Positions 1 through 64,000 of a DNA stretch of 64,000 nucleotides are shown one piece after another. A program made the position numbers and the translations under genes. The DNA is taken from contig CP073746.1 in assembly GCA_024397995.1 (NCBI GenBank), forward strand, positions 930,001 to 994,000. Direction: 5' to 3'. The notes beneath the pieces were generated by a model that searched no databases, had not been told where the DNA came from, and saw only the letters and a program-made list of their open reading frames with translations. The first letter of the stretch is position 1, and each line of letters opens with the position of its first letter. The DNA is from a bacterium SCSIO 12827. GTDB lineage: Bacteria > Pseudomonadota > Alphaproteobacteria > Rhodospirillales > Casp-alpha2.

Positions 1-1
1 T

Positions 2-2110
2 GCCGTCGAGGTGTCGGCGGAGACCCTGCCGGGCCGGCCCATCTGCGGTGGCGCCGTCGGCAACCAGATCCAGCCCGCCTGCGATCGCCAACCGGCGAAA
101 TTTATCAGCAAGGCCCGCCGTGATTGCCCCCGGGGCTCGTTCTTCGATATCGGCACCTGGGCGTGCTTCCAATGCCCGCCGGGATATCAGCGCACGGCCA
201 ACAGCGTGACCGAATGGGATGCCTGTTCCAAGGACGTGCCCGACCAGACCGCGCGGGCCAAGTACGAAAGCCGTGCGTCCTGCCCGCCTGGCGCCTTCGT
301 CGATCCGCGCAACGGTGGCGAATGCTGGTCCTGTCCGTCGGGTTACGGCCGCACCCTGGCGGCGGTTGATGCCTGGGACGCCTGCGGCGCCGTGTTGAAG
401 GATGCCAAGGCGGCAACCTTCCGCGGCAAGGCCTGCAAGAACGGATGGTATGATCCGCGTAAGGGCGGCGAATGTTGGTCCTGCCCGCGGGGCTTCATCC
501 GCACGGCGGCGGCGGTCGATCAGCACAACGCCTGCCTGCGCGAGGTCGACCTGCAGCCCGCCAAGCGCACCGCCGCGCTGACCTGCGAGGCCGGCGACCA
601 TTTCGATCTGATCGACGGCGGCACCTGCTGGCGCTGCCCAACGAACTACGTACGCACGGTGATGGGCGTGAAGACCCGTGAAGCCTGCGAGAACCTGAGC
701 CTTCAATGGGACGTGCCCAATCGCAACCTGCCCGGCCTGTTCCGTCTGAAAGGGGCGGAGGCGCTTGCCATCGAGATCATCCGAGATCGTGATCAGCTGA
801 ACCTGATGATCGCCCAAGGCGCCAAGGATTTGAGCAAGAACCCGGATGTCTGGGTCAAGGAGGCCTGGGAGACCATGGCCAAGGATCCGGCGCAAAGCGG
901 GTTTCTGTCCACGGCGATCCTGATGAAGGCGGTCAATGCGTTGGAAAAACCGGCGGCGAAGCGGTCATCGGCCGAACGCGACCTGATCCAGGAGATCGAG
1001 ACGGGCATCCGCGAAAACCGCATCTTCCTGGCCGATCAGGCGCGGCAGATGTACGAGAACTGGATTCACATGCGGCAACTGACCCTGGCGGCCAACGCCA
1101 AACGTGGCGGCATGAGTTCCGTTGCCGCGCGTATCGGCTCACCGTCGGATTTCCATACGATGATCTCTAAAACCGTACGCGGTGCCGCCGCGCCGCTCGC
1201 CAATCTGGGGATCGGCATCGTCGCCATGAGCAATGCAACGCGGCATATCCCCACCTTCAAGGTGTTTGCGCCGCATGGCGGCAAGCTGATCAAGCAAGTC
1301 CTGTATACGGGCGAGAAGGTGGCAAAAGTGGTGATCAAGAAAGGGGTCACCACGGCCGGCAGCAGTGCCGCCAACATTGCGGCGGCGGCGGCGGGGCCGA
1401 TGGCGATCCTGACCGCGACCATGATCACCCTTCAGATGGGGATCGAGGAAATCGCCGAAAGCGAAAAGATGCGCATCACCATCGCCGACAACCTGCGTCT
1501 GGCGGCCCAGCAGGTGCGTCTGGAAGAATTCATCCAGCAGAAAGACGGCTTCGAACAGGTCATGCACCATTGGGGCATTATCACCTCGGCACCGTCCAAG
1601 CCGTCTCCGGCGTTCTTCGCGGCGGTGAAGGGCAGTGCCGGACCGAGCCAAGTGTCGGGTCCCGGGCAGATCAATATCACGACCAACCAGGTAACGATCC
1701 CAAAGCCGGGCAGCAGCAGCGTGACCATCCAGCATGGAACGTTCAAGTTGGCGTTGAATGCGAAGCCGAGCCTGTGTCTGGGGTCGTCAGACGGTAAATC
1801 GTTGAAGCTTGTAGGATGCGCGGACCGGGCCGCCGTGATGTGGAACCAAAATGGTGATGTGCTGCAGGCGCCCGGTGGAAAATGTATGGACATCGCAGGA
1901 GAAAGCACCCGGGCGGGCGCCCAGATCATCCTGTGGAACTGCCATGGCAAGGCCAACCAAAAATGGCAGTTTTCGTCGCGGGACGAGCTTGTCTCGGGCC
2001 TGGCCGGGCAATGCGCCGACGTGCCCGGCGGTCGCCTAGTGCCGGGCAACGGGTTGCAGACCTGGGAATGCAATCGCTCGGCCGCACAGAAATGGAAGAA
2101 ACTGCCCTAG
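2..2110 (+). CDS. Cys-rich repeat protein with C-terminal ricin-type lectin domain (5' end outside window)
   Basis: The frame is open to the left window edge, so the true start is probably upstream; a GTG at 11 is possible but has no visible signal peptide after it. Counting from that GTG, four Cys-rich repeats of about 51-residue period occupy residues 39-72, 91-125, 142-174 and 192-226, each built as C-x-x-G...G-x-C-W-x-C-P-x-G-[YF]-x-R-T...A-C. A long helical middle part follows, with weakly hydrophobic Ala/Gly-rich stretches near 385-410 and 445-475. The last ~115 residues form a ricin-B-like beta-trefoil: CLGS, CMDIAG, QIILWNC, NQKWQF, LQTWEC and QKWKKL are its Cys and QxW-type motifs. 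This suggests a secreted, carbohydrate-binding, disulfide-rich protein. The family and target are unknown to me. Domain assignment of the lectin part is fairly sure; the role is not. Confidence 0.75.
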   Translation, partial: AVEVSAETLPGRPICGGAVGNQIQPACDRQPAKFISKARRDCPRGSFFDIGTWACFQCPPGYQRTANSVTEWDACSKDVPDQTARAKYESRASCPPGAFVDPRNGGECWSCPSGYGRTLAAVDAWDACGAVLKDAKAATFRGKACKNGWYDPRKGGECWSCPRGFIRTAAAVDQHNACLREVDLQPAKRTAALTCEAGDHFDLIDGGTCWRCPTNYVRTVMGVKTREACENLSLQWDVPNRNLPGLFRLKGAEALAIEIIRDRDQLNLMIAQGAKDLSKNPDVWVKEAWETMAKDPAQSGFLSTAILMKAVNALEKPAAKRSSAERDLIQEIETGIRENRIFLADQARQMYENWIHMRQLTLAANAKRGGMSSVAARIGSPSDFHTMISKTVRGAAAPLANLGIGIVAMSNATRHIPTFKVFAPHGGKLIKQVLYTGEKVAKVVIKKGVTTAGSSAANIAAAAAGPMAILTATMITLQMGIEEIAESEKMRITIADNLRLAAQQVRLEEFIQQKDGFEQVMHHWGIITSAPSKPSPAFFAAVKGSAGPSQVSGPGQINITTNQVTIPKPGSSSVTIQHGTFKLALNAKPSLCLGSSDGKSLKLVGCADRAAVMWNQNGDVLQAPGGKCMDIAGESTRAGAQIILWNCHGKANQKWQFSSRDELVSGLAGQCADVPGGRLVPGNGLQTWECNRSAAQKWKKLP

Positions 2111-2117
2111 TGGCGGG

Positions 2118-2150
2118 AGCCGGATGCCCGTTCAGGCATCCGGCTTCTTC
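2118..2150. terminator. Rho-independent terminator after the lectin-like gene
   Basis: An 11-bp perfect stem (AGCCGGATGCC at 2118-2128 with GGCATCCGGCT at 2135-2145, 6-nt loop) is followed by TTCTTCC on the plus strand. It lies 8 nt after the plus-strand stop and overlaps the last codons of the convergent minus-strand gene, so it may serve both. Confidence 0.75.
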
Positions 2151-2476
2151 CCCTGAGTCACCAGATAATAGCCGCTGCCCGCGAAATGGGGCAGGGGGCT
2201 GAGCTTGGCCAGCAGACCCTTGCGTCGGAGATCGAGCAATAGACGGCCGATGGGCTGGAACAGGGTTTCCCCCGTGTCCGGCCCGGCCGGGTCCAACCGC
2301 ACGATGACCGAACGTGCCGCGCGGAACCGCGACCGTTCGATCATACGTTTCACGGATTCCGTGGCATGGGCAAGGTCGAGCCCGCAGAGGTCGAGCTCGT
2401 ACTCTGCCGTGTCGTCGTACCCGACCAGGCGTTTCAGGTCGACGTCGTCCAATTCGGGCAGGTCATCATCGGCCAC
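2132..2476 (-). CDS. small protein with degenerate Smr-like domain
   Basis: A 114-residue protein from a GTG start 15 nt after the HAD dehalogenase stop, so probably co-transcribed with it. From residue 27 the pattern LDLCGLDLAHA...VKRMIERSR...SVIVRLDPAG...HFAGSGYYLV follows the order of an Smr (MutS2 C-terminal) domain: DLHG, an amphipathic helix, a hydrophobic strand and a closing Gly-rich strand. The His of DLHG is Cys here and the HGxG loop is LDPAG, so nuclease activity is unlikely. The Smr relationship is my inference from pattern only. No confident function. Confidence 0.6.
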   Translation of the reverse strand: MADDDLPELDDVDLKRLVGYDDTAEYELDLCGLDLAHATESVKRMIERSRFRAARSVIVRLDPAGPDTGETLFQPIGRLLLDLRRKGLLAKLSPLPHFAGSGYYLVTQGKKPDA

Positions 2477-2491
2477 GCTTGGGTTTCCTCG

Positions 2492-3223
2492 TCAGCAGCC
2501 CAGGGCGATGGCCAGATCTTCGACGCTGTCGACGATCACGTCATAGTCGCTGGTCGCTTCGAAGTCCTTGACCTGATCGACGCCGTATTCCGTTGGCCGG
2601 TTGATATAGGCCGTGCGCAGGCCTTCCTTGCGCGCCGCCTCCAGGTCGTCGTTATGGGCGGCCCCCATCATCACTTCTTCCGGTTTGACGCCCAGCAGGC
2701 GCACGGCGTTGCGATAGACCTCGGGGTCGCGCTTGTAGGCCATGTGCATGTCCGACGAATAGATGAAGTCCCAGGGCAGGCCCGCATGTTTGGCCATGTT
2801 GGCCAGCAGCATCAATGACCCGTTGGACAGCGGCGCGATCAGGAACTTGGTTTTCAGGCGCAGCAGACCGGGGATGCTGTCGGGCCAGGGCGACAGGCGG
2901 TGCCAGAACATGTTGAGATCGGCCTTTTCGTCCTCCGTGAAACGGTCGGCGATGCCGAATTCGACCAGGATCTCGTCCAGGCGTTCGCGGTGGATGACGT
3001 CCAACGGCGTCCAGGCACGCTGACCTGAAATCACCCGATGCAAGCCCGGCCGATAGCCGGCCCGCCAGGCCCGGGCGAAGGCTTCCCAGTCGACGCCCTC
3101 GATGCCCTTTTTCTTGGCCAGGGCTTCGCCCATGCGGGTGACCGACCCGCGCCAATCGGTGATCGTCCCGAAGGTGTCGAACACGACGGCCTTCACGTTG
3201 TTGAAATCTTTCTGGTCCGCCAT
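2492..3223 (-). CDS. haloacid dehalogenase type II (HAD superfamily)
   Basis: 243 residues, the usual size for L-2-haloacid dehalogenases. The start at 3223 is chosen because GGAGG sits 7 nt upstream; an in-frame upstream extension to 3316 is unlikely. Motif I is VFDTFGTITDW (nucleophile Asp in VVFDTFG), motif II LSNGS, motif III Lys in YKRDPEVY, and the C-terminal acidic motif GAAHNDDLEAA. The family hydrolyses 2-haloalkanoates to 2-hydroxyacids through an aspartyl-ester intermediate in the cytoplasm, but many members have other phosphatase or dehalogenase substrates, so the substrate is not certain. A small Smr-like gene follows in the same direction. Confidence 0.85.
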   Translation of the reverse strand: MADQKDFNNVKAVVFDTFGTITDWRGSVTRMGEALAKKKGIEGVDWEAFARAWRAGYRPGLHRVISGQRAWTPLDVIHRERLDEILVEFGIADRFTEDEKADLNMFWHRLSPWPDSIPGLLRLKTKFLIAPLSNGSLMLLANMAKHAGLPWDFIYSSDMHMAYKRDPEVYRNAVRLLGVKPEEVMMGAAHNDDLEAARKEGLRTAYINRPTEYGVDQVKDFEATSDYDVIVDSVEDLAIALGC

Positions 3224-3378
3224 GCTGCGACCTCCGTCTTGGTATGCCCACCCCGGCAATTCACATAGCGGGTTCTGGGACGGGATGCCAGCGTCGCTGT
3301 CGGGTGGTGCGGTCACGCAGATGTGCGGGCTGTTGCCTGCGGGAATCGCTTTACGCCGTTCCTACGGCGGTGTTTCAT

Positions 3379-4233
3379 ATGTTCATGGGCACACGTGGAT
3401 GGGCGGCGTGCGTGGCGGCAATGCTGACGATGGCGGCGCCGGGCGAGGCCAAAGAGGCCAAGGACGTCGACCTTGAACTGGTGCTGGCCGTGGACGTTTC
3501 GGGCAGCATCGATGATGACGAAGCGCGTTTGCAGCGCGAAGGTTTCGCCACGGCCATCACCAACCCGCATATCATGCGTGCCATCCGTTCGGGCCCCTTG
3601 GGCCGGGTCGCCGTGATGTATGTGGAATGGTCGGGACTGGACCGCCACCACATTGTCGCCGACTGGACCGTGATCGCCAATGAAAGCGACGCCCGCGACT
3701 TCGCCGAAACCATATCCGACGGGTCGCCGTTCCGCGGGCAGTGGACCTCGATCTCAAACGTCATCGACCAGAGCATGAAGTATCTGGAGAACAGCCCTTA
3801 CCGGGGCGCGCGCCGGGTCATCGACATTTCCGGCGACGGCGAAAACAACAACGGCGATCCCATCATGGGGGCCCGCGACCGCGCCATCGCCGCCGGTGTG
3901 ACCATCAACGGTCTGCCCATCATCAACGGGCGCACCGGCCCCAACGGCATGGCGCCCCCGGAAGACCTGGACGGTTATTACCGGGATTGCGTGATCGGCG
4001 GGCCGGGGGCGTTCCTGGTGGTCGCCCGCGGGTTTTCCGACTTCGCCCGCGCCATCCGGCGCAAGCTGTTTCTGGAACTGTCGGGCTGGCAGCCCGCCCC
4101 CCGGCGCGTGCGGGCAGCGCTGCGGCCGAAGGTTGACTGCCTGACCGGAGAGAAACGCACGCTCCGCGAATTGCAGGAACTGAATGACATCCAGAAGGAC
4201 CGATACAAGGGCGGGCCCTCGAAGGCGCATTGA
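3379..4233 (+). CDS. DUF1194 von Willebrand factor A-like secreted protein, copy 1
   Basis: 284 residues from the ATG at 3379 (a second ATG at 3385 is equally possible; no strong Shine-Dalgarno). An N-terminal signal peptide ends near APGEA. The VWA fold is marked by the MIDAS motif LAVDVSGSID (DxSxS), then VIDISGDGENNNGD (second metal-loop Asp), GVTINGLPI and the family-typical CVIGGPGAF near the C-terminus. The protein matches DUF1194 over its length. It is probably a periplasmic metal-dependent binding protein; no partner is known. It is followed 15 nt later by a paralogue, pointing to a tandem duplication. Confidence 0.88.
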   Translation: MFMGTRGWAACVAAMLTMAAPGEAKEAKDVDLELVLAVDVSGSIDDDEARLQREGFATAITNPHIMRAIRSGPLGRVAVMYVEWSGLDRHHIVADWTVIANESDARDFAETISDGSPFRGQWTSISNVIDQSMKYLENSPYRGARRVIDISGDGENNNGDPIMGARDRAIAAGVTINGLPIINGRTGPNGMAPPEDLDGYYRDCVIGGPGAFLVVARGFSDFARAIRRKLFLELSGWQPAPRRVRAALRPKVDCLTGEKRTLRELQELNDIQKDRYKGGPSKAH

Positions 4234-4248
4234 GGTAGGATAACGGCC

Positions 4249-5055
4249 ATGTGGATTATGCGTCTGTTTCCGATGGTCTTGGCGGCGCTCGTGGCAGGGA
4301 TGCCCGGCGCGGCCCGCGCCCTTGACGTCGACCTGGAACTGGTGCTGGCCGTGGATGTTTCCGGCAGCATCGAAAAAGACGAAGCCGAACTGCAGCGTGA
4401 GGGCTTCGTGCAGGCATTCCGCAACGAGGCCGTGATCCGCGCCGTCACCAGCGGCGAACACAAGCGCATCGCCGTCACCTACATTGAGTGGGCGGGCGTC
4501 AGCCATCAACGCATGGGCATTGACTGGCGCATCATCGACAGCGCCAAGGCGGCACATAACTTTGCCGCTGAGTTGTCCAATCTGCCCTTCGCCTCGGCAC
4601 TTTGGACCTCCATATCAGGGGCCATTGATTTCGGCATGGAGCGCCTTAGCGCCAGCCCCTATCGATCCAAGCGCCGGGTCATCGACATTTCCGGCGACGG
4701 CGCCAACAACCATGGCGAGGCGGTTCTGCCGGCCCGCGACCGCGCGGTGCGCCAGGGCGTGACCATCAACGGCCTACCCATCGTCAACGGCCGGCCCAGC
4801 CCCTTCGGCATGCCGCAGTTGCCTAATCTGGATTGGTATTTCGAGGACTGCGTGATCGGCGGGCCGGGTGCCTTCATCGTCGTCGCCGACGGTTTTGCCG
4901 ACTTCGGCCGTGCCATCAAGCGCAAATTGATTCGCGAGATCGCGGACCTGGGCGGGCCGAAGACGACGCGGGGCCTGTACCACCCGGCACGCCTCGACGC
5001 GCGCCCGCCCTGCGACGCAGGCGAACAACTGCTTCTGGAAATGGACGATACTTAG
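4249..5055 (+). CDS. DUF1194 von Willebrand factor A-like secreted protein, copy 2
   Basis: 268 residues with a signal peptide (MRLFPMVLAALVAGM core, cleavage near AARA). The same landmarks as its neighbour are present: LELVLAVDVSGSIEKDEA, VIDISGDGANNHGE, GVTINGLPIVNGR and DCVIGGPGAF. The two proteins share most of the VWA core but differ at both ends. Its TAG stop (5053-5055) overlaps the TAA stop of the convergent PhzF gene (5052-5054), so there is no room for a terminator between them. Confidence 0.88.
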   Translation: MWIMRLFPMVLAALVAGMPGAARALDVDLELVLAVDVSGSIEKDEAELQREGFVQAFRNEAVIRAVTSGEHKRIAVTYIEWAGVSHQRMGIDWRIIDSAKAAHNFAAELSNLPFASALWTSISGAIDFGMERLSASPYRSKRRVIDISGDGANNHGEAVLPARDRAVRQGVTINGLPIVNGRPSPFGMPQLPNLDWYFEDCVIGGPGAFIVVADGFADFGRAIKRKLIREIADLGGPKTTRGLYHPARLDARPPCDAGEQLLLEMDDT

Positions 5056-5945
5056 ACTTCGATCTCGCCGCGCATCACCGCCGCGCAGGCACCGCCGACG
5101 CGGATCGCCGTGACCGTGCCGCCGGCGACATCGGCCGCGGTTTCGATCAGCGACGGGCGGCCCATCTCGACCCCCTGGATGATCCGGTAATCATAACTGC
5201 CGTCGCCCGTCGTCAGCGTGCCGAGCAAACCCGTCAAGGCCGCCGCCGCCGCACCTGTGGCAGGATCTTCGGCAATGCCCAGGCCTGGTGCGAACATGCG
5301 CGCATGGAAGGTCCCGGGGGCATTGGGGGCGGGAACGTAGACAAAGATATGGCCGCCCATGGCGGGATGCCGGGCCATGACGTCGGCGTTGCCCCGGGCC
5401 CGGCCCAGAGCGTCGACTCCGTTCAGCCGGGCGATGGGAAAAGTCATGCCGGCGGACCCAAGCAGCGGCGGATGGGCCGAGGTATCGATATCGGCGGGGT
5501 CCAGGTTCACGCAGGCGGCGAAATCCGCGGGTGAGAATTCATCCGTGTGGGAAAACCCCTGGGGCGCCGTCAAGCGTGCCCCCACCGGTCCGTCCGGTCC
5601 CGTTCGGATGTCGACAAGGACCAGACCGGCCGCTTCCTCGAACCGCAGGATTGATCTCAGGGGCTTGCCGAACAGGCGGCCCTCGCGGGCCAGCACGAAG
5701 GCTGTGCCGACGTTGGGGTGCCCGGCGAAGGGCAGTTCACGGCCCGGGGTGAAAATACGCACGCGGGCCGTGTTGGCCGGATCCGCGGGCGGCAGCACGA
5801 AGGTGGTTTCCGACAGGTTGAATTCGCGGGCGACGGCCTGCATCGTGTCGTCGGAAAGGCCCTCGGCGTCCAGCACCACGGCCAGCGGATTGCCACCGAA
5901 GGCGCGGTCGGTGAACACATCGACGGTGGCGAAGCGGCGTTTCAT
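5052..5945 (-). CDS. PhzF family isomerase/epimerase-like protein
   Basis: 297 residues starting at [11 protein letters not shown]; the frame is open further upstream, but the family begins exactly here. The N-terminal half carries [11 protein letters not shown] and the active-site segment [11 protein letters not shown], whose Glu is the general acid/base of PhzF. The second half repeats the fold and contains [17 protein letters not shown], the Gly/Ala-rich substrate loop. PhzF proteins are diaminopimelate-epimerase-fold enzymes; the family spans phenazine biosynthesis and many uncharacterised isomerases. No phenazine genes are nearby, so a housekeeping isomerase of unknown substrate is more likely. 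Confidence 0.88.
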
Positions 5946-5982
5946 CACGGGGCCTGCATACAACTGACGGGCGACTTGAAAA

Positions 5983-5996
5983 TTGACCAAGGTCAA
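5983..5996. promoter_or_regulatory. candidate CRP/FNR-family operator
   Basis: TTGACCAAGGTCAA is a perfect inverted repeat (TTGACC/GGTCAA) in the divergent spacer between the PhzF gene and the PAS/chemoreceptor pair. TTGAC-N4-GTCAA has the spacing and half-site of FNR/Dnr-type regulators (TTGAT-N4-ATCAA), 85 bp upstream of the PAS gene start. Assignment is by pattern only. Confidence 0.35.
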
Positions 5997-6080
5997 CATC
6001 CGGTCAAGAAACACATTGTATGGGTACAGGGAAAAACCCCCGTATTTGTATAGGCTAGAGCCATTACCAAGAGGAGCCAA

Positions 6081-6605
6081 ATGACAAAAACATCATATGT
6101 AACCGGCAAGGAGGCCTTCTTCGGAGACGACGAGATCATCGTGTCGAAGACGGACCTTAAGGGGCACATCACCTATGCCAACGATGTGTTCCTGAAAATC
6201 GCCGGCTATACCGAGGCCGAGGTGCTTGGCCAGCCGCACAACCTTATCCGTCATCCCGACATGCCGCGCTGCGTCTACAAACTGCTTTGGGATACGATTT
6301 CATCAGGGGCGGAAATCTTCGCCTACGTGAAGAACCGCTGCAAGAACGGTGACCACTATTGGGTGTTGGCCCATGTCACGCCGTCGTTCGACGCGAATAA
6401 GGCCATCGTCGGCTACCACTCGAACCGCCGCGTGCCCGACCGCCAGGCGTTGGAGCGCGTGATCATCCCGCTGTACCGGGACTTGAAGAAAAGGGAAGAC
6501 GCCTTCGAGAACCGCAAGGACGGTATGAACGCCGCCTTCGATGACATCACCGCCCTGCTGCAGGGCAAAGGCGTCGCCTACGACGAATTCATCGCCACGA
6601 TTTAA
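6081..6605 (+). CDS. PAS-domain sensor protein, Aer-like
   Basis: 174 residues, with AGGAG at 6071-6075 before the ATG. A single PAS domain fills residues about 20-120: [32 protein letters not shown] and [13 protein letters not shown] are the signature of Aer-type redox PAS domains that usually bind FAD. No membrane segment or output domain is present. The C-terminal 50 residues are charged and helical. A soluble chemoreceptor gene starts 94 nt downstream, so this protein probably supplies its sensory input. FAD binding is inferred from family resemblance. Confidence 0.87.
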
Positions 6606-6699
6606 GTTTTCCCAATCTCTTTTTGCACAACCGCGCGACGCAGTACCGCGCACGCCCGTGCCTTTGGCCCGGCATACCAAGCCGAAGGAACGTCAGTCC

Positions 6700-7860
6700 G
6701 TGTTTATGTTCACCAACCACAAGAAGTCGAAAATCGCCGAGGCTTTGAGGGTCTGCAACGCCGTCGCCGACGGTGATTTCGAAGCCCGCATCATCGGGAT
6801 TAACGACCGTGACGGCGAGATCGCCGAACTTTGCCATGCCATCAACCGTTTGATCGACCGCACCGACGCCTATGTGCGTGAATCCACCGCCAGCCTGGAA
6901 TATGTCAGCCAGAACAAATACTTCCGGCGCATTCAGGAACGCGGCATGGTGGGTGCCTTCCGCACGGCGTCCCGGGCCATCAACACGGCCACGCAGTCGA
7001 TGCAGGACCGCATCAATGCCTTCCGCGAGGTGACCAGCGATTTCGAAACCCGCATGGGCGGCGTGACCGAGGCTGTGTCCGCCGCCGCGACAGAACTCGA
7101 ATCCTCCGCCGGCGCTATGAGCGCCACGGCTTCGGCGACCAGCGAGCAGGCGGCGACCGCCGCCAGCGCCGCCGACCAGGCGACCGCCAATGCGCAGACC
7201 GTTGCCTCGGCGGCGGAAGAACTATCGAGCTCGATCTCTGAAATCGGCCGCCAGGTCACGCATTCCACGTCGATTTCCCAATCGGCCGTGGCCCATGCCC
7301 GCGAGGCCGACACCCGCATCGAAAACCTGTCTCAAGGGTCGGAACGCATCGGGGAGGTGTTGAAGCTGATCGCCGATATCGCGGACCAGACCAATCTTCT
7401 GGCGCTTAATGCGACCATCGAGGCCGCCCGCGCCGGCGAGGCCGGTAAGGGGTTCGCCGTGGTCGCGTCCGAGGTCAAGAACCTGGCCAATCAGACGGCC
7501 AAGGCCACCGATGACATTGCGGTTCAGGTCGAGAACATCCAAACGGTGACCGCGGAGACGGTGACGTCGATCGCGGAGATCAGCGCGACCATCGACCGGA
7601 TGGAAGAGGCTGCCGCCAATATTTCCGCCGCCGTCGAGGAACAGGATGCGGCGACGCGCGATATCGCGGTCAATGTAGAACAGGCCGCCGCCGGCACGGC
7701 GGAAGTCACCCGTAACGTTTCATTGGTGACCGAAGGAGCGCAGGAAACCGGTTCCGCCGCCCAGCAGGTGCTGGCCGCATCGGGCGAACTGGCGCGGCAG
7801 TCGACCGTCCTGGAAAGCGAAGTTCGGGGCTTCCTGGATCGCTTGCGCGCGGTTCTTTAA
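6700..7860 (+). CDS. soluble methyl-accepting chemotaxis protein
   Basis: 386 residues from a GTG at 6700, which has AAGGA 10 nt upstream; the ATG at 6706 has no well-placed ribosome site. No transmembrane segment is visible. Residues ~5-60 look like a HAMP-type linker ([26 protein letters not shown]), then comes the coiled-coil signalling domain with the hairpin tip [20 protein letters not shown]. The protein would sit in cytoplasmic receptor arrays and signal through CheW/CheA. With the PAS protein just upstream, it looks like a split energy- or redox-taxis receptor. It ends 6 nt before the convergent gcvP stop. Confidence 0.9.
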
Positions 7861-7866
7861 CAGCGG

Positions 7867-10734
7867 TCAGTCGGCGGCGTCCGCGTAGGCCTCCAGCGGC
7901 GGGCAGGTGCAGACTACGTGGCGGTCGCCGTAAACGTTGTCGACACGGCCCACGGGCGACCAGTACTTACCGTGATAAAGCCCCGGCACCGGGAAGGCCG
8001 CCTGTTCGCGGCTGTAGGCATGGGCCCAGGCGCCGGCCGTCACCGTATCCACCGTATGGGGGGCGTTGACCAGGGGGTTGTCGTCGGCGGGCCAGTCACC
8101 GGCACCGACCTTTTTCGCTTCCTCGGCGATGGCGATCATGGCTTCGACGAAGCGGTCCAGTTCCTCCTTGGGTTCCGATTCCGTCGGCTCCACCATCAAC
8201 GTCCCGGCGACGGGCCAGGACATGGTCGGCGCGTGAAAGCCGTAATCGATCAGCCGTTTGGCGATGTCGTCCACGGTGATGCCGTGCTCGTCCTTCAGCG
8301 GTCGGGTGTCGATGATGCACTCATGAGCGACGAAGCCCAGCTTGCCGGTGTAGAGACAGTTGTAATACCCGGCCAAGCGCTTGGCCACGTAGTTCGCGTT
8401 GAGGATCGCGACCTGGGTCGCCCGCATCAGTCCTTCGCCACCCATCATGGCGATATAGGCCCAGGAAATCGGCAGGATCGACGCCGACCCCCAGGGCGCC
8501 GCCGACACGGCGCCCACGGTTTTGGCACCCCCGGCGGCGGGCACCACGGGACTTCCCGGAAGGTACGGCGCCAGGTGTTTCTTGATGCCGATGGGGCCGA
8601 CGCCCGGCCCGCCCCCGCCGTGGGGGATGCAGAAGGTCTTGTGCAGGTTCATATGCGCCACGTCGGGGCCGAAGGTCCCCGGGCGGCACAGGCCGACCAT
8701 GGCCTGCAGATTGGCGCCGTCCATGTAGACCTGACCGCCGTTGGCATGAATGATGTCGCAGATTTCCTCGATCGCTTCCTCGAACACCCCGTGGGTCGAG
8801 GGATAGGTGACCATCAGCGCCGCCAGCGCGTCCTTGTGCGTCTCGGCCTTGGCCTTGAGGTCGGCGACGTCGACGTTGCCGTGATCGTCGCAGGCGACGA
8901 CGACCACCTTCATGCCCGCCATGACGGCGGAGGCCGGATTGGTGCCGTGGGCGCTCGACGGGATCAGGCAGACGTCGCGCGCGCTGTCGCCGCGGGCCAG
9001 ATGATAAGCCCGGATGACGAGCAGGCCCGCGTATTCGCCCTGGCTGCCCGCGTTGGGCTGCAGGGACACTGCGTCGAAGCCCGTGATCTCGCACAGCATG
9101 CGTTCCAGGTCGTCGATCATTTCCTTGTAGCCCTGAACCTGATCGGCGGGCGCGAAGGGGTGAATCTGGCCGAACTCGGGCCAGGTGATGGGAATCATCT
9201 CGGCGGCGGCGTTCAGCTTCATGGTGCAGGAACCGAGCGGGATCATCGCCCGGTTCAGCGCCAGGTCCTTGCCTTCCAGTTTGCGCAGATAGCGCATCAT
9301 GGCGGTTTCCGACCGATGGCCGTGGAACACGGGATGGTCGAGGAAGCCCGTCGTGCGGGCGAGGTCCTTGGGAATGCCGCCGGGGGCGTCCAGGTCGAGC
9401 TTGGCGTCCGTGACGCCGAAGGCGGCGAGCACGGCCAGAACGTCTGCCTCATCCGTCGTCTCGTCCAACGCCATGCCGACCCGACCGTCACCGAAGTCGC
9501 GCAGGTTGATGGTCTTGGCCCGGGCCGCGGCGATCACCATGTCCGCCTTGCCCTTGTCGCCCAGGTCGGCGGTCAGGGTGTCGAAGAAGGTATCGTTGGC
9601 GAGCGTCACGCCGCCCGCCTTCAGTCCGGCCGCCAGGGCCGCCGTCAATTGATGGACGCGTCTGGCGATGCGGGTCAGGCCCTCGGGCCCGTGATAGACC
9701 GCGTACATGCCCGCGATATTGGCCAAAAGAACCTGCGCCGTGCAGATGTTGGATGTCGCTTTTTCGCGGCGGATGTGCTGTTCGCGGGTTTGCAGCGCCA
9801 TGCGGTAAGCGGGCTTGCCCCGGCTGTCGATGGACACGCCGATCAAGCGCCCGGGCAGGGTGCGCTTGAAAGCATCCTTGGCCGCCATGAAGGCCGCGTG
9901 AGGGCCGCCGAAGCCCATGGGCACGCCGAACCGCTGGGCCGAGCCGACGACGATGTCGGCCCCCCATTCCCCCGGCGGCATCAGCAGGACGAGCGACAAA
10001 AGATCCGCCGCCACGGTGACCAGCGCGCCCGCGTCATGGGCCTGTTCCGTCAGGGTTCGGAAGTCGCGGACGGCGCCGTCCGTCGCAGGGTATTGCAGGA
10101 CCAGGCCGTAAATATCGTCGCCCAGGCCCGCCAGATCCGCAAAGGGATCGCCGACTTTGACCGGAATACCGAGGGGAGCGGCCCGCGTTTCGATCACCGC
10201 GATGGTCTGCGGATGGCAGGCGGCGTCGACGAACAGGGTCTCACCCTTGGCCTTGCCGACACGCCGCATCAGGGTCATGGCTTCGGCCGCCGCCGTGCCT
10301 TCGTCCAACAACGACGCGTTGGCCAGTTCCATTCCCGTCAGGTCGATGATCGTCTGCTGATAGTTCATCAGGGCTTCCATGCGGCCCTGGCTGATTTCCG
10401 CCTGATAGGGGGTATAGGCCGTGTACCAGCCCGGGTTTTCCAGCACGTTGCGCAGGATCACCGGCGGTGTGATGCAGCCGGAATAGCCCATGCCGATCAT
10501 GGTCTTGGCGATCACGTTGCGATCGGCCATGGCGCGCAGGCGGGCCAACGCCTGGGCCTCGGACATGGGGGGGGCCTCATAGCCGCCCGGCTTCAGGATC
10601 GACGGCGGCACCGTTTTTACGGTCAGGTCGTCCAGGGTGGCGAGCCCCAGGGTCTTGAGCATGTCGTCGACCTCGCCCGGGCGGGGCCCGATGTGACGGT
10701 CGGCGAAGCTGTCGCCCGATTGCGATGCGGCCAT
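7867..10734 (-). CDS. gcvP: glycine dehydrogenase (decarboxylating), P-protein
   Basis: 955 residues, the full-length single-chain form in which the two homologous halves are fused. It decarboxylates glycine with pyridoxal phosphate and passes the aminomethyl group to lipoyl-GcvH. Recognisable segments are FADRHIGPR at the N-terminus, [18 protein letters not shown], the PLP-lysine region [19 protein letters not shown] and the C-terminal [18 protein letters not shown]. It is the last gene of gcvT-gcvH-gcvP, 29 nt after gcvH, and should share the glycine riboswitch control of the operon. Confidence 0.98.
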
Positions 10735-10763
10735 GAGTGCGGTTCCTTACCTCGGTTCGGGGA

Positions 10764-11138
10764 TCAGTCCAGGTCGACCAGCAAAGTGCGGTAGGCCACG
10801 TCGTCCAGCATGCCGTCCATCTGCGACAGGTCGTCGGGCTTCATCTTGAAGAACCAGCCGGCCCCTTCGGGATCGGAATTGACCAGGGACGGGTCGTCGG
10901 CCAGGGCCTGGTTGCCTTCGACGATCTCGCCGGTCAGGGGGGCGTAAACCTCACTCGCCGCCTTGACGGATTCGACCACGGCGGCCTCGGCCCCGGCGTC
11001 GAAACGGGCACCCGCCTCGGGCACTTCGACGAACACGACGTCGCCCAACTGTTCCTGGGCGTAATTGGTGATGCCGATGGTGGCGACGTCGCCGTCCAGA
11101 CGGATCCATTCGTGGTCCTTGGTGTACTTCACGGTCAT
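10764..11138 (-). CDS. gcvH: glycine cleavage system H protein
   Basis: 124 residues. The start at 11138 follows an AGGGAGA ribosome site. GcvH carries the lipoyl arm that shuttles the aminomethyl group between GcvP, GcvT and lipoamide dehydrogenase; the modified lysine is K59 in [29 protein letters not shown] and [11 protein letters not shown] are further family signatures. It lies between gcvT and gcvP in one transcription unit. Confidence 0.98.
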
Positions 11139-11191
11139 GCCGGTCTCCCTGCCTAGAGTGTTCGGTTGTTGATTGCTGTGGTGTTCGGGGG

Positions 11192-12301
11192 TCAGTCCTT
11201 GACGTAGTTCTGTTTGACGAAGGGCGGTTTGACGACCTCTGCCGGTTGCGCTTTGCCGCGCACCATCAGGTTGACCCGGGTACCGGGCACCGCCAGTTCC
11301 GTGCGCAGGTAGCCCATGGCGATGGGGCCGTCGACGGTGGGGCCGAACCCGCCCGAGGTCACGGTTCCGGCGGCGGCGCCGTCCAGGTCTTGAATTTCCG
11401 TGCCGGCGCGGGCCGGGGCCCGGCCTTCGGGCACCAGGCCGACACGCTTGCGCGCCGTGCCGTCCTTGATCTGGCCTAGGATCACGTCGGCCCCGGGGAA
11501 CCCGCCTTCGGCCCGCCGGCGCTTGCCGATTGTCCAGTTGAGGGCAGCTTCGATGGGCGTGGTGGTCGTGTCGATGTCGTTGCCGTACAGGCAAAGACCA
11601 GCCTCCAGCCGCAGCGAATCCCGCGCGCCCAGGCCGATCGGCATGACTTCATGTTCCGACAGCAGCAGGCGGGCGAAAGCGTCGGCATCCTTGTTGGGGA
11701 TTGATATTTCGTATCCGTCCTCGCCGGTGTAGCCCGACCGGGTGATGAAGCAGGGCACGTCGTTGATGCGGAACGATGCGCCGGTCAGGAACACCATGTG
11801 GCGCACGGCCGGCACATAGCGGGCCAGGACTTCGGCCGCCTTGGGCCCCTGCAGGGCGAGCAGCGCGTGGTCCTCGATGATTTCGAGCTTGGCGTCCGTC
11901 AGCTTGGCCCGCATATGGGCGAAATCAGCATCCTTGCAGGCGGCGTTGACCACGATATAGAGCGAATCACCACAATGGGTGACCATCAGGTCGTCGAGGA
12001 TGCCGCCGGCGTCGTTGGTCAAAAGGGTGTAGCGCATATTGCCGGCACCCAGCCCGGCGATATCGCCCGGCACCAGGGTTTCCATGGCTTCCGCCGCCTT
12101 TGATCCGAGCAGGCGCGCCTGACCCATGTGGGAGACGTCGAACAGGCCTGCCTGGGAGCGCGTATGCAGATGTTCCTGCAATACGCCGGCCTTGTACTGG
12201 ACAGGCATGGAATAGCCGGCGAAGGGCACCATCTTGGCACCGTATTCACGGTGAAGCGCATCCAGCGGCGTGGTCTTCAGAGTTTTCGTATCGTCGGCCA
12301 A
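11192..12301 (-). CDS. gcvT: glycine cleavage system T protein, aminomethyltransferase
   Basis: 369 residues. The start appears to be a TTG at 12299-12301, with GGGAGG six nt upstream, giving [21 protein letters not shown]; this is the normal family N-terminus, so the rare codon is likely real and may limit expression. [42 protein letters not shown] and [19 protein letters not shown] are conserved folate-binding and catalytic segments. It transfers the methylene group to tetrahydrofolate and releases ammonia. It is the first gene of the operon, 90 nt downstream of a tandem glycine riboswitch. Confidence 0.97.
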
Positions 12302-12363
12302 CGGAGCCTCCCCGGGCTTGGTCCTAAGGCGCCGCCCGAAAAGACGAGACGGCAGGGTTCAAT

Positions 12364-12397
12364 GGCGTTCCTACGGCAAAACCACCGTCTGAACGCC
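12364..12397 (-). terminator. expression-platform hairpin of the glycine riboswitch
   Basis: On the minus strand GGCGTTC...GAACGCC (7 bp) encloses ACGG/CCGT around a TGGTTTTG loop. Its 5' arm overlaps the last bases of the second aptamer, so folding of aptamer and hairpin would compete. There is no clean U-tract after it, so the control may act on translation or through Rho. Confidence 0.5.
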
Positions 12398-12600
12398 CCC
12401 TCTGTCTCGGAACCTGAAAGATTGATCGGCGAAATCGCTGCCGCCGACTTACATCTTCGGTGGGGCACGGCCATATCAATCGGCCAGCCTGCCCACTTTC
12501 CAGAGCCTCATCCTGCTGCGGTCCGGGTGCCTGAGAGTTTCCGGGGCGGTTGCTCCTTCGGCGCCGGCCATACGTGGACCGGACTCTCCCACAGCGATCA
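12391..12600 (-). promoter_or_regulatory. tandem glycine riboswitch upstream of gcvT-gcvH-gcvP
   Basis: Reading the minus strand, aptamer 1 (about 12592 to 12496) shows GGGAGAG, GGCGCCGAAGGAGCAA, AAACTCTCAGGCA, CCGGACCG and the closing CTCTGGAAAG. After a short linker, aptamer 2 (about 12475 to 12395) shows CCACCGAAGATGTAA, ATCTTTCAGGTTCC and GACAGAGGGGG. These are the two conserved cores of the gcvT-type glycine riboswitch. It sits 90-300 nt upstream of the gcvT start codon, the standard place, and would switch the operon on when glycine is abundant. The 401-nt gap between gcvT and the lipoprotein gene is otherwise empty. Confidence 0.93.
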
Positions 12601-12702
12601 ACTGAGGTTGTGCCCCCATTCTATCGACGGATGGGCCAAGGTCAACCGCGACCGCGGAACATCCGACGGAAGCGGGCATGGGGATGGAATGAAAATTGGC
12701 GC

Positions 12703-13287
12703 CTACAGTCGCGGGCGGCGGTCCCGGCGGTTCATTTCCAATTGTTCACGGGTGATCACCAGACCGACCAAAATCCGGTAGTTCTTGCCCGTCTGGCCAG
12801 CCTGGATCGGCAGAATCAGGGGCACGGGTGCACTTGCGACCTCGCGCCGGCTTTCGTTTTCGGCGAAGGCCAGATTGATGGTGAAGGCCTCGCGATACAG
12901 CACCTTGTTGGCGCGGTCGGTGACGGAGACGAAGAATTCGATGTCGGTCTTGCGGTCCTTGTTAGCGGGTCCGCGCACCGCCTCCATGTGGGTGGTGACG
13001 GCAACTTTCATGGTGCCCGCGTGGGTGCTGCGGTCAACGCTCGAATCGCAGACCAGGGAGACTCTGTTGACGATGATCTCGTTGTCGATGTCGATCAGGT
13101 CGCGGCCCGGGCCCGGCTGGTAGGTCAGGCGGCGCGACGCGTCCGCCACGATGTTCTGGGGCGGGCAGGCGAGCTGAACTTTGCCGGCAACGGTGTTCAT
13201 TACGGTGTCGGTCAGGCTGCTGCAGCCGCCCAGGGCGAAGATGCTCAACAGGGCCGTGACGGCACCGATGGAGGCGCGGGGGAACAT
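12703..13287 (-). CDS. putative lipoprotein of unknown function
   Basis: 194 residues from the ATG at 13287 (a GTG directly upstream, 13290, would add one residue). An N-terminal signal peptide ends in the lipobox LGGC (FALGGCSSL), so the mature protein is probably anchored in the outer membrane. The rest contains CPPQNIVADASRRLTYQPG, a stretch DIEFFVSVTDRANKVLYRE and a basic tail RRDRRPRL. I do not recognise the family. It is transcribed toward the gcv riboswitch and 187 nt downstream of the next gene in the same direction. Confidence 0.75.
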   Translation of the reverse strand: MFPRASIGAVTALLSIFALGGCSSLTDTVMNTVAGKVQLACPPQNIVADASRRLTYQPGPGRDLIDIDNEIIVNRVSLVCDSSVDRSTHAGTMKVAVTTHMEAVRGPANKDRKTDIEFFVSVTDRANKVLYREAFTINLAFAENESRREVASAPVPLILPIQAGQTGKNYRILVGLVITREQLEMNRRDRRPRL

Positions 13288-13428
13288 CACGGGCTAAGGC
13301 CTGCCGCTTATGCCGCGGACGGCGCGGAAATGGGTAGGGGCGCAATGAAGCTCGGGCATCGGGGGCTCCGTCTTTGGCTGTCCGCGCCCGGCGGGTCGCC
13401 GGGGTGCGGGGGAATCTAATGGACCGGC

Positions 13429-13457
13429 GTCCGGGCGGCAAGCCCACCCGCCCGGAC
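13429..13457. terminator. GC-rich hairpin after the peptidoglycan-binding protein gene
   Basis: GTCCGGGCGG (13429-13438) pairs perfectly with CCGCCCGGAC (13448-13457) across a 9-nt loop, just beyond the stop of the 13475-15250 gene. No U-tract follows, so termination is only suggested. The rest of 13288-13474 shows nothing else. Confidence 0.4.
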
Positions 13458-13474
13458 CGTGTGGGTTGCCGGTA

Positions 13475-15250
13475 TCAGGGCGAGTCCTTGGACATTTCAT
13501 CGGCGGTCGCCGCCGTTTTCGGGGTCACCAGATCGATCAGCGTTTGCGCCATCTTGGCCATGGTGCGGGCGCGGGCCCAGGAATTGTCGATTTTGCGGGC
13601 CTCGGCCATGGCGCGGTGGAAGGCGCCCCAGGCCAGATCGCTCTCGCCGGCTCGCGCGTGCAGGGTGGCGACGTCGCCGTGGATCCAGACGCGGCTGATG
13701 ACGCTGGGAATGGCGTCGGCGGCGGCGATGGCGCGGGATTCGCTGGCCTGGGCGTCTTCAACCGCCATGCCGGCCCGCCGCTGTTGGGCGGAAATCTCGA
13801 ACAGAACCTGGCCGCGTAGGCGCGGATCGTTAATGCCCTCAGCGGCGTCACGGGCGCGGACGAAGCGTTCGGCCAGAACGTCGGACGGCTGATCCTTGAT
13901 CCGCGCCATGTCACTAAGGGCCAGGACCAGGCGGCTGACGGCGTAGGACCGGGCGAACGGCAGGCCAATCGCCTCGGCATCGGCGAAGGCTTCGTCGATG
14001 ACGGCGTTGGCGCCGGGGCGGTCGCCCGTCCGCGCCATGGCCACCGCGATTTCGCCCAGGACCAGCACCCGGTAGCGTTCGGCGTCAATGTCGTGTGCCA
14101 GGTCGATGGCCTTGTCCAGCCGCGCCGCGCGGATCGCCGATTGCGCGGCGGCGATCATCACCGTCTCCTTGTCGGAACGCTGGTTGACCACATCGGCCAC
14201 GACAAGGGCATCGTCCAACCGGTCCAGATCGGCGAGCGCCCCCGCGACCTGACGCCAGGCCGCGACCTGTTGGGGGGGTGGCACTTTGTCGGTGACGGTG
14301 ACCCGCGCCAAATACAGGGCTGCGTTGGCGGTTTCCTGGTCGCCAGCCCGGTAGAGCGTCACCGCGGCACGGGTGGCGAAGGTCACCTGATCGGACGGCG
14401 CCTTGAGGTGGCGGGCCATGCTGTAGAGCAGCCCTGCCGTGTCCTGGGCGGCCTTGAAATATCCGTGCCGGGCCTGGGTATCAGCGATCACCGCCAGGGC
14501 CTCGATCTGGGTTCGCGATTCGGGGATGATCTCGGCGGCGGCCAGGGCCTCTTCCCCGCGACCGGCGCGGGCTTGGGCCTGGGCGATGTCGCGAAGCGCA
14601 ACCATGATCAGGCGCGGGTCCTGGATGCGCCGGGTGGTTTCCATGGCCTGCGTCATCAGCCCGGCGCGGGCTTGGGCCGCAAGAATTTCGCCGAGCGCCC
14701 AATCGCGTAGGTCGCGCTTGGTCACGGCCTTCGCACTTTCGAAGGCTTCGGCCAACAAACAACGTACGGTCGGTTTGTCGAAGCAGGGGGTCGGGTCGCG
14801 GGCCGCATCGGCGGACGGGACGGCACCGTCTTCGACCAGATCGCGGGTCGCCGGATGGGCCATCAGCGCCTTGCGGGCATCGTCCATGGCTTTGCGCCGG
14901 GTGTCGTCCAGGTCCCGCAGCAGGCGGCTGACGCGCAGGCTGCGATCGAGATGGTCGCGCAGCGCATCGGTGATGCGGCCGGTAACCTTCAGGCCGGCCT
15001 GCTGTTGGTACAGGCGGATGGCCGACGTCAGATTCTGGTTCAACTTGCCGTCGATGAAACCGGCATAGAGGCCCAGGCTGGCCAGCGCCGTCTGCACCTG
15101 GCGCACGGCGGCGATGTCCGGGGCTTCCGTCTCGCCGCCCAGGCTGGGCCGGTCGGGGGCCTCGCGGGCGGCCTGCGCAGGCAAGGAAGTGGCGGCCAGG
15201 GTCAGGCCTGCCAGAATCGCCGCTCCAATGATTGGCCGTGTTCGATACAT
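13475..15250 (-). CDS. secreted peptidoglycan-binding and helical-repeat protein
   Basis: 591 residues. A signal peptide (MYRTRPIIGAAILAGLTLAA, cleavage near PAQA) is followed at about residues 45-105 by a PG_binding_1 module: VRQVQTALASLGLYAGFIDG, LNQNLTSAIRLYQQQAGL, VTGRITDALRDHL. The remaining ~450 residues are Ala/Arg-rich helices with repeating ~35-residue units such as AIAQAQARAGRGEEALAAA-like blocks, consistent with TPR/Sel1-type solenoids. It is probably periplasmic and links cell wall binding to protein-protein contacts. The exact role is unknown. Confidence 0.8.
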   Translation of the reverse strand: MYRTRPIIGAAILAGLTLAATSLPAQAAREAPDRPSLGGETEAPDIAAVRQVQTALASLGLYAGFIDGKLNQNLTSAIRLYQQQAGLKVTGRITDALRDHLDRSLRVSRLLRDLDDTRRKAMDDARKALMAHPATRDLVEDGAVPSADAARDPTPCFDKPTVRCLLAEAFESAKAVTKRDLRDWALGEILAAQARAGLMTQAMETTRRIQDPRLIMVALRDIAQAQARAGRGEEALAAAEIIPESRTQIEALAVIADTQARHGYFKAAQDTAGLLYSMARHLKAPSDQVTFATRAAVTLYRAGDQETANAALYLARVTVTDKVPPPQQVAAWRQVAGALADLDRLDDALVVADVVNQRSDKETVMIAAAQSAIRAARLDKAIDLAHDIDAERYRVLVLGEIAVAMARTGDRPGANAVIDEAFADAEAIGLPFARSYAVSRLVLALSDMARIKDQPSDVLAERFVRARDAAEGINDPRLRGQVLFEISAQQRRAGMAVEDAQASESRAIAAADAIPSVISRVWIHGDVATLHARAGESDLAWGAFHRAMAEARKIDNSWARARTMAKMAQTLIDLVTPKTAATADEMSKDSP

Positions 15251-15390
15251 GGCGATCCGTTTAACCGTTGCGGTTGGCGCGATGCCAGCGGGTTGCTGGC
15301 GCCTCTTCGGGAATTGCTGTTTTATGGGCCCGCACCCAACAGACCGAACGCGTCGGCGTTCGTGGCCCGAAGTCCAAAGATATTACCGCC

Positions 15391-16359
15391 ATGGCTGTCT
15401 ACACGGAAGTCTCTGACGAGGAACTGGTCGAATTTATGACCGCCTATGACCTGGGGGAGGTCGTCGCCTTCAAGGGCATCGCCGAAGGCATCGAGAATTC
15501 CAATTTCCTTCTGACCATGTCGTCGGGGGCTTACATCCTGACACTCTATGAAAAGCGGGTCGATCCCCGTGACCTGCCGTTCTTCGTGGCGTTGCTCGAT
15601 CATTTGGCGGCGGGCGGCGTGGCCTGCCCGCTGCCCGTGCGGGCGCGGGACGGCGAGGCGCTCCGCACCCTTTGCGGCCGGCCGGCGGCGATCGTCACCT
15701 TCCTGCCGGGCCTGTGGCCCAGGCGGGTGACGCCAGATCATTGCGCGGGCGTCGGCCGCGCCCTGGCGCAGATGCACCTGGCGGGGGCGGATTTTCAGGG
15801 CGGGCGGGAAAATGCGCTCAGCGTCGGGGCCTGGCGGCCGCTTCTGAATAGCGCCGGGGATGGGATCGACACCGTGCAGGTGGGTCTGGGGGACAAGCTG
15901 AACCGCGACCTTGACGCGATCGAGGCCGCCTGGCCCAAGGACCTGCCGCGGGGCATCATCCATGCCGACCTATTTCCCGACAACGTGTTCTTTCGCGGCA
16001 CGGAGTTGACCGGGCTGATCGATTTTTATTTCGCCTGCCGGGATTTCCTGGTCTACGACTTGGCGATCTGTCTCAACGCCTGGTGCTTCGAGGCCGATTA
16101 CAGCTTCAACGTGACCAAGGCGCGGCGTCTTGTCATGGAATACGCGCGCACCCGGCCGCTGGGCGCCGACGAGATCGCGGCCCTGCCGCTGCTCGCCCGG
16201 GGGGCGGCCATGCGATTCCTGGTGACCCGCCTGTACGACTGGCTGAACACTCCGCCGGGGGCCCTGGTGACGCCCAAGGATCCCCTGGAATACGTGGCCA
16301 AGCTGCGCTTTCACGAACGGGTGGCAAGTGCCGCCGAATATGGATTGGACGTGGACTGA
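15391..16359 (+). CDS. thrB: homoserine kinase (APH-fold type)
   Basis: 322 residues from the ATG at 15391, where [16 protein letters not shown] is the family N-terminus. This is the aminoglycoside-phosphotransferase-like homoserine kinase of alphaproteobacteria and pseudomonads. [15 protein letters not shown] binds ATP; the catalytic loop is [13 protein letters not shown] and the metal motif [17 protein letters not shown]. It phosphorylates homoserine for threonine synthesis; threonine synthase is encoded separately at 30293-31693. rnhA begins 4 nt after the stop, a common alphaproteobacterial pairing. Confidence 0.96.
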
Positions 16360-16363
16360 ATTG

Positions 16364-16807
16364 ATGACGGCATCAGACGAAACCATCGAAATCTTCACCG
16401 ACGGGGCCTGCTCGGGCAATCCGGGACCGGGCGGCTGGGGCGTGTTGCTGCGCTGGCGCGACCATGAAAAGGAACTCTTTGGTGGCGAGGCCCAGACCAC
16501 CAACAACCGCATGGAGCTGATGGCGGCGATTCGGGGCCTGGAATCCCTGACCCGGCCGTCCCGGGTGCGGCTGGTCACCGATAGCACCTATGTGAAGGAC
16601 GGCATCACCAAGTGGATCCACGGCTGGAAACGCAACGGCTGGAAGACGGCGGCCAAGAAGCCCGTGAAGAACGAGGATCTGTGGCGCCGCCTGGAGGCTG
16701 CCCTGGCCCCCCACGACGTCGAATGGCAATGGGTCAAGGGCCACGACGGTCATGCGGAGAACGAGCGGGCGGACGAACTGGCCCGCCGCGGCATTTCGGA
16801 AATTTAG
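16364..16807 (+). CDS. rnhA: ribonuclease HI
   Basis: 147 residues, close to the 155 of E. coli RNase HI. All four catalytic carboxylates are visible: Asp in [17 protein letters not shown], Glu in [10 protein letters not shown], Asp in [12 protein letters not shown] and Asp in [11 protein letters not shown]. The basic handle region [20 protein letters not shown] is present. It degrades RNA in RNA-DNA hybrids in the cytoplasm. The start 4 nt after thrB implies translational coupling. Confidence 0.97.
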
Positions 16808-16948
16808 GCCCGGGCCGGCCAGACGCCCTTTCGCCGCACTGCGTCACCTGATTTTCCCTATATCTGACGGCTTATTGCGGTCGGCTATGTTGCAGTGCAT
16901 TATATGGCTGCCGGACGCGCCTTCTGCGCGCGGGAAAGGACACCATTC

Positions 16949-18184
16949 ATGCTTTACTACATGCACGAAATGCAGCGTCTCGCGATGGCCCCGTCACGGG
17001 CTGTGGCGGATGCGCTTAAGTTCGCCGCCAACAATCCCATGAACGCCTTCAGCCACACCCCCGTCGGCAAGGCCATGGGGTCCGCCGCTGAAATCTATTC
17101 GCGGATGACCAACAAGTACGGCAAGCCCGAATGGGGCATCGACCATACGATCATCGACGGTAAGAAAGTGCCGGTCGAGATCGAGGTGACGATCCATCGG
17201 ACCTATTGCGATCTGGTCCATTTCAAGCGCAAGACCGACCGTAACGATCCCAAGGTTCTGATCGCGGCCCCCCTGGCGGGACATTTCGCGACCCTGTTGC
17301 GCGGCACGGTCGAGGCCATGCTGCCGGACCATGACGTCTACATCACCGACTGGATTGACTGTCGCAATGTGCCGGTCATGGCCGACATGTTCAACCTCAA
17401 CGACTACATCGATTACATCATCGATTTCCTGCATTTCCTGGGCCCCAACACCCACGTCATCGCCGTGTGTCAGCCCAGCGTTCCGGTGATGGCAGCGGTG
17501 TCCGTCATGTCCGGCTGGCAGGACATCTGCGCGCCCGCGACGATGACCCTGATGGGCGGGCCGGTTGATACCCGGGTCGGCAAGACCGCGGTCAACAAGC
17601 TGGCCAAGGAAAACGACAAGAAGTGGTTTGAAAAGAACGTCATCACCACCGTGCCGCCGCCATATCCGGGGGCTTTCCGCCGCGTGCTGCCGGGCTTCGT
17701 GCAATTGTCGAACTTCATTTCCATGAACCTTGAACGGCACATGCTGTCCATGAACGAGCTGTTCGATCATCTGGTCGAAGGCGACGACGAGGCGGCGGAC
17801 AAGAAATCGGCGTTCTACGAGGAATACCTGGCGGTCATGGACCTGCCGGCGGAATATTTCCTGCAGACGCTGGAGGTCGTATTCCAGGAACACGCCCTAC
17901 CGAAGGGCGAAATGATGTTCCGCTGGCAGAATGTCGATCCGGGCAAGATCACGGAAACGGCGATTCTCTGCGTCGAGGGCGAGTTGGACGACATTTCCGG
18001 TGTCGGCCAGACCAAGGCCGCGCTCGACATCACGCCGAACCTGCCGGATGCGAAGAAGAAATATCACTTGGAAAAAGGCGTCGGCCATTACGGCGTGTTC
18101 AACGGCCGCAAATGGCGCGAGAACATCGCGCCCACGGTGAAGGACTTCATGCGCACCCACGCCAAGGCGGCGGCCAAGGCTTAA
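16949..18184 (+). CDS. phaZ: intracellular poly(3-hydroxybutyrate) depolymerase
   Basis: 411 residues, starting MLYYMHEMQRLAM behind AAAGGA. It matches the cytoplasmic PhaZ1 type: an alpha/beta-hydrolase without signal peptide whose nucleophile is a cysteine, C174 in IAVCQPSVPVMAA, with the acid in CVEGELDDISG and the base in GVGHYGVFNGRKW. It mobilises stored PHB granules. The PHA synthase gene lies at 45037-46887. Its TAA stop overlaps that of the convergent LysR gene within TTAA at 18181-18184. Confidence 0.94.
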   Translation: MLYYMHEMQRLAMAPSRAVADALKFAANNPMNAFSHTPVGKAMGSAAEIYSRMTNKYGKPEWGIDHTIIDGKKVPVEIEVTIHRTYCDLVHFKRKTDRNDPKVLIAAPLAGHFATLLRGTVEAMLPDHDVYITDWIDCRNVPVMADMFNLNDYIDYIIDFLHFLGPNTHVIAVCQPSVPVMAAVSVMSGWQDICAPATMTLMGGPVDTRVGKTAVNKLAKENDKKWFEKNVITTVPPPYPGAFRRVLPGFVQLSNFISMNLERHMLSMNELFDHLVEGDDEAADKKSAFYEEYLAVMDLPAEYFLQTLEVVFQEHALPKGEMMFRWQNVDPGKITETAILCVEGELDDISGVGQTKAALDITPNLPDAKKKYHLEKGVGHYGVFNGRKWRENIAPTVKDFMRTHAKAAAKA

Positions 18185-19071
18185 GCGCCCCGGCGGGCCA
18201 ATACCTCGGCGACCAGGGCGACCGGACCTTCCAGGGGCCGCCCGAGGGCGTGGACAAGGATCATGCGGCGAAAGGCCTCGGGCTCAGACAGTCTTCGGGT
18301 GACCAGCACCCGGTCCGTCGTCGTTGGCGCCGCCAGTTCCGGCAGCACGGCGATCCCCATGCCGGCGGCGACCAGGGCGCAGACCGCTTCCGGGCGGGAC
18401 ATTTCCTGCACGGGACGCACGCTCACCCCCTGATCCCGCAGCACACCGTCGATCAGCGCCCGGCTGCCCGTGCGGGCATCCAGCATCACCATGTCCTGGC
18501 CGTCCAGATCCCGCCATGTCGGGGTTCGCTTGCGCACCAGGGGGTGTCCCTGGGGGCAGACCAGGCAGAAAATATCATTGCCGAGCGGCGTCGCGGTCAG
18601 GGGGGTGAGATCCTGCCGTCCTTCGTTAAGCACGCCCAGGTCGGCGCGGCCGTCCAATACCGCCGCCGCCACGTCCTCGGCGGCCATTTCTTCGATCCGC
18701 AGGTCGATTTCCGGATAACGGCCCCGGCATTCGGCACAGCAGGGCGGCAGCAGCCGCGTCACCGCCGTCGGCACGGCGGCAATGCGTGCGCGCCCCCGCC
18801 GGCGCAGGGCGGTGCTGCGGGCGCTTTCCAGGACATTGTCCAGATCATTCAGTAGGCCGCCGATGCGGGTCGCCAGGTCGCGCCCGGTTTCCGTCGGGCG
18901 CACGTTGCGGGTGTCGCGGTCGAACAGGGGCAGGCCCAGTTCGGCCTCCAGGTGGCGCACGCTGGTGCTGACGGCGGATTGGGTCATGCCCAAGTCCTGG
19001 GCCGCACGGGTGAAGCTGCCGTGGCGGGCGACGGCGGTCAGGACCTGTAATTGGCGGAGCGTAAAATTCAT
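18181..19071 (-). CDS. LysR family transcriptional regulator
   Basis: 296 residues. The N-terminal winged helix-turn-helix is clear: LRQLQVLTAVARHGSFTRAA, then LGMTQSAVSTSVRHLEAELG and LFDRDTRNVRPTETG. The C-terminal two-lobed substrate-binding domain follows from about residue 90. It is divergent from a glutathione S-transferase gene, its most probable target. The start codon lies inside the left arm of a 13-bp inverted repeat, suggesting autorepression. The effector is unknown. Confidence 0.93.
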   Translation of the reverse strand: MNFTLRQLQVLTAVARHGSFTRAAQDLGMTQSAVSTSVRHLEAELGLPLFDRDTRNVRPTETGRDLATRIGGLLNDLDNVLESARSTALRRRGRARIAAVPTAVTRLLPPCCAECRGRYPEIDLRIEEMAAEDVAAAVLDGRADLGVLNEGRQDLTPLTATPLGNDIFCLVCPQGHPLVRKRTPTWRDLDGQDMVMLDARTGSRALIDGVLRDQGVSVRPVQEMSRPEAVCALVAAGMGIAVLPELAAPTTTDRVLVTRRLSEPEAFRRMILVHALGRPLEGPVALVAEVLARRGA

Positions 19072-19107
19072 AAATTAAATAGATGAATAATTATAATTTA
19101 TGAATTT
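19064..19107. promoter_or_regulatory. 13-bp perfect inverted repeat, probable LysR operator
   Basis: AAATTCATAAATT (19064-19076) and AATTTATGAATTT (19095-19107) are exact reverse complements across an 18-nt AT-rich spacer. The left arm covers the LysR start codon (19069-19071); the right arm is 75 nt upstream of the glutathione S-transferase start. The AT-rich block stands out sharply from the 63% GC surroundings. Confidence 0.7.
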
Positions 19108-19181
19108 GAATTAAGCAACGGCACGGCAGATCATGGGCGTCAAATCAACAAACACCCGCCCCCCAGATGGAGGATCTCCCC

Positions 19182-19826
19182 ATGTCAGCCCAATCAGCAC
19201 CCGTCCGTATTCTTGGCCGCTCCAATTCTTTCAACGTGCGCAAGATCCTTTGGGTCTGCGACGAGATGGAGATGCCCTATGAGCGCGAGGATTATGGCCG
19301 CGGCTTCCGCGCCTGTACGGACCCGGAATTTCTCGCCCTCAACCCGGTCGCCCAGGTGCCCGTGGTGATCGACGGCGGCGCGGTGATGCGCGAATCCAAT
19401 GCCATTGTCCGATATCTCGCGTCCAAGGCGGGGCGGGACGATCTGTACCCCGCCGATCTGGTCAAGCGCCAGCAGGTCGAACAATGGATGGACTGGATCG
19501 CCTACGACCTGACCCATGCCCTGCGCGGCGCCTTCCTGGGCGGGGTGCTCAAGGAAGCGCCCTGGGACAACGACTGGTTCGTCAATCAGGGCCGTAAGGA
19601 CCTGATCCATGACATGCTGATCGTCGAAGCCCATTTGGCGGCGGGCGGCCCGTACGTTACGGGCGATACCTTCACCGTCGCCGATATTTCCATGGGCCTG
19701 GTGGTCAACCGTTGGTTCAAGGTCGAAGGCTTCGAGAAGCCGGAGACACCAGCGCTTGCGGCCTACTACGAGCTTCTCAGCCAGCGTCCGGCCTATCTTG
19801 CCCACGGGCGCAACGGCCTGCCCTGA
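19182..19826 (+). CDS. glutathione S-transferase family protein
   Basis: 214 residues. The start at 19182 is preceded by GGAGG. The thioredoxin-like N-domain has ILGRSNSFNVRKILW, LNPVAQVPVVIDGG and the glutathione-binding MRESNAIVRYLA; the all-helical C-domain includes TGDTFTVADISMGLVVNRW with the conserved N-capping Asp. A cytosolic enzyme that conjugates or reduces electrophiles with glutathione; the class and substrate cannot be told from sequence. Divergent from its likely LysR regulator. Confidence 0.93.
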   Translation: MSAQSAPVRILGRSNSFNVRKILWVCDEMEMPYEREDYGRGFRACTDPEFLALNPVAQVPVVIDGGAVMRESNAIVRYLASKAGRDDLYPADLVKRQQVEQWMDWIAYDLTHALRGAFLGGVLKEAPWDNDWFVNQGRKDLIHDMLIVEAHLAAGGPYVTGDTFTVADISMGLVVNRWFKVEGFEKPETPALAAYYELLSQRPAYLAHGRNGLP

Positions 19827-19834
19827 GGCAGGCC
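19815..19834. terminator. hairpin at the end of the glutathione S-transferase gene
   Basis: GGCCTGCC ctga GGCAGGCC is a perfect 8-bp stem with a tetraloop containing the stop codon. No U-tract follows, so it may protect the mRNA end rather than terminate. Confidence 0.4.
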
Positions 19835-19890
19835 GAATTCCCGCCGAAGCCACGAAAATACGGTCGGAATCTGTAATTCGGGATGCTACA

Positions 19891-19911
19891 GTTTTGTTAC
19901 GGTTTTGTTAC
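19891..19911 (+). promoter_or_regulatory. direct repeats with Pho-box-like spacing upstream of an ABC importer
   Basis: GTTTTGTTAC occurs twice, at 19891-19900 and 19902-19911, an 11-bp period. PhoB sites are 7-bp direct repeats (CTGTCAT-like) also spaced by 11 bp; here the 7-mer would be TTGTTAC. It lies 95 bp upstream of the binding-protein gene. Geometry fits better than base identity. Confidence 0.4.
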
Positions 19912-20005
19912 ATGGTTAACTGAGCCGTCCTGCCCGCGATGAACGGCGCAGGGGCGCAAAAACTGGAAGATCATCGATCTTCACGTCTCGGAGGACATCA
20001 AGACT

Positions 20006-21355
20006 ATGAAACGCAAGGATTTCCTGCGTGCGGTTTCCGGCGCGCTCGCCGTGCTGGCCGTATCGGCATTACCGACGTTCGCCGCGGATCTGGAAGGCAA
20101 GCTGGTGATCGTTACGTCGTATCCGCCGGATACCACAGTGACGGTCAAGAAGGCATTCGAGGCCGCCCATCCCGGCGTCGAAGTGGAGATGCTGAAGAAA
20201 AAGACCACGGCCGGCATCAAGTTCCTTCAGGAAACCGCCGCGAACAACAAAGCCGACATGTTCTGGGCTTCGGCGCCTGACGCTTTCGAGGTGTTGAAGG
20301 GCGACGGCCTGCTGGCCAAGTACGAGGTCAAGGTGCAGGGCATCCCGGAAAAGGTCGGCGCGTTCCCGATCAACGATCCCGACGGCTATTACAAGGGCTT
20401 CGCCGCGTCGGGCTACGGCATCATGTGGAATACCCGCTACCTGAAAGCCAAGAAGCTGCCCGTGCCCAAGACCTGGGCGGAATTGGCCGATCCCGTCTAT
20501 TTCGGCCATGTCGGCATGAGTGCGCCATCGCGCTCGGGCACCACGCATCTGACCGTGGAAACCATTCTGCAGGGTATGGGCTGGGAAAAGGGCTGGGCCC
20601 TGATGAAAGCCATGTCCGGTAACTTCAAGACCGTCACCGAACGCAGCTTCGGCGTGCCGGACGGCGTCAACTCCGGCCAGTTCGGGCTCGGCATCGTCAT
20701 CGATTTCTTCGGTCTGTCGTCGCAGGCTTCGGGCTTCCCGGTCGATTTCCTGTACCCGCCGATCACCACGCTGGTGCCGGCCAACATCGCGATCGTGAAG
20801 AACGCGCCGCACCCCAAGGCGGCGGCGGCCTTCATCGAATTCCTGTTGTCGCCGGAAGGCCAGGCAGTTCTGCTTGATCCCAAGATCCGTCGCCTGCCCG
20901 TGAACCCCGCGACTTACGCCAAGGCACCTGCCGGGTTCCCCAACCCGTTCAAGGATCCGTCCCTCGGCTCGGCCGTCAAGTTCGACCTGGATTTGTCCAA
21001 GAGCCGCTACAACGTGGTCAATTCTCTGTTCGACGTGATGGTGACCTATCGCCTGGACGACTTGCAGAATGCGGTCAAGGCGATCCATGACGCCAAGGCG
21101 AAGGCCAAGGGTAAATCCAATGCTGATGCGGACAAGCTGATCGCCGAGGCTGAGGCCTTGGTCGCCAAGATGCCGATCACCGAGGCCGAGGCCGGCAAGA
21201 AGGAGTTCAATGCGATCTTCAAGAAGAAGCGCAAGAAAGCCGACACCAAGGTCACCGGCCGTCAGGCCGAGGTTGAGCAGCAGTGGGACGAAGAGGTCAA
21301 AGCGAATTACGCCAAGGCCAAGGAACTGGCGGATAAAGCCGCCTCCATGCTGTAG
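20006..21355 (+). CDS. ABC transporter periplasmic substrate-binding protein (iron/AEP type)
   Basis: 449 residues with a signal peptide (FLRAVSGALAVLAVSALPTF, cleaved near FAADLEG). The fold belongs to the AfuA/PhnS group of binding proteins: KLVIVTSYPP, ADMFWASAPDAFEVLKGDGL, GYYKGFAASGYGIMWNTRYL, FIEFLLSPEGQAVLLDPKIRR. The ligand may be ferric iron, 2-aminoethylphosphonate or a related compound; I cannot choose. Unlike typical ~340-residue members it carries ~100 extra C-terminal residues, Lys/Glu/Ala-rich and helical (KKEFNAIFKKKRKKADTKV). First gene of a three-gene importer operon. Confidence 0.87.
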   Translation: MKRKDFLRAVSGALAVLAVSALPTFAADLEGKLVIVTSYPPDTTVTVKKAFEAAHPGVEVEMLKKKTTAGIKFLQETAANNKADMFWASAPDAFEVLKGDGLLAKYEVKVQGIPEKVGAFPINDPDGYYKGFAASGYGIMWNTRYLKAKKLPVPKTWAELADPVYFGHVGMSAPSRSGTTHLTVETILQGMGWEKGWALMKAMSGNFKTVTERSFGVPDGVNSGQFGLGIVIDFFGLSSQASGFPVDFLYPPITTLVPANIAIVKNAPHPKAAAAFIEFLLSPEGQAVLLDPKIRRLPVNPATYAKAPAGFPNPFKDPSLGSAVKFDLDLSKSRYNVVNSLFDVMVTYRLDDLQNAVKAIHDAKAKAKGKSNADADKLIAEAEALVAKMPITEAEAGKKEFNAIFKKKRKKADTKVTGRQAEVEQQWDEEVKANYAKAKELADKAASML

Positions 21356-21369
21356 GCCGATCCTTTATT

Positions 21370-21407
21370 CAGGCGCCCGGTCCGGCCGTGGGCCGGGCGC
21401 CTGTTTA
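21370..21407 (+). terminator. hairpin between binding protein and permease genes (attenuator)
   Basis: CAGGCGCCCGG (21370-21380) pairs with CCGGGCGCCTG (21393-21403), 11 perfect base pairs, followed by TTTATT. Its place inside the operon suggests partial termination or 3'-end protection, so that the binding protein is made in excess of permease and ATPase. Confidence 0.65.
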
Positions 21408-21446
21408 TTCCGACGCTGACTTTTCTGATACCGACCGGGGGATGTC

Positions 21447-23171
21447 TTGACCACCGTATCGCGCAGCCTTTGGGGTCCCGGCGCCGTTGCCTTGTCCTTG
21501 GCCCTATTCCTGATCGTGTTCCTTGTCATTCCGGTTGCCAAGGTCATCTATGTGGCGTTCCAGGACCCCAACACAGGTGCCCTGACGCTTATTAACTTTG
21601 TCGATTTTTTCAACACCTCGCTGTTTCAGGAATCCTTTTTCAATTCCTTTTACGTGGCGTCCATGTCCGTGGTTCTGGCGTCGGTGTTCGCCCTGCCGCT
21701 GGCCTATTTCACGACCCGCTTCAATTTCGGCGGATCGATCCTGATCCAGACGCTGGGCGTCATTCCCCTCATCATGCCGCCTTTCGTGGGGGCGGTGGCC
21801 ATGGTGCTGCTGTTCGGGCAGAACGGGTCGATCAACCTGCTGCTCGATGAATACCTCGGCTTTACCATTCCTTTCATGGAAGGGCTGAACGGCGTGATTT
21901 TCGTCGAAAGCGTCCACTATTTCCCCTTTATCCTCATCAACCTGTCGGCGGCATTGAACAACATCGACCGCTCCATGGAAGAAGCCGCTCAGAACCTGGG
22001 GGCCAGCCGCGGGCGGCTGTTCCGCCGCATCGTGTTTCCGCTCGCCATGCCGGGCTATGTGGCGGGGGCATCCCTGGTGTTCCTCAAGGTGTTCGATGAT
22101 CTGGGCACGCCGCTATTGCTGAACATCAACAACATGCTGGCGCCGCAGGCGTACCTGCGTATTTCATCCATCGGCATCAACGATCCCATGGGCTACGTGA
22201 TTTCCGTGATCCTGGTGGCGTTTTCCCTGTTGGCCCTGTGGACGTCGTTCCTCGCCCTGCGCGGCAAGGATTACGCCACCGTACAGAAGGGCGGCGGCGG
22301 TCTTATGAAGCGCGACCTGGCGGGTTGGGAAAAGGCCGGCTGCTACGCCGTGGTGATCCTGATCCTGCTGCTGGTGTTGTCGCCGCATATCGCGCTGACG
22401 CTGCTCAGCTTCGGGACCGTGTGGTCGTTCAGTCCGCTGCCCGACGCCTATACGGCGCAGCACTATGTCGACGTCGTTTCGACCTCTTCGACCTACATCA
22501 CCAACACGCTGCTGTACGCGGGCTTGGCCGCCGGGATCGATGTGGTGTTCGGCACGGCCATCGCCTATGTCGTGTGGCGCACGGGCCTGCCCGGGCGCAA
22601 GCTGCTGGATTACATGGCCATGGGCGCGGTCGCCATTCCCGGCGTCGTGTTGGGCATTGGCTATCTGCGCACCTTCTATCAATTCGACGTGCCGTTCATC
22701 GACAAGCCGCTGGCGTCGTGGTGGGTGATCATCGTCATCGCGCTTGCCATTCGGCGACTGCCCTATGCGCTGCGGGCCTGTGTTGCCGCCCTGCAGCAGG
22801 TCAGCGTAATGCTGGAGGAAGCGGCGGAGAACCTGGGGGCGACCAAAAGCCGCACCGTGCGCCGCATCGTCGTGCCGCTGATGATGGGCGGTATCGTCGC
22901 CGGTTTCGTCACCAGCTTCGCCACCGCCGCCGTCGAACTGTCGGCGACGATCATGCTGGTGTCCCAGGAATCGGACGCGCCGCTTGCCTACGGCATTTAT
23001 GAATTCATGCAGTCCGCATCCGGACGCGGGCCGGGGGCGGCGTTGGGCATCATCGCGGTGCTCATCATCGGGATCGCGACCTACCTGTCGCACCGCATTA
23101 TCAACAAGAAGGAAACCGAACGGGCGCCCCAGCAGGCGGCGGCCCCGGAAGAAAAAGTCCAGGGAGCATAA
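21447..23171 (+). CDS. ABC transporter permease, fused double-domain (FbpB/PhnUV type)
   Basis: 574 residues, starting at a TTG (21447) with GGGGG five nt upstream. About twelve transmembrane helices form two fused permease halves; each half has the EAA loop that contacts the ATPase: MEEAAQNLGASRGRLFRRIV and LEEAAENLGATKSRTVRRIV. Fused permeases of this kind serve ferric iron, thiamine and 2-aminoethylphosphonate importers. The C-terminal ~20 residues are charged and cytoplasmic. The ATPase gene follows after 2 nt. Confidence 0.93.
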   Translation: MTTVSRSLWGPGAVALSLALFLIVFLVIPVAKVIYVAFQDPNTGALTLINFVDFFNTSLFQESFFNSFYVASMSVVLASVFALPLAYFTTRFNFGGSILIQTLGVIPLIMPPFVGAVAMVLLFGQNGSINLLLDEYLGFTIPFMEGLNGVIFVESVHYFPFILINLSAALNNIDRSMEEAAQNLGASRGRLFRRIVFPLAMPGYVAGASLVFLKVFDDLGTPLLLNINNMLAPQAYLRISSIGINDPMGYVISVILVAFSLLALWTSFLALRGKDYATVQKGGGGLMKRDLAGWEKAGCYAVVILILLLVLSPHIALTLLSFGTVWSFSPLPDAYTAQHYVDVVSTSSTYITNTLLYAGLAAGIDVVFGTAIAYVVWRTGLPGRKLLDYMAMGAVAIPGVVLGIGYLRTFYQFDVPFIDKPLASWWVIIVIALAIRRLPYALRACVAALQQVSVMLEEAAENLGATKSRTVRRIVVPLMMGGIVAGFVTSFATAAVELSATIMLVSQESDAPLAYGIYEFMQSASGRGPGAALGIIAVLIIGIATYLSHRIINKKETERAPQQAAAPEEKVQGA

Positions 23172-23173
23172 GC

Positions 23174-24268
23174 ATGGCATTGCAGAAAACCAGCGGCGTC
23201 ACCGTCACGGTCGACAACCTCAGCCTGTCCTTCGGCAAGACCGAGGTGTTGAAGGGCGTGAATCTGGAGATCAAGCCGGGCGAGCTGTTCACCTTCCTGG
23301 GTCCGTCGGGATCGGGCAAGTCGACTTTGCTGCGCTCCATCGCCGGGTTCGGGCCACGCCCGGGCGGGCGCATCCTGATCGACGGCGACGACATCGCCGG
23401 CCTGGCACCGTGGGACCGCAATGTCGGCATGGTGTTCCAGTCCTATGCCTTATGGCCGCATATGACCGTGCGCAAGAACGTCGCCTTCGGGCTGGAGGAA
23501 CGCAAGGTGCCGGCGCGCGAGATCGCCGGGCGGGTCGAGGCGGCGTTGGATATGGTCGGGCTTGCCGCCTATGGCGACCGCCGGCCGTCGCAACTATCCG
23601 GTGGTCAGCAGCAGCGCGTGGCCCTGGCCCGCACCATTGTGGTTGAGCCGCGGGTGTTGTTGCTGGATGAACCGCTGTCGAATCTGGATGCCAACCTGCG
23701 GGTTCAGATGCGCCGCGAAATTCACGATCTGCAACGTAAATTGAACCTGACCACGATCTTCGTGACCCACGATCAGGAAGAGGCGAACACCATTTCCGAC
23801 CGCATGGCCGTGCTTGACCAGGGCGTGATCCAGCAGACGGGCACGCCGCTGAACCTGTATGACAATCCGGCCAACCGTTTCGTGGCCAGCTTCCTGGGCA
23901 CGGCGAACCTGTTGGAAGGCCGGATCGAGACCGGGGACGGGGGGCTTTGGTTCATCGTCGATGCCGGGCCGCGCCTGCGGCTGATGCCGGATGCCGGGGC
24001 GGACGGTGACCGAACGGCGGCCATGATGCGGCCGCAAAACCTGACGATCACAGATGCGGACGGTGTCCTCGGAGAAGACGCAGCGGTATTGGAAGGGACG
24101 GTGGAGATGTTGGAATTTCTCGGCACCATCGTACGCTACGCGGTGCGGGTCGGTGGGGTATCGATGCTGGTCGATGAAACCCACCGCGTGGGCCGGGCGG
24201 TCCATGCCGTTGGCGATAACGTGCGCCTGGGCGTCGAGGCCGCTGATATCCGGCTGCTGTCGGCGTAG
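23174..24268 (+). CDS. ABC transporter ATP-binding protein (FbpC/PotA type)
   Basis: 364 residues. Walker A is GPSGSGKSTLL, signature LSGGQQQRVALART, Walker B VLLLDEPLSNLDA, switch His in FVTHDQEEA. A C-terminal TOBE-like domain (about residues 245-360) fits the iron/spermidine/AEP importer subfamily, where it regulates transport. It energises the permease encoded immediately upstream. Confidence 0.94.
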   Translation: MALQKTSGVTVTVDNLSLSFGKTEVLKGVNLEIKPGELFTFLGPSGSGKSTLLRSIAGFGPRPGGRILIDGDDIAGLAPWDRNVGMVFQSYALWPHMTVRKNVAFGLEERKVPAREIAGRVEAALDMVGLAAYGDRRPSQLSGGQQQRVALARTIVVEPRVLLLDEPLSNLDANLRVQMRREIHDLQRKLNLTTIFVTHDQEEANTISDRMAVLDQGVIQQTGTPLNLYDNPANRFVASFLGTANLLEGRIETGDGGLWFIVDAGPRLRLMPDAGADGDRTAAMMRPQNLTITDADGVLGEDAAVLEGTVEMLEFLGTIVRYAVRVGGVSMLVDETHRVGRAVHAVGDNVRLGVEAADIRLLSA

Positions 24269-24275
24269 AATTAAG

Positions 24276-24322
24276 CAAACGGCCCCCGGGCGGTGCGGAA
24301 CACCTCCCGGGGGCTGCGTTTG
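24276..24322. terminator. bidirectional terminator hairpin
   Basis: CAAACG + GCCCCCGGG + GGTG pairs with CACC + CCCGGGGGC + CGTTTG, an almost fully paired 47-nt hairpin between the convergent ATPase and peroxiredoxin genes, ending in TTTGT on the plus strand and TTTGC on the minus strand. Confidence 0.8.
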
Positions 24323-24324
24323 TA

Positions 24325-24807
24325 TTACAGGCTGGAAAGCACGCTTTCGGCGCTGGTCTTCTCGAACGCGCCGGCGGCGTCGATTTCGATCGACTTCACC
24401 GTGCCGTTGTCGACGACCATGGCGAAGCGCTGGCAGCGCAGGCCGAGACCGCGGGCGGTCAGGTCAAGCTCCAGGCCGGCGGCCTTGGTGAATTCGGCCG
24501 AGCCGTCACCGACCAGCAGAACCTTGTCGTCTGCGCCCTGATCCTTGGCCCAGGCACCCATGACGAAGGCGTCGTTCACGGACATGCAGACGATCTGGTC
24601 GATCCCCTTGGCTTTGAGTTCATCCGCCTTGGCGACGAAGCCGGGCAGATGCTTGGCCGAGCAGGTCGGCGTGAAGGCGCCGGGCACGCCGAAGATGGCG
24701 ACCTTCTTGCCGTTGAAAATGTCGTCCGTCGAAATGGCGGCCGGGCCTTCACCGGTCATGTGGTAAAGCGTCGCCGCCGGAATTTTGTCACCAACACCAA
24801 GCGTCAT
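24325..24807 (-). CDS. peroxiredoxin, Prx5/hybrid-type
   Basis: 160 residues. The peroxidatic cysteine is C49 in VPGAFTPTCSAKHLPGF, the diagnostic Prx5 motif; further cysteines (IVCMSVND, GLRCQRFAM) could act as resolving residues. The family reduces hydrogen peroxide and alkyl hydroperoxides at the expense of thioredoxin or glutathione in the cytoplasm. A strong hairpin lies directly after the stop. It stands alone, divergent from nothing obvious and 139 nt from the reductase gene upstream. Confidence 0.95.
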   Translation of the reverse strand: MTLGVGDKIPAATLYHMTGEGPAAISTDDIFNGKKVAIFGVPGAFTPTCSAKHLPGFVAKADELKAKGIDQIVCMSVNDAFVMGAWAKDQGADDKVLLVGDGSAEFTKAAGLELDLTARGLGLRCQRFAMVVDNGTVKSIEIDAAGAFEKTSAESVLSSL

Positions 24808-24946
24808 TGGATTTCCCCTGAATCTGATTTTTCAAAGATGGCTGCATGCGGCGCTAAGGACGCGCCGCACGGGCCGTTCATGCCAGCATGAAATAGTGCA
24901 TTCCGGCGAAGAGTCCATGAAAAACCGCCCCATGGCGGGCCCCGGC

Positions 24947-27184
24947 CTAGTTTTTCGCGATCACCACGTTGCCTGCTCGGGCGACGGCCTCGGTCACTGC
25001 GTTTTCCGTCAGCAGTTCCGGCAGGGGGATGCCGTCCGGGGCCTGCGGCCCGTAGATCGCATTGAACGGAATGCCGTAGCGCCCGAATTTGGCCAGATAG
25101 GCGGCGATCACCGGATCAGGGCGGGTCCAGTCGGCGATCATGGCGACGATGCGCCCGTCGGCGATGGCCGTATGTACAGCCCCCTGGTTGAGGACCAGGC
25201 GTTTGTTGACCTGACAGGTGATGCACCAGTCGGCGGTGACGTCGACCAGCACGGTCTTGCCTTCGGCGACCAGTTTGGCGATCCGTGCCTCGTCGAACGG
25301 CTGCCAATGCCGGCGTGCGTCCACATTCTTGGTGCCACGCAGGTTGGTCTCACCGGCGGCCCGGGGCGGAGTCTCGCCCGCCGTCGGCAGCACGGCAGTG
25401 GCCAGCACCATGGCGACGCCGAGCGCGATGGGAACCCCCGGCACCAAGGCGCGGGCCGGTTTCATGCCGCGTCCGGCAAGCCACAGAATAAGGCCCAGAA
25501 TGGCCAGCCCAGCAGCCAGCCCGGTCGTGACTGTGGTCCCCAGGATGCCCATGATGACCCACAGCAGCCACCCGGCCGTGGCCAGTAGGGCGAGGCCCAT
25601 GATCTGGCGCAGGCGGATCATCCAGGGGCCCGGGCGGGGCAATCGGGTGGCGGCGGCGGGCACGGCCGCGATGGCCAGATACGGCAGGGCCAGGCCCAGC
25701 GCCAATCCGGCGAAGATGGCATAGATTTCCAGCGCCCCCCGGGCCAGGGCAAAGCCCACGGCTGTGCCAAGGAAGGGGGCGGAGCATGGCGTCGCCAGCA
25801 GGGTCGCCAGGGCGCCCTGAAGGAAATGCCCCATCGGGCCGGTATGGTGGCTGGGGTCGGCGGCATGGGCGCCCAGGTCGCCGATGGCCTGGGGCAGGGC
25901 GATTTCGAACAGGCCGAACAGGTTGCAGGCGAACACGAAGACGATCACCGCCATGGCGGCCAGAAACCAGGGTTGCTGGAACTGAATGCCCCAGCCGATG
26001 GTCATGCCGGCGGCTTTCAACGCGACCAGGCCGGAGGCCAGCACCATGAAAGCCGCGAAAATCCCCAATGCCGAGGCGATGAAGCCGCGGCGGACCTGCC
26101 CTTTGTCACCGCCGCCATGCCCCATGACGCCCAAAACCTTGATCGACAGCACGGGCAGCACGCAGGGCATCAGGTTGAGGATCAGACCGCCCAGCACGGC
26201 CAGGGCGATGAACAGCAACAGATTGGGCTGTGGTGCCGGGGTCGTTTCCGCGATGCTGAGGACCGGCGCGTCGGCGGGCGGGGCCAGATCGCCGGGGGTC
26301 AGCATCAACTGCCGTTCGGCGCTGCGCCCACCATCGACCAGGGTCGCGGTCAGGACTTCCTTGGCCAATTGTTGCGGCCCGCCGTTCAGGTCCTTGACCC
26401 CGTAGACGGTGATGTCCAGGCGCGCCTCGCGTCCGTTGTCGGAAAAGGTCACATGGGGTTTGGAATAGGCCAGGACCTCGGGCCCTTCCAGATAGATGTC
26501 CGGGGCCGAGAACGGGGTTTCTGATTTCGCCCGCACGCTGATCAGCATTTCGCCCTTGGCGGTGTCGCCGGGGCTTAGTGCTGCCGCATCGGCGAGCATC
26601 AGTCCGTGTCGGGCGCCGTCGCCGGGTACGGTGGCGGCGTAGCGGTTGATCAGATGGGCGAATTCACTGGGCTCGGCCGTGCCCGCCGGCAGGGTCAGGC
26701 TCAAGTTCGCCGTGTAGGGGATGCAGATATCGTCGGAGGTGAGGTAAGGGATCACCGCCTTGACCATGACCGGTTTGCCCGGTTCGGCCGGGACGGCGTC
26801 GATGGGAAACACGACCTCTTTCTTGTAGCCGAGGGTTTCCAGACCAAGCACGCTGAACCGTTCCGGCGCCGGCCAGAGAATTTTCGCGGACGCAAGGTTG
26901 TCCGAACCGTCCCAGTTGGGCCGGGGTGGGATACCGGCGTCGCCGGGCGAGCGCCAATAAATCTTCCATCCCGGCTGCATGTGGAATTCCAGGCCCAGGC
27001 GCAGCATCGCCGCCGATCCGGTGCGGGTCACGGCGGCGACCAGGCGGGCCTTGGTCTGTTCCGTTTCATGCCAGGCGGATTGCGCTGTGCCCGCAGCCTG
27101 CGCGATGGTCGCGGAGATCAGCAGCAAGAGGGTCGCGATCAGGGCGGTCGGGCGGACGGCGCGAAAAAGGGATGCAGCGGTCAT
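24947..27184 (-). CDS. DsbD/ScsB-like protein-disulfide reductase
   Basis: 745 residues; the start at 27184 gives a proper signal peptide (TALIATLLLLISATIAQA), though no strong ribosome site is seen. Three parts: a periplasmic immunoglobulin-like domain (residues ~30-300, with SDDICIPYTANL as the probable redox Cys), an eight-helix CcdA/DsbD core with the paired cysteines in LMPCVLPVLSIKVLG and TPCSAPFLG, and a C-terminal thioredoxin domain with VTADWCITCQVNK. It would carry electrons from cytoplasmic thioredoxin to periplasmic partners, for example in cytochrome maturation or copper tolerance. The N-domain organisation is closer to ScsB than to enterobacterial DsbD. Confidence 0.88.
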   Translation of the reverse strand: MTAASLFRAVRPTALIATLLLLISATIAQAAGTAQSAWHETEQTKARLVAAVTRTGSAAMLRLGLEFHMQPGWKIYWRSPGDAGIPPRPNWDGSDNLASAKILWPAPERFSVLGLETLGYKKEVVFPIDAVPAEPGKPVMVKAVIPYLTSDDICIPYTANLSLTLPAGTAEPSEFAHLINRYAATVPGDGARHGLMLADAAALSPGDTAKGEMLISVRAKSETPFSAPDIYLEGPEVLAYSKPHVTFSDNGREARLDITVYGVKDLNGGPQQLAKEVLTATLVDGGRSAERQLMLTPGDLAPPADAPVLSIAETTPAPQPNLLLFIALAVLGGLILNLMPCVLPVLSIKVLGVMGHGGGDKGQVRRGFIASALGIFAAFMVLASGLVALKAAGMTIGWGIQFQQPWFLAAMAVIVFVFACNLFGLFEIALPQAIGDLGAHAADPSHHTGPMGHFLQGALATLLATPCSAPFLGTAVGFALARGALEIYAIFAGLALGLALPYLAIAAVPAAATRLPRPGPWMIRLRQIMGLALLATAGWLLWVIMGILGTTVTTGLAAGLAILGLILWLAGRGMKPARALVPGVPIALGVAMVLATAVLPTAGETPPRAAGETNLRGTKNVDARRHWQPFDEARIAKLVAEGKTVLVDVTADWCITCQVNKRLVLNQGAVHTAIADGRIVAMIADWTRPDPVIAAYLAKFGRYGIPFNAIYGPQAPDGIPLPELLTENAVTEAVARAGNVVIAKN

Positions 27185-27417
27185 GGAGCGATTCTTGTTT
27201 CCCGGCGGGTTGGTTGTGGTGACTGCGGTGCCCATATTATGGCACGGTGTCGGCGGACACAGCCAATAAATGGCGCGTGATTGCGGCGGTTTCCGGGCAG
27301 TGTGAGATGCTTTTTTCACGGGCGTGCGCTTGCGGGGGTGCCGTCACGACGCCATAATTATCGGGCGCGGTTGTGCTATAGATTGGTGAAACTGGACGGA
27401 TATTCGAGGCTCATCCC

Positions 27418-27993
27418 ATGCCCCGGACCCTAGACGACGAAGCCTATCTGGCCGGGCATTTGCTGATCGCCATGCCCAACATGCCGGACGAACGGTTTTC
27501 CAAGACGGTGATTTACATGTGCGCTCATAATGCCGAGGGCGCGATGGGTCTGGTCGTCAACAAGCCTTTGGAAACGCTCAGCTTCCCTGACCTTCTGGAG
27601 CAGTTGGACATCGTGCCGTCCGGGCTCAGTGAGCCCATCAACGTGCATTTCGGCGGCCCGGTCGAATCGGGTCGAGGCTTTGTTCTGCACACTCCGGACT
27701 ATGTCCAGGAAGCCACCATGGTCGTCGACGATCAGATCGCCCTGACCGCCACGGTCGATATCTTGCCGGCCATTGCCGAAGGCATCGGCCCCCGGCAATC
27801 GTTGCTTGCGCTTGGCTATGCCGGGTGGGGGCCGGGACAACTGGATTCCGAAATCAAGGCCAACGGTTGGCTGCATGTCGCGGCCGACCCCGCCCTTGTG
27901 TTCGGCGGCGGCATGGACGACAAGTGGGAACAGGCGATGCTCAAGATCGGTGTTGATCTGCGCATGCTGTCGGACGAAGCCGGCCACGCCTGA
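27418..27993 (+). CDS. YqgE/AlgH family protein (UPF0301)
   Basis: 191 residues. [40 protein letters not shown] and [19 protein letters not shown] are the family signatures. The biochemical role of YqgE proteins is unknown; in Pseudomonas AlgH was linked to alginate control. The ATG at 27418 is the family start. A small unassigned gene follows after 29 nt. Confidence 0.95.
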
Positions 27994-28022
27994 ACGCCGC
28001 CAACCACGCCGGAACCGTTAAT

Positions 28023-28289
28023 ATGAGCCGCCCCCCCAAACGCAAACCCGCGGACGACCTGCGCAAGCTTCTTCTGGAGCGTATGGAAGCCTGCCAGACC
28101 GCTGAGGCCCTGAACGACCGGGTCATCCTGCCGTTCATCCAGGCGCTGGAGGATGTGTGCGGCGCCCGGGGTTATGTCCTGAACATCTATGGCGAGCAGG
28201 CGAACCTCACGTTCACCGGCGACGAGGATGCGGCCGAGGAAATCTACGCCCTGATCGAAAGCTATCTGGACAGCCGCACCGAGGTTTGA
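28023..28289 (+). CDS. small conserved-looking protein of unknown function
   Basis: 88 residues, acidic C-terminal half, no membrane segment. Predicted helices ADDLRKLLLERMEACQTAEA and EEIYALIESYLDSRTEV flank a strand-rich middle ARGYVLNIYGEQANLTFTG. I do not recognise a family. It follows yqgE by 29 nt in the same direction. Codon use and third-position GC match the neighbours, supporting a real gene. Confidence 0.65.
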   Translation: MSRPPKRKPADDLRKLLLERMEACQTAEALNDRVILPFIQALEDVCGARGYVLNIYGEQANLTFTGDEDAAEEIYALIESYLDSRTEV

Positions 28290-28496
28290 TGCCCGCCGGT
28301 CTGGAACTGATCGGACGGCGCTGCCTCGCGGACAAGGTCAGGGGCTACGGCGAACCGTTTTCAGATGGGCCACGTATCGACCGGGCAGCCATCCCGCGGT
28401 GGAAACACGTTGAATTTCCGGACCAAGCGTCCCACGATGGGGGTGACGGGGCAACGGGGCCTGCGGTAGGTGGTATAACCTTAGGTCTCCCCAAGC

Positions 28497-29006
28497 ATGT
28501 TCGAATCCATCCGGGATCAACGCGTTGCCTATATCGTCGATAAGGAAATCCTGGACCTGGACGGTATGGATGATCCAGGACATGTCGCCGTCTTTGAATA
28601 TTGGGACCGGGTGCGCCGTGCCCGCGTCGGTCCGCCGGTTGGTGAATTTCGCCTGGAAGCCCTGCCACCGGCGATCATCCCAAGCATCGCCGTCATCGAT
28701 TTTCTCGGTCCGCCCATGGATTTCCGCTACCGTTTTTTCGGAACCCATATGGTCCAGGTTGCTGGCCAGGAACTGACCGGAAAACGTTATTTCGCCGACA
28801 ACATCGAGGGGTTCGGATTCGTCAATGCGGAGGTGTTGCCGATGATGATCGAGCGGCGCGAGCCGGTCTATTCGCGCACGCGCTGGATATCGGTGAAGAA
28901 CCTGAAGTTCACCACGGCATCCATCCGCCTACCCCTGTCAGAGGACGGTGAAACCATTACGGGCGGAGTGGTGGTCGATCGCTTCACCCCCGGTCACGAA
29001 GCATGA
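28497..29006 (+). CDS. PAS_5 family protein
   Basis: 169 residues. The pattern FEYWDRVRRARVGPPVGEF, PPAIIPSIAVIDFLGPPMDF, RYRFFGTHMVQVAGQELTGK fits the PAS_5 (formerly DUF1413-like) proteins common in Rhodospirillales. It is a single soluble PAS-like domain with no output module. Ligand and partner are unknown. It ends 15 nt before the convergent M16 peptidase. The 207-nt gap upstream holds nothing I can name. Confidence 0.82.
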   Translation: MFESIRDQRVAYIVDKEILDLDGMDDPGHVAVFEYWDRVRRARVGPPVGEFRLEALPPAIIPSIAVIDFLGPPMDFRYRFFGTHMVQVAGQELTGKRYFADNIEGFGFVNAEVLPMMIERREPVYSRTRWISVKNLKFTTASIRLPLSEDGETITGGVVVDRFTPGHEA

Positions 29007-29021
29007 GCGGGACGCGTCGGA

Positions 29022-30281
29022 TCAGGCGCTGAGCCGGGCCGCGAAAGTGTCGCCGGCTTCCAGGTTGGCGAGCGGCCCGATCGCCGACAGGGTCGGCTTG
29101 GTGCTGAACAGGCGTTCGGCCACGTGCACGACGTCACCCGCCGTGACGGCATCGACCTTGGCGACGATTTCCTCGGCCGGAACGGGGCGGCCGTAGATCA
29201 GCATCTGGCGAGCCAATTGTTCGCAGCGCGACGAGGTGCTTTCCAGGGACATCAGGATCGATGCCTTCAACTGGGCGCGGGCACGGGCGACCTCGTCCTC
29301 GTCGACGGACAGGCGCACCTTGTTCAACTCGTCCGCGATCAGCGGCATCAGTTCGGTCACTTCGCCCGATCCGGTGCCCGCATAGACGCCGAACAGGCCG
29401 CCGTCCGCATAGGCGGATTGGTAGCTGTAGATGGAATAGACCAGGCCGCGTTTTTCGCGGACTTCCTGGAACAGGCGCGACGACATGCCGCCGCCCAACA
29501 ACGCCGACAGCACGGAGGCTGCGTAATAATCGTCGTCGTCGTAGGCCAGGCCTTCGAATCCCAGGGTGATGTGGACCTGTTCCAGGTCACGGTCGACGCG
29601 CACGTCGCCGCCGCCGTAGCGCGCGGCCTCGCGGGCCGCCGGGGCCCCCGCGGGCAGGTCCGCGAAGGTGTGCCGCACCATGTCGACCACGCGGTCGTGG
29701 TCGAGGGCCCCCGCCGCCGAGACGACGCTGACCGGGGCCGCGTAATGGGTGGTCATGTAGTCCAGGACCGCGTCGCGGGACATGCCTTCGATCAGGGCTT
29801 CCGAACCCAGGACAGAGCGTCCCAGCGCCTGGTCAGGAAAGGCGACGGCCTGGAAGTTTTCGAACACGATGTCGTCGGGTGTGTCGTGAAGCTGGTGGAT
29901 TTCCTGGATCACGACATGGCGTTCACGTTCCAGTTCGTCCGCGTCCAGGGTCGCGTGCTGGACCAGGTCGCCGATGACGTCCATGGCCAGGCCCAGGTCT
30001 TCCTTCAGCATCTTGGCGTAATAGGCCGTGTGCTCGCGCGCGGTATAGGCGTTCATATGCCCGCCGACGGCTTCGATCTCCTCGGCGATGGCGCGGGCGC
30101 TGCGTTTTTTTGTGCCCTTGAACACCATGTGCTCCAACAAGTGGGACACGCCGTTGACGGCTTCCGGCTCATGCCGGGCGCCGACGCCGACCCAGGCGCC
30201 GACGGACACGGTTTCGACCCGATCCATGCGTTCGGTGACGACGCGAAGGCCGTTTTCAAGGTCGGTGATCTGTACGGACAC
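29022..30281 (-). CDS. M16 family zinc peptidase (processing-peptidase-like)
   Basis: 419 residues, one M16 unit pair as in mitochondrial processing peptidase beta. The inverted zinc motif is GVSHLLEHMVFKGT (HxxEH) near residue 48-52, with the distant Glu in a helix about 75 residues later. LENGLRVVTE at the N-terminus and GLVYSIYSYQSAYADGGLFG are typical of bacterial members. Cytoplasmic or periplasmic location is unclear; no signal peptide. Last gene of the long minus-strand run, 11 nt after thrC, a common alphaproteobacterial pairing. Confidence 0.95.
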   Translation of the reverse strand: MSVQITDLENGLRVVTERMDRVETVSVGAWVGVGARHEPEAVNGVSHLLEHMVFKGTKKRSARAIAEEIEAVGGHMNAYTAREHTAYYAKMLKEDLGLAMDVIGDLVQHATLDADELERERHVVIQEIHQLHDTPDDIVFENFQAVAFPDQALGRSVLGSEALIEGMSRDAVLDYMTTHYAAPVSVVSAAGALDHDRVVDMVRHTFADLPAGAPAAREAARYGGGDVRVDRDLEQVHITLGFEGLAYDDDDYYAASVLSALLGGGMSSRLFQEVREKRGLVYSIYSYQSAYADGGLFGVYAGTGSGEVTELMPLIADELNKVRLSVDEDEVARARAQLKASILMSLESTSSRCEQLARQMLIYGRPVPAEEIVAKVDAVTAGDVVHVAERLFSTKPTLSAIGPLANLEAGDTFAARLSA

Positions 30282-30292
30282 TCAGGATTCCC

Positions 30293-31693
30293 TTAGGCGA
30301 GGGTTGATTCGATGGTGCGTTTCAACTGGTCTAGATCGTTGGCCAGGGTTTGGCAACGCTTGGGCCGGTCCAATAAATCCGCGAGGCGCGCGGGCAGGGC
30401 AGGGCGCAGGCCCGTGGCGTCCTCGACCGCGTCGGGGAATTTCGCCGGATGGGCGGTCGCCAGAATGACCATGGGGGCATCGGTTTCGCCCCGGCATTCC
30501 CGCGCCGCGCCGACGCCGACGGCGGAATGGGGGTCGATCAGTTCGCCCGTCTGGTCGTGCACCTGTTTGATGACCGCCTTTGTCGCCGCGTCGTCGAAGC
30601 GCGCGCCGGCGAACACCTTGCGCGCCCGGGCCAGTTGGTCGGCGGAGACCTCGAACCGGCCGGTCTTGCGGAAATCGGTCAGCACTTCGGCGCAGGTCGC
30701 CCCGTCGCGCCCGACCAGATCGAACAGCAGGCGTTCGAAATTGGAGGACACCTGAATGTCCATGGACGGGCTGGTGGTCGGCACCACACCTGCCATTTCC
30801 ATGGCGCCGGAGGCAAAGAAGCGGGCCAGGATGTCGTTGGCGTTGGAACCGACGACCAGTTTGGAAATCGGCAGGCCCATCTGCATGGCGCCGTAGCCCG
30901 CGAACACGTTGCCGAAATTGCCCGTGGGCACGGAAAACGCGACCGGCTTGTCAGGGGCGCCCAGCTTCACTGCCGCCCAGAAATAATAGACGATCTGCGC
31001 CATCACCCGTGCCCAGTTGATGGAATTCACGGCGGACAGGTTGTATCGGTCGCGGAAAGCGGGGTCGTTGAATAGGTCCTTCACCCGGTCCTGGCAGTCG
31101 TCGAAGGTGCCTTCGATCGCGATGTTGTGGACGTTGGCGGCCTGCACCGACGTCATCTGCGCTTCCTGCACGGGGCTGACGCGCCCCTTGGGATGCAGCA
31201 TGAAGATGTCGATGGCGGCCTTGTCACGGCATGCCTCGATGGCGGCGGAGCCGGTGTCGCCCGAGGTGGCCCCCACGATGGTGATACGCTGTCCGCGTTT
31301 CTTCAGCACGTAATCGAAGAACCGTCCCAGCACCTGCATGGCCACGTCCTTGAAGGCCAGGGTCGGCCCGTGGAACAGTTCCAGCAGGTATTCACCGTCG
31401 CCGATCTTCTTGAGCGGCAGCACATCGGGGGCGTCGAAGGTCGCATAGGCGTCCTCGATCAATGCCTTCAGGTCCGCTGCCGGAATGGCGTCGCCGATGA
31501 ACGGCGCCATGACCTTCTGCGCCAGGGCCGGATAGGACAGGTCCTTCATGGCGCGGATGTCATCGGCGGAAAACTGCGGCCAGGTCTCTGGCACGTAAAG
31601 GCCGCCGTCGCGCGCGAGGCCGGCCAGCAGGACGTCCTCGAAACCAAGCGCGGGGGCCTGGCCCCGCGTGGAGATGTATCTGGGGTTTGTCAT
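30293..31693 (-). CDS. thrC: threonine synthase
   Basis: 466 residues, the long proteobacterial/fungal type. MRYISTRG-like N-terminus (NPRYISTRGQAPALGFEDV), PLP lysine in FHGPTLAFKDVAMQVLGRF and the phosphate loop in GATSGDTGSAAI. It converts O-phosphohomoserine to threonine. Partner kinase thrB is 15 kb away. It starts 1 nt after the M32 carboxypeptidase stop, so translation is likely coupled. Confidence 0.97.
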   Translation of the reverse strand: MTNPRYISTRGQAPALGFEDVLLAGLARDGGLYVPETWPQFSADDIRAMKDLSYPALAQKVMAPFIGDAIPAADLKALIEDAYATFDAPDVLPLKKIGDGEYLLELFHGPTLAFKDVAMQVLGRFFDYVLKKRGQRITIVGATSGDTGSAAIEACRDKAAIDIFMLHPKGRVSPVQEAQMTSVQAANVHNIAIEGTFDDCQDRVKDLFNDPAFRDRYNLSAVNSINWARVMAQIVYYFWAAVKLGAPDKPVAFSVPTGNFGNVFAGYGAMQMGLPISKLVVGSNANDILARFFASGAMEMAGVVPTTSPSMDIQVSSNFERLLFDLVGRDGATCAEVLTDFRKTGRFEVSADQLARARKVFAGARFDDAATKAVIKQVHDQTGELIDPHSAVGVGAARECRGETDAPMVILATAHPAKFPDAVEDATGLRPALPARLADLLDRPKRCQTLANDLDQLKRTIESTLA

Positions 31694-31694
31694 G

Positions 31695-33212
31695 TCAGGG
31701 CGCTAGATAGCGCGTTCTGAGGTGGTTCTCAAACACCTTCGGGTCGAGCGGCTTGCCCGTGGCGCTGATCAAAAGCTCTTTCGCGCTGACGGACGACCCC
31801 TTGCCATGCACGTTGGCGCGTAGCCAAGCCATCAGCGGCGCGAAGTCGCCGCGGCCGATGGCGGGCTCGATTTCCGGGTTCTGGTCGCGGGCGGCGGCGC
31901 AAAGCTGCGCCGCCGTCATGGCGCCGAGCGTATAGGTCGGGAAATAGCCCCAGGCCCCATCGTACCAGTGGATGTCCTGCAGGCAGCCGAGCGTGTCCGT
32001 CGGCGGGCGGATGCCGAGCAGCCGTTCCATGCCGTCGTTCCACGCACTCGGCAGGTTGGCGATTTCCATGTCGCCTTCGATCAGCGCCTTCTCCAGGCGG
32101 TAGCGCAAGATCACATGGGCCGGATAAGTCACTTCGTCGGCGTCGACGCGAATGAACGAGCGTTCGACCTGCGTGTAGAGACGGAACAGGTTGTCCGCGT
32201 CCCAGGCGGGCCCCGTGCCGCCGAAGGTCTCGACCATGATCGGGGCCGCGAAATCCAGGAAGGTCTTGGACCGGCAGACCTGCATCTCGATCAGCAGGGA
32301 TTGGCTTTCATGGACGGACATGCCGAGCGCATGGCCCACGGGCTGGCCGCGCCAATCCTTGGGCAGGCCGCGTTCGTACATGGCATGGCCAGTTTCGTGC
32401 AGCACGCCCATGAGGGCCGAGGTGAAATCGTTTTCATCATAGCGCGTGGTAATGCGCACGTCGTCCGGGGTGCCGCCGCAGAAGGGATGCAGGCTGACGT
32501 CGAGCCGCCCGTGATGGAAGTCGAAGCCCAGCATTTCCATGAACCGCTGGCCGAGCGCCTTTTGCTTTTCCTCGGGAAACGGGCCGTCGGGCAGGATCAC
32601 CTTGGGCGCCTTGGCCTGGTGTTCCAGAACCTCGCCCAGGAACCCGGGCAGGAAGGCCTCCAATTCGTCGAACACGGCGTCGATCTCGGCGGACCGTCCC
32701 CCCGGCTCGTAATCGGCCAGCAGTGCGTCATACAGGCCGACGCCCAGAACCTCCGCCTTGGCGGCGGCCTTTTCGCGGACCAGGGCCAGAAGTTCCGTCA
32801 CCAGGGGCTGCACGGCCTTGAAGTCGTTGTCGGCGCGGGCGTCGCGCCATACGGCCTCGCAGGCCGAAGATGCGCGGCTGAGCCGCGTCACCAGGTCTTC
32901 CGACAGGGCCGTGGCCTTGACGTAATTGCGTTTGATCTCGCGCAGATTGGCGCGCTGCCAGTCGTTCAGGTTCGCTGCATCGGCCTCGGCGGCATTGATC
33001 AGGTCGCCAGTTTCGTTGTCCGTCAGCATGCCGTGATAGACGGCGGCCAGTTCGGCCAGCTGTTCGGCCCGGGATTCGTGGCCGCCCCTCGGCATTACCG
33101 TGGACATGTCCCAATGCAGGACTTCCTGGGCCTCGCCCAGCGCGTTCAGACGCCGGAAACGGTTTTCCAGGCGGGTGTAGGCGGGGGTGTCAGGGGATTG
33201 GCTGTCCGGCAT
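31695..33212 (-). CDS. M32 family carboxypeptidase (Taq type)
   Basis: 505 residues, the standard M32 length. The zinc motif is GVLHETGHAMYERGLP (HExxH), with the third ligand in SVHESQSLLIEMQV; DVRITTRYDENDF and the C-terminal YFPTYTLGAMTAAQL are family signatures. A cytoplasmic metallocarboxypeptidase with broad specificity, probably in peptide turnover. It lies 15 nt after ctaB and 1 nt before thrC. Confidence 0.96.
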   Translation of the reverse strand: MPDSQSPDTPAYTRLENRFRRLNALGEAQEVLHWDMSTVMPRGGHESRAEQLAELAAVYHGMLTDNETGDLINAAEADAANLNDWQRANLREIKRNYVKATALSEDLVTRLSRASSACEAVWRDARADNDFKAVQPLVTELLALVREKAAAKAEVLGVGLYDALLADYEPGGRSAEIDAVFDELEAFLPGFLGEVLEHQAKAPKVILPDGPFPEEKQKALGQRFMEMLGFDFHHGRLDVSLHPFCGGTPDDVRITTRYDENDFTSALMGVLHETGHAMYERGLPKDWRGQPVGHALGMSVHESQSLLIEMQVCRSKTFLDFAAPIMVETFGGTGPAWDADNLFRLYTQVERSFIRVDADEVTYPAHVILRYRLEKALIEGDMEIANLPSAWNDGMERLLGIRPPTDTLGCLQDIHWYDGAWGYFPTYTLGAMTAAQLCAAARDQNPEIEPAIGRGDFAPLMAWLRANVHGKGSSVSAKELLISATGKPLDPKVFENHLRTRYLAP

Positions 33213-33227
33213 GTCGCCTATATGGGG

Positions 33228-34202
33228 TCAAAAGACAGCGACGAACAGGGTGCGGTCGGCCAGCAGGGCCAGGAAAATCCCGAACAGGTAAAGGATCGTA
33301 TAGAAAAACATCGGTCGGCAGGGGCCCTGCTTGGCGTCGGCGACGTTTTCCGCCCGCCAAACCCGCGCCATATGCACGACAAGGCCGACGTTCAGGCCCG
33401 CGACGGCCAGGGTATAGAGCCAGCCGGACAGGCCGAGCATCACGGGCGCGAAGGTCGCCGGAATCAGCAGCGCCGTGTAGACGGCCATCTGGATCTTGGT
33501 CCGGTGTTCGCCGACCACCACGGGCAGCATGGGCACGCCCACGGTCTGATAGTCCTGGCGGCGGAACAGGGCCAACGCCCAGGTATGGGGCGGCGTCCAC
33601 AGGAAGATGATCGAGAAGAGTGCTACCGCACCCCAGGGGTCGGCCAGGAATCCGGCGTTTCCGGTCACGGCGGCCCAGCCGATGACCGGCGGCAGAGCGC
33701 CCGAGGCGCCGCCGATGACGATGTTCTGCGGCGTGCGGCGTTTCAGCCAGACCGTGTAGATGAACACGTAATACAGGATCGTGAAGGCCAGCAGACCGGC
33801 GGAAATCAGGTTGACCCAGACCGCCATGGCGGCGACCGAGGCGACGGCCAGCACCGTGCCGAACACCAGCGCGTTGCCGGGGTCCATGCGGCCGGCCGGG
33901 ATCGGCCGGTTCATGGTGCGCTGCATGTGCAGGTCGATGTCGCGGTCGTACCACATGTTGATGGCGCCCGAAGCACCGGCGCCGATGGAAATGCACAGGA
34001 TCGCGACGAAGGCTTCCCAGGTGCCGATGGCGCCCGGTGCCATGACCAGGCCGACCATGGCCGTGAACACCACCAGGGACATCACCCGGGGCTTCAGCAA
34101 CAGGGCATAGTCGGCCAGCCGGAACTGGGGTTCCGGGCGGGGCGCGGTCTCGGCCGAAGCGTTGATATGCGGGGCGACGGTGTCGCTCACGGGTGTCCTC
34201 AT
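33228..34202 (-). CDS. ctaB: heme o synthase (protoheme IX farnesyltransferase)
   Basis: 324 residues with about nine membrane helices (UbiA superfamily). The Mg-prenyl-diphosphate motifs are NMWYDRDIDLHMQRTMNRP and the second Asp-rich region in LALFRRQDYQTVGVPMLP. It makes heme O from heme B for the aa3 oxidase encoded divergently at 36487-40583. It is fourth in the minus-strand operon, 31 nt after the oxidase-like protein gene. Confidence 0.96.
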   Translation of the reverse strand: MRTPVSDTVAPHINASAETAPRPEPQFRLADYALLLKPRVMSLVVFTAMVGLVMAPGAIGTWEAFVAILCISIGAGASGAINMWYDRDIDLHMQRTMNRPIPAGRMDPGNALVFGTVLAVASVAAMAVWVNLISAGLLAFTILYYVFIYTVWLKRRTPQNIVIGGASGALPPVIGWAAVTGNAGFLADPWGAVALFSIIFLWTPPHTWALALFRRQDYQTVGVPMLPVVVGEHRTKIQMAVYTALLIPATFAPVMLGLSGWLYTLAVAGLNVGLVVHMARVWRAENVADAKQGPCRPMFFYTILYLFGIFLALLADRTLFVAVF

Positions 34203-34233
34203 GGCGTTGGTCGGTGTGCGTTGCCTGGGCGCT

Positions 34234-35652
34234 TTATATTTTAAGTTCGCGCCGAGGGCCAGTGTCCGTTGGTCCAGGTCGGCGTAAAAGTGCCCGCCCG
34301 ACGATCCAGATGAACATGACGCCGCCGGCCACGGCGATCACCGCACCCACCCCCATGCCGTACAGCCCGACCTGCGCGCCGAACGCTTCCAGCCCGGCGA
34401 TGTCGCCCGCCACCTTGCGCGGCGCGCCGTATCCGCCGGCCAGGAACAGGCCCGCCGAATGCAGCGCCTGCCCCAGGCCGTAAAGCCAGAACAGGGCGAA
34501 CGCGGCGCGGCCCAGCTTGGGGGCGCGCTCCAGCGACGGCAGCAGGGCGCAGAACACCAGGCCCATCAGGGCCAGGTTCACGCCGCCGATGACGCCATGG
34601 TAATGGGCCGGCGTGCGGGTATCGGCGCCGTCGACGAACAGGCCGAGCAGCCCGCCCAGGAAAAACACCGCCATGGACAGATAGAGGGCGGACCGCGCCA
34701 GACGCGCGCGGTCGTCGGCAGGCGGCGTGCCGCCGCCGGTGAACAGGAAGGCGGCGGCCAACACAACCGGGGCCGGGGCCAACAGGTATTGCAGGTTGGT
34801 GAAGGCCTGGGTCTGTTCGGCGCTGAACGCGGGGAATATCCAATAAAGCGCCGGGCCGATCAGCGCGAACAGGGTGAGGGCGGCCAGGGCCCAGAAGAAC
34901 AGACTGCCCGAAAGCGGCCGGCCGGCGGCCCCGGCCAGCGCCCACCAGGCGCAGAGCATCAGGCCGGTATTGACGAACTGCAGGACATGCCCGCCGCCCC
35001 AGAACAGGCGTTCGTTCAGTTCCACGGATGTCGGCTCGCCCGAGGCGGCCTGGAACGTCACGGCGAAGCAGGCAAAGGCGGCGACATAGATCAGCCCCGT
35101 CAACAGAACGCCGAGGCCCCCCGGACCCGGTTCGTTGACGCGGCGCAGGAACGCCGCCGCCAGGCGCAGGACGACGAACAGCACGCCCATGAACATGAAC
35201 ACCAGACCCAGGTAGTAGAGCGGGTCGATCACCGTCGGCACGTAATTGTTGAGGGACGGTTGGGTGTCGTGCTTGAGGGCCGGGATCATCAGCAGGATTT
35301 CCCCCGCCGCGACCAACCACACGGCAGAACGCCCCGTGGACCGGCCGCGCGACCGGCCGCCGTCCAGGTGATAGGTGGTCGCCGCCACCAGGGCGCCGAG
35401 CAGGCAGAGGAACCATACGACGAAGGAATAGACGACGTGGATGACCAGGCCTTTTTCAAAGAAATGGAGCGGCCAGGGGATCATCCGTTCCGCACCCGGT
35501 ACGCGGGACACGGCCAGCATCAGGGCGAACACGCCGGCGATGGCGAGGGCGGCCAGGCCCAGCAACAGCCAGGCGCGGATTTCCCAGCGCGCGTCTTCAC
35601 TGTTGGCGGCGGTGCCCAGGGTTCCGTCAGGGGTTTTATCGTTGTCTGTCAT
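34234..35652 (-). CDS. divergent heme-copper oxidase subunit I-like membrane protein
   Basis: 472 residues, about twelve transmembrane helices. Spacing and His-rich helices resemble COX1/cbb3 subunit I: FEKGLVIHVVYSFVVWF (helix 2-like His), ERLFWGGGHVLQFVNTG (helix 6-like) and TPAHYHGVIGGVNLALMG (helix 10-like HxH). HPEVY and the His-His pair that bind CuB in true oxidases are not seen, so O2 reduction at a normal binuclear centre is doubtful. Its ATG overlaps the DUF420 stop (ATGA). It may be an assembly factor, an NO reductase-like enzyme or a quinol-linked relative; I cannot decide. Confidence 0.75.
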   Translation of the reverse strand: MTDNDKTPDGTLGTAANSEDARWEIRAWLLLGLAALAIAGVFALMLAVSRVPGAERMIPWPLHFFEKGLVIHVVYSFVVWFLCLLGALVAATTYHLDGGRSRGRSTGRSAVWLVAAGEILLMIPALKHDTQPSLNNYVPTVIDPLYYLGLVFMFMGVLFVVLRLAAAFLRRVNEPGPGGLGVLLTGLIYVAAFACFAVTFQAASGEPTSVELNERLFWGGGHVLQFVNTGLMLCAWWALAGAAGRPLSGSLFFWALAALTLFALIGPALYWIFPAFSAEQTQAFTNLQYLLAPAPVVLAAAFLFTGGGTPPADDRARLARSALYLSMAVFFLGGLLGLFVDGADTRTPAHYHGVIGGVNLALMGLVFCALLPSLERAPKLGRAAFALFWLYGLGQALHSAGLFLAGGYGAPRKVAGDIAGLEAFGAQVGLYGMGVGAVIAVAGGVMFIWIVGRALLRRPGPTDTGPRRELKI

Positions 35653-36080
35653 TGGCCTGTATAAGGATAAAGGTGGACGGCCATGACATAAACCACGACG
35701 CCGGAAATGCCGACATACATCCACAGCGGCCAGACCCAGCGCGCCAGCGCCTTGTGGCGCGCGAACTGGCCGGTCAGGGCTCGCCAGAAGGTCATGGGCA
35801 CCAGTGGCGTGATGGCGATGGCGCCGATCACGTGGACGATCAGGATGGTGAAATAGACGGGCCGGATCATGCCTTCGCCGCCGAATTTGGCGAACCCGGA
35901 ATTGAATTTGTAGATTACGTAAACCACCAGGAACAGGGCCGAGGCGGCCGCCGCGCAAAGCATCATGGCGCGGTGTTTGTCTTTCGCACCCTGCCGGATG
36001 AAGACATAACCGACGGTCATGAACACCACGGACAAGGCGTTGAAGCCGGCGATCAGGTGGGGCAGGTCTTGAATGGTCAT
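35649..36080 (-). CDS. DUF420 family membrane protein (CtaM-like)
   Basis: 143 residues with four predicted helices. LPHLIAGFNALSVVFMTVGY, KDKHRAMMLCAAAASALFLV and YFTILIVHVIGAIAITPLVP, with conserved His residues, are the DUF420 pattern. The Bacillus relative CtaM is needed for heme-copper oxidase activity, so an oxidase assembly role is likely here. It starts 13 nt after the 29-residue peptide gene and overlaps the following oxidase-like gene by 4 nt. Confidence 0.9.
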   Translation of the reverse strand: MTIQDLPHLIAGFNALSVVFMTVGYVFIRQGAKDKHRAMMLCAAAASALFLVVYVIYKFNSGFAKFGGEGMIRPVYFTILIVHVIGAIAITPLVPMTFWRALTGQFARHKALARWVWPLWMYVGISGVVVYVMAVHLYPYTGQ

Positions 36081-36093
36081 GACGGCGAGTGGT

Positions 36094-36183
36094 CTAGCGG
36101 GTCGTCATGTTAAGCCAGAAAAGCAGGTACATCGTCACCGCCACGACGCCCAGGATGGCGCCCAACTGCCAGTTCTTCATCAT
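36094..36183 (-). CDS. 29-residue single-span membrane peptide
   Basis: A short frame, ATG at 36183 to TAG at 36094, preceded by AAGGA seven nt upstream. The peptide begins MMKNWQLGAILGVVAVTMYL and ends in NMTTR: a Lys/Trp-capped N-terminus, one hydrophobic helix of ~20 residues, a short polar tail. It is 13 nt before the DUF420 gene, at the head of the oxidase assembly operon. No family is known to me; it resembles the size and topology of small oxidase subunits such as CcoS or CtaJ-like peptides only in a general way. Confidence 0.6.
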   Translation of the reverse strand: MMKNWQLGAILGVVAVTMYLLFWLNMTTR

Positions 36184-36486
36184 CTTGCATTCCTTACTCA
36201 ATTCGCGCCGCCGACCCGATGGGGCGGGGTGCCGCCATGTCGCGGGGGGCAAGGCGGCGCCTGCCCCAGATTGGACCTTGATGGCGGAAAATCAAGGCTA
36301 TTAGGCCGATTGTCCAGGGTAAAAAAGCCTTTGCAATGCTGCCGGGGGATGCTAGCTAAGACCTCTCGTCTCCCCGGTGGCGAGGCGCCATCGCGCGCGG
36401 CCGGGCGTAGGCAGAATGGGTTAAGAAACAAGGGCCTAACGGATTAACTTCTTTTGAGTGTAAATCCCAATGCCCGGTAATTTCGG
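36184..36486. other. divergent control region between the two oxidase blocks
   Basis: 303 nt between the minus-strand assembly operon and ctaC. It must hold promoters for both, but I see no convincing -35/-10 pair. The only structure is CCTTGAT-N8-ATCAAGG at 36276-36297, whose spacer is too long for an FNR site. Confidence 0.4.
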
Positions 36487-37347
36487 ATGAGGACCATGAC
36501 CTTGAGATTGCACGCCCTGATCACAGGTGCCGCACTTTTCCTTCTTTCCTTCGGCGGCAGCGCCCTGGCGGACGGCATCGCGACGCCCTGGCAGATGAAC
36601 TTCCAGGAAGCCGCATCCCCGGTCATGGAGCAGATCGAGGATTTCCATAATTTGCTGTTCTGGATCATCACGATCATCACGCTGTTCGTGTTGGTTCTGC
36701 TGATCTACGTGATCGTCAAATTCAACGAAAAGGCCAACCCGGTCCCGTCGAAGACGACGCACAACACCTTTATCGAGGTGGTGTGGACCGTGGTGCCGAT
36801 CATCATTCTGGTGGTGATCGCCGTGCCGTCGTTCAAGTTGCTGTTCTATCAGGACAAATACGAAAACCCGGACATGACCCTCAAGGTCGTCGGCCATCAG
36901 TGGTACTGGTCCTACAGCTATCCGGATCAGGGCGGTTTCGGGTTCGACAGCCAGATTGTCCAGGAAGAGGATCTGAAGCCGGGTCAGCCGCGCCTTCTGA
37001 CCGTGGACAACTCGGTGGTTCTGCCGATCGATACCAACATCCGCGTGCTGCAGACGGCCGATGACGTGATCCATAACTGGGCCATGCCGGCCTTCGGCAT
37101 GAAGCTGGACGCCGTTCCCGGCCGGACCAACGAAAACTGGGTGCGCATCACCAAGACCGGCGATTACTACGGTCAGTGTTCGGAGCTTTGCGGTGTCGGC
37201 CATGCCTACATGCCGATCCATGTGAAGGCGGTCACGAAGGAAGAATTCGCGGCCTGGGTGGCGACGGCCAAGGCGAAGTATGCCGACTCGATGCCTGCCC
37301 CGGCGGCCGAAGAGGCTCAGGTTAAGGTCGCCCAGGCCAAAAACTGA
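36487..37347 (+). CDS. ctaC: cytochrome c oxidase subunit II
   Basis: 286 residues. Signal peptide, then two helices anchoring the N-terminus (FWIITIITLFVLVLLIYVIV; VVWTVVPIIILVVIAVPSF), then a cupredoxin domain with GHQWYWSYSYPD and the CuA site CSELCGVGHAYMPIHV. It takes electrons from cytochrome c into the aa3 oxidase. The start could be the ATG at 36487 or 36496; neither has a clear ribosome site. First gene of ctaC-ctaD-ctaG-ctaE. Confidence 0.97.
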   Translation: MRTMTLRLHALITGAALFLLSFGGSALADGIATPWQMNFQEAASPVMEQIEDFHNLLFWIITIITLFVLVLLIYVIVKFNEKANPVPSKTTHNTFIEVVWTVVPIIILVVIAVPSFKLLFYQDKYENPDMTLKVVGHQWYWSYSYPDQGGFGFDSQIVQEEDLKPGQPRLLTVDNSVVLPIDTNIRVLQTADDVIHNWAMPAFGMKLDAVPGRTNENWVRITKTGDYYGQCSELCGVGHAYMPIHVKAVTKEEFAAWVATAKAKYADSMPAPAAEEAQVKVAQAKN

Positions 37348-37425
37348 CCAGGCGGTTTGATAGCGCATTCAAGGATTCACGGCACGCTGCGGCGGCCGCA
37401 ATACAACGGAACGAGAAGAGGTTGA

Positions 37426-39054
<1,629 letters not shown>

Positions 39055-39090
39055 GGCCCGGCTCTGGAACTGGCAACGAGGATCCCGCCC

Positions 39091-39702
39091 GTGTCACGGC
39101 AACCACGTAAATCCAACAATCGGCGGACGGCGCTTGCGCTGTTCGCCGTTGTCGGCGGCATGGTCGGCCTGTCCTATGCGTCGGTCCCGTTGTACCAGTT
39201 GTTCTGTCAGGTCACCGGCTATGGCGGCACGACCCAGGTATCGACCACCGATGCCGCAGCCGTTCCGGCTGGGCTCCAGGGCAAGACGATCACCATTGCG
39301 TTCGATGCCAATGTGTCGCGTGACCTCAACTGGACCTTCCGTCCGGAACAGCGCCGGGTAACCCTTCATCCCGGGGAACAGGCGCTGGCTTTCTATTCCG
39401 CCAGGAACGACGAGAGCGCGCCGGTGACCGGCACGGCCAGTTTCAATGTGACGCCTTACAAGGCCGGTATCTATTTCACCAAGATCGAGTGCTTCTGCTT
39501 TACCGAGCAGACGCTGCAGGCCGGTCAACAGGTCGACATGCCGGTTCAGTTCTATGTCGATCCGGAATTCTTCACGGACCCCAATACCAAGGACGTAAGC
39601 GAGATCGTGCTGTCCTACACGTTTCACCGGGCGGCTGACGCGGCCCCTGCCGTTCAGAAAACCAGTGCCGTCGCCAAGGGCGACGCGCGCACGGGTGGTT
39701 GA
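39091..39702 (+). CDS. ctaG: cytochrome c oxidase assembly protein CtaG/Cox11
   Basis: 203 residues from a GTG start. One N-terminal membrane anchor (ALALFAVVGGMVGLSYASVP) is followed by the immunoglobulin-like copper domain with the copper-binding motif KIECFCFTEQTL and VDPEFFTDP. It delivers copper to the CuB site of subunit I. The family normally lies between ctaD and ctaE, as here. The Ala-rich C-terminus after FHRAADAAP is variable. Confidence 0.96.
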   Translation: MSRQPRKSNNRRTALALFAVVGGMVGLSYASVPLYQLFCQVTGYGGTTQVSTTDAAAVPAGLQGKTITIAFDANVSRDLNWTFRPEQRRVTLHPGEQALAFYSARNDESAPVTGTASFNVTPYKAGIYFTKIECFCFTEQTLQAGQQVDMPVQFYVDPEFFTDPNTKDVSEIVLSYTFHRAADAAPAVQKTSAVAKGDARTGG

Positions 39703-39770
39703 GCGGTTTCATCAGACAGGTTTAAGGGAACCTCGGTTCCTTCTACGAACGACCAAAGGGAGTAAAAATA

Positions 39771-40583
39771 ATGGCGAGTGGCGGTAATCATCCCTTCCAC
39801 ATGGTGGAGCCCTCGAAGTGGCCCCTCGTGGGATCGGTGGCGGCCTTGATAACGGCCTGCGGCAGCATCTGGTTCATGCACGGCGGCCCCTGGTACCTGA
39901 TGGCGGCCGGTTTCGTGATCATGTTCTATACCTTCTTCGGTTGGTGGAAGGACGTGATCGCCGAAAGCCTGACCCGCAAGTACCACACGGACGTGGTCTC
40001 GCACGGGCTGCGGGTCGGCATGCTGCTGTTCATCGCTTCAGAAGTGATGTTCTTCTTCGCCTTCTTCTGGGCCTTCTTCCACGCTTCGGTGCCGTTCCTG
40101 TCGAACGTCGCGACCGTGCCCTGGCCGCCGAAGGACATCCTGCCCTTCAACCCCTGGAACATCCCGTTCCTGAACACCCTGATCCTGCTGACCTCGGGTG
40201 CGACGGTGACCGTCGCCCACCATGCGATCCGCCACGGCGACAACAAGATGTGTGCGCGCTGGCTGGTCTACACGGTCATCCTGGGCATGATCTTCACGGG
40301 CTTCCAGGCCTACGAATATCACCATGCGGCCTTTGGCTTGAAAGACGGCATCTATCCGTCGACCTTCTATCTGGCCACCGGCTTCCACGGCTTCCACGTC
40401 ATCGTTGGGACGACGTTCCTGCTGGTCTGCCTGATCCGCGCGTCGAAAGGCCATTTCACGGCGGAAAAACACATCGGCTTCGAAGCCGCAGCCTGGTACT
40501 GGCACTTCGTTGACGTGGTGTGGCTGTTCCTGTTCGTCGCCATTTACTGGTGGGGCAAGGGGTCCGCGACCCAGTTGCTCTAA
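39771..40583 (+). CDS. ctaE: cytochrome c oxidase subunit III
   Basis: 270 residues, seven helices. NHPFHMVEPSKWPLVGS at the N-terminus, FIASEVMFFFAFFWAFFHAS, FYLATGFHGFHVIVGTTFL and WYWHFVDVVWLFLFVAIYWW are the family signatures. It stabilises the proton-pumping core. GGGAGT before the ATG is a good ribosome site. The gene ends the oxidase operon at a strong terminator. Confidence 0.98.
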   Translation: MASGGNHPFHMVEPSKWPLVGSVAALITACGSIWFMHGGPWYLMAAGFVIMFYTFFGWWKDVIAESLTRKYHTDVVSHGLRVGMLLFIASEVMFFFAFFWAFFHASVPFLSNVATVPWPPKDILPFNPWNIPFLNTLILLTSGATVTVAHHAIRHGDNKMCARWLVYTVILGMIFTGFQAYEYHHAAFGLKDGIYPSTFYLATGFHGFHVIVGTTFLLVCLIRASKGHFTAEKHIGFEAAAWYWHFVDVVWLFLFVAIYWWGKGSATQLL

Positions 40584-40608
40584 GTCGGCGACATTCCTTT
40601 GGTATCGG

Positions 40609-40641
40609 AAACGCTCCCCCCCGGGGGAGCGTTTTCTTTTG
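40609..40641 (+). terminator. Rho-independent terminator of the ctaC-ctaE operon
   Basis: AAACGCTCCCCC (40609-40620) pairs with GGGGGAGCGTTT (40623-40634), followed by TCTTTT. Twelve base pairs plus a U-rich tail make this the clearest terminator in the window. Confidence 0.9.
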
Positions 40642-40732
40642 TGGGTTTTCATCAGCGGTTGCTGGTAATCGGCGCACCGCACCCTTATCTTCAATTCACG
40701 ACTGGGAAATGTAGAATTTTCAGGAGTTGGCC

Positions 40733-41140
40733 ATGAACGACCTTGCGAGCAATCCATCCCCCGTTACGGACGACGACGGCGCCTCGCCAGTGGTGCGTGG
40801 CATCAAGGGCCGTTGTCCGCGCTGCGGCGAGGGGCGGCTGTTCAAGGGCTACCTCAAGGTCGCTGATACCTGCGATGTCTGCGGCATGAGCTTTCATGGC
40901 CACGACACGGGCGATGGGCCCGTGGTGCCGGTGCTGCTGATTATCGGCGGGATCATCGTCGGATTGGCATTGGCGCTTGAAGTTGTCTACGAGCCCCCTG
41001 TCTGGGTCCATCTGTTGCTATGGATTCCCCTCGGCACACTGCTGACCCTCGGCATCATGGTGCCCTTGAAGGGTATGGCCGTGGGGCTACAGTACAAGTA
41101 TCGGTCGACTGAGGAAGACACTCGACTGGGCGGTATTTAA
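40733..41140 (+). CDS. DUF983 family membrane protein
   Basis: 135 residues from the ATG at 40733, six nt after AGGAG (the TTG at 40727 would leave no spacing). A zinc-ribbon-like head, GRCPRCGEGRLFKGYL...CDVCGMSFHGHD, is followed by two membrane helices (VPVLLIIGGIIVGLALALEV; VHLLLWIPLGTLLTLGIMVP). DUF983 genes accompany cytochrome oxidase clusters in alphaproteobacteria; the role is unproven but assembly or metal handling is likely. It lies after the operon terminator and so probably has its own promoter. SURF1, often found next to it, is absent. Confidence 0.92.
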   Translation: MNDLASNPSPVTDDDGASPVVRGIKGRCPRCGEGRLFKGYLKVADTCDVCGMSFHGHDTGDGPVVPVLLIIGGIIVGLALALEVVYEPPVWVHLLLWIPLGTLLTLGIMVPLKGMAVGLQYKYRSTEEDTRLGGI

Positions 41141-41195
41141 ATCCTGCCTTGGCGGTTCAGGCTCCGCAAGGTGGGCCGTTGAAGGGTTGTTCTTC

Positions 41196-41990
41196 CTATC
41201 GGCTGCGTAGTGCCAGGAAACTGGCGGTTCCACGAATTCGCGGATCGGCCGATTCTTCGAAAATATATTCGATACGCGAGAATCCAAGGCTGCGAAGCAT
41301 CAGTTCGTAGGGATTGGCGAACAGGTAATGCGTATGTCCGGGCACCAGTTCGAACATGACCGGCCGATTGCTGGAGATTTCGCCGCCTTTGTTCGCCAGG
41401 TAATCGCGACAAACAATCATATCGGAAATCTCGCTGGCCTTGCGCAGGACCATGAAGGCGAGATCGGGCAGCAGCATGCACAACACACCCGAGGCGAGAA
41501 ACATATCGAACCGCTCCCGTCCCAGATCTTCGGTGGTCAATTCAACAAAATCTTCCGCGGTCCCGGCCTGAAAGCGGTGCTGCGGGTACTTCTTTGCCCC
41601 ATCCTCAGCCAGCAAAGGAAGGGCTTCCATGCCGTAGAAGCCAAGGTCGACTTCCGGGTTGAACTTCTCGAAATGGCGCACGGTGCCACCGTTGGCGGCG
41701 CCGATTTCGACGATAGAGAGCCCTGTTTGCCCTCGGTCTTGAGTGAGTCGAACCGCGCGGTCGAGGATCGGTTTGGTGGTTTCGAAGCCTGGGCCGCTGT
41801 ATTCCGAAAGCTGATCCGCGATGATCTCAGCCTCCATTTCGGGTGAAATTTTACCGTCGCAGCCCTGGTTTCGGGTGACCCAAAATGCCTTTTGCTGCTC
41901 GTAGAGCTGCGTAGCCTGCATCGGGTTGCTGAGTTCCATATAGGTACGACCTAATCCGTCGTCCCAACGGGCGCCTATTTGAAAAGCCAT
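41196..41990 (-). CDS. class I SAM-dependent methyltransferase
   Basis: 264 residues from the ATG at 41990, with GGAG nine nt upstream. Motif I is SIVEIGAANGGTVRHF, motif II-like FDMFLASGVLCML, and the fold continues with VPGHTHYLFANPYELMLRSL. The substrate is unknown; neighbours hint at surface-polysaccharide or small-molecule decoration. The gene belongs to a two-gene islet with AT-rich flanks, divergent from a sulfotransferase-like gene. Confidence 0.8.
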   Translation of the reverse strand: MAFQIGARWDDGLGRTYMELSNPMQATQLYEQQKAFWVTRNQGCDGKISPEMEAEIIADQLSEYSGPGFETTKPILDRAVRLTQDRGQTGLSIVEIGAANGGTVRHFEKFNPEVDLGFYGMEALPLLAEDGAKKYPQHRFQAGTAEDFVELTTEDLGRERFDMFLASGVLCMLLPDLAFMVLRKASEISDMIVCRDYLANKGGEISSNRPVMFELVPGHTHYLFANPYELMLRSLGFSRIEYIFEESADPRIRGTASFLALRSR

Positions 41991-42207
41991 GTTTATTGCT
42001 CCAAGGCGTGAAATGCTGAAACACTGAATTTTCAAGTAGAATCAAGGCAAGCTACGTCAAAGTCCAATTAAAACGATGGCTGTCGAAGCCGTCAATTAAC
42101 TACGTTAGAGGGATTGAAAATTACCGCATAGTTCGAATTAAAGTCTCGGTAATCGCTAGAGGCTAGGGTCGTGGCATCGTTCGCAAAAAAATGATCTGGA
42201 GGGGCGG

Positions 42208-43203
42208 TTGTCCCGGGAATTCTATTTACACGTCGGGCTGCAGAGATGTGCTTCAACCTTGATTGAAAACACGTTCCTGGCACCTGGGCACGATGTCTCC
42301 GCCGCGCTTAGGGGAGGCGGAATACTCCCGTTGCTCGACCTTCATCTGCACCTCAGGGATCATCGGGAAGACGTCCATTGGACCGGCGAATTCGTCGGCC
42401 AGTTAAGACGTAGGTATGTAATGCCGCAAACCCGTGACGCTGCCTGGCGAGGCTTTTTCCTGACAGAGGAAGGCCTTTCTGCCTCTTGGCTGGCCAGCGG
42501 CCCCGGGATCGATATAAAGGCGCGGGCAGGGCACCTTGCCGCCCTGCTTGAGGGTTTCAAGGTGCGGATCCTGCTGTTGGTCAGGGATCAGGCGTCGTTT
42601 GTCCGCTCGCTCTATGCCTTGCATCTTCAGAACGGCGGAACGCAAGGGTTCGCGGAATTTGTTGGCGGCATCCCGCTGTCCGCGCTTGATTGGTTGGACA
42701 TCGCTCGCACGTACCAAGGTTCATTCGGGCAAGAGAATATCCACGTCATTCCCTATAACGCCGAATGCTACCAGTTGGGCACGCCGCCCTATCCTGGGTT
42801 CCTCAGCGCCCTTCAAGGGGCGATGGGCATTTCTGATCCTGTCGAAGTGCCGAGAAATCATCTGTTCAATCCAAGTATCAAGACCAACCTTCTGCCCCTG
42901 CAACTTGCGGCGAATAAGGTCCTCGCGCCGCCGCTGGCACGCGACGTCAGCAGCCTTCTGCGATCCGGGGTGACGGAGCCTGTCCGTGTCATTCAGTCCG
43001 TGCGGCAGAACCGCGGGCGCGAAGACGCCGCGTCGATTCGGGCGGCGCTTGCCGTTGAGGCGGTAAAACAGGCCACCGAGGAAGCGACGCCGTTCAGCGC
43101 CGAGGAACAGCGGGCTTATCTGGCAAATTTCAACGCCGGTAACAGAGATCTGTTTGCGCAATTCATGGCGGACTACGACGCCTCGGCATTTCTGGCGACC
43201 TAG
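42208..43203 (+). CDS. sulfotransferase-like protein
   Basis: 331 residues from a TTG at 42208 with GGAGG five nt upstream. YLHVGLQRCASTLIENTFL resembles the PAPS 5'-phosphosulfate loop (HxGxxKTGST-like, with Arg-Cys in place of Lys-Thr-Gly), and VRILLLVRDQASFVRSLYAL the 3'-phosphate motif (R...S). The rest is not closely recognisable. It may sulfate a glycan or lipid, or be a catalytically divergent member. The 217-nt AT-rich spacer before it carries no gene I can see. Confidence 0.65.
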   Translation: MSREFYLHVGLQRCASTLIENTFLAPGHDVSAALRGGGILPLLDLHLHLRDHREDVHWTGEFVGQLRRRYVMPQTRDAAWRGFFLTEEGLSASWLASGPGIDIKARAGHLAALLEGFKVRILLLVRDQASFVRSLYALHLQNGGTQGFAEFVGGIPLSALDWLDIARTYQGSFGQENIHVIPYNAECYQLGTPPYPGFLSALQGAMGISDPVEVPRNHLFNPSIKTNLLPLQLAANKVLAPPLARDVSSLLRSGVTEPVRVIQSVRQNRGREDAASIRAALAVEAVKQATEEATPFSAEEQRAYLANFNAGNRDLFAQFMADYDASAFLAT

Positions 43204-43240
43204 GGAACGCGGCCGGGGAAGTCGTCCGATCAGGCGGGAT

Positions 43241-43459
43241 TTATGGGCGGCCGGACCGGGCCTGTGCTGGTGGGCAGGGCACGCTTGCGTAGGAACAAAA
43301 TACGCAGCAGTCGCCCGGTTCCGGCGTCAACAGGCTGCCGCATTCCATGCATTGGTAATAGTAGATGCACTGATCCGTCGGCATGACTTCCGTCGCCGTA
43401 TGCTCGCACATGGGGCAGGTCAGGGTCGTGATCTGGGAAATGGGGCCGTCGATGCTCAT
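43241..43459 (-). CDS. GDCCVxC domain zinc-ribbon protein
   Basis: 72 residues. The ATG at 43459 is preferred over 43465 because AGGA is eight nt upstream. CPMCEHTATEVMPTDQC, YYYQCMECGSLLTPEPGDCC and CVFCSYASVPCPP give eleven cysteines in the pattern of the GDCCVxC family. Some members carry selenocysteine in this motif; here all positions are Cys. Function unknown; metal or redox role likely. It starts 10 nt after the SLC13-type transporter stop. Confidence 0.88.
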   Translation of the reverse strand: MSIDGPISQITTLTCPMCEHTATEVMPTDQCIYYYQCMECGSLLTPEPGDCCVFCSYASVPCPPAQARSGRP

Positions 43460-43469
43460 GCCCATGATC

Positions 43470-44867
43470 CTACGGCAGATAGCCCAGGAAGCGCCACCAC
43501 AGGTAGCTCAGCGGCAGCAGAAACACGATGGTCAGGGCCGCCAGCAGCAGCGTGAACCGCCCGGCCTGGCGCAGGCTGACGCCGCCCAGCTGTATCGCCA
43601 CCACCAGGGGCGGGACCTGGTAGGGCAGAAACATGGTCGAATATCCCAGCACGAAGGTCATCAGTACGGTGACCAGGGGAAAGCCCGTGGCCGTGGCCAG
43701 ATCCTGGGCGAACGGCGGCAGCACGGCGGGCACGCTTGGGGCCGTGGCTAAAATGCCGGTGACCGAACCCAGTCCGATCAGGGTGGCGAAGTTGGTCGCG
43801 GGCGTCGTGGGGTCGAGCGGCAGCAGCGGCAGGATGCGGGCCGCCAGTTCCCGGCCGACGCCGGAATCGACGATGATCGCGGCCACGGACAGCACGGCGG
43901 CGATATAGATGACCGAGGCCGTGTTGAAGCGGGTCATGAAATCGTCCTTGCTGACCAGATCAACGCCGGGCAGAAGACAGACGACGCCCGCCGACAGGGC
44001 GACCCAGGCCGGCGAAATGCCGTGCCAGAAATCGAGCGCCCAAAGGGCCAGGGTGATCACCAGAACATAGGACAAAACCTTTTCGTCCCGGGTCATAGGC
44101 GTCGTATGTGCGGTTTGGGCGGTGGATCCTTCCGCGCGGTCGGGAAACAGCATCAGGACGGCGAAATAGATGGCGATGGCCTTGAACACCCCAATGATCG
44201 GAAAGTGCAACAGCAGATAAGCGCCGTAAGTGAAATGCAGGCCGTAGAGCGTTTCCGCCGTGCCGGCCAGGACCATGTTGGGCACGTTGGCGGGCAGGAT
44301 GGCGACAGCGGGCATCCAGGTGCCGCAGGCGACGGCCATGACCAGGCCGAGGCGCCCGTTACGGCCTTCGGTAAAGCCCAGGCGGTCGGCCAGGGCCAGG
44401 GCGATCGGCACCAGCAGGATCACCCGCCCCATGGTCGACGGCATGACGAACGACAGCGCCACCCCGACCAGGATCATGGCCGCGACCTGGGCCTTGTAGG
44501 TTTCGCCGAACAGGCCCGTCAGACGCGCCGCCAGACGCCCGCCCAGGCCCGTGCGGGTGACCGCGATGCCGACGATCAGGCCGCCGAAGGTCAGCCATAG
44601 GGCGGTCGATGACCAGCCGGCAAAGATGATGTCCGCCGGTGCGACGGCGATCAGCGAGGCCACGGCGAAGAAGGCAAGCCCGGTCACGAATTCCGGGATG
44701 ACGCCGGTGGCGAAGAACCCCATGGCGAACAGGATGAGCGCGGCGCCCCGCAAAACCTTGGGCTCCCAGCCTTCGGGGGTCGGTGCCAACAGAAGGATGA
44801 CGGCAATGGCGAGTACGGCAAGCGCCGTCCACCGGGGCAGGGTCATTATTCGGCTTGATGCTGGCAT
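43470..44867 (-). CDS. SLC13/DASS family sodium-anion symporter
   Basis: 465 residues, about twelve helices. The start at 44867 follows GGAGG. VALSFVMPSTMGRVILLVPI and VTGILATAPSVPAVLPPFAQ are the two repeat hairpins with the SNT-like anion/Na sites (here MPSTMGR and TAPSVP) in the divalent anion:Na symporter fold. Substrate could be a dicarboxylate, sulfate or citrate. Co-directional with the GDCCVxC gene. Confidence 0.88.
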   Translation of the reverse strand: MPASSRIMTLPRWTALAVLAIAVILLLAPTPEGWEPKVLRGAALILFAMGFFATGVIPEFVTGLAFFAVASLIAVAPADIIFAGWSSTALWLTFGGLIVGIAVTRTGLGGRLAARLTGLFGETYKAQVAAMILVGVALSFVMPSTMGRVILLVPIALALADRLGFTEGRNGRLGLVMAVACGTWMPAVAILPANVPNMVLAGTAETLYGLHFTYGAYLLLHFPIIGVFKAIAIYFAVLMLFPDRAEGSTAQTAHTTPMTRDEKVLSYVLVITLALWALDFWHGISPAWVALSAGVVCLLPGVDLVSKDDFMTRFNTASVIYIAAVLSVAAIIVDSGVGRELAARILPLLPLDPTTPATNFATLIGLGSVTGILATAPSVPAVLPPFAQDLATATGFPLVTVLMTFVLGYSTMFLPYQVPPLVVAIQLGGVSLRQAGRFTLLLAALTIVFLLPLSYLWWRFLGYLP

Positions 44868-45036
44868 GGGTCCTCCGCTGCTCCGAATGAGCGCCCCCGC
44901 CATGCTTTTAACGGTCAGGCCGGTGCGGGAAAAGCGCTCAATGCCGGGCAATTGACAGAGCCGACCCGTGGCGCGGATCGACAAAGAGCGATACACTTGT
45001 TTCAAACGTCGCCGTCCATTGCTGGAAGCTGACCGC

Positions 45037-46887
45037 ATGACCAAGACATCCAAGAAATCACCGCCCCGCATCGAGGCCAAGGAAGGTGATCAGGCTTCGC
45101 CGTTCCCCGACCCGGAAGAGGCGCAGCGCGCGGCCCAGGCGCTGAACGAACGCTGCCAACGCATCATGCGGCGGTTCTGGGACCGCCAGGCGGAACAGCA
45201 TGGTTTTCAGATTCCGGATCCGTTGGTGGTCGGCAAGGCGTTTTTCGAACTGGGGGCCGCCATGCTGCAGGACCCGGCCAAGCTGGCCGAAGCGCAATCG
45301 AAATTGTGGCAGGGCTACGCCGACCTGTTCGATTCTGCGTCCAAGCGCCTGAATGGGGAGGAAGCCGCCCCGGTGGCCGCGCCCGCCCCGGACGACAAGC
45401 GGTTCAAGGATGAGGCCTGGTCGGAAAACGTCCTGTTCGACACCCTAAAGCAGTCCTACTTGTTGACGTCGAACTGGATTCGCGAGGCGGTCAGCGACGT
45501 TGACGGCCTGGACCCCAAGACGCGGGAGAAGGTCACCTTCTATACCCGGCAATGGGTCAATGCCCTGGCGCCCACCAATTTCGCTGCGACCAATCCCAAG
45601 GTCATCCAGCGCACCCTCGACACCAAGGGTGAGAACTTGGTCAAGGGCCTGGACCATTTGTTGACGGATCTGGAGCGCGGCGAGGGCCAGCTGCGTATTT
45701 CCATGACCGACGAAACGGCTTTCACCTTGGGGCAAAACATTGCGGTCAGTCCGGGCAAGGTCGTCTACCAGAACGATCTGATGCAGCTGATCCAATACGC
45801 GCCGTCGACGGAAAAGGTGTTCAAACGGCCGCTTCTGATCGTGCCGCCCTGGATCAACAAGTTCTATATCCTGGATTTGCAGCCCAAGAATTCGTTCATC
45901 AAATGGGCCGTCGACCAGGGCCATACGGTGTTCGTCGTGTCCTGGGTCAATCCCGATGAAAGCCTGGCTGACAAGTCCTTCGAGGACTACATGCTCGAAG
46001 GCCCCCTGGCCGCCCTGGACGCAATCCGCGGCGCCACGGGCGAGGACAGCGTCAATGTCATTGGCTATTGCATCGGCGGCACTTTGACGGCGTCGACCCT
46101 GGCTTATCTGGCGGCGCAGCCGGAAGGCGCCAAATACACCGCCGACCGTGTCGCCTCCGCCACTTTTTTCACGACCATGACGGATTTTTCGGAACCCGGC
46201 GAACTGGGTGTGTTCATCGACGAGGAGCAGTTGGACCTGCTTGAGGAACATATGGCGGAAAAGGGCTACCTCGAAGGCAGCTACATGAGCCAGGTGTTCA
46301 ACATGATGCGGGACAACGACCTGATCTGGTCTTTTGTCGTCAACAATTACCTGCTGGGCCGCGAGCCGATGGCCTTCGACCTGCTGTACTGGAATTCCGA
46401 CAACACGCGCATGCCCGCCATGATGCACGGCATGTACCTGCGCAAGATGTATCTGGAAAACCGGCTGGTGAAACCGGGTGGGATCGAACTTGCCGGAACG
46501 CCGATCGACCTGACGAAAATCAAGACGCCGGTCTACATGCTGTCGACCTCTGATGACCACATCGCGCCGTGGAAATCGACCTATGCGGCGACCCAGCTTT
46601 ATGCCGGGCCGGTGCGCTTCGTGCTGTCCGCTTCGGGCCATATCGCGGGTGTGATCAACCCGCCGGCGGCGAACAAGTACTGCCACTGGATCAACACCAA
46701 GTCGCCCAAGGATCCGGACGTCTGGTTCAATGCGGCGACCCGACATGAGGGCTCGTGGTGGCCCGATTGGCAAAAGTGGATCGGAAAAAAATCAGGCGGC
46801 CAGGTCGCCGCCCGCAGGCCGGGCGACGGTAAGCTGGCGACCATCGAAGATGCGCCCGGGTCTTATGCGGCGGTGCGCCTGGGCTAA
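45037..46887 (+). CDS. phaC: class I poly(R)-hydroxyalkanoate synthase
   Basis: 616 residues from the ATG at 45037. The catalytic triad is C345 in VIGYCIGGTL, D506 in STSDDHIAPW and H535 in SASGHIAGV, with the same relative spacing as C319/D480/H508 of Ralstonia. ADVFV-like core segments KRPLLIVPPWINKFYILDL and WNSDNTRMPAMMHGMYLR are class I hallmarks. It polymerises 3-hydroxyacyl-CoA into storage granules; PhaZ at 16949-18184 would break them down. No phaA, phaB or phasin gene is adjacent. A ~25-residue longer N-terminus than Ralstonia. Confidence 0.96.
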   Translation: MTKTSKKSPPRIEAKEGDQASPFPDPEEAQRAAQALNERCQRIMRRFWDRQAEQHGFQIPDPLVVGKAFFELGAAMLQDPAKLAEAQSKLWQGYADLFDSASKRLNGEEAAPVAAPAPDDKRFKDEAWSENVLFDTLKQSYLLTSNWIREAVSDVDGLDPKTREKVTFYTRQWVNALAPTNFAATNPKVIQRTLDTKGENLVKGLDHLLTDLERGEGQLRISMTDETAFTLGQNIAVSPGKVVYQNDLMQLIQYAPSTEKVFKRPLLIVPPWINKFYILDLQPKNSFIKWAVDQGHTVFVVSWVNPDESLADKSFEDYMLEGPLAALDAIRGATGEDSVNVIGYCIGGTLTASTLAYLAAQPEGAKYTADRVASATFFTTMTDFSEPGELGVFIDEEQLDLLEEHMAEKGYLEGSYMSQVFNMMRDNDLIWSFVVNNYLLGREPMAFDLLYWNSDNTRMPAMMHGMYLRKMYLENRLVKPGGIELAGTPIDLTKIKTPVYMLSTSDDHIAPWKSTYAATQLYAGPVRFVLSASGHIAGVINPPAANKYCHWINTKSPKDPDVWFNAATRHEGSWWPDWQKWIGKKSGGQVAARRPGDGKLATIEDAPGSYAAVRLG

Positions 46888-46893
46888 GGCGGA

Positions 46894-48696
46894 TCAACCC
46901 ACGATGCCGATGGAAATCCCGTCATCGGCACGTTTCGATTCCTTCTTCGTGACTGCGATCTGCTGCGCCAGATCATCGGGGGTGATGCCCCCTCGACCCG
47001 GTTTCAGGTGCATGACGGCGATGGACACGGATAGCAAGGGGAAGGTCCGCTCGACACCGCTGCGGTCTTTGGCGACGATTCCGCCAGCATCGCGGGCGGC
47101 CTTGTCGTAGAAGGTCTCGACCTGATGGCGGAACGACTCGCGCAGGTCCGTCAGACGTTCCCGCGCCTGGTTCAGGCCGATGCCGCGCCAGCCGGCAAAG
47201 AAATCGTCGCCGCCGATATGGCCCAGAAAGGCCCCGTCGGCGATGAAGGATTTCTTCAATAACTCCGCGAACAGAAGGATCGCCCGGTCGCCCTGACGGA
47301 ATCCGTAGGTGTCGTTGAACGGCTTGAAGTTGTCGAAATCGAAATAGGCGATGACCGCTTCGGTTTCGTCGTCGGCGACCAGATCGGTTACGTATTCGAC
47401 AACCATGTGATTGCCCGGAAGCTTGCTCAAAGGGTTGGCGTCCCGCGCCATGGCCAGATGCTTTTCGTTGACGACCTGAAGCAGCGACGCGGCGGTCAGG
47501 AAGCCGACGTAACGCAGGTTCTCGACCACGATGATCCCCTCCTGCGTGCCGGACAGGGAATATTTCTCCAGCACCCGTTCCGCATTGTCATGAATATCGG
47601 CCACGGGGCAGGGGCGGATGAATTCGTTGAGATGGCGCTTGTACGACACGTTGGCCAAGAGGTCCTTGCCATAGCGCGAATAGGTGAAGTCCTTCAGGTC
47701 TTCCTCGCGGGTGATGCCAAGCGGTTCATCCATGTCGTCGACCACGGGAAAGAAGGTCATGTTCTTGTTTTCGCGAAAATGCTCGAAGGTCGCCATAATG
47801 TCGCTGCTGTTGCGGATGGGGGCCGGCATGGACAGTTCCTGGTCGATGAAACGGCGGTCCGTCTCGCCCTTGCGCAGGTCGCGCACGCGTGGATAGGCGT
47901 CCCGCAGGTTGGTGCCCATGATCAGTGGCCGTTCGATGAAATAGCCCTGGATCAGGTTGCAGCCCATCTCCTTGCAGGTCAGCAGTTCCTTTTCCGTCTC
48001 CACGCCCTCGGCGATCACCGTGATGCCCAGGGTCTGGGCCAGGCTGACGACCTGCGACACGAACAGCTTTTTCATGCGGTCGGTCTCGATCCCGGAAATG
48101 AAGAAACGGTCGATCTTGATGTAATCGGGGTTTTGGTCGTACAGCAGCTTCAGCCCCGCGAAGCCGGTCCCAAAATCGTCGATGGCGATGCGGAACTGCC
48201 GGCGCCGGTAGATCTGTGCCAGGGTTTCGGTGTTGGAGACGTCACGGTCGATTTGATGGCGTTCGGACACTTCCAGGGTCACGCGCGCGGGTGCCAGGTT
48301 TGCTGCCCGGGCGGCCTCGACCGTGTCGACGGCACGATGGTCGTCGGTCAGCAGCACGCGATTGTCGATGTTCAGGAACAGGCGCACGGACGGCCCCAAG
48401 TCGAGGGCCGAAAACTGTTTCATGGCGCGTCCGCGCAGCAGGACCTCGACCTCCTGCAGAATGCCCATGCGGAAGGAGAAATCGAAAAAGGCGTGGATCG
48501 ACGTGAAGTCCAGGTCCTCCTGCCCACGCATCAGAGCCTCGACGCCGTAGAGATACCCCGTGTAGGGATTGATGATCGGCTGAAAGGCGAAGTGGACTTC
48601 CTCCCGCGCCCAGGTCAGAAACCGGGCGGTGGGATCTCTGGAGAGGCGGCGGGGTTCGGCAGTGGGGGCGTCGATGGTGGGGTCGGCGGGGTTCAT
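46894..48696 (-). CDS. EAL-CBS-GGDEF cyclic-di-GMP signalling protein
   Basis: 600 residues from the ATG at 48696 (GGAAG upstream). Residues ~25-265 form an EAL phosphodiesterase with intact motifs YGVEALMRG, RLFLNIDNR, LEVSERH, IAIDDFGTGFAGL, YIKIDRFF and VIAEGVETEKEL. A CBS pair (~275-420; FFPVVDDMDEPLGI, GIIVVENLRYVGFLT) follows, then a GGDEF domain whose signature is GGDDF (LGHIGGDDFFAG) and which lacks a clear I-site. The EAL domain is probably active; cyclase activity is possible but uncertain. The CBS pair may bind adenine nucleotides. Confidence 0.92.
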   Translation of the reverse strand: MNPADPTIDAPTAEPRRLSRDPTARFLTWAREEVHFAFQPIINPYTGYLYGVEALMRGQEDLDFTSIHAFFDFSFRMGILQEVEVLLRGRAMKQFSALDLGPSVRLFLNIDNRVLLTDDHRAVDTVEAARAANLAPARVTLEVSERHQIDRDVSNTETLAQIYRRRQFRIAIDDFGTGFAGLKLLYDQNPDYIKIDRFFISGIETDRMKKLFVSQVVSLAQTLGITVIAEGVETEKELLTCKEMGCNLIQGYFIERPLIMGTNLRDAYPRVRDLRKGETDRRFIDQELSMPAPIRNSSDIMATFEHFRENKNMTFFPVVDDMDEPLGITREEDLKDFTYSRYGKDLLANVSYKRHLNEFIRPCPVADIHDNAERVLEKYSLSGTQEGIIVVENLRYVGFLTAASLLQVVNEKHLAMARDANPLSKLPGNHMVVEYVTDLVADDETEAVIAYFDFDNFKPFNDTYGFRQGDRAILLFAELLKKSFIADGAFLGHIGGDDFFAGWRGIGLNQARERLTDLRESFRHQVETFYDKAARDAGGIVAKDRSGVERTFPLLSVSIAVMHLKPGRGGITPDDLAQQIAVTKKESKRADDGISIGIVG

Positions 48697-49023
48697 GGCG
48701 CTTCCGGTTGGTTGACGGCCCATGATGGTCGGGCGGGATATGGTTGAATGCGTCCCGATTTGTCGATGATTTTCGGCATAGGTCGGGAAATGTCCATGGT
48801 AATCACCACCTGAAATCAAAACTTCATACTCCGTTCATGGGGGGGCAGCCCGCATTGCCGTCGATGACCGTGAGGATGGATCCGGAGGGGGAATGCGGCG
48901 TCACGACGCAAAAGCATTCACATATTCTGGCATTCGAATATTATAGATTGTATCCGCGTCGCAGGGGATCACCCGCGCTTTGCGTGACGTGGTGAGGCGG
49001 TATTTGTATTCATTGGGGGCTCA
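48697..49023. other. divergent promoter region
   Basis: 327 nt between the EAL-GGDEF gene and a chemoreceptor gene. The one plausible plus-strand sigma-70 promoter is TTCACA (48917-48922) - 16 nt - TATTAT (48939-48944), in a short AT-rich stretch. No small gene is evident. Confidence 0.4.
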
Positions 49024-50997
49024 ATGACCAAATTGATCGACTTCAAGAAATTGAGTACGAAGTTCTTTGGGGCGACCGTGCTTCTGTTCGCCATCGCGGG
49101 GATCGTGATCGTCGTCATGAGCACGCGCAGCCTTGACCGGCTGAGCGCGATCATTGGCGAGGTCGATACGCTTCTGAGCCGCGAAAGTGCCGCCCTGCAA
49201 TCTGCCCATGCTGAGCGGTTGAAGGCGGAACAGGCCCGCGACCGAGCGGTGATAACCGCCGAGAACGCGAAAGAATTGGCCGCACGCCAGCAGCAGATCG
49301 CCGTCCGCGAAGCGGAACTACAGGGCTATTATCAGGGGGCTTTGCGCATCGTCGCGTCGCAGTTGGAATCCATCCTGTCCCCCATGAGCAAATCCGATCG
49401 GGAATTCTTTATTCTCGACGGATCGGTGTTCCTTACAGTGCTTGAGGGCGCCAATTCGATCGGGTTCTATCCGATCAGCGATCTCGACGGCCTGGCCGAC
49501 CTTGCCGACACGGAAGGGTTCGCGCCCGCGCGGGTCAAGACGTTCGAAAAGGTGATCAGCGACAATCTGGGCGTTGAAACCCCCTTTCTGGCCATCGACC
49601 GGGAGGCCGGCCTGATTCGCATCGCAGCCCTCATCGGTCCGACGGCGGAGCGCTTCGGCTTGATCGAAGTCATTCTTCAGGACCGCCTGACCCCCATGAA
49701 GACAGAGGCCCGCGAACTGGCTACGTCCTATGCGGCTAAGCTGTCGGAGCAATCGGCGGAACAGGACCGGCAGTTCCAAGCCCGGCTGGCGGAATTGGAA
49801 GCGCTGCGCAAGGCCGGTGAGGAAGAGCGTGCCCGGCAGGAGGCCCGGACCGCCGAAGAGGAACGCTCGGCCCGGCGCCTGTTGATCACGGCGGTGGTTC
49901 TGTCGTCCCTGTTCGGCGCGGTCGCCATCAGCGTGCTGGTCGTCAGGCTGATCACCCGGCCGCTTGGACGAAACGTCGCGATCATGTCGCGTCTGGCCGG
50001 CAATGACACGGATGTAGAGGTATCCGACGCCCACCGTACGGACGAAATCGGCGAAATGGCACAGGCGGTTCAGGTCTTCAAGGACAGTCTGATCGCGGCC
50101 GAACAACAGGCGGAGGAGCGGCGGGCCGAACGCGCGGCCCGCGAGGCCCGAGTCCAGAAGATCGAGGCCATGGCTAAGGAATTCGACGCCCAGGTGTCAG
50201 GGTCTCTCGACAACGTCAGTACCGCAACACGGGACATGCGGGCAACATCGGAGCAGATGTCTGGGGTCGCCCAGCAGACTGCTGATCAGACTAAATTGGT
50301 CACCCAGGCGTCGGAAACGGCGGCGGAAAGTGTGCAGACCGTGGCCACGGCGGCGGACGAGTTGAGCAAATCGATCACCGAGATCGCCGAACAGGCGGCG
50401 ACATCAAGTCAGGTATCCGAAGCGGCCGCCGGTCAGGCGCGCATGACGGACGAGAGGGTCCGGCGTCTGAACGATGCGGCGCTGAAGATTGGTGAGGTCA
50501 TTCGCCTGATCACCGACATCGCCGAGCAGACCAACCTTTTGGCCCTCAACGCGACCATCGAGGCGGCGCGTGCCGGAGAGGCTGGCAAGGGCTTCGCCGT
50601 GGTGGCGTCCGAGGTCAAGAACCTGGCCAATCAGACAGCCAAGGCGACCGAGGAAATCGCAGCCCAAGTCGCCAACATTCAAACGGAAACCGGCGACACG
50701 GTCCGCGCGATTGCGAAAATTTCAGAAAGTGTCGACCGAATGTGCGAAATCGCCGCCGGTATTTCCGCTGCGGTCGAGCAGCAGTCGGCGGCAACCCAGG
50801 AAATCGCCCGCAACACGGACGAGGCGACCACCGGTACCCGCCGCGCCAGCGACAGTACGGCCCAGGTCGCCAAGGCGGCGGCCGAAACGGAACAATCAGC
50901 CGCCGAAGTGTTGAAATCCGTCGATACCCTCGACCGGGAAGGGGACCGCCTGCGCCGTTATGTTACCGACTTCCTGGATCAGGTGCGCGCTGCCTGA
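49024..50997 (+). CDS. transmembrane methyl-accepting chemotaxis protein
   Basis: 657 residues. TM1 (~13-33, FFGATVLLFAIAGIVIVV), a ~250-residue periplasmic region that is strongly helical and charged at both ends (coiled-coil AELEALRKAGEEERARQEAR just before TM2), TM2 (~288-308, LITAVVLSSLFGAVAISVLV), HAMP, then the signalling domain with tip [20 protein letters not shown]. The sensory part shows no known ligand fold by eye. Receptor trimers would signal to CheA. It lies 77 nt upstream of the SpoIIE-type gene. Confidence 0.93.
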   Translation: MTKLIDFKKLSTKFFGATVLLFAIAGIVIVVMSTRSLDRLSAIIGEVDTLLSRESAALQSAHAERLKAEQARDRAVITAENAKELAARQQQIAVREAELQGYYQGALRIVASQLESILSPMSKSDREFFILDGSVFLTVLEGANSIGFYPISDLDGLADLADTEGFAPARVKTFEKVISDNLGVETPFLAIDREAGLIRIAALIGPTAERFGLIEVILQDRLTPMKTEARELATSYAAKLSEQSAEQDRQFQARLAELEALRKAGEEERARQEARTAEEERSARRLLITAVVLSSLFGAVAISVLVVRLITRPLGRNVAIMSRLAGNDTDVEVSDAHRTDEIGEMAQAVQVFKDSLIAAEQQAEERRAERAAREARVQKIEAMAKEFDAQVSGSLDNVSTATRDMRATSEQMSGVAQQTADQTKLVTQASETAAESVQTVATAADELSKSITEIAEQAATSSQVSEAAAGQARMTDERVRRLNDAALKIGEVIRLITDIAEQTNLLALNATIEAARAGEAGKGFAVVASEVKNLANQTAKATEEIAAQVANIQTETGDTVRAIAKISESVDRMCEIAAGISAAVEQQSAATQEIARNTDEATTGTRRASDSTAQVAKAAAETEQSAAEVLKSVDTLDREGDRLRRYVTDFLDQVRAA

Positions 50998-51074
50998 TCC
51001 TGCCAACGCCAAAAATAGGCTGAAATGCGACCGGACTATTTACCGATGTGATTGAATACGGGCATAGTTCCGGC

Positions 51075-52847
51075 ATGTCTAATGCTCCCGCCCTGAACAT
51101 CCGCGATGCCGCCGCGGAGGATGCCCGCCGGTTCCAGGCCAACCTGGAGCTGCTGGCCGAGATGTCGCAGGATTTCGCTGCCTCGCGTGATCTGGATGCG
51201 GCCTTGCTCAAGGCTGTCGGGCATATCACGGATTCGGTCAATGCGGAGGGCGGGGCTCTGTTCCTGCTCGACGAGAAGGGAGAAAACCTGCGCTGCCATG
51301 CCTGCGTCGGGGCGACGGAAATCACAGGCCTGGTAATCGCCGCCGACAAGGGCATCGTCGGGCGTTCCGTGCAGAACAACCTGGGCGAGATCGTCCGCGA
51401 CGTGTCGAAGGACCCGAATTTCTTCGGCGGCGTCGACGAAAAGACCGGCTATACGACCAAATCCATCCTCTGCGCGCCGCTGACGGTAAAGGGCGAACGG
51501 ATCGGCGCCATTGAGCTGATCAACAAGCGCGGCGGCGATGGGCTGTTCAGCCCCGACGACCTGCATTTTCTCGAAGCCTTGGCCGCATCGGCGGCGTTGG
51601 CCATTCTCAATGCCCGCCAGGCGGACGCGCTGCTGGAACAGGAGCGCATCAAGCGCGAACTGGAACTGGCCCGCGAAATTCAAAGCTCTCTGCTGCCCCG
51701 GCAGCCCGGCGATGACGCGCCCATCGGTGGCGTCAATCAGCCCGCGCGCGAGGTTTCCGGTGACTTTTTCGACCACTTCCCGCTTGAAGACGGGCGCATC
51801 TGTTTTTGCCTGGGCGACGTCTCGGGCAAGGGTGTGAACGCGGCCCTGCTGATGGCCAAGACCGCCAGCCTCTATCGCTGTCTGGGCAAGGCCATCTTGT
51901 CGCCGGGCCGTCTGCTGGCCCTGGTCAACCGCGAGATTTGTGAAACCGCGGCGCGCGGCATGTTCGTGACCATGGTCGGCGGCATCTATGATCCGCGCAC
52001 GGGTGTGGTGACGTTGTCCAACGCCGGGCACGAGCCGGCACTGCTGCTGACGCCGGAAGGCGATTTTCAGGCTTTCGAGGCCGAGGGCCCACCGCTCGGC
52101 ATTCTCGCCGATCCGCCGACCAAGGACGGTTATCCGGAAACGGCGGTCGACCTGAAGGGCGGCAGCCTGTGGGTGTTCACCGACGGGGTGACGGAAGGCT
52201 ATGTTGATGACGCCGGTACGGAACTGGGCGTCGACGGCGTGAAAAGGATTCTTTTGGAAACTCGGGGCCAGACGCTGCGGGCACGGCTGGATGCCGTGGT
52301 CGGGGTTATCCAGCCGGGCGACGGCGGCATGCGCGACGACGTCACCCTGTTGGGTGTCAGCGATACGGCGGCCGAGCGGCCGGCGGCCCTGGCCGCCGCC
52401 GAGCGGGTGGCCGGCGGGTCGGAATCGATCATGTCCATGCGCCTGCCGGCGCGGGCGGATCGGCTGCGGGTCATCCGCCAGGCCGTGCGCGCGGCCTTGG
52501 ATTTCCTGACCTGTGAGGATGAAATGACCGAACAGGTCATCCTGGCCGTGGACGAAGCCTGCCAGAACGTGGTGCGCCATGCCTATGGCGGACGCGCCGA
52601 CGGCGAGATCGCGATCGAACTCCGCCGAGAAGGTGATGATTTCGTGGTCGAACTGCAGGATTTCGCGGCCCCCGTCGATACGGACCAGGTCAAGGGGCGC
52701 GATCTCGATGATATCAAGCCAGGCGGGCTCGGCGTTCATTTGATCCGTGAGATCATGGACGACGTTCAGTTCGTGACGCCTCCCGCCGGGGTGGGTAATC
52801 TGTTACAACTGCGAAAGCGGCTTCAAACAAAAGCCGGCGCATCTTGA
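51075..52847 (+). CDS. GAF-PP2C (SpoIIE)-HATPase partner-switching protein
   Basis: 590 residues from the ATG at 51075. A GAF domain (~30-180), a SpoIIE/RsbU-type PP2C phosphatase (~215-430; metal Asp in REVSGDFFD, LGDVSGKG, RDDVTLLG), and a C-terminal GHKL ATPase (~455-585; N box VDEACQNVVRHAYGG, G box GGLGVHLIREIMDD) as in RsbW/SpoIIAB kinases. Phosphatase and anti-sigma-type kinase in one chain would set the phosphorylation state of a STAS protein. Exactly such a gene follows 11 nt later, and then the mla operon. Confidence 0.93.
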   Translation: MSNAPALNIRDAAAEDARRFQANLELLAEMSQDFAASRDLDAALLKAVGHITDSVNAEGGALFLLDEKGENLRCHACVGATEITGLVIAADKGIVGRSVQNNLGEIVRDVSKDPNFFGGVDEKTGYTTKSILCAPLTVKGERIGAIELINKRGGDGLFSPDDLHFLEALAASAALAILNARQADALLEQERIKRELELAREIQSSLLPRQPGDDAPIGGVNQPAREVSGDFFDHFPLEDGRICFCLGDVSGKGVNAALLMAKTASLYRCLGKAILSPGRLLALVNREICETAARGMFVTMVGGIYDPRTGVVTLSNAGHEPALLLTPEGDFQAFEAEGPPLGILADPPTKDGYPETAVDLKGGSLWVFTDGVTEGYVDDAGTELGVDGVKRILLETRGQTLRARLDAVVGVIQPGDGGMRDDVTLLGVSDTAAERPAALAAAERVAGGSESIMSMRLPARADRLRVIRQAVRAALDFLTCEDEMTEQVILAVDEACQNVVRHAYGGRADGEIAIELRREGDDFVVELQDFAAPVDTDQVKGRDLDDIKPGGLGVHLIREIMDDVQFVTPPAGVGNLLQLRKRLQTKAGAS

Positions 52848-52858
52848 GGGGACTGGAC

Positions 52859-53179
52859 ATGAAGCACGAAGTCAAAGACGTGGGCGAATCCGTCGTGATC
52901 GCCTTCGAAGGTGACGTCGATCTGCAAACGTCGCCGAAGGCGCGCGAAGCCCTGCTGGCCACCGTCGGCCAAGGCAAGCCCGTGGTCGTCGATCTTGCCA
53001 AGGTCGGCTATATCGATTCGTCGGGCGTGGCCTCGCTGGTGGAAGCCTTGCAGACCGCTAAGAAGGGCGGCCAGACCTTGGCCCTGGCGGCGGTCAGCGA
53101 AGGGGCGCTTCGGGTGCTCAAGCTGGCGCGCCTCGACGCCGTATTCGCCATCCATGAGAACGTCGACGACGCCGTATAG
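52859..53179 (+). CDS. STAS domain protein (anti-sigma antagonist/MlaB-like)
   Basis: 106 residues from the ATG at 52859, behind GAGGGG. A stand-alone STAS fold with the phosphorylation loop GYIDSSGVASLVEA; S54 aligns with phospho-Ser58 of SpoIIAA. Position between the SpoIIE-type protein and mlaE admits two roles: antagonist in a partner switch, or MlaB, the STAS subunit that binds MlaF. The two may be the same. Typical MlaB proteins are shorter of clear phosphosite, so the intact DSSG here is notable. Confidence 0.9.
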   Translation: MKHEVKDVGESVVIAFEGDVDLQTSPKAREALLATVGQGKPVVVDLAKVGYIDSSGVASLVEALQTAKKGGQTLALAAVSEGALRVLKLARLDAVFAIHENVDDAV

Positions 53180-53215
53180 AGCCTGCCCTAGCCCAGCCGA
53201 CCGGAGAACCCGCGC

Positions 53216-54031
53216 GTGACGCCAACCGATGCCCGAAACCCGATCGTTGTAACGACCGAAAAGGTCGGCCGCGCCGCCGTCGCCGGGATCGAGGAAATCG
53301 GCCTGGGCGCCATGATGGTGGTGGAAAGCTTCTATTGGTTGATCTTCGGGCGGCGCGAAAAACAGGCCGTGCGCCTGGGCGCCATCGCGGAGCAATGCAT
53401 GGCCATCGGCATCCAGGCAGTGCCGATCATCGCCCTTCTTGCCGCGACCATCGGCATGATGCTGGCGATTCAAGGTATCCATACGCTGCGTATTTTCGGG
53501 GCGGAAAGCCGGGTCACCGTCGGCATTTCTTTTTCCGTGGTGCGTGAATTCGCGCCGCTGATCACCGGCATCGTCATCGCCGGGCGGTCGGGATCGGCGC
53601 TGGCCGCGCGCATCGGCACCATGAAGATCAATCAGGAAGTCGATGCCCTTTATGTCATGGGCATCAATCCGGTGCGCTTCCTGGTCGTGCCGGCCATGGT
53701 GGCCATGGTGATCATGGTTCCGGCGCTGACGCTGTTTTCCGATTTCGTCGGCCTGTTCTTCGCCGGGGTCTACGTCAATCTGGACCTTGGTATCTCGCTT
53801 GCCGCCTATATGGATCAGACCATCGACCTGCTCAGCGTCGATGACCTGATGCACGGGCTCGGCAAAAGCGTCATCTTCTCGGTGCTTATCGCCGTGATCG
53901 GCGTGGTCAACGGGGCTTCGGTCCAGGGCGGGGCCGAAGGCGTGGGCAAGGCGACGACGCGCGCCGTGGTGCAATCCATTTCGGCGATTATCGTGACGGA
54001 CATGCTGTTCGCTTTCGTGGTTACGCGATAA
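53216..54031 (+). CDS. mlaE: MlaE-type ABC transporter permease
   Basis: 271 residues from a GTG start, five or six helices. GRAAVAGIEEIGLGAMMVVE, TLRIFGAESRVTVGISFSVV and GRSGSALAARIGTMKINQEV followed by DALYVMGINPVRFLVVP are the MlaE/YrbE signatures. It forms the membrane dimer of the MlaFEDB lipid transporter in the inner membrane. 36 nt after the STAS gene and 10 nt before mlaF. Confidence 0.95.
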   Translation: MTPTDARNPIVVTTEKVGRAAVAGIEEIGLGAMMVVESFYWLIFGRREKQAVRLGAIAEQCMAIGIQAVPIIALLAATIGMMLAIQGIHTLRIFGAESRVTVGISFSVVREFAPLITGIVIAGRSGSALAARIGTMKINQEVDALYVMGINPVRFLVVPAMVAMVIMVPALTLFSDFVGLFFAGVYVNLDLGISLAAYMDQTIDLLSVDDLMHGLGKSVIFSVLIAVIGVVNGASVQGGAEGVGKATTRAVVQSISAIIVTDMLFAFVVTR

Positions 54032-54041
54032 GGACGGGGCC

Positions 54042-54872
54042 ATGACCGACAGCACCGCATCGACGCCCCGCAACGTGATCGAGGTTCGCGATCTGGTCAC
54101 CCATTACGGCGACCGCATGATCCTCAAGGGCATTTCGATGGACGTCCATGCCGATGAGGTGATGGTTATCATGGGCGGGTCCGGGTCCGGGAAAAGCACA
54201 CTTTTGCGCCATCTGATGGCGTTGGAACACCATACCTCCGGAACCATGCGCATCCTGGGCGAAGACATCGACAAGCTGTCGGGGGTCGAATTGGTCGAAC
54301 TGCGCCAGAAGCTTGGCGTGGCGTTTCAGGGCGGGGCCCTGTTCTCGTCCATGACCGTGGGCGAAAACGTCATGTTGCCGCTGTTCGAACATACGGGCCT
54401 TGACCGAAAGACCATGGAAATCATGGCCCGCATGAAATTGGAAGTGGTCAGCCTGGGCGGGTTCGAAAACCTGATGCCGTCGGAACTGTCCGGCGGCATG
54501 ATCAAGCGCGCGGCCTTTGCCCGCGCCATCGTCATGGACCCCAAAATCCTGTTCTGCGACGAACCGTCGGCGGGGCTGGATCCGGTCGTCGCCTCGGCGC
54601 TGGACGATCTGATCCTGCTGCTGCGCGACGCCCTGGGTATGACCGTGGTCGTGGTTACCCATGAACTGGAAAGCGCGTTCAAGATCGCTGATCGCATCAC
54701 CATTCTGGATCGCGGCGAAATTCTGTTCATCGGCACGCCGGACGAGCTGCGTGCCGACCCGTCGCAACGCATCCAGAACCTGTTGAACCGGGTGGCCGAG
54801 GACGACACCATGGACGCGGATGCCTACCTGAATCGACTGACGGGCGAACAGCCCGCCTACCGACCCCTTTGA
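54042..54872 (+). CDS. mlaF: MlaF-type ABC transporter ATPase
   Basis: 276 residues. Walker A MGGSGSGKSTLLRHL, signature SELSGGMIKRAAFARA, Walker B ILFCDEPSAGLDP and switch VVTHELESA. The GGMIKR signature rather than GGQ is characteristic of MlaF/Mkl ATPases. It powers movement of phospholipid between the membranes. The C-terminal extension RVAEDDTMDADAYLNRLTG is where MlaB contacts MlaF in E. coli. Confidence 0.95.
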   Translation: MTDSTASTPRNVIEVRDLVTHYGDRMILKGISMDVHADEVMVIMGGSGSGKSTLLRHLMALEHHTSGTMRILGEDIDKLSGVELVELRQKLGVAFQGGALFSSMTVGENVMLPLFEHTGLDRKTMEIMARMKLEVVSLGGFENLMPSELSGGMIKRAAFARAIVMDPKILFCDEPSAGLDPVVASALDDLILLLRDALGMTVVVVTHELESAFKIADRITILDRGEILFIGTPDELRADPSQRIQNLLNRVAEDDTMDADAYLNRLTGEQPAYRPL

Positions 54873-54897
54873 AAACCGACACGGTGAGAGCGAAGAC

Positions 54898-55896
54898 GTG
54901 AGAAGCAACAAGATAAACTATCTGCTGGTCGGCACCTTCGTTCTGGCCATGATCGCCGGGTTGATCGTCGCATTGTCCGTGCTGACGGGCCGCACGGGGG
55001 CGACGGACGCCTACCACGCTTATTATTCGAACGTCACCGGCGTGAAATTCGGAACCCAGGTCGTTTACGAAGGCTACCCCATCGGTCAGGTCGAGACGGT
55101 GACACCGGAGCCGTCCAAGGGCGGCATGCGATTCCGTGTCGATTTCGAGATCAACGAAGGCTGGAAAATCCCCAAGGACAGCAAGGTGGCGATTGCGGCA
55201 CCTGGCCTGCTCGCGGCGGTGACGCTGAGCATTTCCGCCGGTGCCAGCCCCGATGCCTTGGCGCCGGGATCGGAAGTCGCGGCGGTTGAAGGCGGCGATC
55301 TGTTCGCCGTCGTGTCGGGTGTCGCGGAAAAGCTGGGCGGGCTCAGCGACAACAGCATCGAGCCCCTTCTGGCCAGCGTTCAACGGGCGGTGAACAACGC
55401 CAACAAGCTTCTGGACAATCACGGCGAGGCCCTGGCCGGCGACCTCAAGGAAATGATCAACGAGGCATCGCAGTTGGTCGCCGACGTCAGCCGCCGCGTT
55501 CCCGTGGTCATCGACAACATGGAACTGATCGCGTCGGACGTGAAGTCGTTCAGCGGCGAGCTGAAGGCCGCCGCCACCCCGGCGAACCGCAAGCTGATCG
55601 AGGAGACGATCGCCAATCTGAACGGTGCGACCAAGGACGCCCGTGCCGCCATGGCCAACGGCGACAAGCTGATGACGACCCTGACCGACATGGTCGGCAA
55701 GAACGACGGTGACCTGCGGCGTACCATCAAGGACGCCCGCTATGTGGTCGAAAGCGTCGCCCGTCGCATTGACGCCATCAACGAAAACCTGGAAGGCATG
55801 TCGCGCAATATGTTGGAATTCTCACGCCAGATCAGACAAAGCCCCGGTCTGCTGCTGAACAGCAAGCCGGTCACCGATGAGGCACAGGCGAAATGA
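54898..55896 (+). CDS. mlaD: MCE-domain lipid-binding protein MlaD
   Basis: 332 residues from a GTG start. One N-terminal membrane anchor (YLLVGTFVLAMIAGLIVALS), an MCE domain (~40-120; YYSNVTGVKFGTQVVYEGYP, IGQVETVTPEPS) and a long helical C-terminal part, roughly twice the length of E. coli MlaD. It would form the periplasmic hexamer of the transporter; the extra helices may form a tunnel or tether toward the outer membrane. Confidence 0.92.
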   Translation: MRSNKINYLLVGTFVLAMIAGLIVALSVLTGRTGATDAYHAYYSNVTGVKFGTQVVYEGYPIGQVETVTPEPSKGGMRFRVDFEINEGWKIPKDSKVAIAAPGLLAAVTLSISAGASPDALAPGSEVAAVEGGDLFAVVSGVAEKLGGLSDNSIEPLLASVQRAVNNANKLLDNHGEALAGDLKEMINEASQLVADVSRRVPVVIDNMELIASDVKSFSGELKAAATPANRKLIEETIANLNGATKDARAAMANGDKLMTTLTDMVGKNDGDLRRTIKDARYVVESVARRIDAINENLEGMSRNMLEFSRQIRQSPGLLLNSKPVTDEAQAK

Positions 55897-56498
55897 GGAT
55901 GGCCATGATCCGACGATTATCCGCGCTGGCATTGGTTGCCGTCCTGACGGCTTGCGGCGGCAACGCCACGGTGCCGGAAAACCATTTCTACCGGCTTGAG
56001 GTCACGCCGCCGGAAGCACCGGGCAAGCGATTGATGGCGGGCGTGCTTGAGGTTGACCGTCTGCTTGCCGCCGGCGAATTGACGCAGCGTTCCATCGTCT
56101 ATCGCCGCGCCGACAACCCGCATCAGCTTCAGGCCTATCACTATCATTTCTGGAACGAAGCGCCGGGGGTTTTGCTGCAGGCCGAACTGGTCAGCTACCT
56201 GCGCGCCGCCGGCATCGCCGGCACGGTAGTGACGCCGGAAATGCGGGCTCGGCCCGACTTCGCGGTCACCGGCCGGGTGGAGAAGCTGGAGAGGGTGATC
56301 GACGGATCGAACGCCGGCGTCATCGAGATGAACCTTGTGTTGCGCCGGGTCAACGACGGCACGGTGCTGGTCGCCAAGACCTATACCCGTGAATTCACAC
56401 CCAAGGACGATGGCTTGACGGCCCTGGTCAAGGGATTCAGCGCGGCCGCCCGCGAGATCTTCAAGGCCTTCGTTAACGACATTGCCGCGCAAATCTGA
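55893..56498 (+). CDS. ABC-type transport auxiliary lipoprotein (PqiC family)
   Basis: 201 residues. Its ATG overlaps the mlaD stop as ATGA. A signal peptide ends in the lipobox LTACGG, so the mature protein is a lipoprotein, and HFYRLEVTPPEA with ELVSYLRAAGI and FAVTGRVEKLERVID fits the ABC_trans_aux/PqiC family. PqiC-type proteins sit at the outer membrane and dock MCE proteins; here it probably replaces MlaC/MlaA functions for this Mla system. Confidence 0.88.
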   Translation: MRMAMIRRLSALALVAVLTACGGNATVPENHFYRLEVTPPEAPGKRLMAGVLEVDRLLAAGELTQRSIVYRRADNPHQLQAYHYHFWNEAPGVLLQAELVSYLRAAGIAGTVVTPEMRARPDFAVTGRVEKLERVIDGSNAGVIEMNLVLRRVNDGTVLVAKTYTREFTPKDDGLTALVKGFSAAAREIFKAFVNDIAAQI

Positions 56499-57855
56499 CG
56501 CCCATCGGACCCGCCGGGGACGCGCCGGCGGGCGTTCCGGCAGCCGCCGCGGCCATGCCCGCGCGGTTCAGTTCAAGGAACCGGCCCGTGTGACCATCAC
56601 CGCCCTGGCGGCACAGGGCGACGGCGTGGCGGACACCGCCGACGGACGCCGCCTGTTCATTCCTTTCACCGTTCCGGGTGACGAGATCGACGTTGAGATC
56701 GGTCCGCCTCGGGGCGATGGATTCGAGGCCCGCGTGCGGTCCTTCGTCACCAAGGCGCCCCGGGGGGAGGCATTCTGCCGCCATTTCGAAATCTGCGGCG
56801 GCTGCGCGGTGCAACACCTGACGGATGCGCATTACATTGAATGGAAAAGCGGCATCCTGATTCAGGCCTTGTCCCGGCGGGGCCTGATGCTCGATGTCCT
56901 GGACCTTGCATCCGTGCCCAGGGATGCCCGCCGCCGTGTCACGTTCCAGGCGGAACGCACGGACAAGGGCGTGGTTATCGGTTTCGCCGAACGGCGGGGG
57001 CACCGGATCGTCGATATCGACGCCTGTCCTCTGCTATTGCCGGACATCAACGCGCTGCTGCCCCTGCTGCGCGATCTGGTGGTGGCGATGCTGCAAACGG
57101 GGGAACGGGCGCGTCTGGCCGTCGCCCGTACGGAAGGCCCCGAGGGTGGGGCGCTTGATCTGGTGGTCGAACGCGATCGCGAACCCGATCTGGCGGCGCG
57201 CGAGGCCCTGGCCGATTTCGCGCGCCGGTCGAACGCGGCACGTATTTCCTGGCGCGACGGGGCGGGGATCGTCGAGCCGATCGCGCATATCACGCCAGTC
57301 GCCGCCGAATTCGGTCCCGCCGTGGTGGAACTGCCGCCGGGCGGCTTCATGCAGCCGACGACGGCCGGCGAGGAAATCCTGCGCAATGCGATTCTGGCTG
57401 GCGCCGAAGGGGCCACGCGCATCGCCGAGCTTTATGCCGGCGCCGGCACGTTCACCTTCGGTCTGGCCAAGATGTGCCGGGTTCATGCGGTCGATGGTGA
57501 TGCCGCGCTGATGCGTGCGCTCAGCACCGGCGCGGGCCGGTCCGGCCTGGGCGGGCGGGTGACCACGGAAACGCGGGACCTGGCGGCGCGGCCGCTGCTA
57601 CCCGGTGAATTGAAGGATATCGATACGGTGATCCTGGACCCGCCCCGGGCGGGGGCGTTGCGCCAAGTCGAACAGATCGTCCTGGCGCCGGGCGTGCGCC
57701 GCGTGATCATGGTGTCCTGCAACCCACAGACCTTCGCGCGGGATGTCCGGGTGCTGGTTGACGGCGGGTTCGATCCGGGGCCGGTTCTGCCCGTGGATCA
57801 ATTCCCCTATTCTCACCACCTGGAATGCGTGGCGGTGCTGACGCGCGGCGGCTGA
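56482..57855 (+). CDS. class I SAM-dependent rRNA uracil methyltransferase (TrmA/RlmD family)
   Basis: 457 residues if the TTG at 56482 is used, overlapping the lipoprotein gene by 17 nt; a GTG near 56590 would drop a basic, disordered 36-residue head. A TRAM domain (ITALAAQGDGVADTADGR), the iron-sulfur cluster CRHFEICGGCAVQHL, motif I IAELYAGAGTFTFGLAK, and the catalytic VSCNPQTFARD identify a 5-methyluridine methyltransferase of the TrmA/RlmC/RlmD group. Which rRNA position is modified cannot be told. The start is uncertain. Confidence 0.9.
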   Translation: MPRKSDAHRTRRGRAGGRSGSRRGHARAVQFKEPARVTITALAAQGDGVADTADGRRLFIPFTVPGDEIDVEIGPPRGDGFEARVRSFVTKAPRGEAFCRHFEICGGCAVQHLTDAHYIEWKSGILIQALSRRGLMLDVLDLASVPRDARRRVTFQAERTDKGVVIGFAERRGHRIVDIDACPLLLPDINALLPLLRDLVVAMLQTGERARLAVARTEGPEGGALDLVVERDREPDLAAREALADFARRSNAARISWRDGAGIVEPIAHITPVAAEFGPAVVELPPGGFMQPTTAGEEILRNAILAGAEGATRIAELYAGAGTFTFGLAKMCRVHAVDGDAALMRALSTGAGRSGLGGRVTTETRDLAARPLLPGELKDIDTVILDPPRAGALRQVEQIVLAPGVRRVIMVSCNPQTFARDVRVLVDGGFDPGPVLPVDQFPYSHHLECVAVLTRGG

Positions 57856-57867
57856 CGCCCCCGGTTC

Positions 57868-58116
57868 CTACATGCCGACGGCGCGCATGTAGATGGTCAG
57901 GACTTCTTCCATTTCGTTGCGGTCGCTTTCATCCATTTTACGCAGGCGGATGAGCTGACGCATCACCTTGACGTCGAACCCGGCGGACTTGGCTTCGGAA
58001 TAGACTTCCTTGATGTCTTCCGCGAGGGCTTTCTTTTCCTCTTCCAGACGTTCGATCCGGTCGATAAGGGCTTTCAGGCGCTCGCTGGCGGCGCCGCCGA
58101 TTTCGCTTTCGCTCAT
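57868..58116 (-). CDS. gapR: GapR family DNA-binding protein (DUF2312)
   Basis: 82 residues from the ATG at 58116. LKALIDRIERLEEEKKALAE followed by DIKEVYSEAKSAGFDVKVMR and RLRKMDESDRNEMEEVLTIY is the GapR signature, an alphaproteobacterial coiled-coil protein that encircles overtwisted DNA and aids replication by stimulating topoisomerases. Length and motif order match the Caulobacter protein. It converges with the methyltransferase gene, 12 nt apart. Confidence 0.93.
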   Translation of the reverse strand: MSESEIGGAASERLKALIDRIERLEEEKKALAEDIKEVYSEAKSAGFDVKVMRQLIRLRKMDESDRNEMEEVLTIYMRAVGM

Positions 58117-58250
58117 GCTTGGGTGTCCTTGGGCTGTCCTTGGGATTTGGGGATCATGGAATGTGCGCGCACCATAAGTACCCGGCTCTGTCCGGGCAAG
58201 CGGTTGAAAAGCGGGGATAACGGGGTGATGCTTTTTTAACACCAGATATG

Positions 58251-58278
58251 TTCAGATTTTCCTTTATGCATGTATGAT
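58251..58278 (+). promoter_or_regulatory. candidate sigma-70 promoter of the receiver-domain gene
   Basis: TTCAGA (58251-58256), 16-nt spacer, TATGAT (58273-58278), in an AT-rich stretch 33 nt before the GTG start. Weak -35, good -10. Confidence 0.45.
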
Positions 58279-58310
58279 TAAGGGAACATCCTAGTAAGGG
58301 GTCAAAAAAA

Positions 58311-59411
58311 GTGGCGGTTTATAAATTCGACCGCGTATCCGTAATGGTGTGTGAGGATAATGCTTTTGTCCGGCGCACCCTGGAGGATGTGCTGCGGCAA
58401 TTCGGATTCGAGCGCATCACGCTCCTTAAAAACGGTCAGGAAGCCATCGAAAGCCTGAAGTTGCTGAAGCAGGCGAAGAATCCTGGCCCGGACCTGATCA
58501 TCGCCGATCTGGTGATGGCGCCGATCAATGGGTTGCTGTTGTGCCGCTGGTGCCGGTCGGCCAAGGAAACGCCGAACCGCATGGTGCCCTTCATCATGCT
58601 GTCGGGGGCGGCCGACCAGGATTATGTGGGGTCGGCCCGCGATCTGGGGGCAACGGAATTCCTCGCCAAGCCGTTTTCCGGCGAAACCATCTACAAGAAA
58701 CTGCTGGAGGTCATCGACTTCCCGCGCCAATTCGTGATGACCCAGAACTATTTCGGGCCAGACCGCCGGCGCAAGAAGGACCCGCCGCCGGACGATAATG
58801 AACGGCGTGAAAAGACGGAAGAGGATTGCACGGTCGTCTATTCGGCGGAAAAAATGACCAAACCGAAGTCCGACAGCGACGTCTTCCTGTTCAAGCCGAC
58901 CAATTACCTGCGGGAGAAATGCGCCGGCGGTAAGATCAACCCGATGGAGCGCGGTGAGATGCCGACGGCGCTCATCGAAGAGGCGGAAAAGAAGCTGGAG
59001 CGCGCGACCCTCGACTTTACCAAATGGGCGCAGGATTACCTGGGCCGCCTGTCGGACCTGTGTACTCAGGCATTGCTGGAACCGGGCCGACGCACCCAGC
59101 AGTTCGTGGAAATCAACCAGGTCGCGCTGGAACTGCGCGGACAGGGCGGAACCTTCGGTTATCCGCTGATTTCGGTGTTCGGCAAAATGCTGTTTGATTC
59201 GACCCGTGACGGTTGCCGGGAGGACGACGCCCAGGTGGAAATCGTCAAGGCCCATGTCGACGCCATGCGGGCGGTGCTGCGTGAAAAGATCGCGGGCGAT
59301 GGCGGTGAGATCGGCAAGCAGTTGATCGCGGCGCTGCGCGAAGGCATCGAAAAGCAGGAAAAGGCCCGCAAGGCGGCCATCGAGGAAATGAAGCAGCAGG
59401 CCGGCGGCTGA
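58311..59411 (+). CDS. response regulator with unassigned C-terminal domain
   Basis: 366 residues from a GTG with AAGGGG upstream. Residues 8-130 are a CheY-like receiver: VMVCEDNAF acidic pocket, phospho-acceptor D66 in LIIADLVMAPINGLL, MLSGAA switch Ser and K120 in FLAKPF. A charged linker (PDRRRKKDPPPDDNERREK) leads to a helical C-terminal half (~200-366) with EEAEKKLERATLDFTKWAQD and no DNA-binding, GGDEF or Hpt motif. Output unknown. No histidine kinase gene is adjacent. Confidence 0.88.
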   Translation: MAVYKFDRVSVMVCEDNAFVRRTLEDVLRQFGFERITLLKNGQEAIESLKLLKQAKNPGPDLIIADLVMAPINGLLLCRWCRSAKETPNRMVPFIMLSGAADQDYVGSARDLGATEFLAKPFSGETIYKKLLEVIDFPRQFVMTQNYFGPDRRRKKDPPPDDNERREKTEEDCTVVYSAEKMTKPKSDSDVFLFKPTNYLREKCAGGKINPMERGEMPTALIEEAEKKLERATLDFTKWAQDYLGRLSDLCTQALLEPGRRTQQFVEINQVALELRGQGGTFGYPLISVFGKMLFDSTRDGCREDDAQVEIVKAHVDAMRAVLREKIAGDGGEIGKQLIAALREGIEKQEKARKAAIEEMKQQAGG

Positions 59412-59429
59412 CGCCCGGCTTGCCGCGCA

Positions 59430-59858
59430 TTACTGTGGATTGTCGGCCCGAGGGCTTGTTTCCGTCAAATGGCGGATGGCGTCCTGTACCGCTGTTTCCG
59501 TAATCCGGGACAGGGCGTCCTCCGCGCCGACCCATTCGCGCTTGCGGAAGTGCTTCTCGTCCCAGTTATCAAGCTGCTCGGTGACGAAGAAGGGAAAGAT
59601 CTCCACCCGATAGATCCGCCCGAACTTGGAATAGAAATATTCCCCCAGGGGCTGGTCGCCCGTTTTCCCCAAAAGTCCCGCTTCCTCAAGCGCTTCCTTG
59701 GCCGCCGAGGCGGCAGCGGTCATGTTCGGCTCAACCGTGCCCTTGGGTACGATCCAGCGTCCCGTGTTGCGCGATGTGATGAGAGCGAATTCGATCCTGG
59801 TTCCAATCGTCCGATAGGGGACGACGCAGGATTGTTCGACGGGGCGGGGCGTCAGCAT
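59430..59858 (-). CDS. Nudix hydrolase family protein
   Basis: 142 residues. The Nudix helix is PKGTVEPNMTAAASAAKEAL followed by EEAGLLG: the EExG core is intact, but the first Glu of G-x5-E is Met and the Arg of REx is Lys. It resembles the small diphosphoinositol-polyphosphate/Ap4A-type Nudix proteins (RWIVPKGTVEP). Activity may be altered by the Met substitution. It starts 3 nt after the carboxylate-amine ligase. Confidence 0.87.
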   Translation of the reverse strand: MLTPRPVEQSCVVPYRTIGTRIEFALITSRNTGRWIVPKGTVEPNMTAAASAAKEALEEAGLLGKTGDQPLGEYFYSKFGRIYRVEIFPFFVTEQLDNWDEKHFRKREWVGAEDALSRITETAVQDAIRHLTETSPRADNPQ

Positions 59859-59861
59859 GGG

Positions 59862-61007
59862 TCAGGCTTCCGGCACTTGGGTGGTCTCGAGGATCAGACG
59901 GTCGACCACGGCGGCCAGGGCCGCGTCAGGGGTTGCGCCGGCGGCGAGGGCTTCGGCATGGACGGCAAGCTGGCGATGGGCGCCGGTGCCGCGCTCACGG
60001 ATGGTTTTCAGATGGGTAATCTGGGCGGTGCAGCCCAGGGCCTCCGCATCCTCGGCGATCAGACCCGTGATCTCGTCAAGCAGCAGGCCGAAGGGCACGA
60101 CGGCGCCCTTGCCGAAATCGACCAGGCCTTCGTCCAGCCCGTAACGCTGGGCGCGCCAGCGGTTTTCCTCCAGCAGCATGGGCGAATAGATGCGCCAGCG
60201 CTGATTCTGCAATTTCAGGCGGTACAGCATGCGCAGGATGCAGGTGAACAGGGCCGCGATGGCCAAGGCGTCCTCCATCAGGGGGCAGACGTCGGCGATG
60301 CGCATTTCCAGGGTCGGGAATCGGCCGCTCGGCCGCACATCCCACCACAGCTTGGTCGCATCCTCGATCAGGCCGGCATCGATCAAAACCTGGACGTGAC
60401 GCTGATATTCGCTGAACGACTGGAACTGATTGGGCAGGCCCGTGCGCGGCAATTCATCAAAGATGCTGAGCCGGTAGGATTTCAGCCCCGTATCCTGCCC
60501 CCGCCAGAACGGCGACGAGGTCGACAACGCCAGCAGATGCGGCAGGAAGTAACTGATCTGGTTCAAGAGATCGATGCGCAGTTCATCGTCATCGCCCAGC
60601 CCGACATGGACATGCATGCCGCAGATCATCAGCCGGTGCGCCGGGGCCTGGATATCGCGGGCGATCTCGTTGTAGCGCGCGCGGTCCGTGTGGTGCTGGG
60701 ATTCCCATAGGGAGAACGGGTGGGTCGAGGCCGCGATCGGCGCCAGGCCGTAGCCGTCCGCGACGTCGGCGACGGTCGCGCGCAGTTCCGTCAATTCCGC
60801 CCGCGCCTGGGTGATATCGGTGCAGACGCTGGTGTTGACCTCAATTTGGGACGACAGGAATTCGTGGGCGACGCGGCCCTTCAGGCGTTTCTCGCATTCC
60901 TCGAACAGGCTTTCGGGGGCTTTGTCCGTGACCGCCCGCGTTTCTTTGTCGACGAGAAGGTATTCCTCCTCGATTCCCAGGGTGAAGGGTGGGGCGGCAG
61001 TCGCCAC
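59862..61007 (-). CDS. carboxylate-amine ligase, YbdK/GCS2 family
   Basis: 381 residues from a GTG start one nt after the preceding stop. FTLGIEEEYLLVDKETR, SSQIEVNTSVCTDI, CGMHVHVGLGDDDELRIDLL and FPTLEMRIADVCP are the ATP-grasp-like GCS2 signatures. E. coli YbdK has weak gamma-glutamylcysteine ligase activity; the physiological substrate is unknown. The tight operon with an N-formylglutamate amidohydrolase suggests amino-acid or glutamate-amide metabolism. Confidence 0.94.
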   Translation of the reverse strand: MATAAPPFTLGIEEEYLLVDKETRAVTDKAPESLFEECEKRLKGRVAHEFLSSQIEVNTSVCTDITQARAELTELRATVADVADGYGLAPIAASTHPFSLWESQHHTDRARYNEIARDIQAPAHRLMICGMHVHVGLGDDDELRIDLLNQISYFLPHLLALSTSSPFWRGQDTGLKSYRLSIFDELPRTGLPNQFQSFSEYQRHVQVLIDAGLIEDATKLWWDVRPSGRFPTLEMRIADVCPLMEDALAIAALFTCILRMLYRLKLQNQRWRIYSPMLLEENRWRAQRYGLDEGLVDFGKGAVVPFGLLLDEITGLIAEDAEALGCTAQITHLKTIRERGTGAHRQLAVHAEALAAGATPDAALAAVVDRLILETTQVPEA

Positions 61008-61008
61008 C

Positions 61009-61815
61009 TTAGAAGTACTCCACCTTGAACAGGTCGTCCTCGCGCAGGATGTCGGTCAAGACGTCCGTGAGAATGCCGGCCCAGCGCTGGACCCCGGCGT
61101 CGTCCGCGACCTGATCCTGATTGATTTCAAGGACGCAGTTGGCAAGGCCGCAGGCCCCGGCATGGGCATCGATGGTATAGGCCACGTCCTTGCCCGAATA
61201 GGGCAGGTTGTCGCCGACATCCAGGCCATGGTCGTGCAGGGCCTTGATCAGCGGCCGGGCGAGGCGTTGGTCGTGGTTCCACAGCACGCCCACGTCCCAG
61301 GGCCGGGGGCTGCCGCCGAAGCGGGGCGAAAAACTGTGCACGGCAAACAGCACCGGTGGCCGGTGATGCAGCCAGACATCGGTCATCGTGCGCCGCAGCA
61401 GTTGGTGATAGGGCTCGAACAAGGCTTCCAGGCGGGCCGTTATCTGGGCCGGGGTCAGTGCTTGGTTGGCGGGAATCAGGGTTTCGTCCGAAACCTCGGG
61501 CATGCTGGTGGGATGGCCCGGCGGGCGGTTGAGGTCGACGACCAGGCGCGAATAGCCCGCCAACACGGCGGTCGCGTCCAGGGATTCGGCCAGCAGGCGG
61601 GTCACGCCTTCGGCGCCGATGTCATAGGCGATGTGGCGGTCAAAATGTTCCGGGTTGAGGCCCAGGTCACCCAGCGCGCGGGGCACACGCCGGCTGGCAT
61701 GGTCGCAGGACAGAACAAGGGCGCTGCTTGCCCCGGCATTGATCCGTTCCGCGGCGGGGGCTTCGTCGGCGGCCAGCAGTGGTTGGCCCGCTTCGATGGG
61801 GTCGGGTGCATCCAT
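61009..61815 (-). CDS. N-formylglutamate amidohydrolase family protein
   Basis: 268 residues. SALVLSCDHASRRVPRALG, YDIGAEGVTRLLAESL, LVVDLNRPPGH and VLFAVHSFSPRFGG match the family (HutG2-like zinc amidohydrolase). True members release glutamate and formate at the end of histidine degradation, but no hut genes are near, and family members paired with YbdK-like ligases may act on other acylated amino acids. First gene of the three-gene operon. Confidence 0.92.
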   Translation of the reverse strand: MDAPDPIEAGQPLLAADEAPAAERINAGASSALVLSCDHASRRVPRALGDLGLNPEHFDRHIAYDIGAEGVTRLLAESLDATAVLAGYSRLVVDLNRPPGHPTSMPEVSDETLIPANQALTPAQITARLEALFEPYHQLLRRTMTDVWLHHRPPVLFAVHSFSPRFGGSPRPWDVGVLWNHDQRLARPLIKALHDHGLDVGDNLPYSGKDVAYTIDAHAGACGLANCVLEINQDQVADDAGVQRWAGILTDVLTDILREDDLFKVEYF

Positions 61816-61944
61816 GCCCCCAATATAGCGTTCTGCCCCGGTTGGGGGAGTCTCTTGTACGGCCCGCGCGGCATCCCTGGACAGACCGCGCCGTCACGGC
61901 AATAGTGCCGGCACCTCACCCGCGACCGCGAAGGAACATCCTGC

Positions 61945-62853
61945 GTGACCGATTCCCGGCAAACCATGAAAGTCCCTGCTGGTTGGATCCTGGCCGCGCT
62001 GGTCATCGGTGCCCTGTTCGCAGGATCGTCGACCCTGTTCGTGCGCCTGAACGAACTTGGCCCCATAACCTCGGCGTTCTACCGGGTGTTTCTGGCTTTG
62101 CCGGTGTTGTGGTTCGCCATGGGCTGGGAAACGCGAACCGACGCCGCAGCGCCACGCGTCCTGGCGCGGCGCGATTACGGGATGCTCGCCCTGGCCGGAC
62201 TGTTCTTCGCGGGCGATCTGTTTTTCTGGCACTTGGCGATCATGAACACGGCGGTCGCCAACGCGACCCTGCTGGCGACCCTGTCACCGGTCTATGTCAC
62301 GGCGATCCTGTTCGTGCTGTTTCGTGAACGGGTGCGGCCCCTGTTCCTGGCCGGCACGGCCCTGGCGGTGGCGGGGGCGGCGTTGTTGATGGGTGACAGT
62401 TTCGCGTTCCGGCCCGACCGCCTGTTGGGCGATGTCTATGGCCTGATCACGGGTCTGTTCCTGGCGGGCTACATGGTGACGGTGGGGCGGCTGCGGCGCA
62501 CGGCCGGGATCGGCACAGGTACCTTGATGTTCTGGTCGACTCTGGCCACGGCGGCGGCGTTGCTGCCTCTTGCCCTGCTGTTGGAAGACCGCATGCTGGC
62601 GGCCACGGTCTTCGGTTGGGTGATGCTGGTGGCTCTGGCGTTGATCAGCCATGTTGCAGGCCAAGGTCTGGTCGCCATGGCCATGGCTCATCTGCCGACG
62701 GCCTTCGCCTCGGTCGGCCTGATCATGGAGGTCATCGCCGCCGCCGTGCTTGGCTGGGTGTTTCTGAATGAACCGCTCGCCCCCCTGCAATGGCTGGGGG
62801 CGGCGGTGGTGGTTGCCGGGGTCGTCGTCGCCCGGGGCGGCAGCCGCAATTGA
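61945..62853 (+). CDS. DMT superfamily transporter (EamA)
   Basis: 302 residues from a GTG start. Ten helices in two EamA repeats: WILAALVIGALFAGSSTLFV, ITSAFYRVFLALPVLWFAMG and FLAGYMVTVGRLRRTAG, LPTAFASVGLIMEVIAAAVL. Drug/metabolite exporters of this type move amino acids or small metabolites out of the cell; the substrate is unknown. Divergent from the amidohydrolase operon. Confidence 0.94.
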   Translation: MTDSRQTMKVPAGWILAALVIGALFAGSSTLFVRLNELGPITSAFYRVFLALPVLWFAMGWETRTDAAAPRVLARRDYGMLALAGLFFAGDLFFWHLAIMNTAVANATLLATLSPVYVTAILFVLFRERVRPLFLAGTALAVAGAALLMGDSFAFRPDRLLGDVYGLITGLFLAGYMVTVGRLRRTAGIGTGTLMFWSTLATAAALLPLALLLEDRMLAATVFGWVMLVALALISHVAGQGLVAMAMAHLPTAFASVGLIMEVIAAAVLGWVFLNEPLAPLQWLGAAVVVAGVVVARGGSRN

Positions 62854-62913
62854 CGGTGCCCTTGACGGTCCCCGGGGGCGATGTGCGAGAAAGGGGGCGC
62901 AGGAGACAAAACC

Positions 62914-63159
62914 GTGACCGAAGCCCCCGTCGATAAAGCCCTATTGGAACAGTTGATCTGTTCCCCCTGTATCAGCGTCTGCGTGGTGGATGAACCCACG
63001 GGATTCTGCCAGGGCTGCTGGCGCACCGTGGACGAAATCGCCCAATGGCCCCGCCTGATGCGCCATCAGCGCCTGGAAATTCTCGCGCGATTGGCCGAGC
63101 GCCGCGGCGCCACGTCCCTGACCGACCGCGGCCGGGGGCCGATGCTGGCGGCGGACTGA
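62914..63159 (+). CDS. DUF1289 family Cys-rich protein
   Basis: 81 residues from the GTG at 62914, chosen because AGGAG is eight nt upstream; an ATG at 62881 has none. [20 protein letters not shown] and [14 protein letters not shown] are the DUF1289 signature, five Cys that probably bind iron-sulfur or zinc. Function unknown. It lies 60 nt after the EamA transporter in the same direction. Confidence 0.93.
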
Positions 63160-63196
63160 ACCGCCGGTCCGGCGTATCGGCCGTGTTCCGGTTTCA

Positions 63197-63240
63197 CGCA
63201 AATCTCCGTCGCGAACCGGCTGGTTCGCTCGGGATTTGCG
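63197..63240. terminator. 44-nt hairpin between convergent genes
   Basis: CGCAAATC-CCG-GCGAACC pairs with GGTTCGC-CGG-GATTTGCG around GGCT, with single-T bulges. It lies one base from the stop of the glyoxalase-family gene and may terminate transcription from both sides. No U-tract on the plus strand. Confidence 0.55.
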
Positions 63241-63241
63241 G

Positions 63242-63661
63242 CTACCAGCTTCCCGTATTCTCCATGGACGCCCAGGGTTCGGCCGGGGCCAGGGCTTCGC
63301 CTTCCTGCAGCAGCTCGATGGAGATGCCGTCCGGTGAGCGGACGAAGGCCATGCGCCCGTCGCGCGGCGGACGGTTGATGGTCACGCCGCCGTCCTGCAG
63401 GCGCTGGCAGGTCGCGTAGATGTCTTTCACGTTGAAGGCAAGGTGGCCGAAATTGCGTCCGCCCGAATATTCCTCGGGGTCGTAGTTGTAGGTCAGCTCG
63501 ATCTGGGAATCGGGGTTTTCTTCGGCCGCGACGAAGATCAGCATATAGCCGTGTTCGGGCCGGTCCGAGCGGCGCACTTCCTTGAGGCCCAGAAGGTCGC
63601 AGTAAAAGCGCAAGCTGGCGTCCACGTCGGATATCCGCACCATCGTATGCAGGTATCTCAT
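63242..63661 (-). CDS. gloA: VOC family protein, lactoylglutathione lyase type
   Basis: 139 residues. MRYLHTMVRISDVDASLRFY is the glyoxalase I N-terminus; metal ligands are His in LHTMVRI, Glu in SQIELTYNYD, His in NFGHLAFNV and Glu in GISIELLQE. GloA converts the methylglyoxal-glutathione adduct to S-lactoylglutathione. All four ligands are present, so activity is likely, although the closely related family includes other lyases and dioxygenases. Confidence 0.92.
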   Translation of the reverse strand: MRYLHTMVRISDVDASLRFYCDLLGLKEVRRSDRPEHGYMLIFVAAEENPDSQIELTYNYDPEEYSGGRNFGHLAFNVKDIYATCQRLQDGGVTINRPPRDGRMAFVRSPDGISIELLQEGEALAPAEPWASMENTGSW

Positions 63662-63741
63662 TTGCCTGTTTCTCCCTGAATGTCCTGGCGGTGTAGAGTT
63701 GGTCTAACAGATTCCAACACGCAAATCCAAGAGCCCCAGCC

Positions 63742-64000
63742 GTGACCCCGACGGATTCCGATCCCCCCCATCCGCTGCACCGTCTTCTGCCCTGGTTTAT
63801 CTGGGGTCTGGGCACCTTCCTGTTCAGCTTTGTGCATTTTCAGCGGGTCGCGCCCGGCGTCATGGTCGATACCCTGATGCGGGAATTCGCCGTGGGCGGC
63901 GCCCTGCTGGGCAACCTGTCGGCGATCTATTTCTATTCCTATGCCGTCTTTCAGGTGCCCGCGGGGCTGATCGTCGACGCCTACGGCTCGCGCCGGATCA
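63742..64000 (+). CDS. MFS transporter (3' end outside window)
   Basis: At least 86 residues from a GTG at 63742, open to the window end. After a polar head (MTPTDSDPPHPLHRLL) comes helix 1 (WFIWGLGTFLFSFVHFQRVA), then GALLGNLSAIYFYSYAVFQV and the MFS motif A region PAGLIVDAYGSRR (G-x-x-x-D-x-x-G-x-R). It resembles the UhpC/glycerol-3-phosphate branch by the PGVM and YSY patterns, but too little is present for a substrate call. Confidence 0.85.
   Translation, partial: MTPTDSDPPHPLHRLLPWFIWGLGTFLFSFVHFQRVAPGVMVDTLMREFAVGGALLGNLSAIYFYSYAVFQVPAGLIVDAYGSRRI

Follow-up and report, generated by a model that had tools for sequence, protein, structure and literature searches.

A candidate phosphatase-kinase and STAS switch module encoded in one operon with an Mpc-like lipid ABC transporter in an alphaproteobacterium

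The window analysed here is a stretch of 64,000 nucleotides from the alphaproteobacterium SCSIO 12827 (contig CP073746.1, positions 930,001 to 994,000). It contains an operon at 51075..56498 (981,075-986,498 in the genome), with all genes on the + strand. The first gene (51075..52847; ATG start, alternative in-frame GTG start possible at 51048) encodes a GAF domain, a coiled coil, a PP2C domain of the SpoIIE/RsbU type and an HATPase_c_2 domain of the RsbW/SpoIIAB type (Pfam: SpoIIE 1e-39, HATPase_c_2 6.9e-26, GAF 8.4e-13). The product is proposed as a candidate sensor that combines STAS phosphatase and STAS kinase in one chain. The next gene (52859..53179; an alternative in-frame TTG start is possible upstream at 52844) encodes a free STAS protein (Pfam STAS 1.6e-17), which is proposed as a candidate MlaB-like subunit and as the substrate of the switch.

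The transporter genes follow directly. The MlaE/MpcE-like permease (53216..54031, GTG start, 271 aa; PF02405 MlaE 6.9e-69) has no fused N-terminal STAS domain, the STAS protein being encoded as a separate gene, and its score against TIGR00056 (208.2 bits) is just below the cut-off of 212.2. The MlaF/MpcF-like ATPase (54042..54872; ABC_tran 7e-30) has a C-terminal extension with a Y-L-x-R-L motif, and its top matches among solved sequences come from MlaFEDB structures. The MlaD/MpcD-like MCE protein (54898..55896, GTG start; PF02470 MlaD 4.1e-12) has 332 aa with a long C-terminal part, and scored 89.7 bits against TIGR00996, below the cut-off of 140.5. Downstream of mlaD there is neither mlaC nor mlaB; instead, a PqiC/MpcA-like auxiliary lipoprotein is encoded (55893..56498; PF03886 ABC_trans_aux 2.3e-12), which reached 26.4 bits against the PqiC model, below the cut-off of 200. 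An RNA methyltransferase-like gene comes next. The gene order read from the sequence alone, with gaps of 11, 36, 10, 25 and -4 nt, was borne out by the ORF calls and Pfam.

The residues expected of a phosphatase and a kinase are retained in the first protein. The PP2C aspartates D230, D248, D370, D421 and D422, which we take by homology to be the metal site, are kept in 81/81 sequences. The kinase-box residues N498, D529, G550, G551, L552 and G553 are present in 78/78 rows covering the region, and E494 in 77 of these, the remaining row having an X. The HATPase part scored 59.9 and 54.7 bits against the RsbW models, both below the cut-offs. A Foldseek search with the model of a related sensor (L144) gave 3ke6_A, the RsbU-RsbW part of Rv1364c, as the best match (E 3.6e-16, 375 columns); the rmsd of 18.3 indicates that the domains match and their arrangement does not. 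The predicted fold of sensor plus STAS had a pTM of 0.55 and gave no view of the contacts or of the STAS-holding domain. From its sequence, the sensor protein is probably able both to add and to remove a phosphate tag.

The STAS protein reads D53-S54-S55-G56, so the intact phosphosite S54 reported earlier is present in the ORF. S54 and S55 are found in 97/97 aligned STAS rows, and the complete DSSG motif in 95 of them. The window STAS passes the model of anti-sigma-factor antagonists (TIGR00377, 70.9 bits, cut-off 53.45), whereas the curated MlaB model NF033618 gave 24.1 bits (cut-off 90). The unlinked STAS protein of the same genome scored slightly higher against NF033618 (31.6 bits); and of four STAS-MlaE fusions used as controls, one scored 16.6 and the other three went unmatched at E 0.01, so this MlaB model does not sort the STAS proteins here. 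By sequence, the window STAS resembles RsbV more closely than MlaB and groups with anti-anti-sigma factors. It is encoded in the mlaE-mlaF-mlaD operon, and this small protein is likely to hold the membrane-lipid pump together. A search of the genome for a separate mlaB found no clear one. The only other free STAS gene found (2,290,710) adjoins its own response regulator-HATPase-PP2C (SpoIIE) gene, and its product may act as an MlaF partner in trans. Two further STAS matches belong to long reading frames (600 and 548 aa), which are taken to be SulP-type from length alone.

The order of the switch and transporter genes is conserved. Among the best 80 relatives, STAS is next to the PP2C gene in 80/80 and the order PP2C-STAS-mlaE is found in 78/80; in the two exceptions, the contig ends just behind STAS (L095) or ccmA comes next (L147). 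An automatic strict neighbour count gave 77 for STAS and 75 for mlaE, as it omits three loci with phosphatase and kinase split over two frames (L087, L130 and L133). Pairwise identity among the PP2C sequences (81 with the one from the window) has a median of 50% and a lowest value of 40%. The flanks are variable, with an MCP gene upstream in 2/64 loci with room and RumA downstream in 8/53. The recurrence of the order in 78/80 relatives is above chance, and a merely accidental adjacency of module and transporter was therefore rejected; the survey of the SpoIIE-STAS-mlaE order that had been called for thus returned a conserved unit. In one contig labelled Gammaproteobacteria (L140), the module precedes mlaE-mlaD-mlaA-mlaC, so the module has also come together with another kind of Mla operon. 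The carriers of the switch-transporter operon are mostly uncultured bacteria; the operon is also present in Terasakiella strains from culture collections, such as T. pusilla DSM 6293 (L129).

A survey of 385 alphaproteobacterial genomes found an MlaE of the window kind (matching the MlaE of the window at E 1e-50 or better; a single fused case is excluded) in 14. The switch module stands beside it in 13/13 loci with visible surroundings: directly upstream in 12, and convergent beside the operon in G213. The remaining genome, G313, is 86% complete, its contig is cut at mlaE, and a PP2C search at 1e-20 found nothing in it. A sensor relative without an MlaE of the window kind occurs in four draft genomes: G344, G112 (81% complete), G007 (93%) and G155 (79%). 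G344 and G112 carry an unlinked module, G155 only the GAF-PP2C part, and in G007 a contig end cuts the locus. From these layouts, the switch probably has another target, at least in G344, whose STAS keeps the same helix-2 signature. A search for STAS_2 (PF13466), which may miss diverged STAS domains, matched nothing but the linked STAS in G125, G053 (a draft, 87% complete) and G213. Tandem STAS genes occur in G059 and G354; the first copy is altered at helix-2 positions 58 and 65 and still reads DSSG. A distant GAF-PP2C family (f189, 11 genomes) was tried and rejected as a member: within 1.5 kb on each side an mla match was found in 0/11 loci and a STAS in one, and five wider stretches (one a 3.7-kb contig) also gave no mla match.

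STAS-fused permeases were used for comparison. Of 20 long MlaE frames retrieved as potential fusions, 11 were real and 9 were merely long frames; three fusions seen later (G112, G007, G122) are outside the counts. All 11 have a STAS or STAS_2 match at E 0.01 or better (above the Pfam cut-off in 5), and none was matched with the window STAS as phmmer query. Their phosphosite reads DTAG (9), DTTG or DSTG, not DSSG. The MlaF tails also differ. A Y-x3-L pattern, picked after the sequences were seen, is present in 69/69 complete loci among the best 80 relatives, 0/11 loci beside STAS-fused MlaE and 0/10 of a further kind. The latter consists of the 9 long frames and the second MlaE of the same genome (L003), a rejected candidate in the order alr-mlaE-mlaF (alr verified for L003 alone) with no STAS or mlaD recognised beside it. 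The tail is absent in G125 and its relative G313, and H replaces Y in G213. In E. coli MlaF, Y261, L265 and L266 lie at the MlaB interface (PMC7367683), and the tail of the window kind looks like this MlaB-touching part. STAS and MlaF of L138, folded as one chain, were both mostly above pLDDT 90 with a pTM of 0.65; a rough estimate with self-chosen errors expects 0.56-0.67 for STAS placed on MlaF and 0.46-0.55 for STAS free. This argument is indirect, the fold being judged by pLDDT and pTM alone with no contacts visible, and the PDB comparison covered the MlaF part.

The genome has 12 matches to sigma-70 region 2, the nearest at 1,117,133, about 131 kb from the operon, in agreement with the earlier remark that no sigma factor gene is nearby. 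Outputs other than sigma factors are known for partner-switching modules, so the absence of a linked sigma factor does not exclude such a mechanism. With moderate confidence, the locus is read as a partner-switching module that acts on an ABC transporter in place of a sigma factor, with the free STAS as an MlaB-like subunit. The unphosphorylated STAS would bind MlaF at its helical subdomain and C-terminal extension, and the MlaE2F2 lipid transporter would then stay assembled and active. The HATPase domain would phosphorylate S54, at the centre of the putative MlaF-binding surface, and thereby free STAS from MlaF; the PP2C domain, part of the same polypeptide, would take the phosphate off. The GAF domain and coiled coil might set the balance of kinase and phosphatase by a cytoplasmic signal. 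The operon layout suggests a lipid pump turned on and off by a phosphate tag; we infer the phosphorylation, its effect, the STAS-MlaF binding and the signal. That the transporter is gated directly, one GAF-PP2C-HATPase protein phosphorylating and dephosphorylating its own STAS subunit, is given scarcely better than an even chance. This switch, as proposed in the sequence-only reading, stands in that the module is joined to the transporter, the catalytic and phosphosite residues are kept and no clear second mlaB was found; against it, the STAS passes the antagonist model and not the MlaB model, and the four drafts have a sensor relative without the transporter.

These last two points would also fit an ordinary partner switch with a distant target. 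The HATPase domain would bind an unlinked regulator, be it a sigma factor or something else, with STAS as the antagonist, and co-transcription with the transporter would merely reflect that both serve envelope stress. The STAS is indeed closest to the anti-anti-sigma superfamily and the genome has a dozen possible sigma factors; however, none is within 130 kb, the module accompanies every visible transporter of the window kind, and the STAS-mlaE joint is constant while the flanking genes change. The MlaB-type tail is moreover kept on MlaF, and the transporter would have no recognisable MlaB in genomes without another STAS_2 match. This explanation is considered fairly unlikely. More doubtful still is a double role of STAS, as constitutive MlaB and as messenger: the transporter would titrate STAS and so report its own state or amount to the HATPase and the unlinked target of the latter. 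A sensor-kinase in the operon fits either direction of signalling, and the tandem STAS genes suggest separate kinase and transporter roles; whereas the loci examined showed no recognisable second target. The least probable reading, a very improbable one, is that MlaF activation or the fold alone keeps S54 and S55 invariant, and that kinase and phosphatase act on another STAS. In E. coli MlaB, T52A abolishes the ATPase activity with binding kept and without known phosphorylation (PMC5016091), so S54 could be invariant for a reason other than phosphorylation. Opposed to this are G125, G053 and G213, which have the module and no STAS_2 match besides the linked one, and the fused STAS domains, none of which has DSSG.

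If the preferred reading of a directly gated transporter is true, lipid transport between the membranes is switched on or off post-translationally by a cytoplasmic signal, and partner switching extends from the control of transcription to that of a membrane transporter. There would then be three alphaproteobacterial designs: MlaE without STAS, STAS-fused MlaE, and MlaE with a switchable free STAS. In the sequence-only reading, MlaB is not known to be switched by phosphorylation; such control had already been proposed in print in 2016 and 2020, and the homologous mimic T52E lowers MlaF binding in E. coli (PMC7367683). In the available portions of these papers (PMC5016091, PMC7367683), the kinase is not named and phospho-control of MlaB-type STAS subunits is an explicit open question. 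The operon offers a candidate kinase, phosphatase and sensor adjoining the substrate, also in T. pusilla DSM 6293, which makes the question directly testable. In open-licence PMC text (titles, abstract starts and word counts, among the matches listed), nothing went further than these suggestions in tying MlaB or an mla operon to a kinase or phosphatase. An MCE gene-neighbourhood survey (PMC5561183) contains neither the word phosphatase nor the word kinase, and a review of STAS-only proteins (PMC8256260) has no mention of Mla, lipid or ABC transporter.

The RsbU-RsbW-RsbV and SpoIIE-SpoIIAB-SpoIIAA systems have the same PP2C, HATPase and STAS parts with the motifs kept, and Rv1364c joins RsbU and RsbW domains like the window sensor; whereas the neighbours here are a lipid transporter and no sigma factor is nearby. 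In the SypE-SypA pair of Vibrio fischeri, which controls symbiotic biofilm formation, a kinase/phosphatase targets a free STAS protein and does so outside the classical sigma-factor circuit; we know of no transporter subunit in its operon. E. coli MlaFEDB, as described in the accessible text of PMC5016091 and PMC7367683, likewise has a free STAS with Ser/Thr at the same site and an MlaF extension holding Y-x3-L; however, its gene order is mlaFEDCB, MlaC is present, and no kinase or phosphatase is named. The Mpc system of Brucella abortus (EMBO J 2025, PMC12436622, from its available text) has the same MlaE/MlaF/MlaD/PqiC-like set in the same order, also without mlaC in the operon, and its MpcD (331 aa) has a similarly long C-terminal part. 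In Mpc, STAS is fused to MpcE, and neither a kinase nor a phosphatase acting on it is described in that text, where the term phosphatase occurs in the reference list; here, a free STAS follows a kinase/phosphatase gene, with DSSG in place of the DTAG typical of fused domains in this comparison, and with a different MlaF tail from that beside STAS-fused MlaE. The transporter, called Mla in the earlier reading, is thus closer to the Mpc (Mla-Pqi chimeric) systems than to Mla of E. coli.

The six genes at window positions 51075..56498 (forward strand) were confirmed by an ORF check, and the gaps between them (11, 36, 10, 25 and -4 nt) are as the sequence-only reading gave them. Pfam analysis showed that the first protein contains GAF, SpoIIE-type PP2C and HATPase_c_2 domains and the second is a STAS protein; MlaE, an ABC ATPase, MlaD and an auxiliary lipoprotein family follow in that order. 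The host genome is a single contig of 3.93 Mb, of which the window spans 930,001-994,000. The closest named relative of the GAF-PP2C-HATPase gene, among the matches listed, is from Rhodospirillaceae bacterium UBA1479 (98% identity). The earlier statement that no sigma factor gene is nearby also holds, the closest sigma-70 region 2 gene of this genome being located about 131 kb from the operon. Just upstream is a methyl-accepting chemotaxis protein (window:49024-50997), adjoined by an EAL-CBS-like-GGDEF protein on the reverse strand (window:46894-48819).

The pairing of the sensor-STAS module with the transporter is real and widely conserved, and is undescribed as far as the open-access papers searched show. 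A profile of the GAF-PP2C-HATPase protein was compared with one genome per species (84,980 species) and revealed at least 451 relatives, the best 80 loci of which were taken for neighbourhood study. The expected gene order was borne out: STAS is next in 80/80 and mlaE follows in 78/80. The two exceptions are L095, whose sequence stops right after STAS, and L147, with ccmA instead of mla genes (L147:9291-10052; the frame opens 276 bases past STAS). Phosphatase and kinase are two overlapping frames in L130 and L133, and are split by an in-frame stop in L087. The 81 PP2C sequences share a median pairwise identity of 50% (minimum 40%) and form 39 clusters at 70% identity; the genes flanking the six are not conserved (upstream chemotaxis protein in 2/64 loci with room, downstream RumA in 8/53). 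The carriers include, by record title, Terasakiella brassicae, T. pusilla DSM 6293 and a Dongia mobilis MAG, and also MAGs labelled Gammaproteobacteria (L140, L141), Thiotrichales (L145) and Sulfuriflexus (L150). In L140 (MAG SZUA-186, L140:1717-6798), the PP2C-STAS pair lies ahead of mlaE, mlaD, mlaA and mlaC (Pfam E-values 2.6e-74, 1.6e-21, 3e-70 and 4.1e-45), and no mlaF match was found on the 6.8-kb contig. In L140 the module is therefore joined to a second kind of Mla operon, a natural variant that fits the proposed mechanism.

In an evenly drawn sample of 385 alphaproteobacterial genomes, a PP2C relative (E 1e-60 or better) occurs in 17, and in 12 of these STAS and mlaE are directly behind the PP2C gene. 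In G213, STAS-PP2C-HATPase is convergent with an adjoining mlaE-mlaF-mlaD-lipoprotein operon. The other four, all drafts, have a sensor relative without the window-kind transporter: the module is unlinked in G344 and G112, the locus ends at a contig end in G007, and G155 has the GAF-PP2C part alone. Their MlaE genes, where any were found, resemble the second MlaE of our genome or are fused to STAS. Searching in the other direction, from the window MlaE (E 1e-50), gave 15/385 genomes, including one STAS-MlaE fusion (G122). Of the other 14, the module is upstream of mlaE in 12 and beside it in G213, and the contig of G313 ends at the start of mlaE; where surroundings are visible, none of these 14 has this MlaE without the module. 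One genome outside Alphaproteobacteria (G516), in a phylum sample of 398, carries the whole operon.

The five PP2C aspartates are conserved in 81/81 sequences, and the kinase residues in 78/78 covering sequences, save one X at E494. When a model of the sensor from relative L144 is compared by Foldseek, its top hit is 3ke6, which comprises the RsbU and RsbW domains of Rv1364c. The STAS alignment has 97 rows: the window, the 80 loci and 16 sequences of the class survey, with three stretches entered twice; L053, L056/L147 and L066 are outside the operon order. The phosphosite is DSSG in 95 rows, DSSC in one and ESSG in one; S54 and S55 are invariant. We take S54, the first serine, to be the equivalent of the SpoIIAA phosphoserine and MlaB T52, from papers and residue numbering. 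Eleven MlaE-fused STAS domains of other alphaproteobacteria have DTAG (9), DTTG or DSTG. The operon STAS fits the curated model TIGR00377 (anti-sigma-factor antagonist) but fails the MlaB model NF033618; 4/4 STAS-MlaE fusions used as controls also fail the MlaB model. In G059 and G354, tandem STAS genes, both DSSG, lie between kinase and mlaE (L060:1279-2096, L062:6147-7051); the helix-2 residues A58/Q65 occur only in the mlaE-adjoining copy, the first having E58 and R65. This natural variant, too, fits the proposed mechanism.

A Y-x3-L pattern is found within the last 40 residues of 69/69 complete MlaF proteins of the 80 loci (Y-L-x-R-L in 63), and in 0/11 beside fused STAS-MlaE and 0/10 of the second-MlaE kind; the pattern was picked after inspecting the sequences, and kinship alone could also yield such a split. 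The class survey has exceptions: the pattern is absent from G125 and G313, and in G213 the Y is replaced by H. E. coli MlaF has Y261, L265 and L266 at its interface with MlaB (PMC7367683), and the tail nevertheless suits a STAS partner that is a free protein like MlaB. The genome has two MlaE genes, the second at 1,419,542 in the order alr-mlaE-mlaF (L003:4741-7437; 1.4187-1.4214 Mb), with no adjoining STAS or mlaD recognised; elsewhere in the genome, MlaD was matched twice, at 2.159 Mb. MlaE and MlaF of this kind also occur in 9 other genomes of the tail comparison, alr having been checked in L003 alone.

The conserved operon, the active-site residues, the invariant phosphosite, the lack of a linked sigma factor gene and the MlaB-type MlaF tail are the observed basis of the proposal. 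Unphosphorylated STAS would keep MlaF in the transporter; the HATPase would phosphorylate S54 and release STAS from MlaF, and the GAF-controlled PP2C would reverse this and restore STAS. We regard this whole mechanism as moderately probable, and that a lipid ABC transporter is gated directly by a partner switch on its own STAS subunit as just on the probable side. It would be partner switching, a known mechanism, acting on a target of a novel kind. Alternatively, this is an ordinary partner switch with a distant target, the transporter being merely co-transcribed, which we consider unlikely. Two observations speak for such a distant target, and because of them it is trusted slightly more, and the whole mechanism and the direct gating slightly less: G313 has the window-kind MlaE and no PP2C match at 1e-20, and an unlinked STAS slightly outscores the operon STAS on the MlaB model (31.6 vs 24.1 bits; cut-off 90).

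The sequence-only reading had named a separate mlaB elsewhere in the genome, binding MlaF, as a refutation of its own proposal; among the STAS matches of this genome there is no clear one. The genome has four STAS matches: the operon STAS, two within frames of 600 and 548 aa that are probably SulP-type, and the higher-scoring 116-aa protein at 2,290,710. The gene after this last one encodes a protein that combines response-regulator, HATPase_c_2 and SpoIIE domains (the pair spans L069:4991-7058; ~2.289-2.291 Mb), and therefore the only other free STAS has its own switch. This STAS may still have a role in trans.

Phosphorylation of MlaB was proposed in 2016 and again in 2020 (PMC5016091, PMC7367683), and the passages making these proposals name no kinase. 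In E. coli MlaB, T52E weakens MlaF binding (PMC7367683), and T52A abolishes ATPase activity yet retains binding (PMC5016091); the T52 hydroxyl therefore has a role of its own. The Mpc system of Brucella abortus, named in 2025, comprises MlaE, MlaF, an MlaD-like protein of 331 aa and a lipoprotein resembling PqiC, with STAS joined to the permease (PMC12436622). The window transporter has a matching gene set; whereas the Mpc STAS is fused to the permease, the window STAS is free and placed behind a kinase/phosphatase. The window operon is in this sense an Mpc counterpart.
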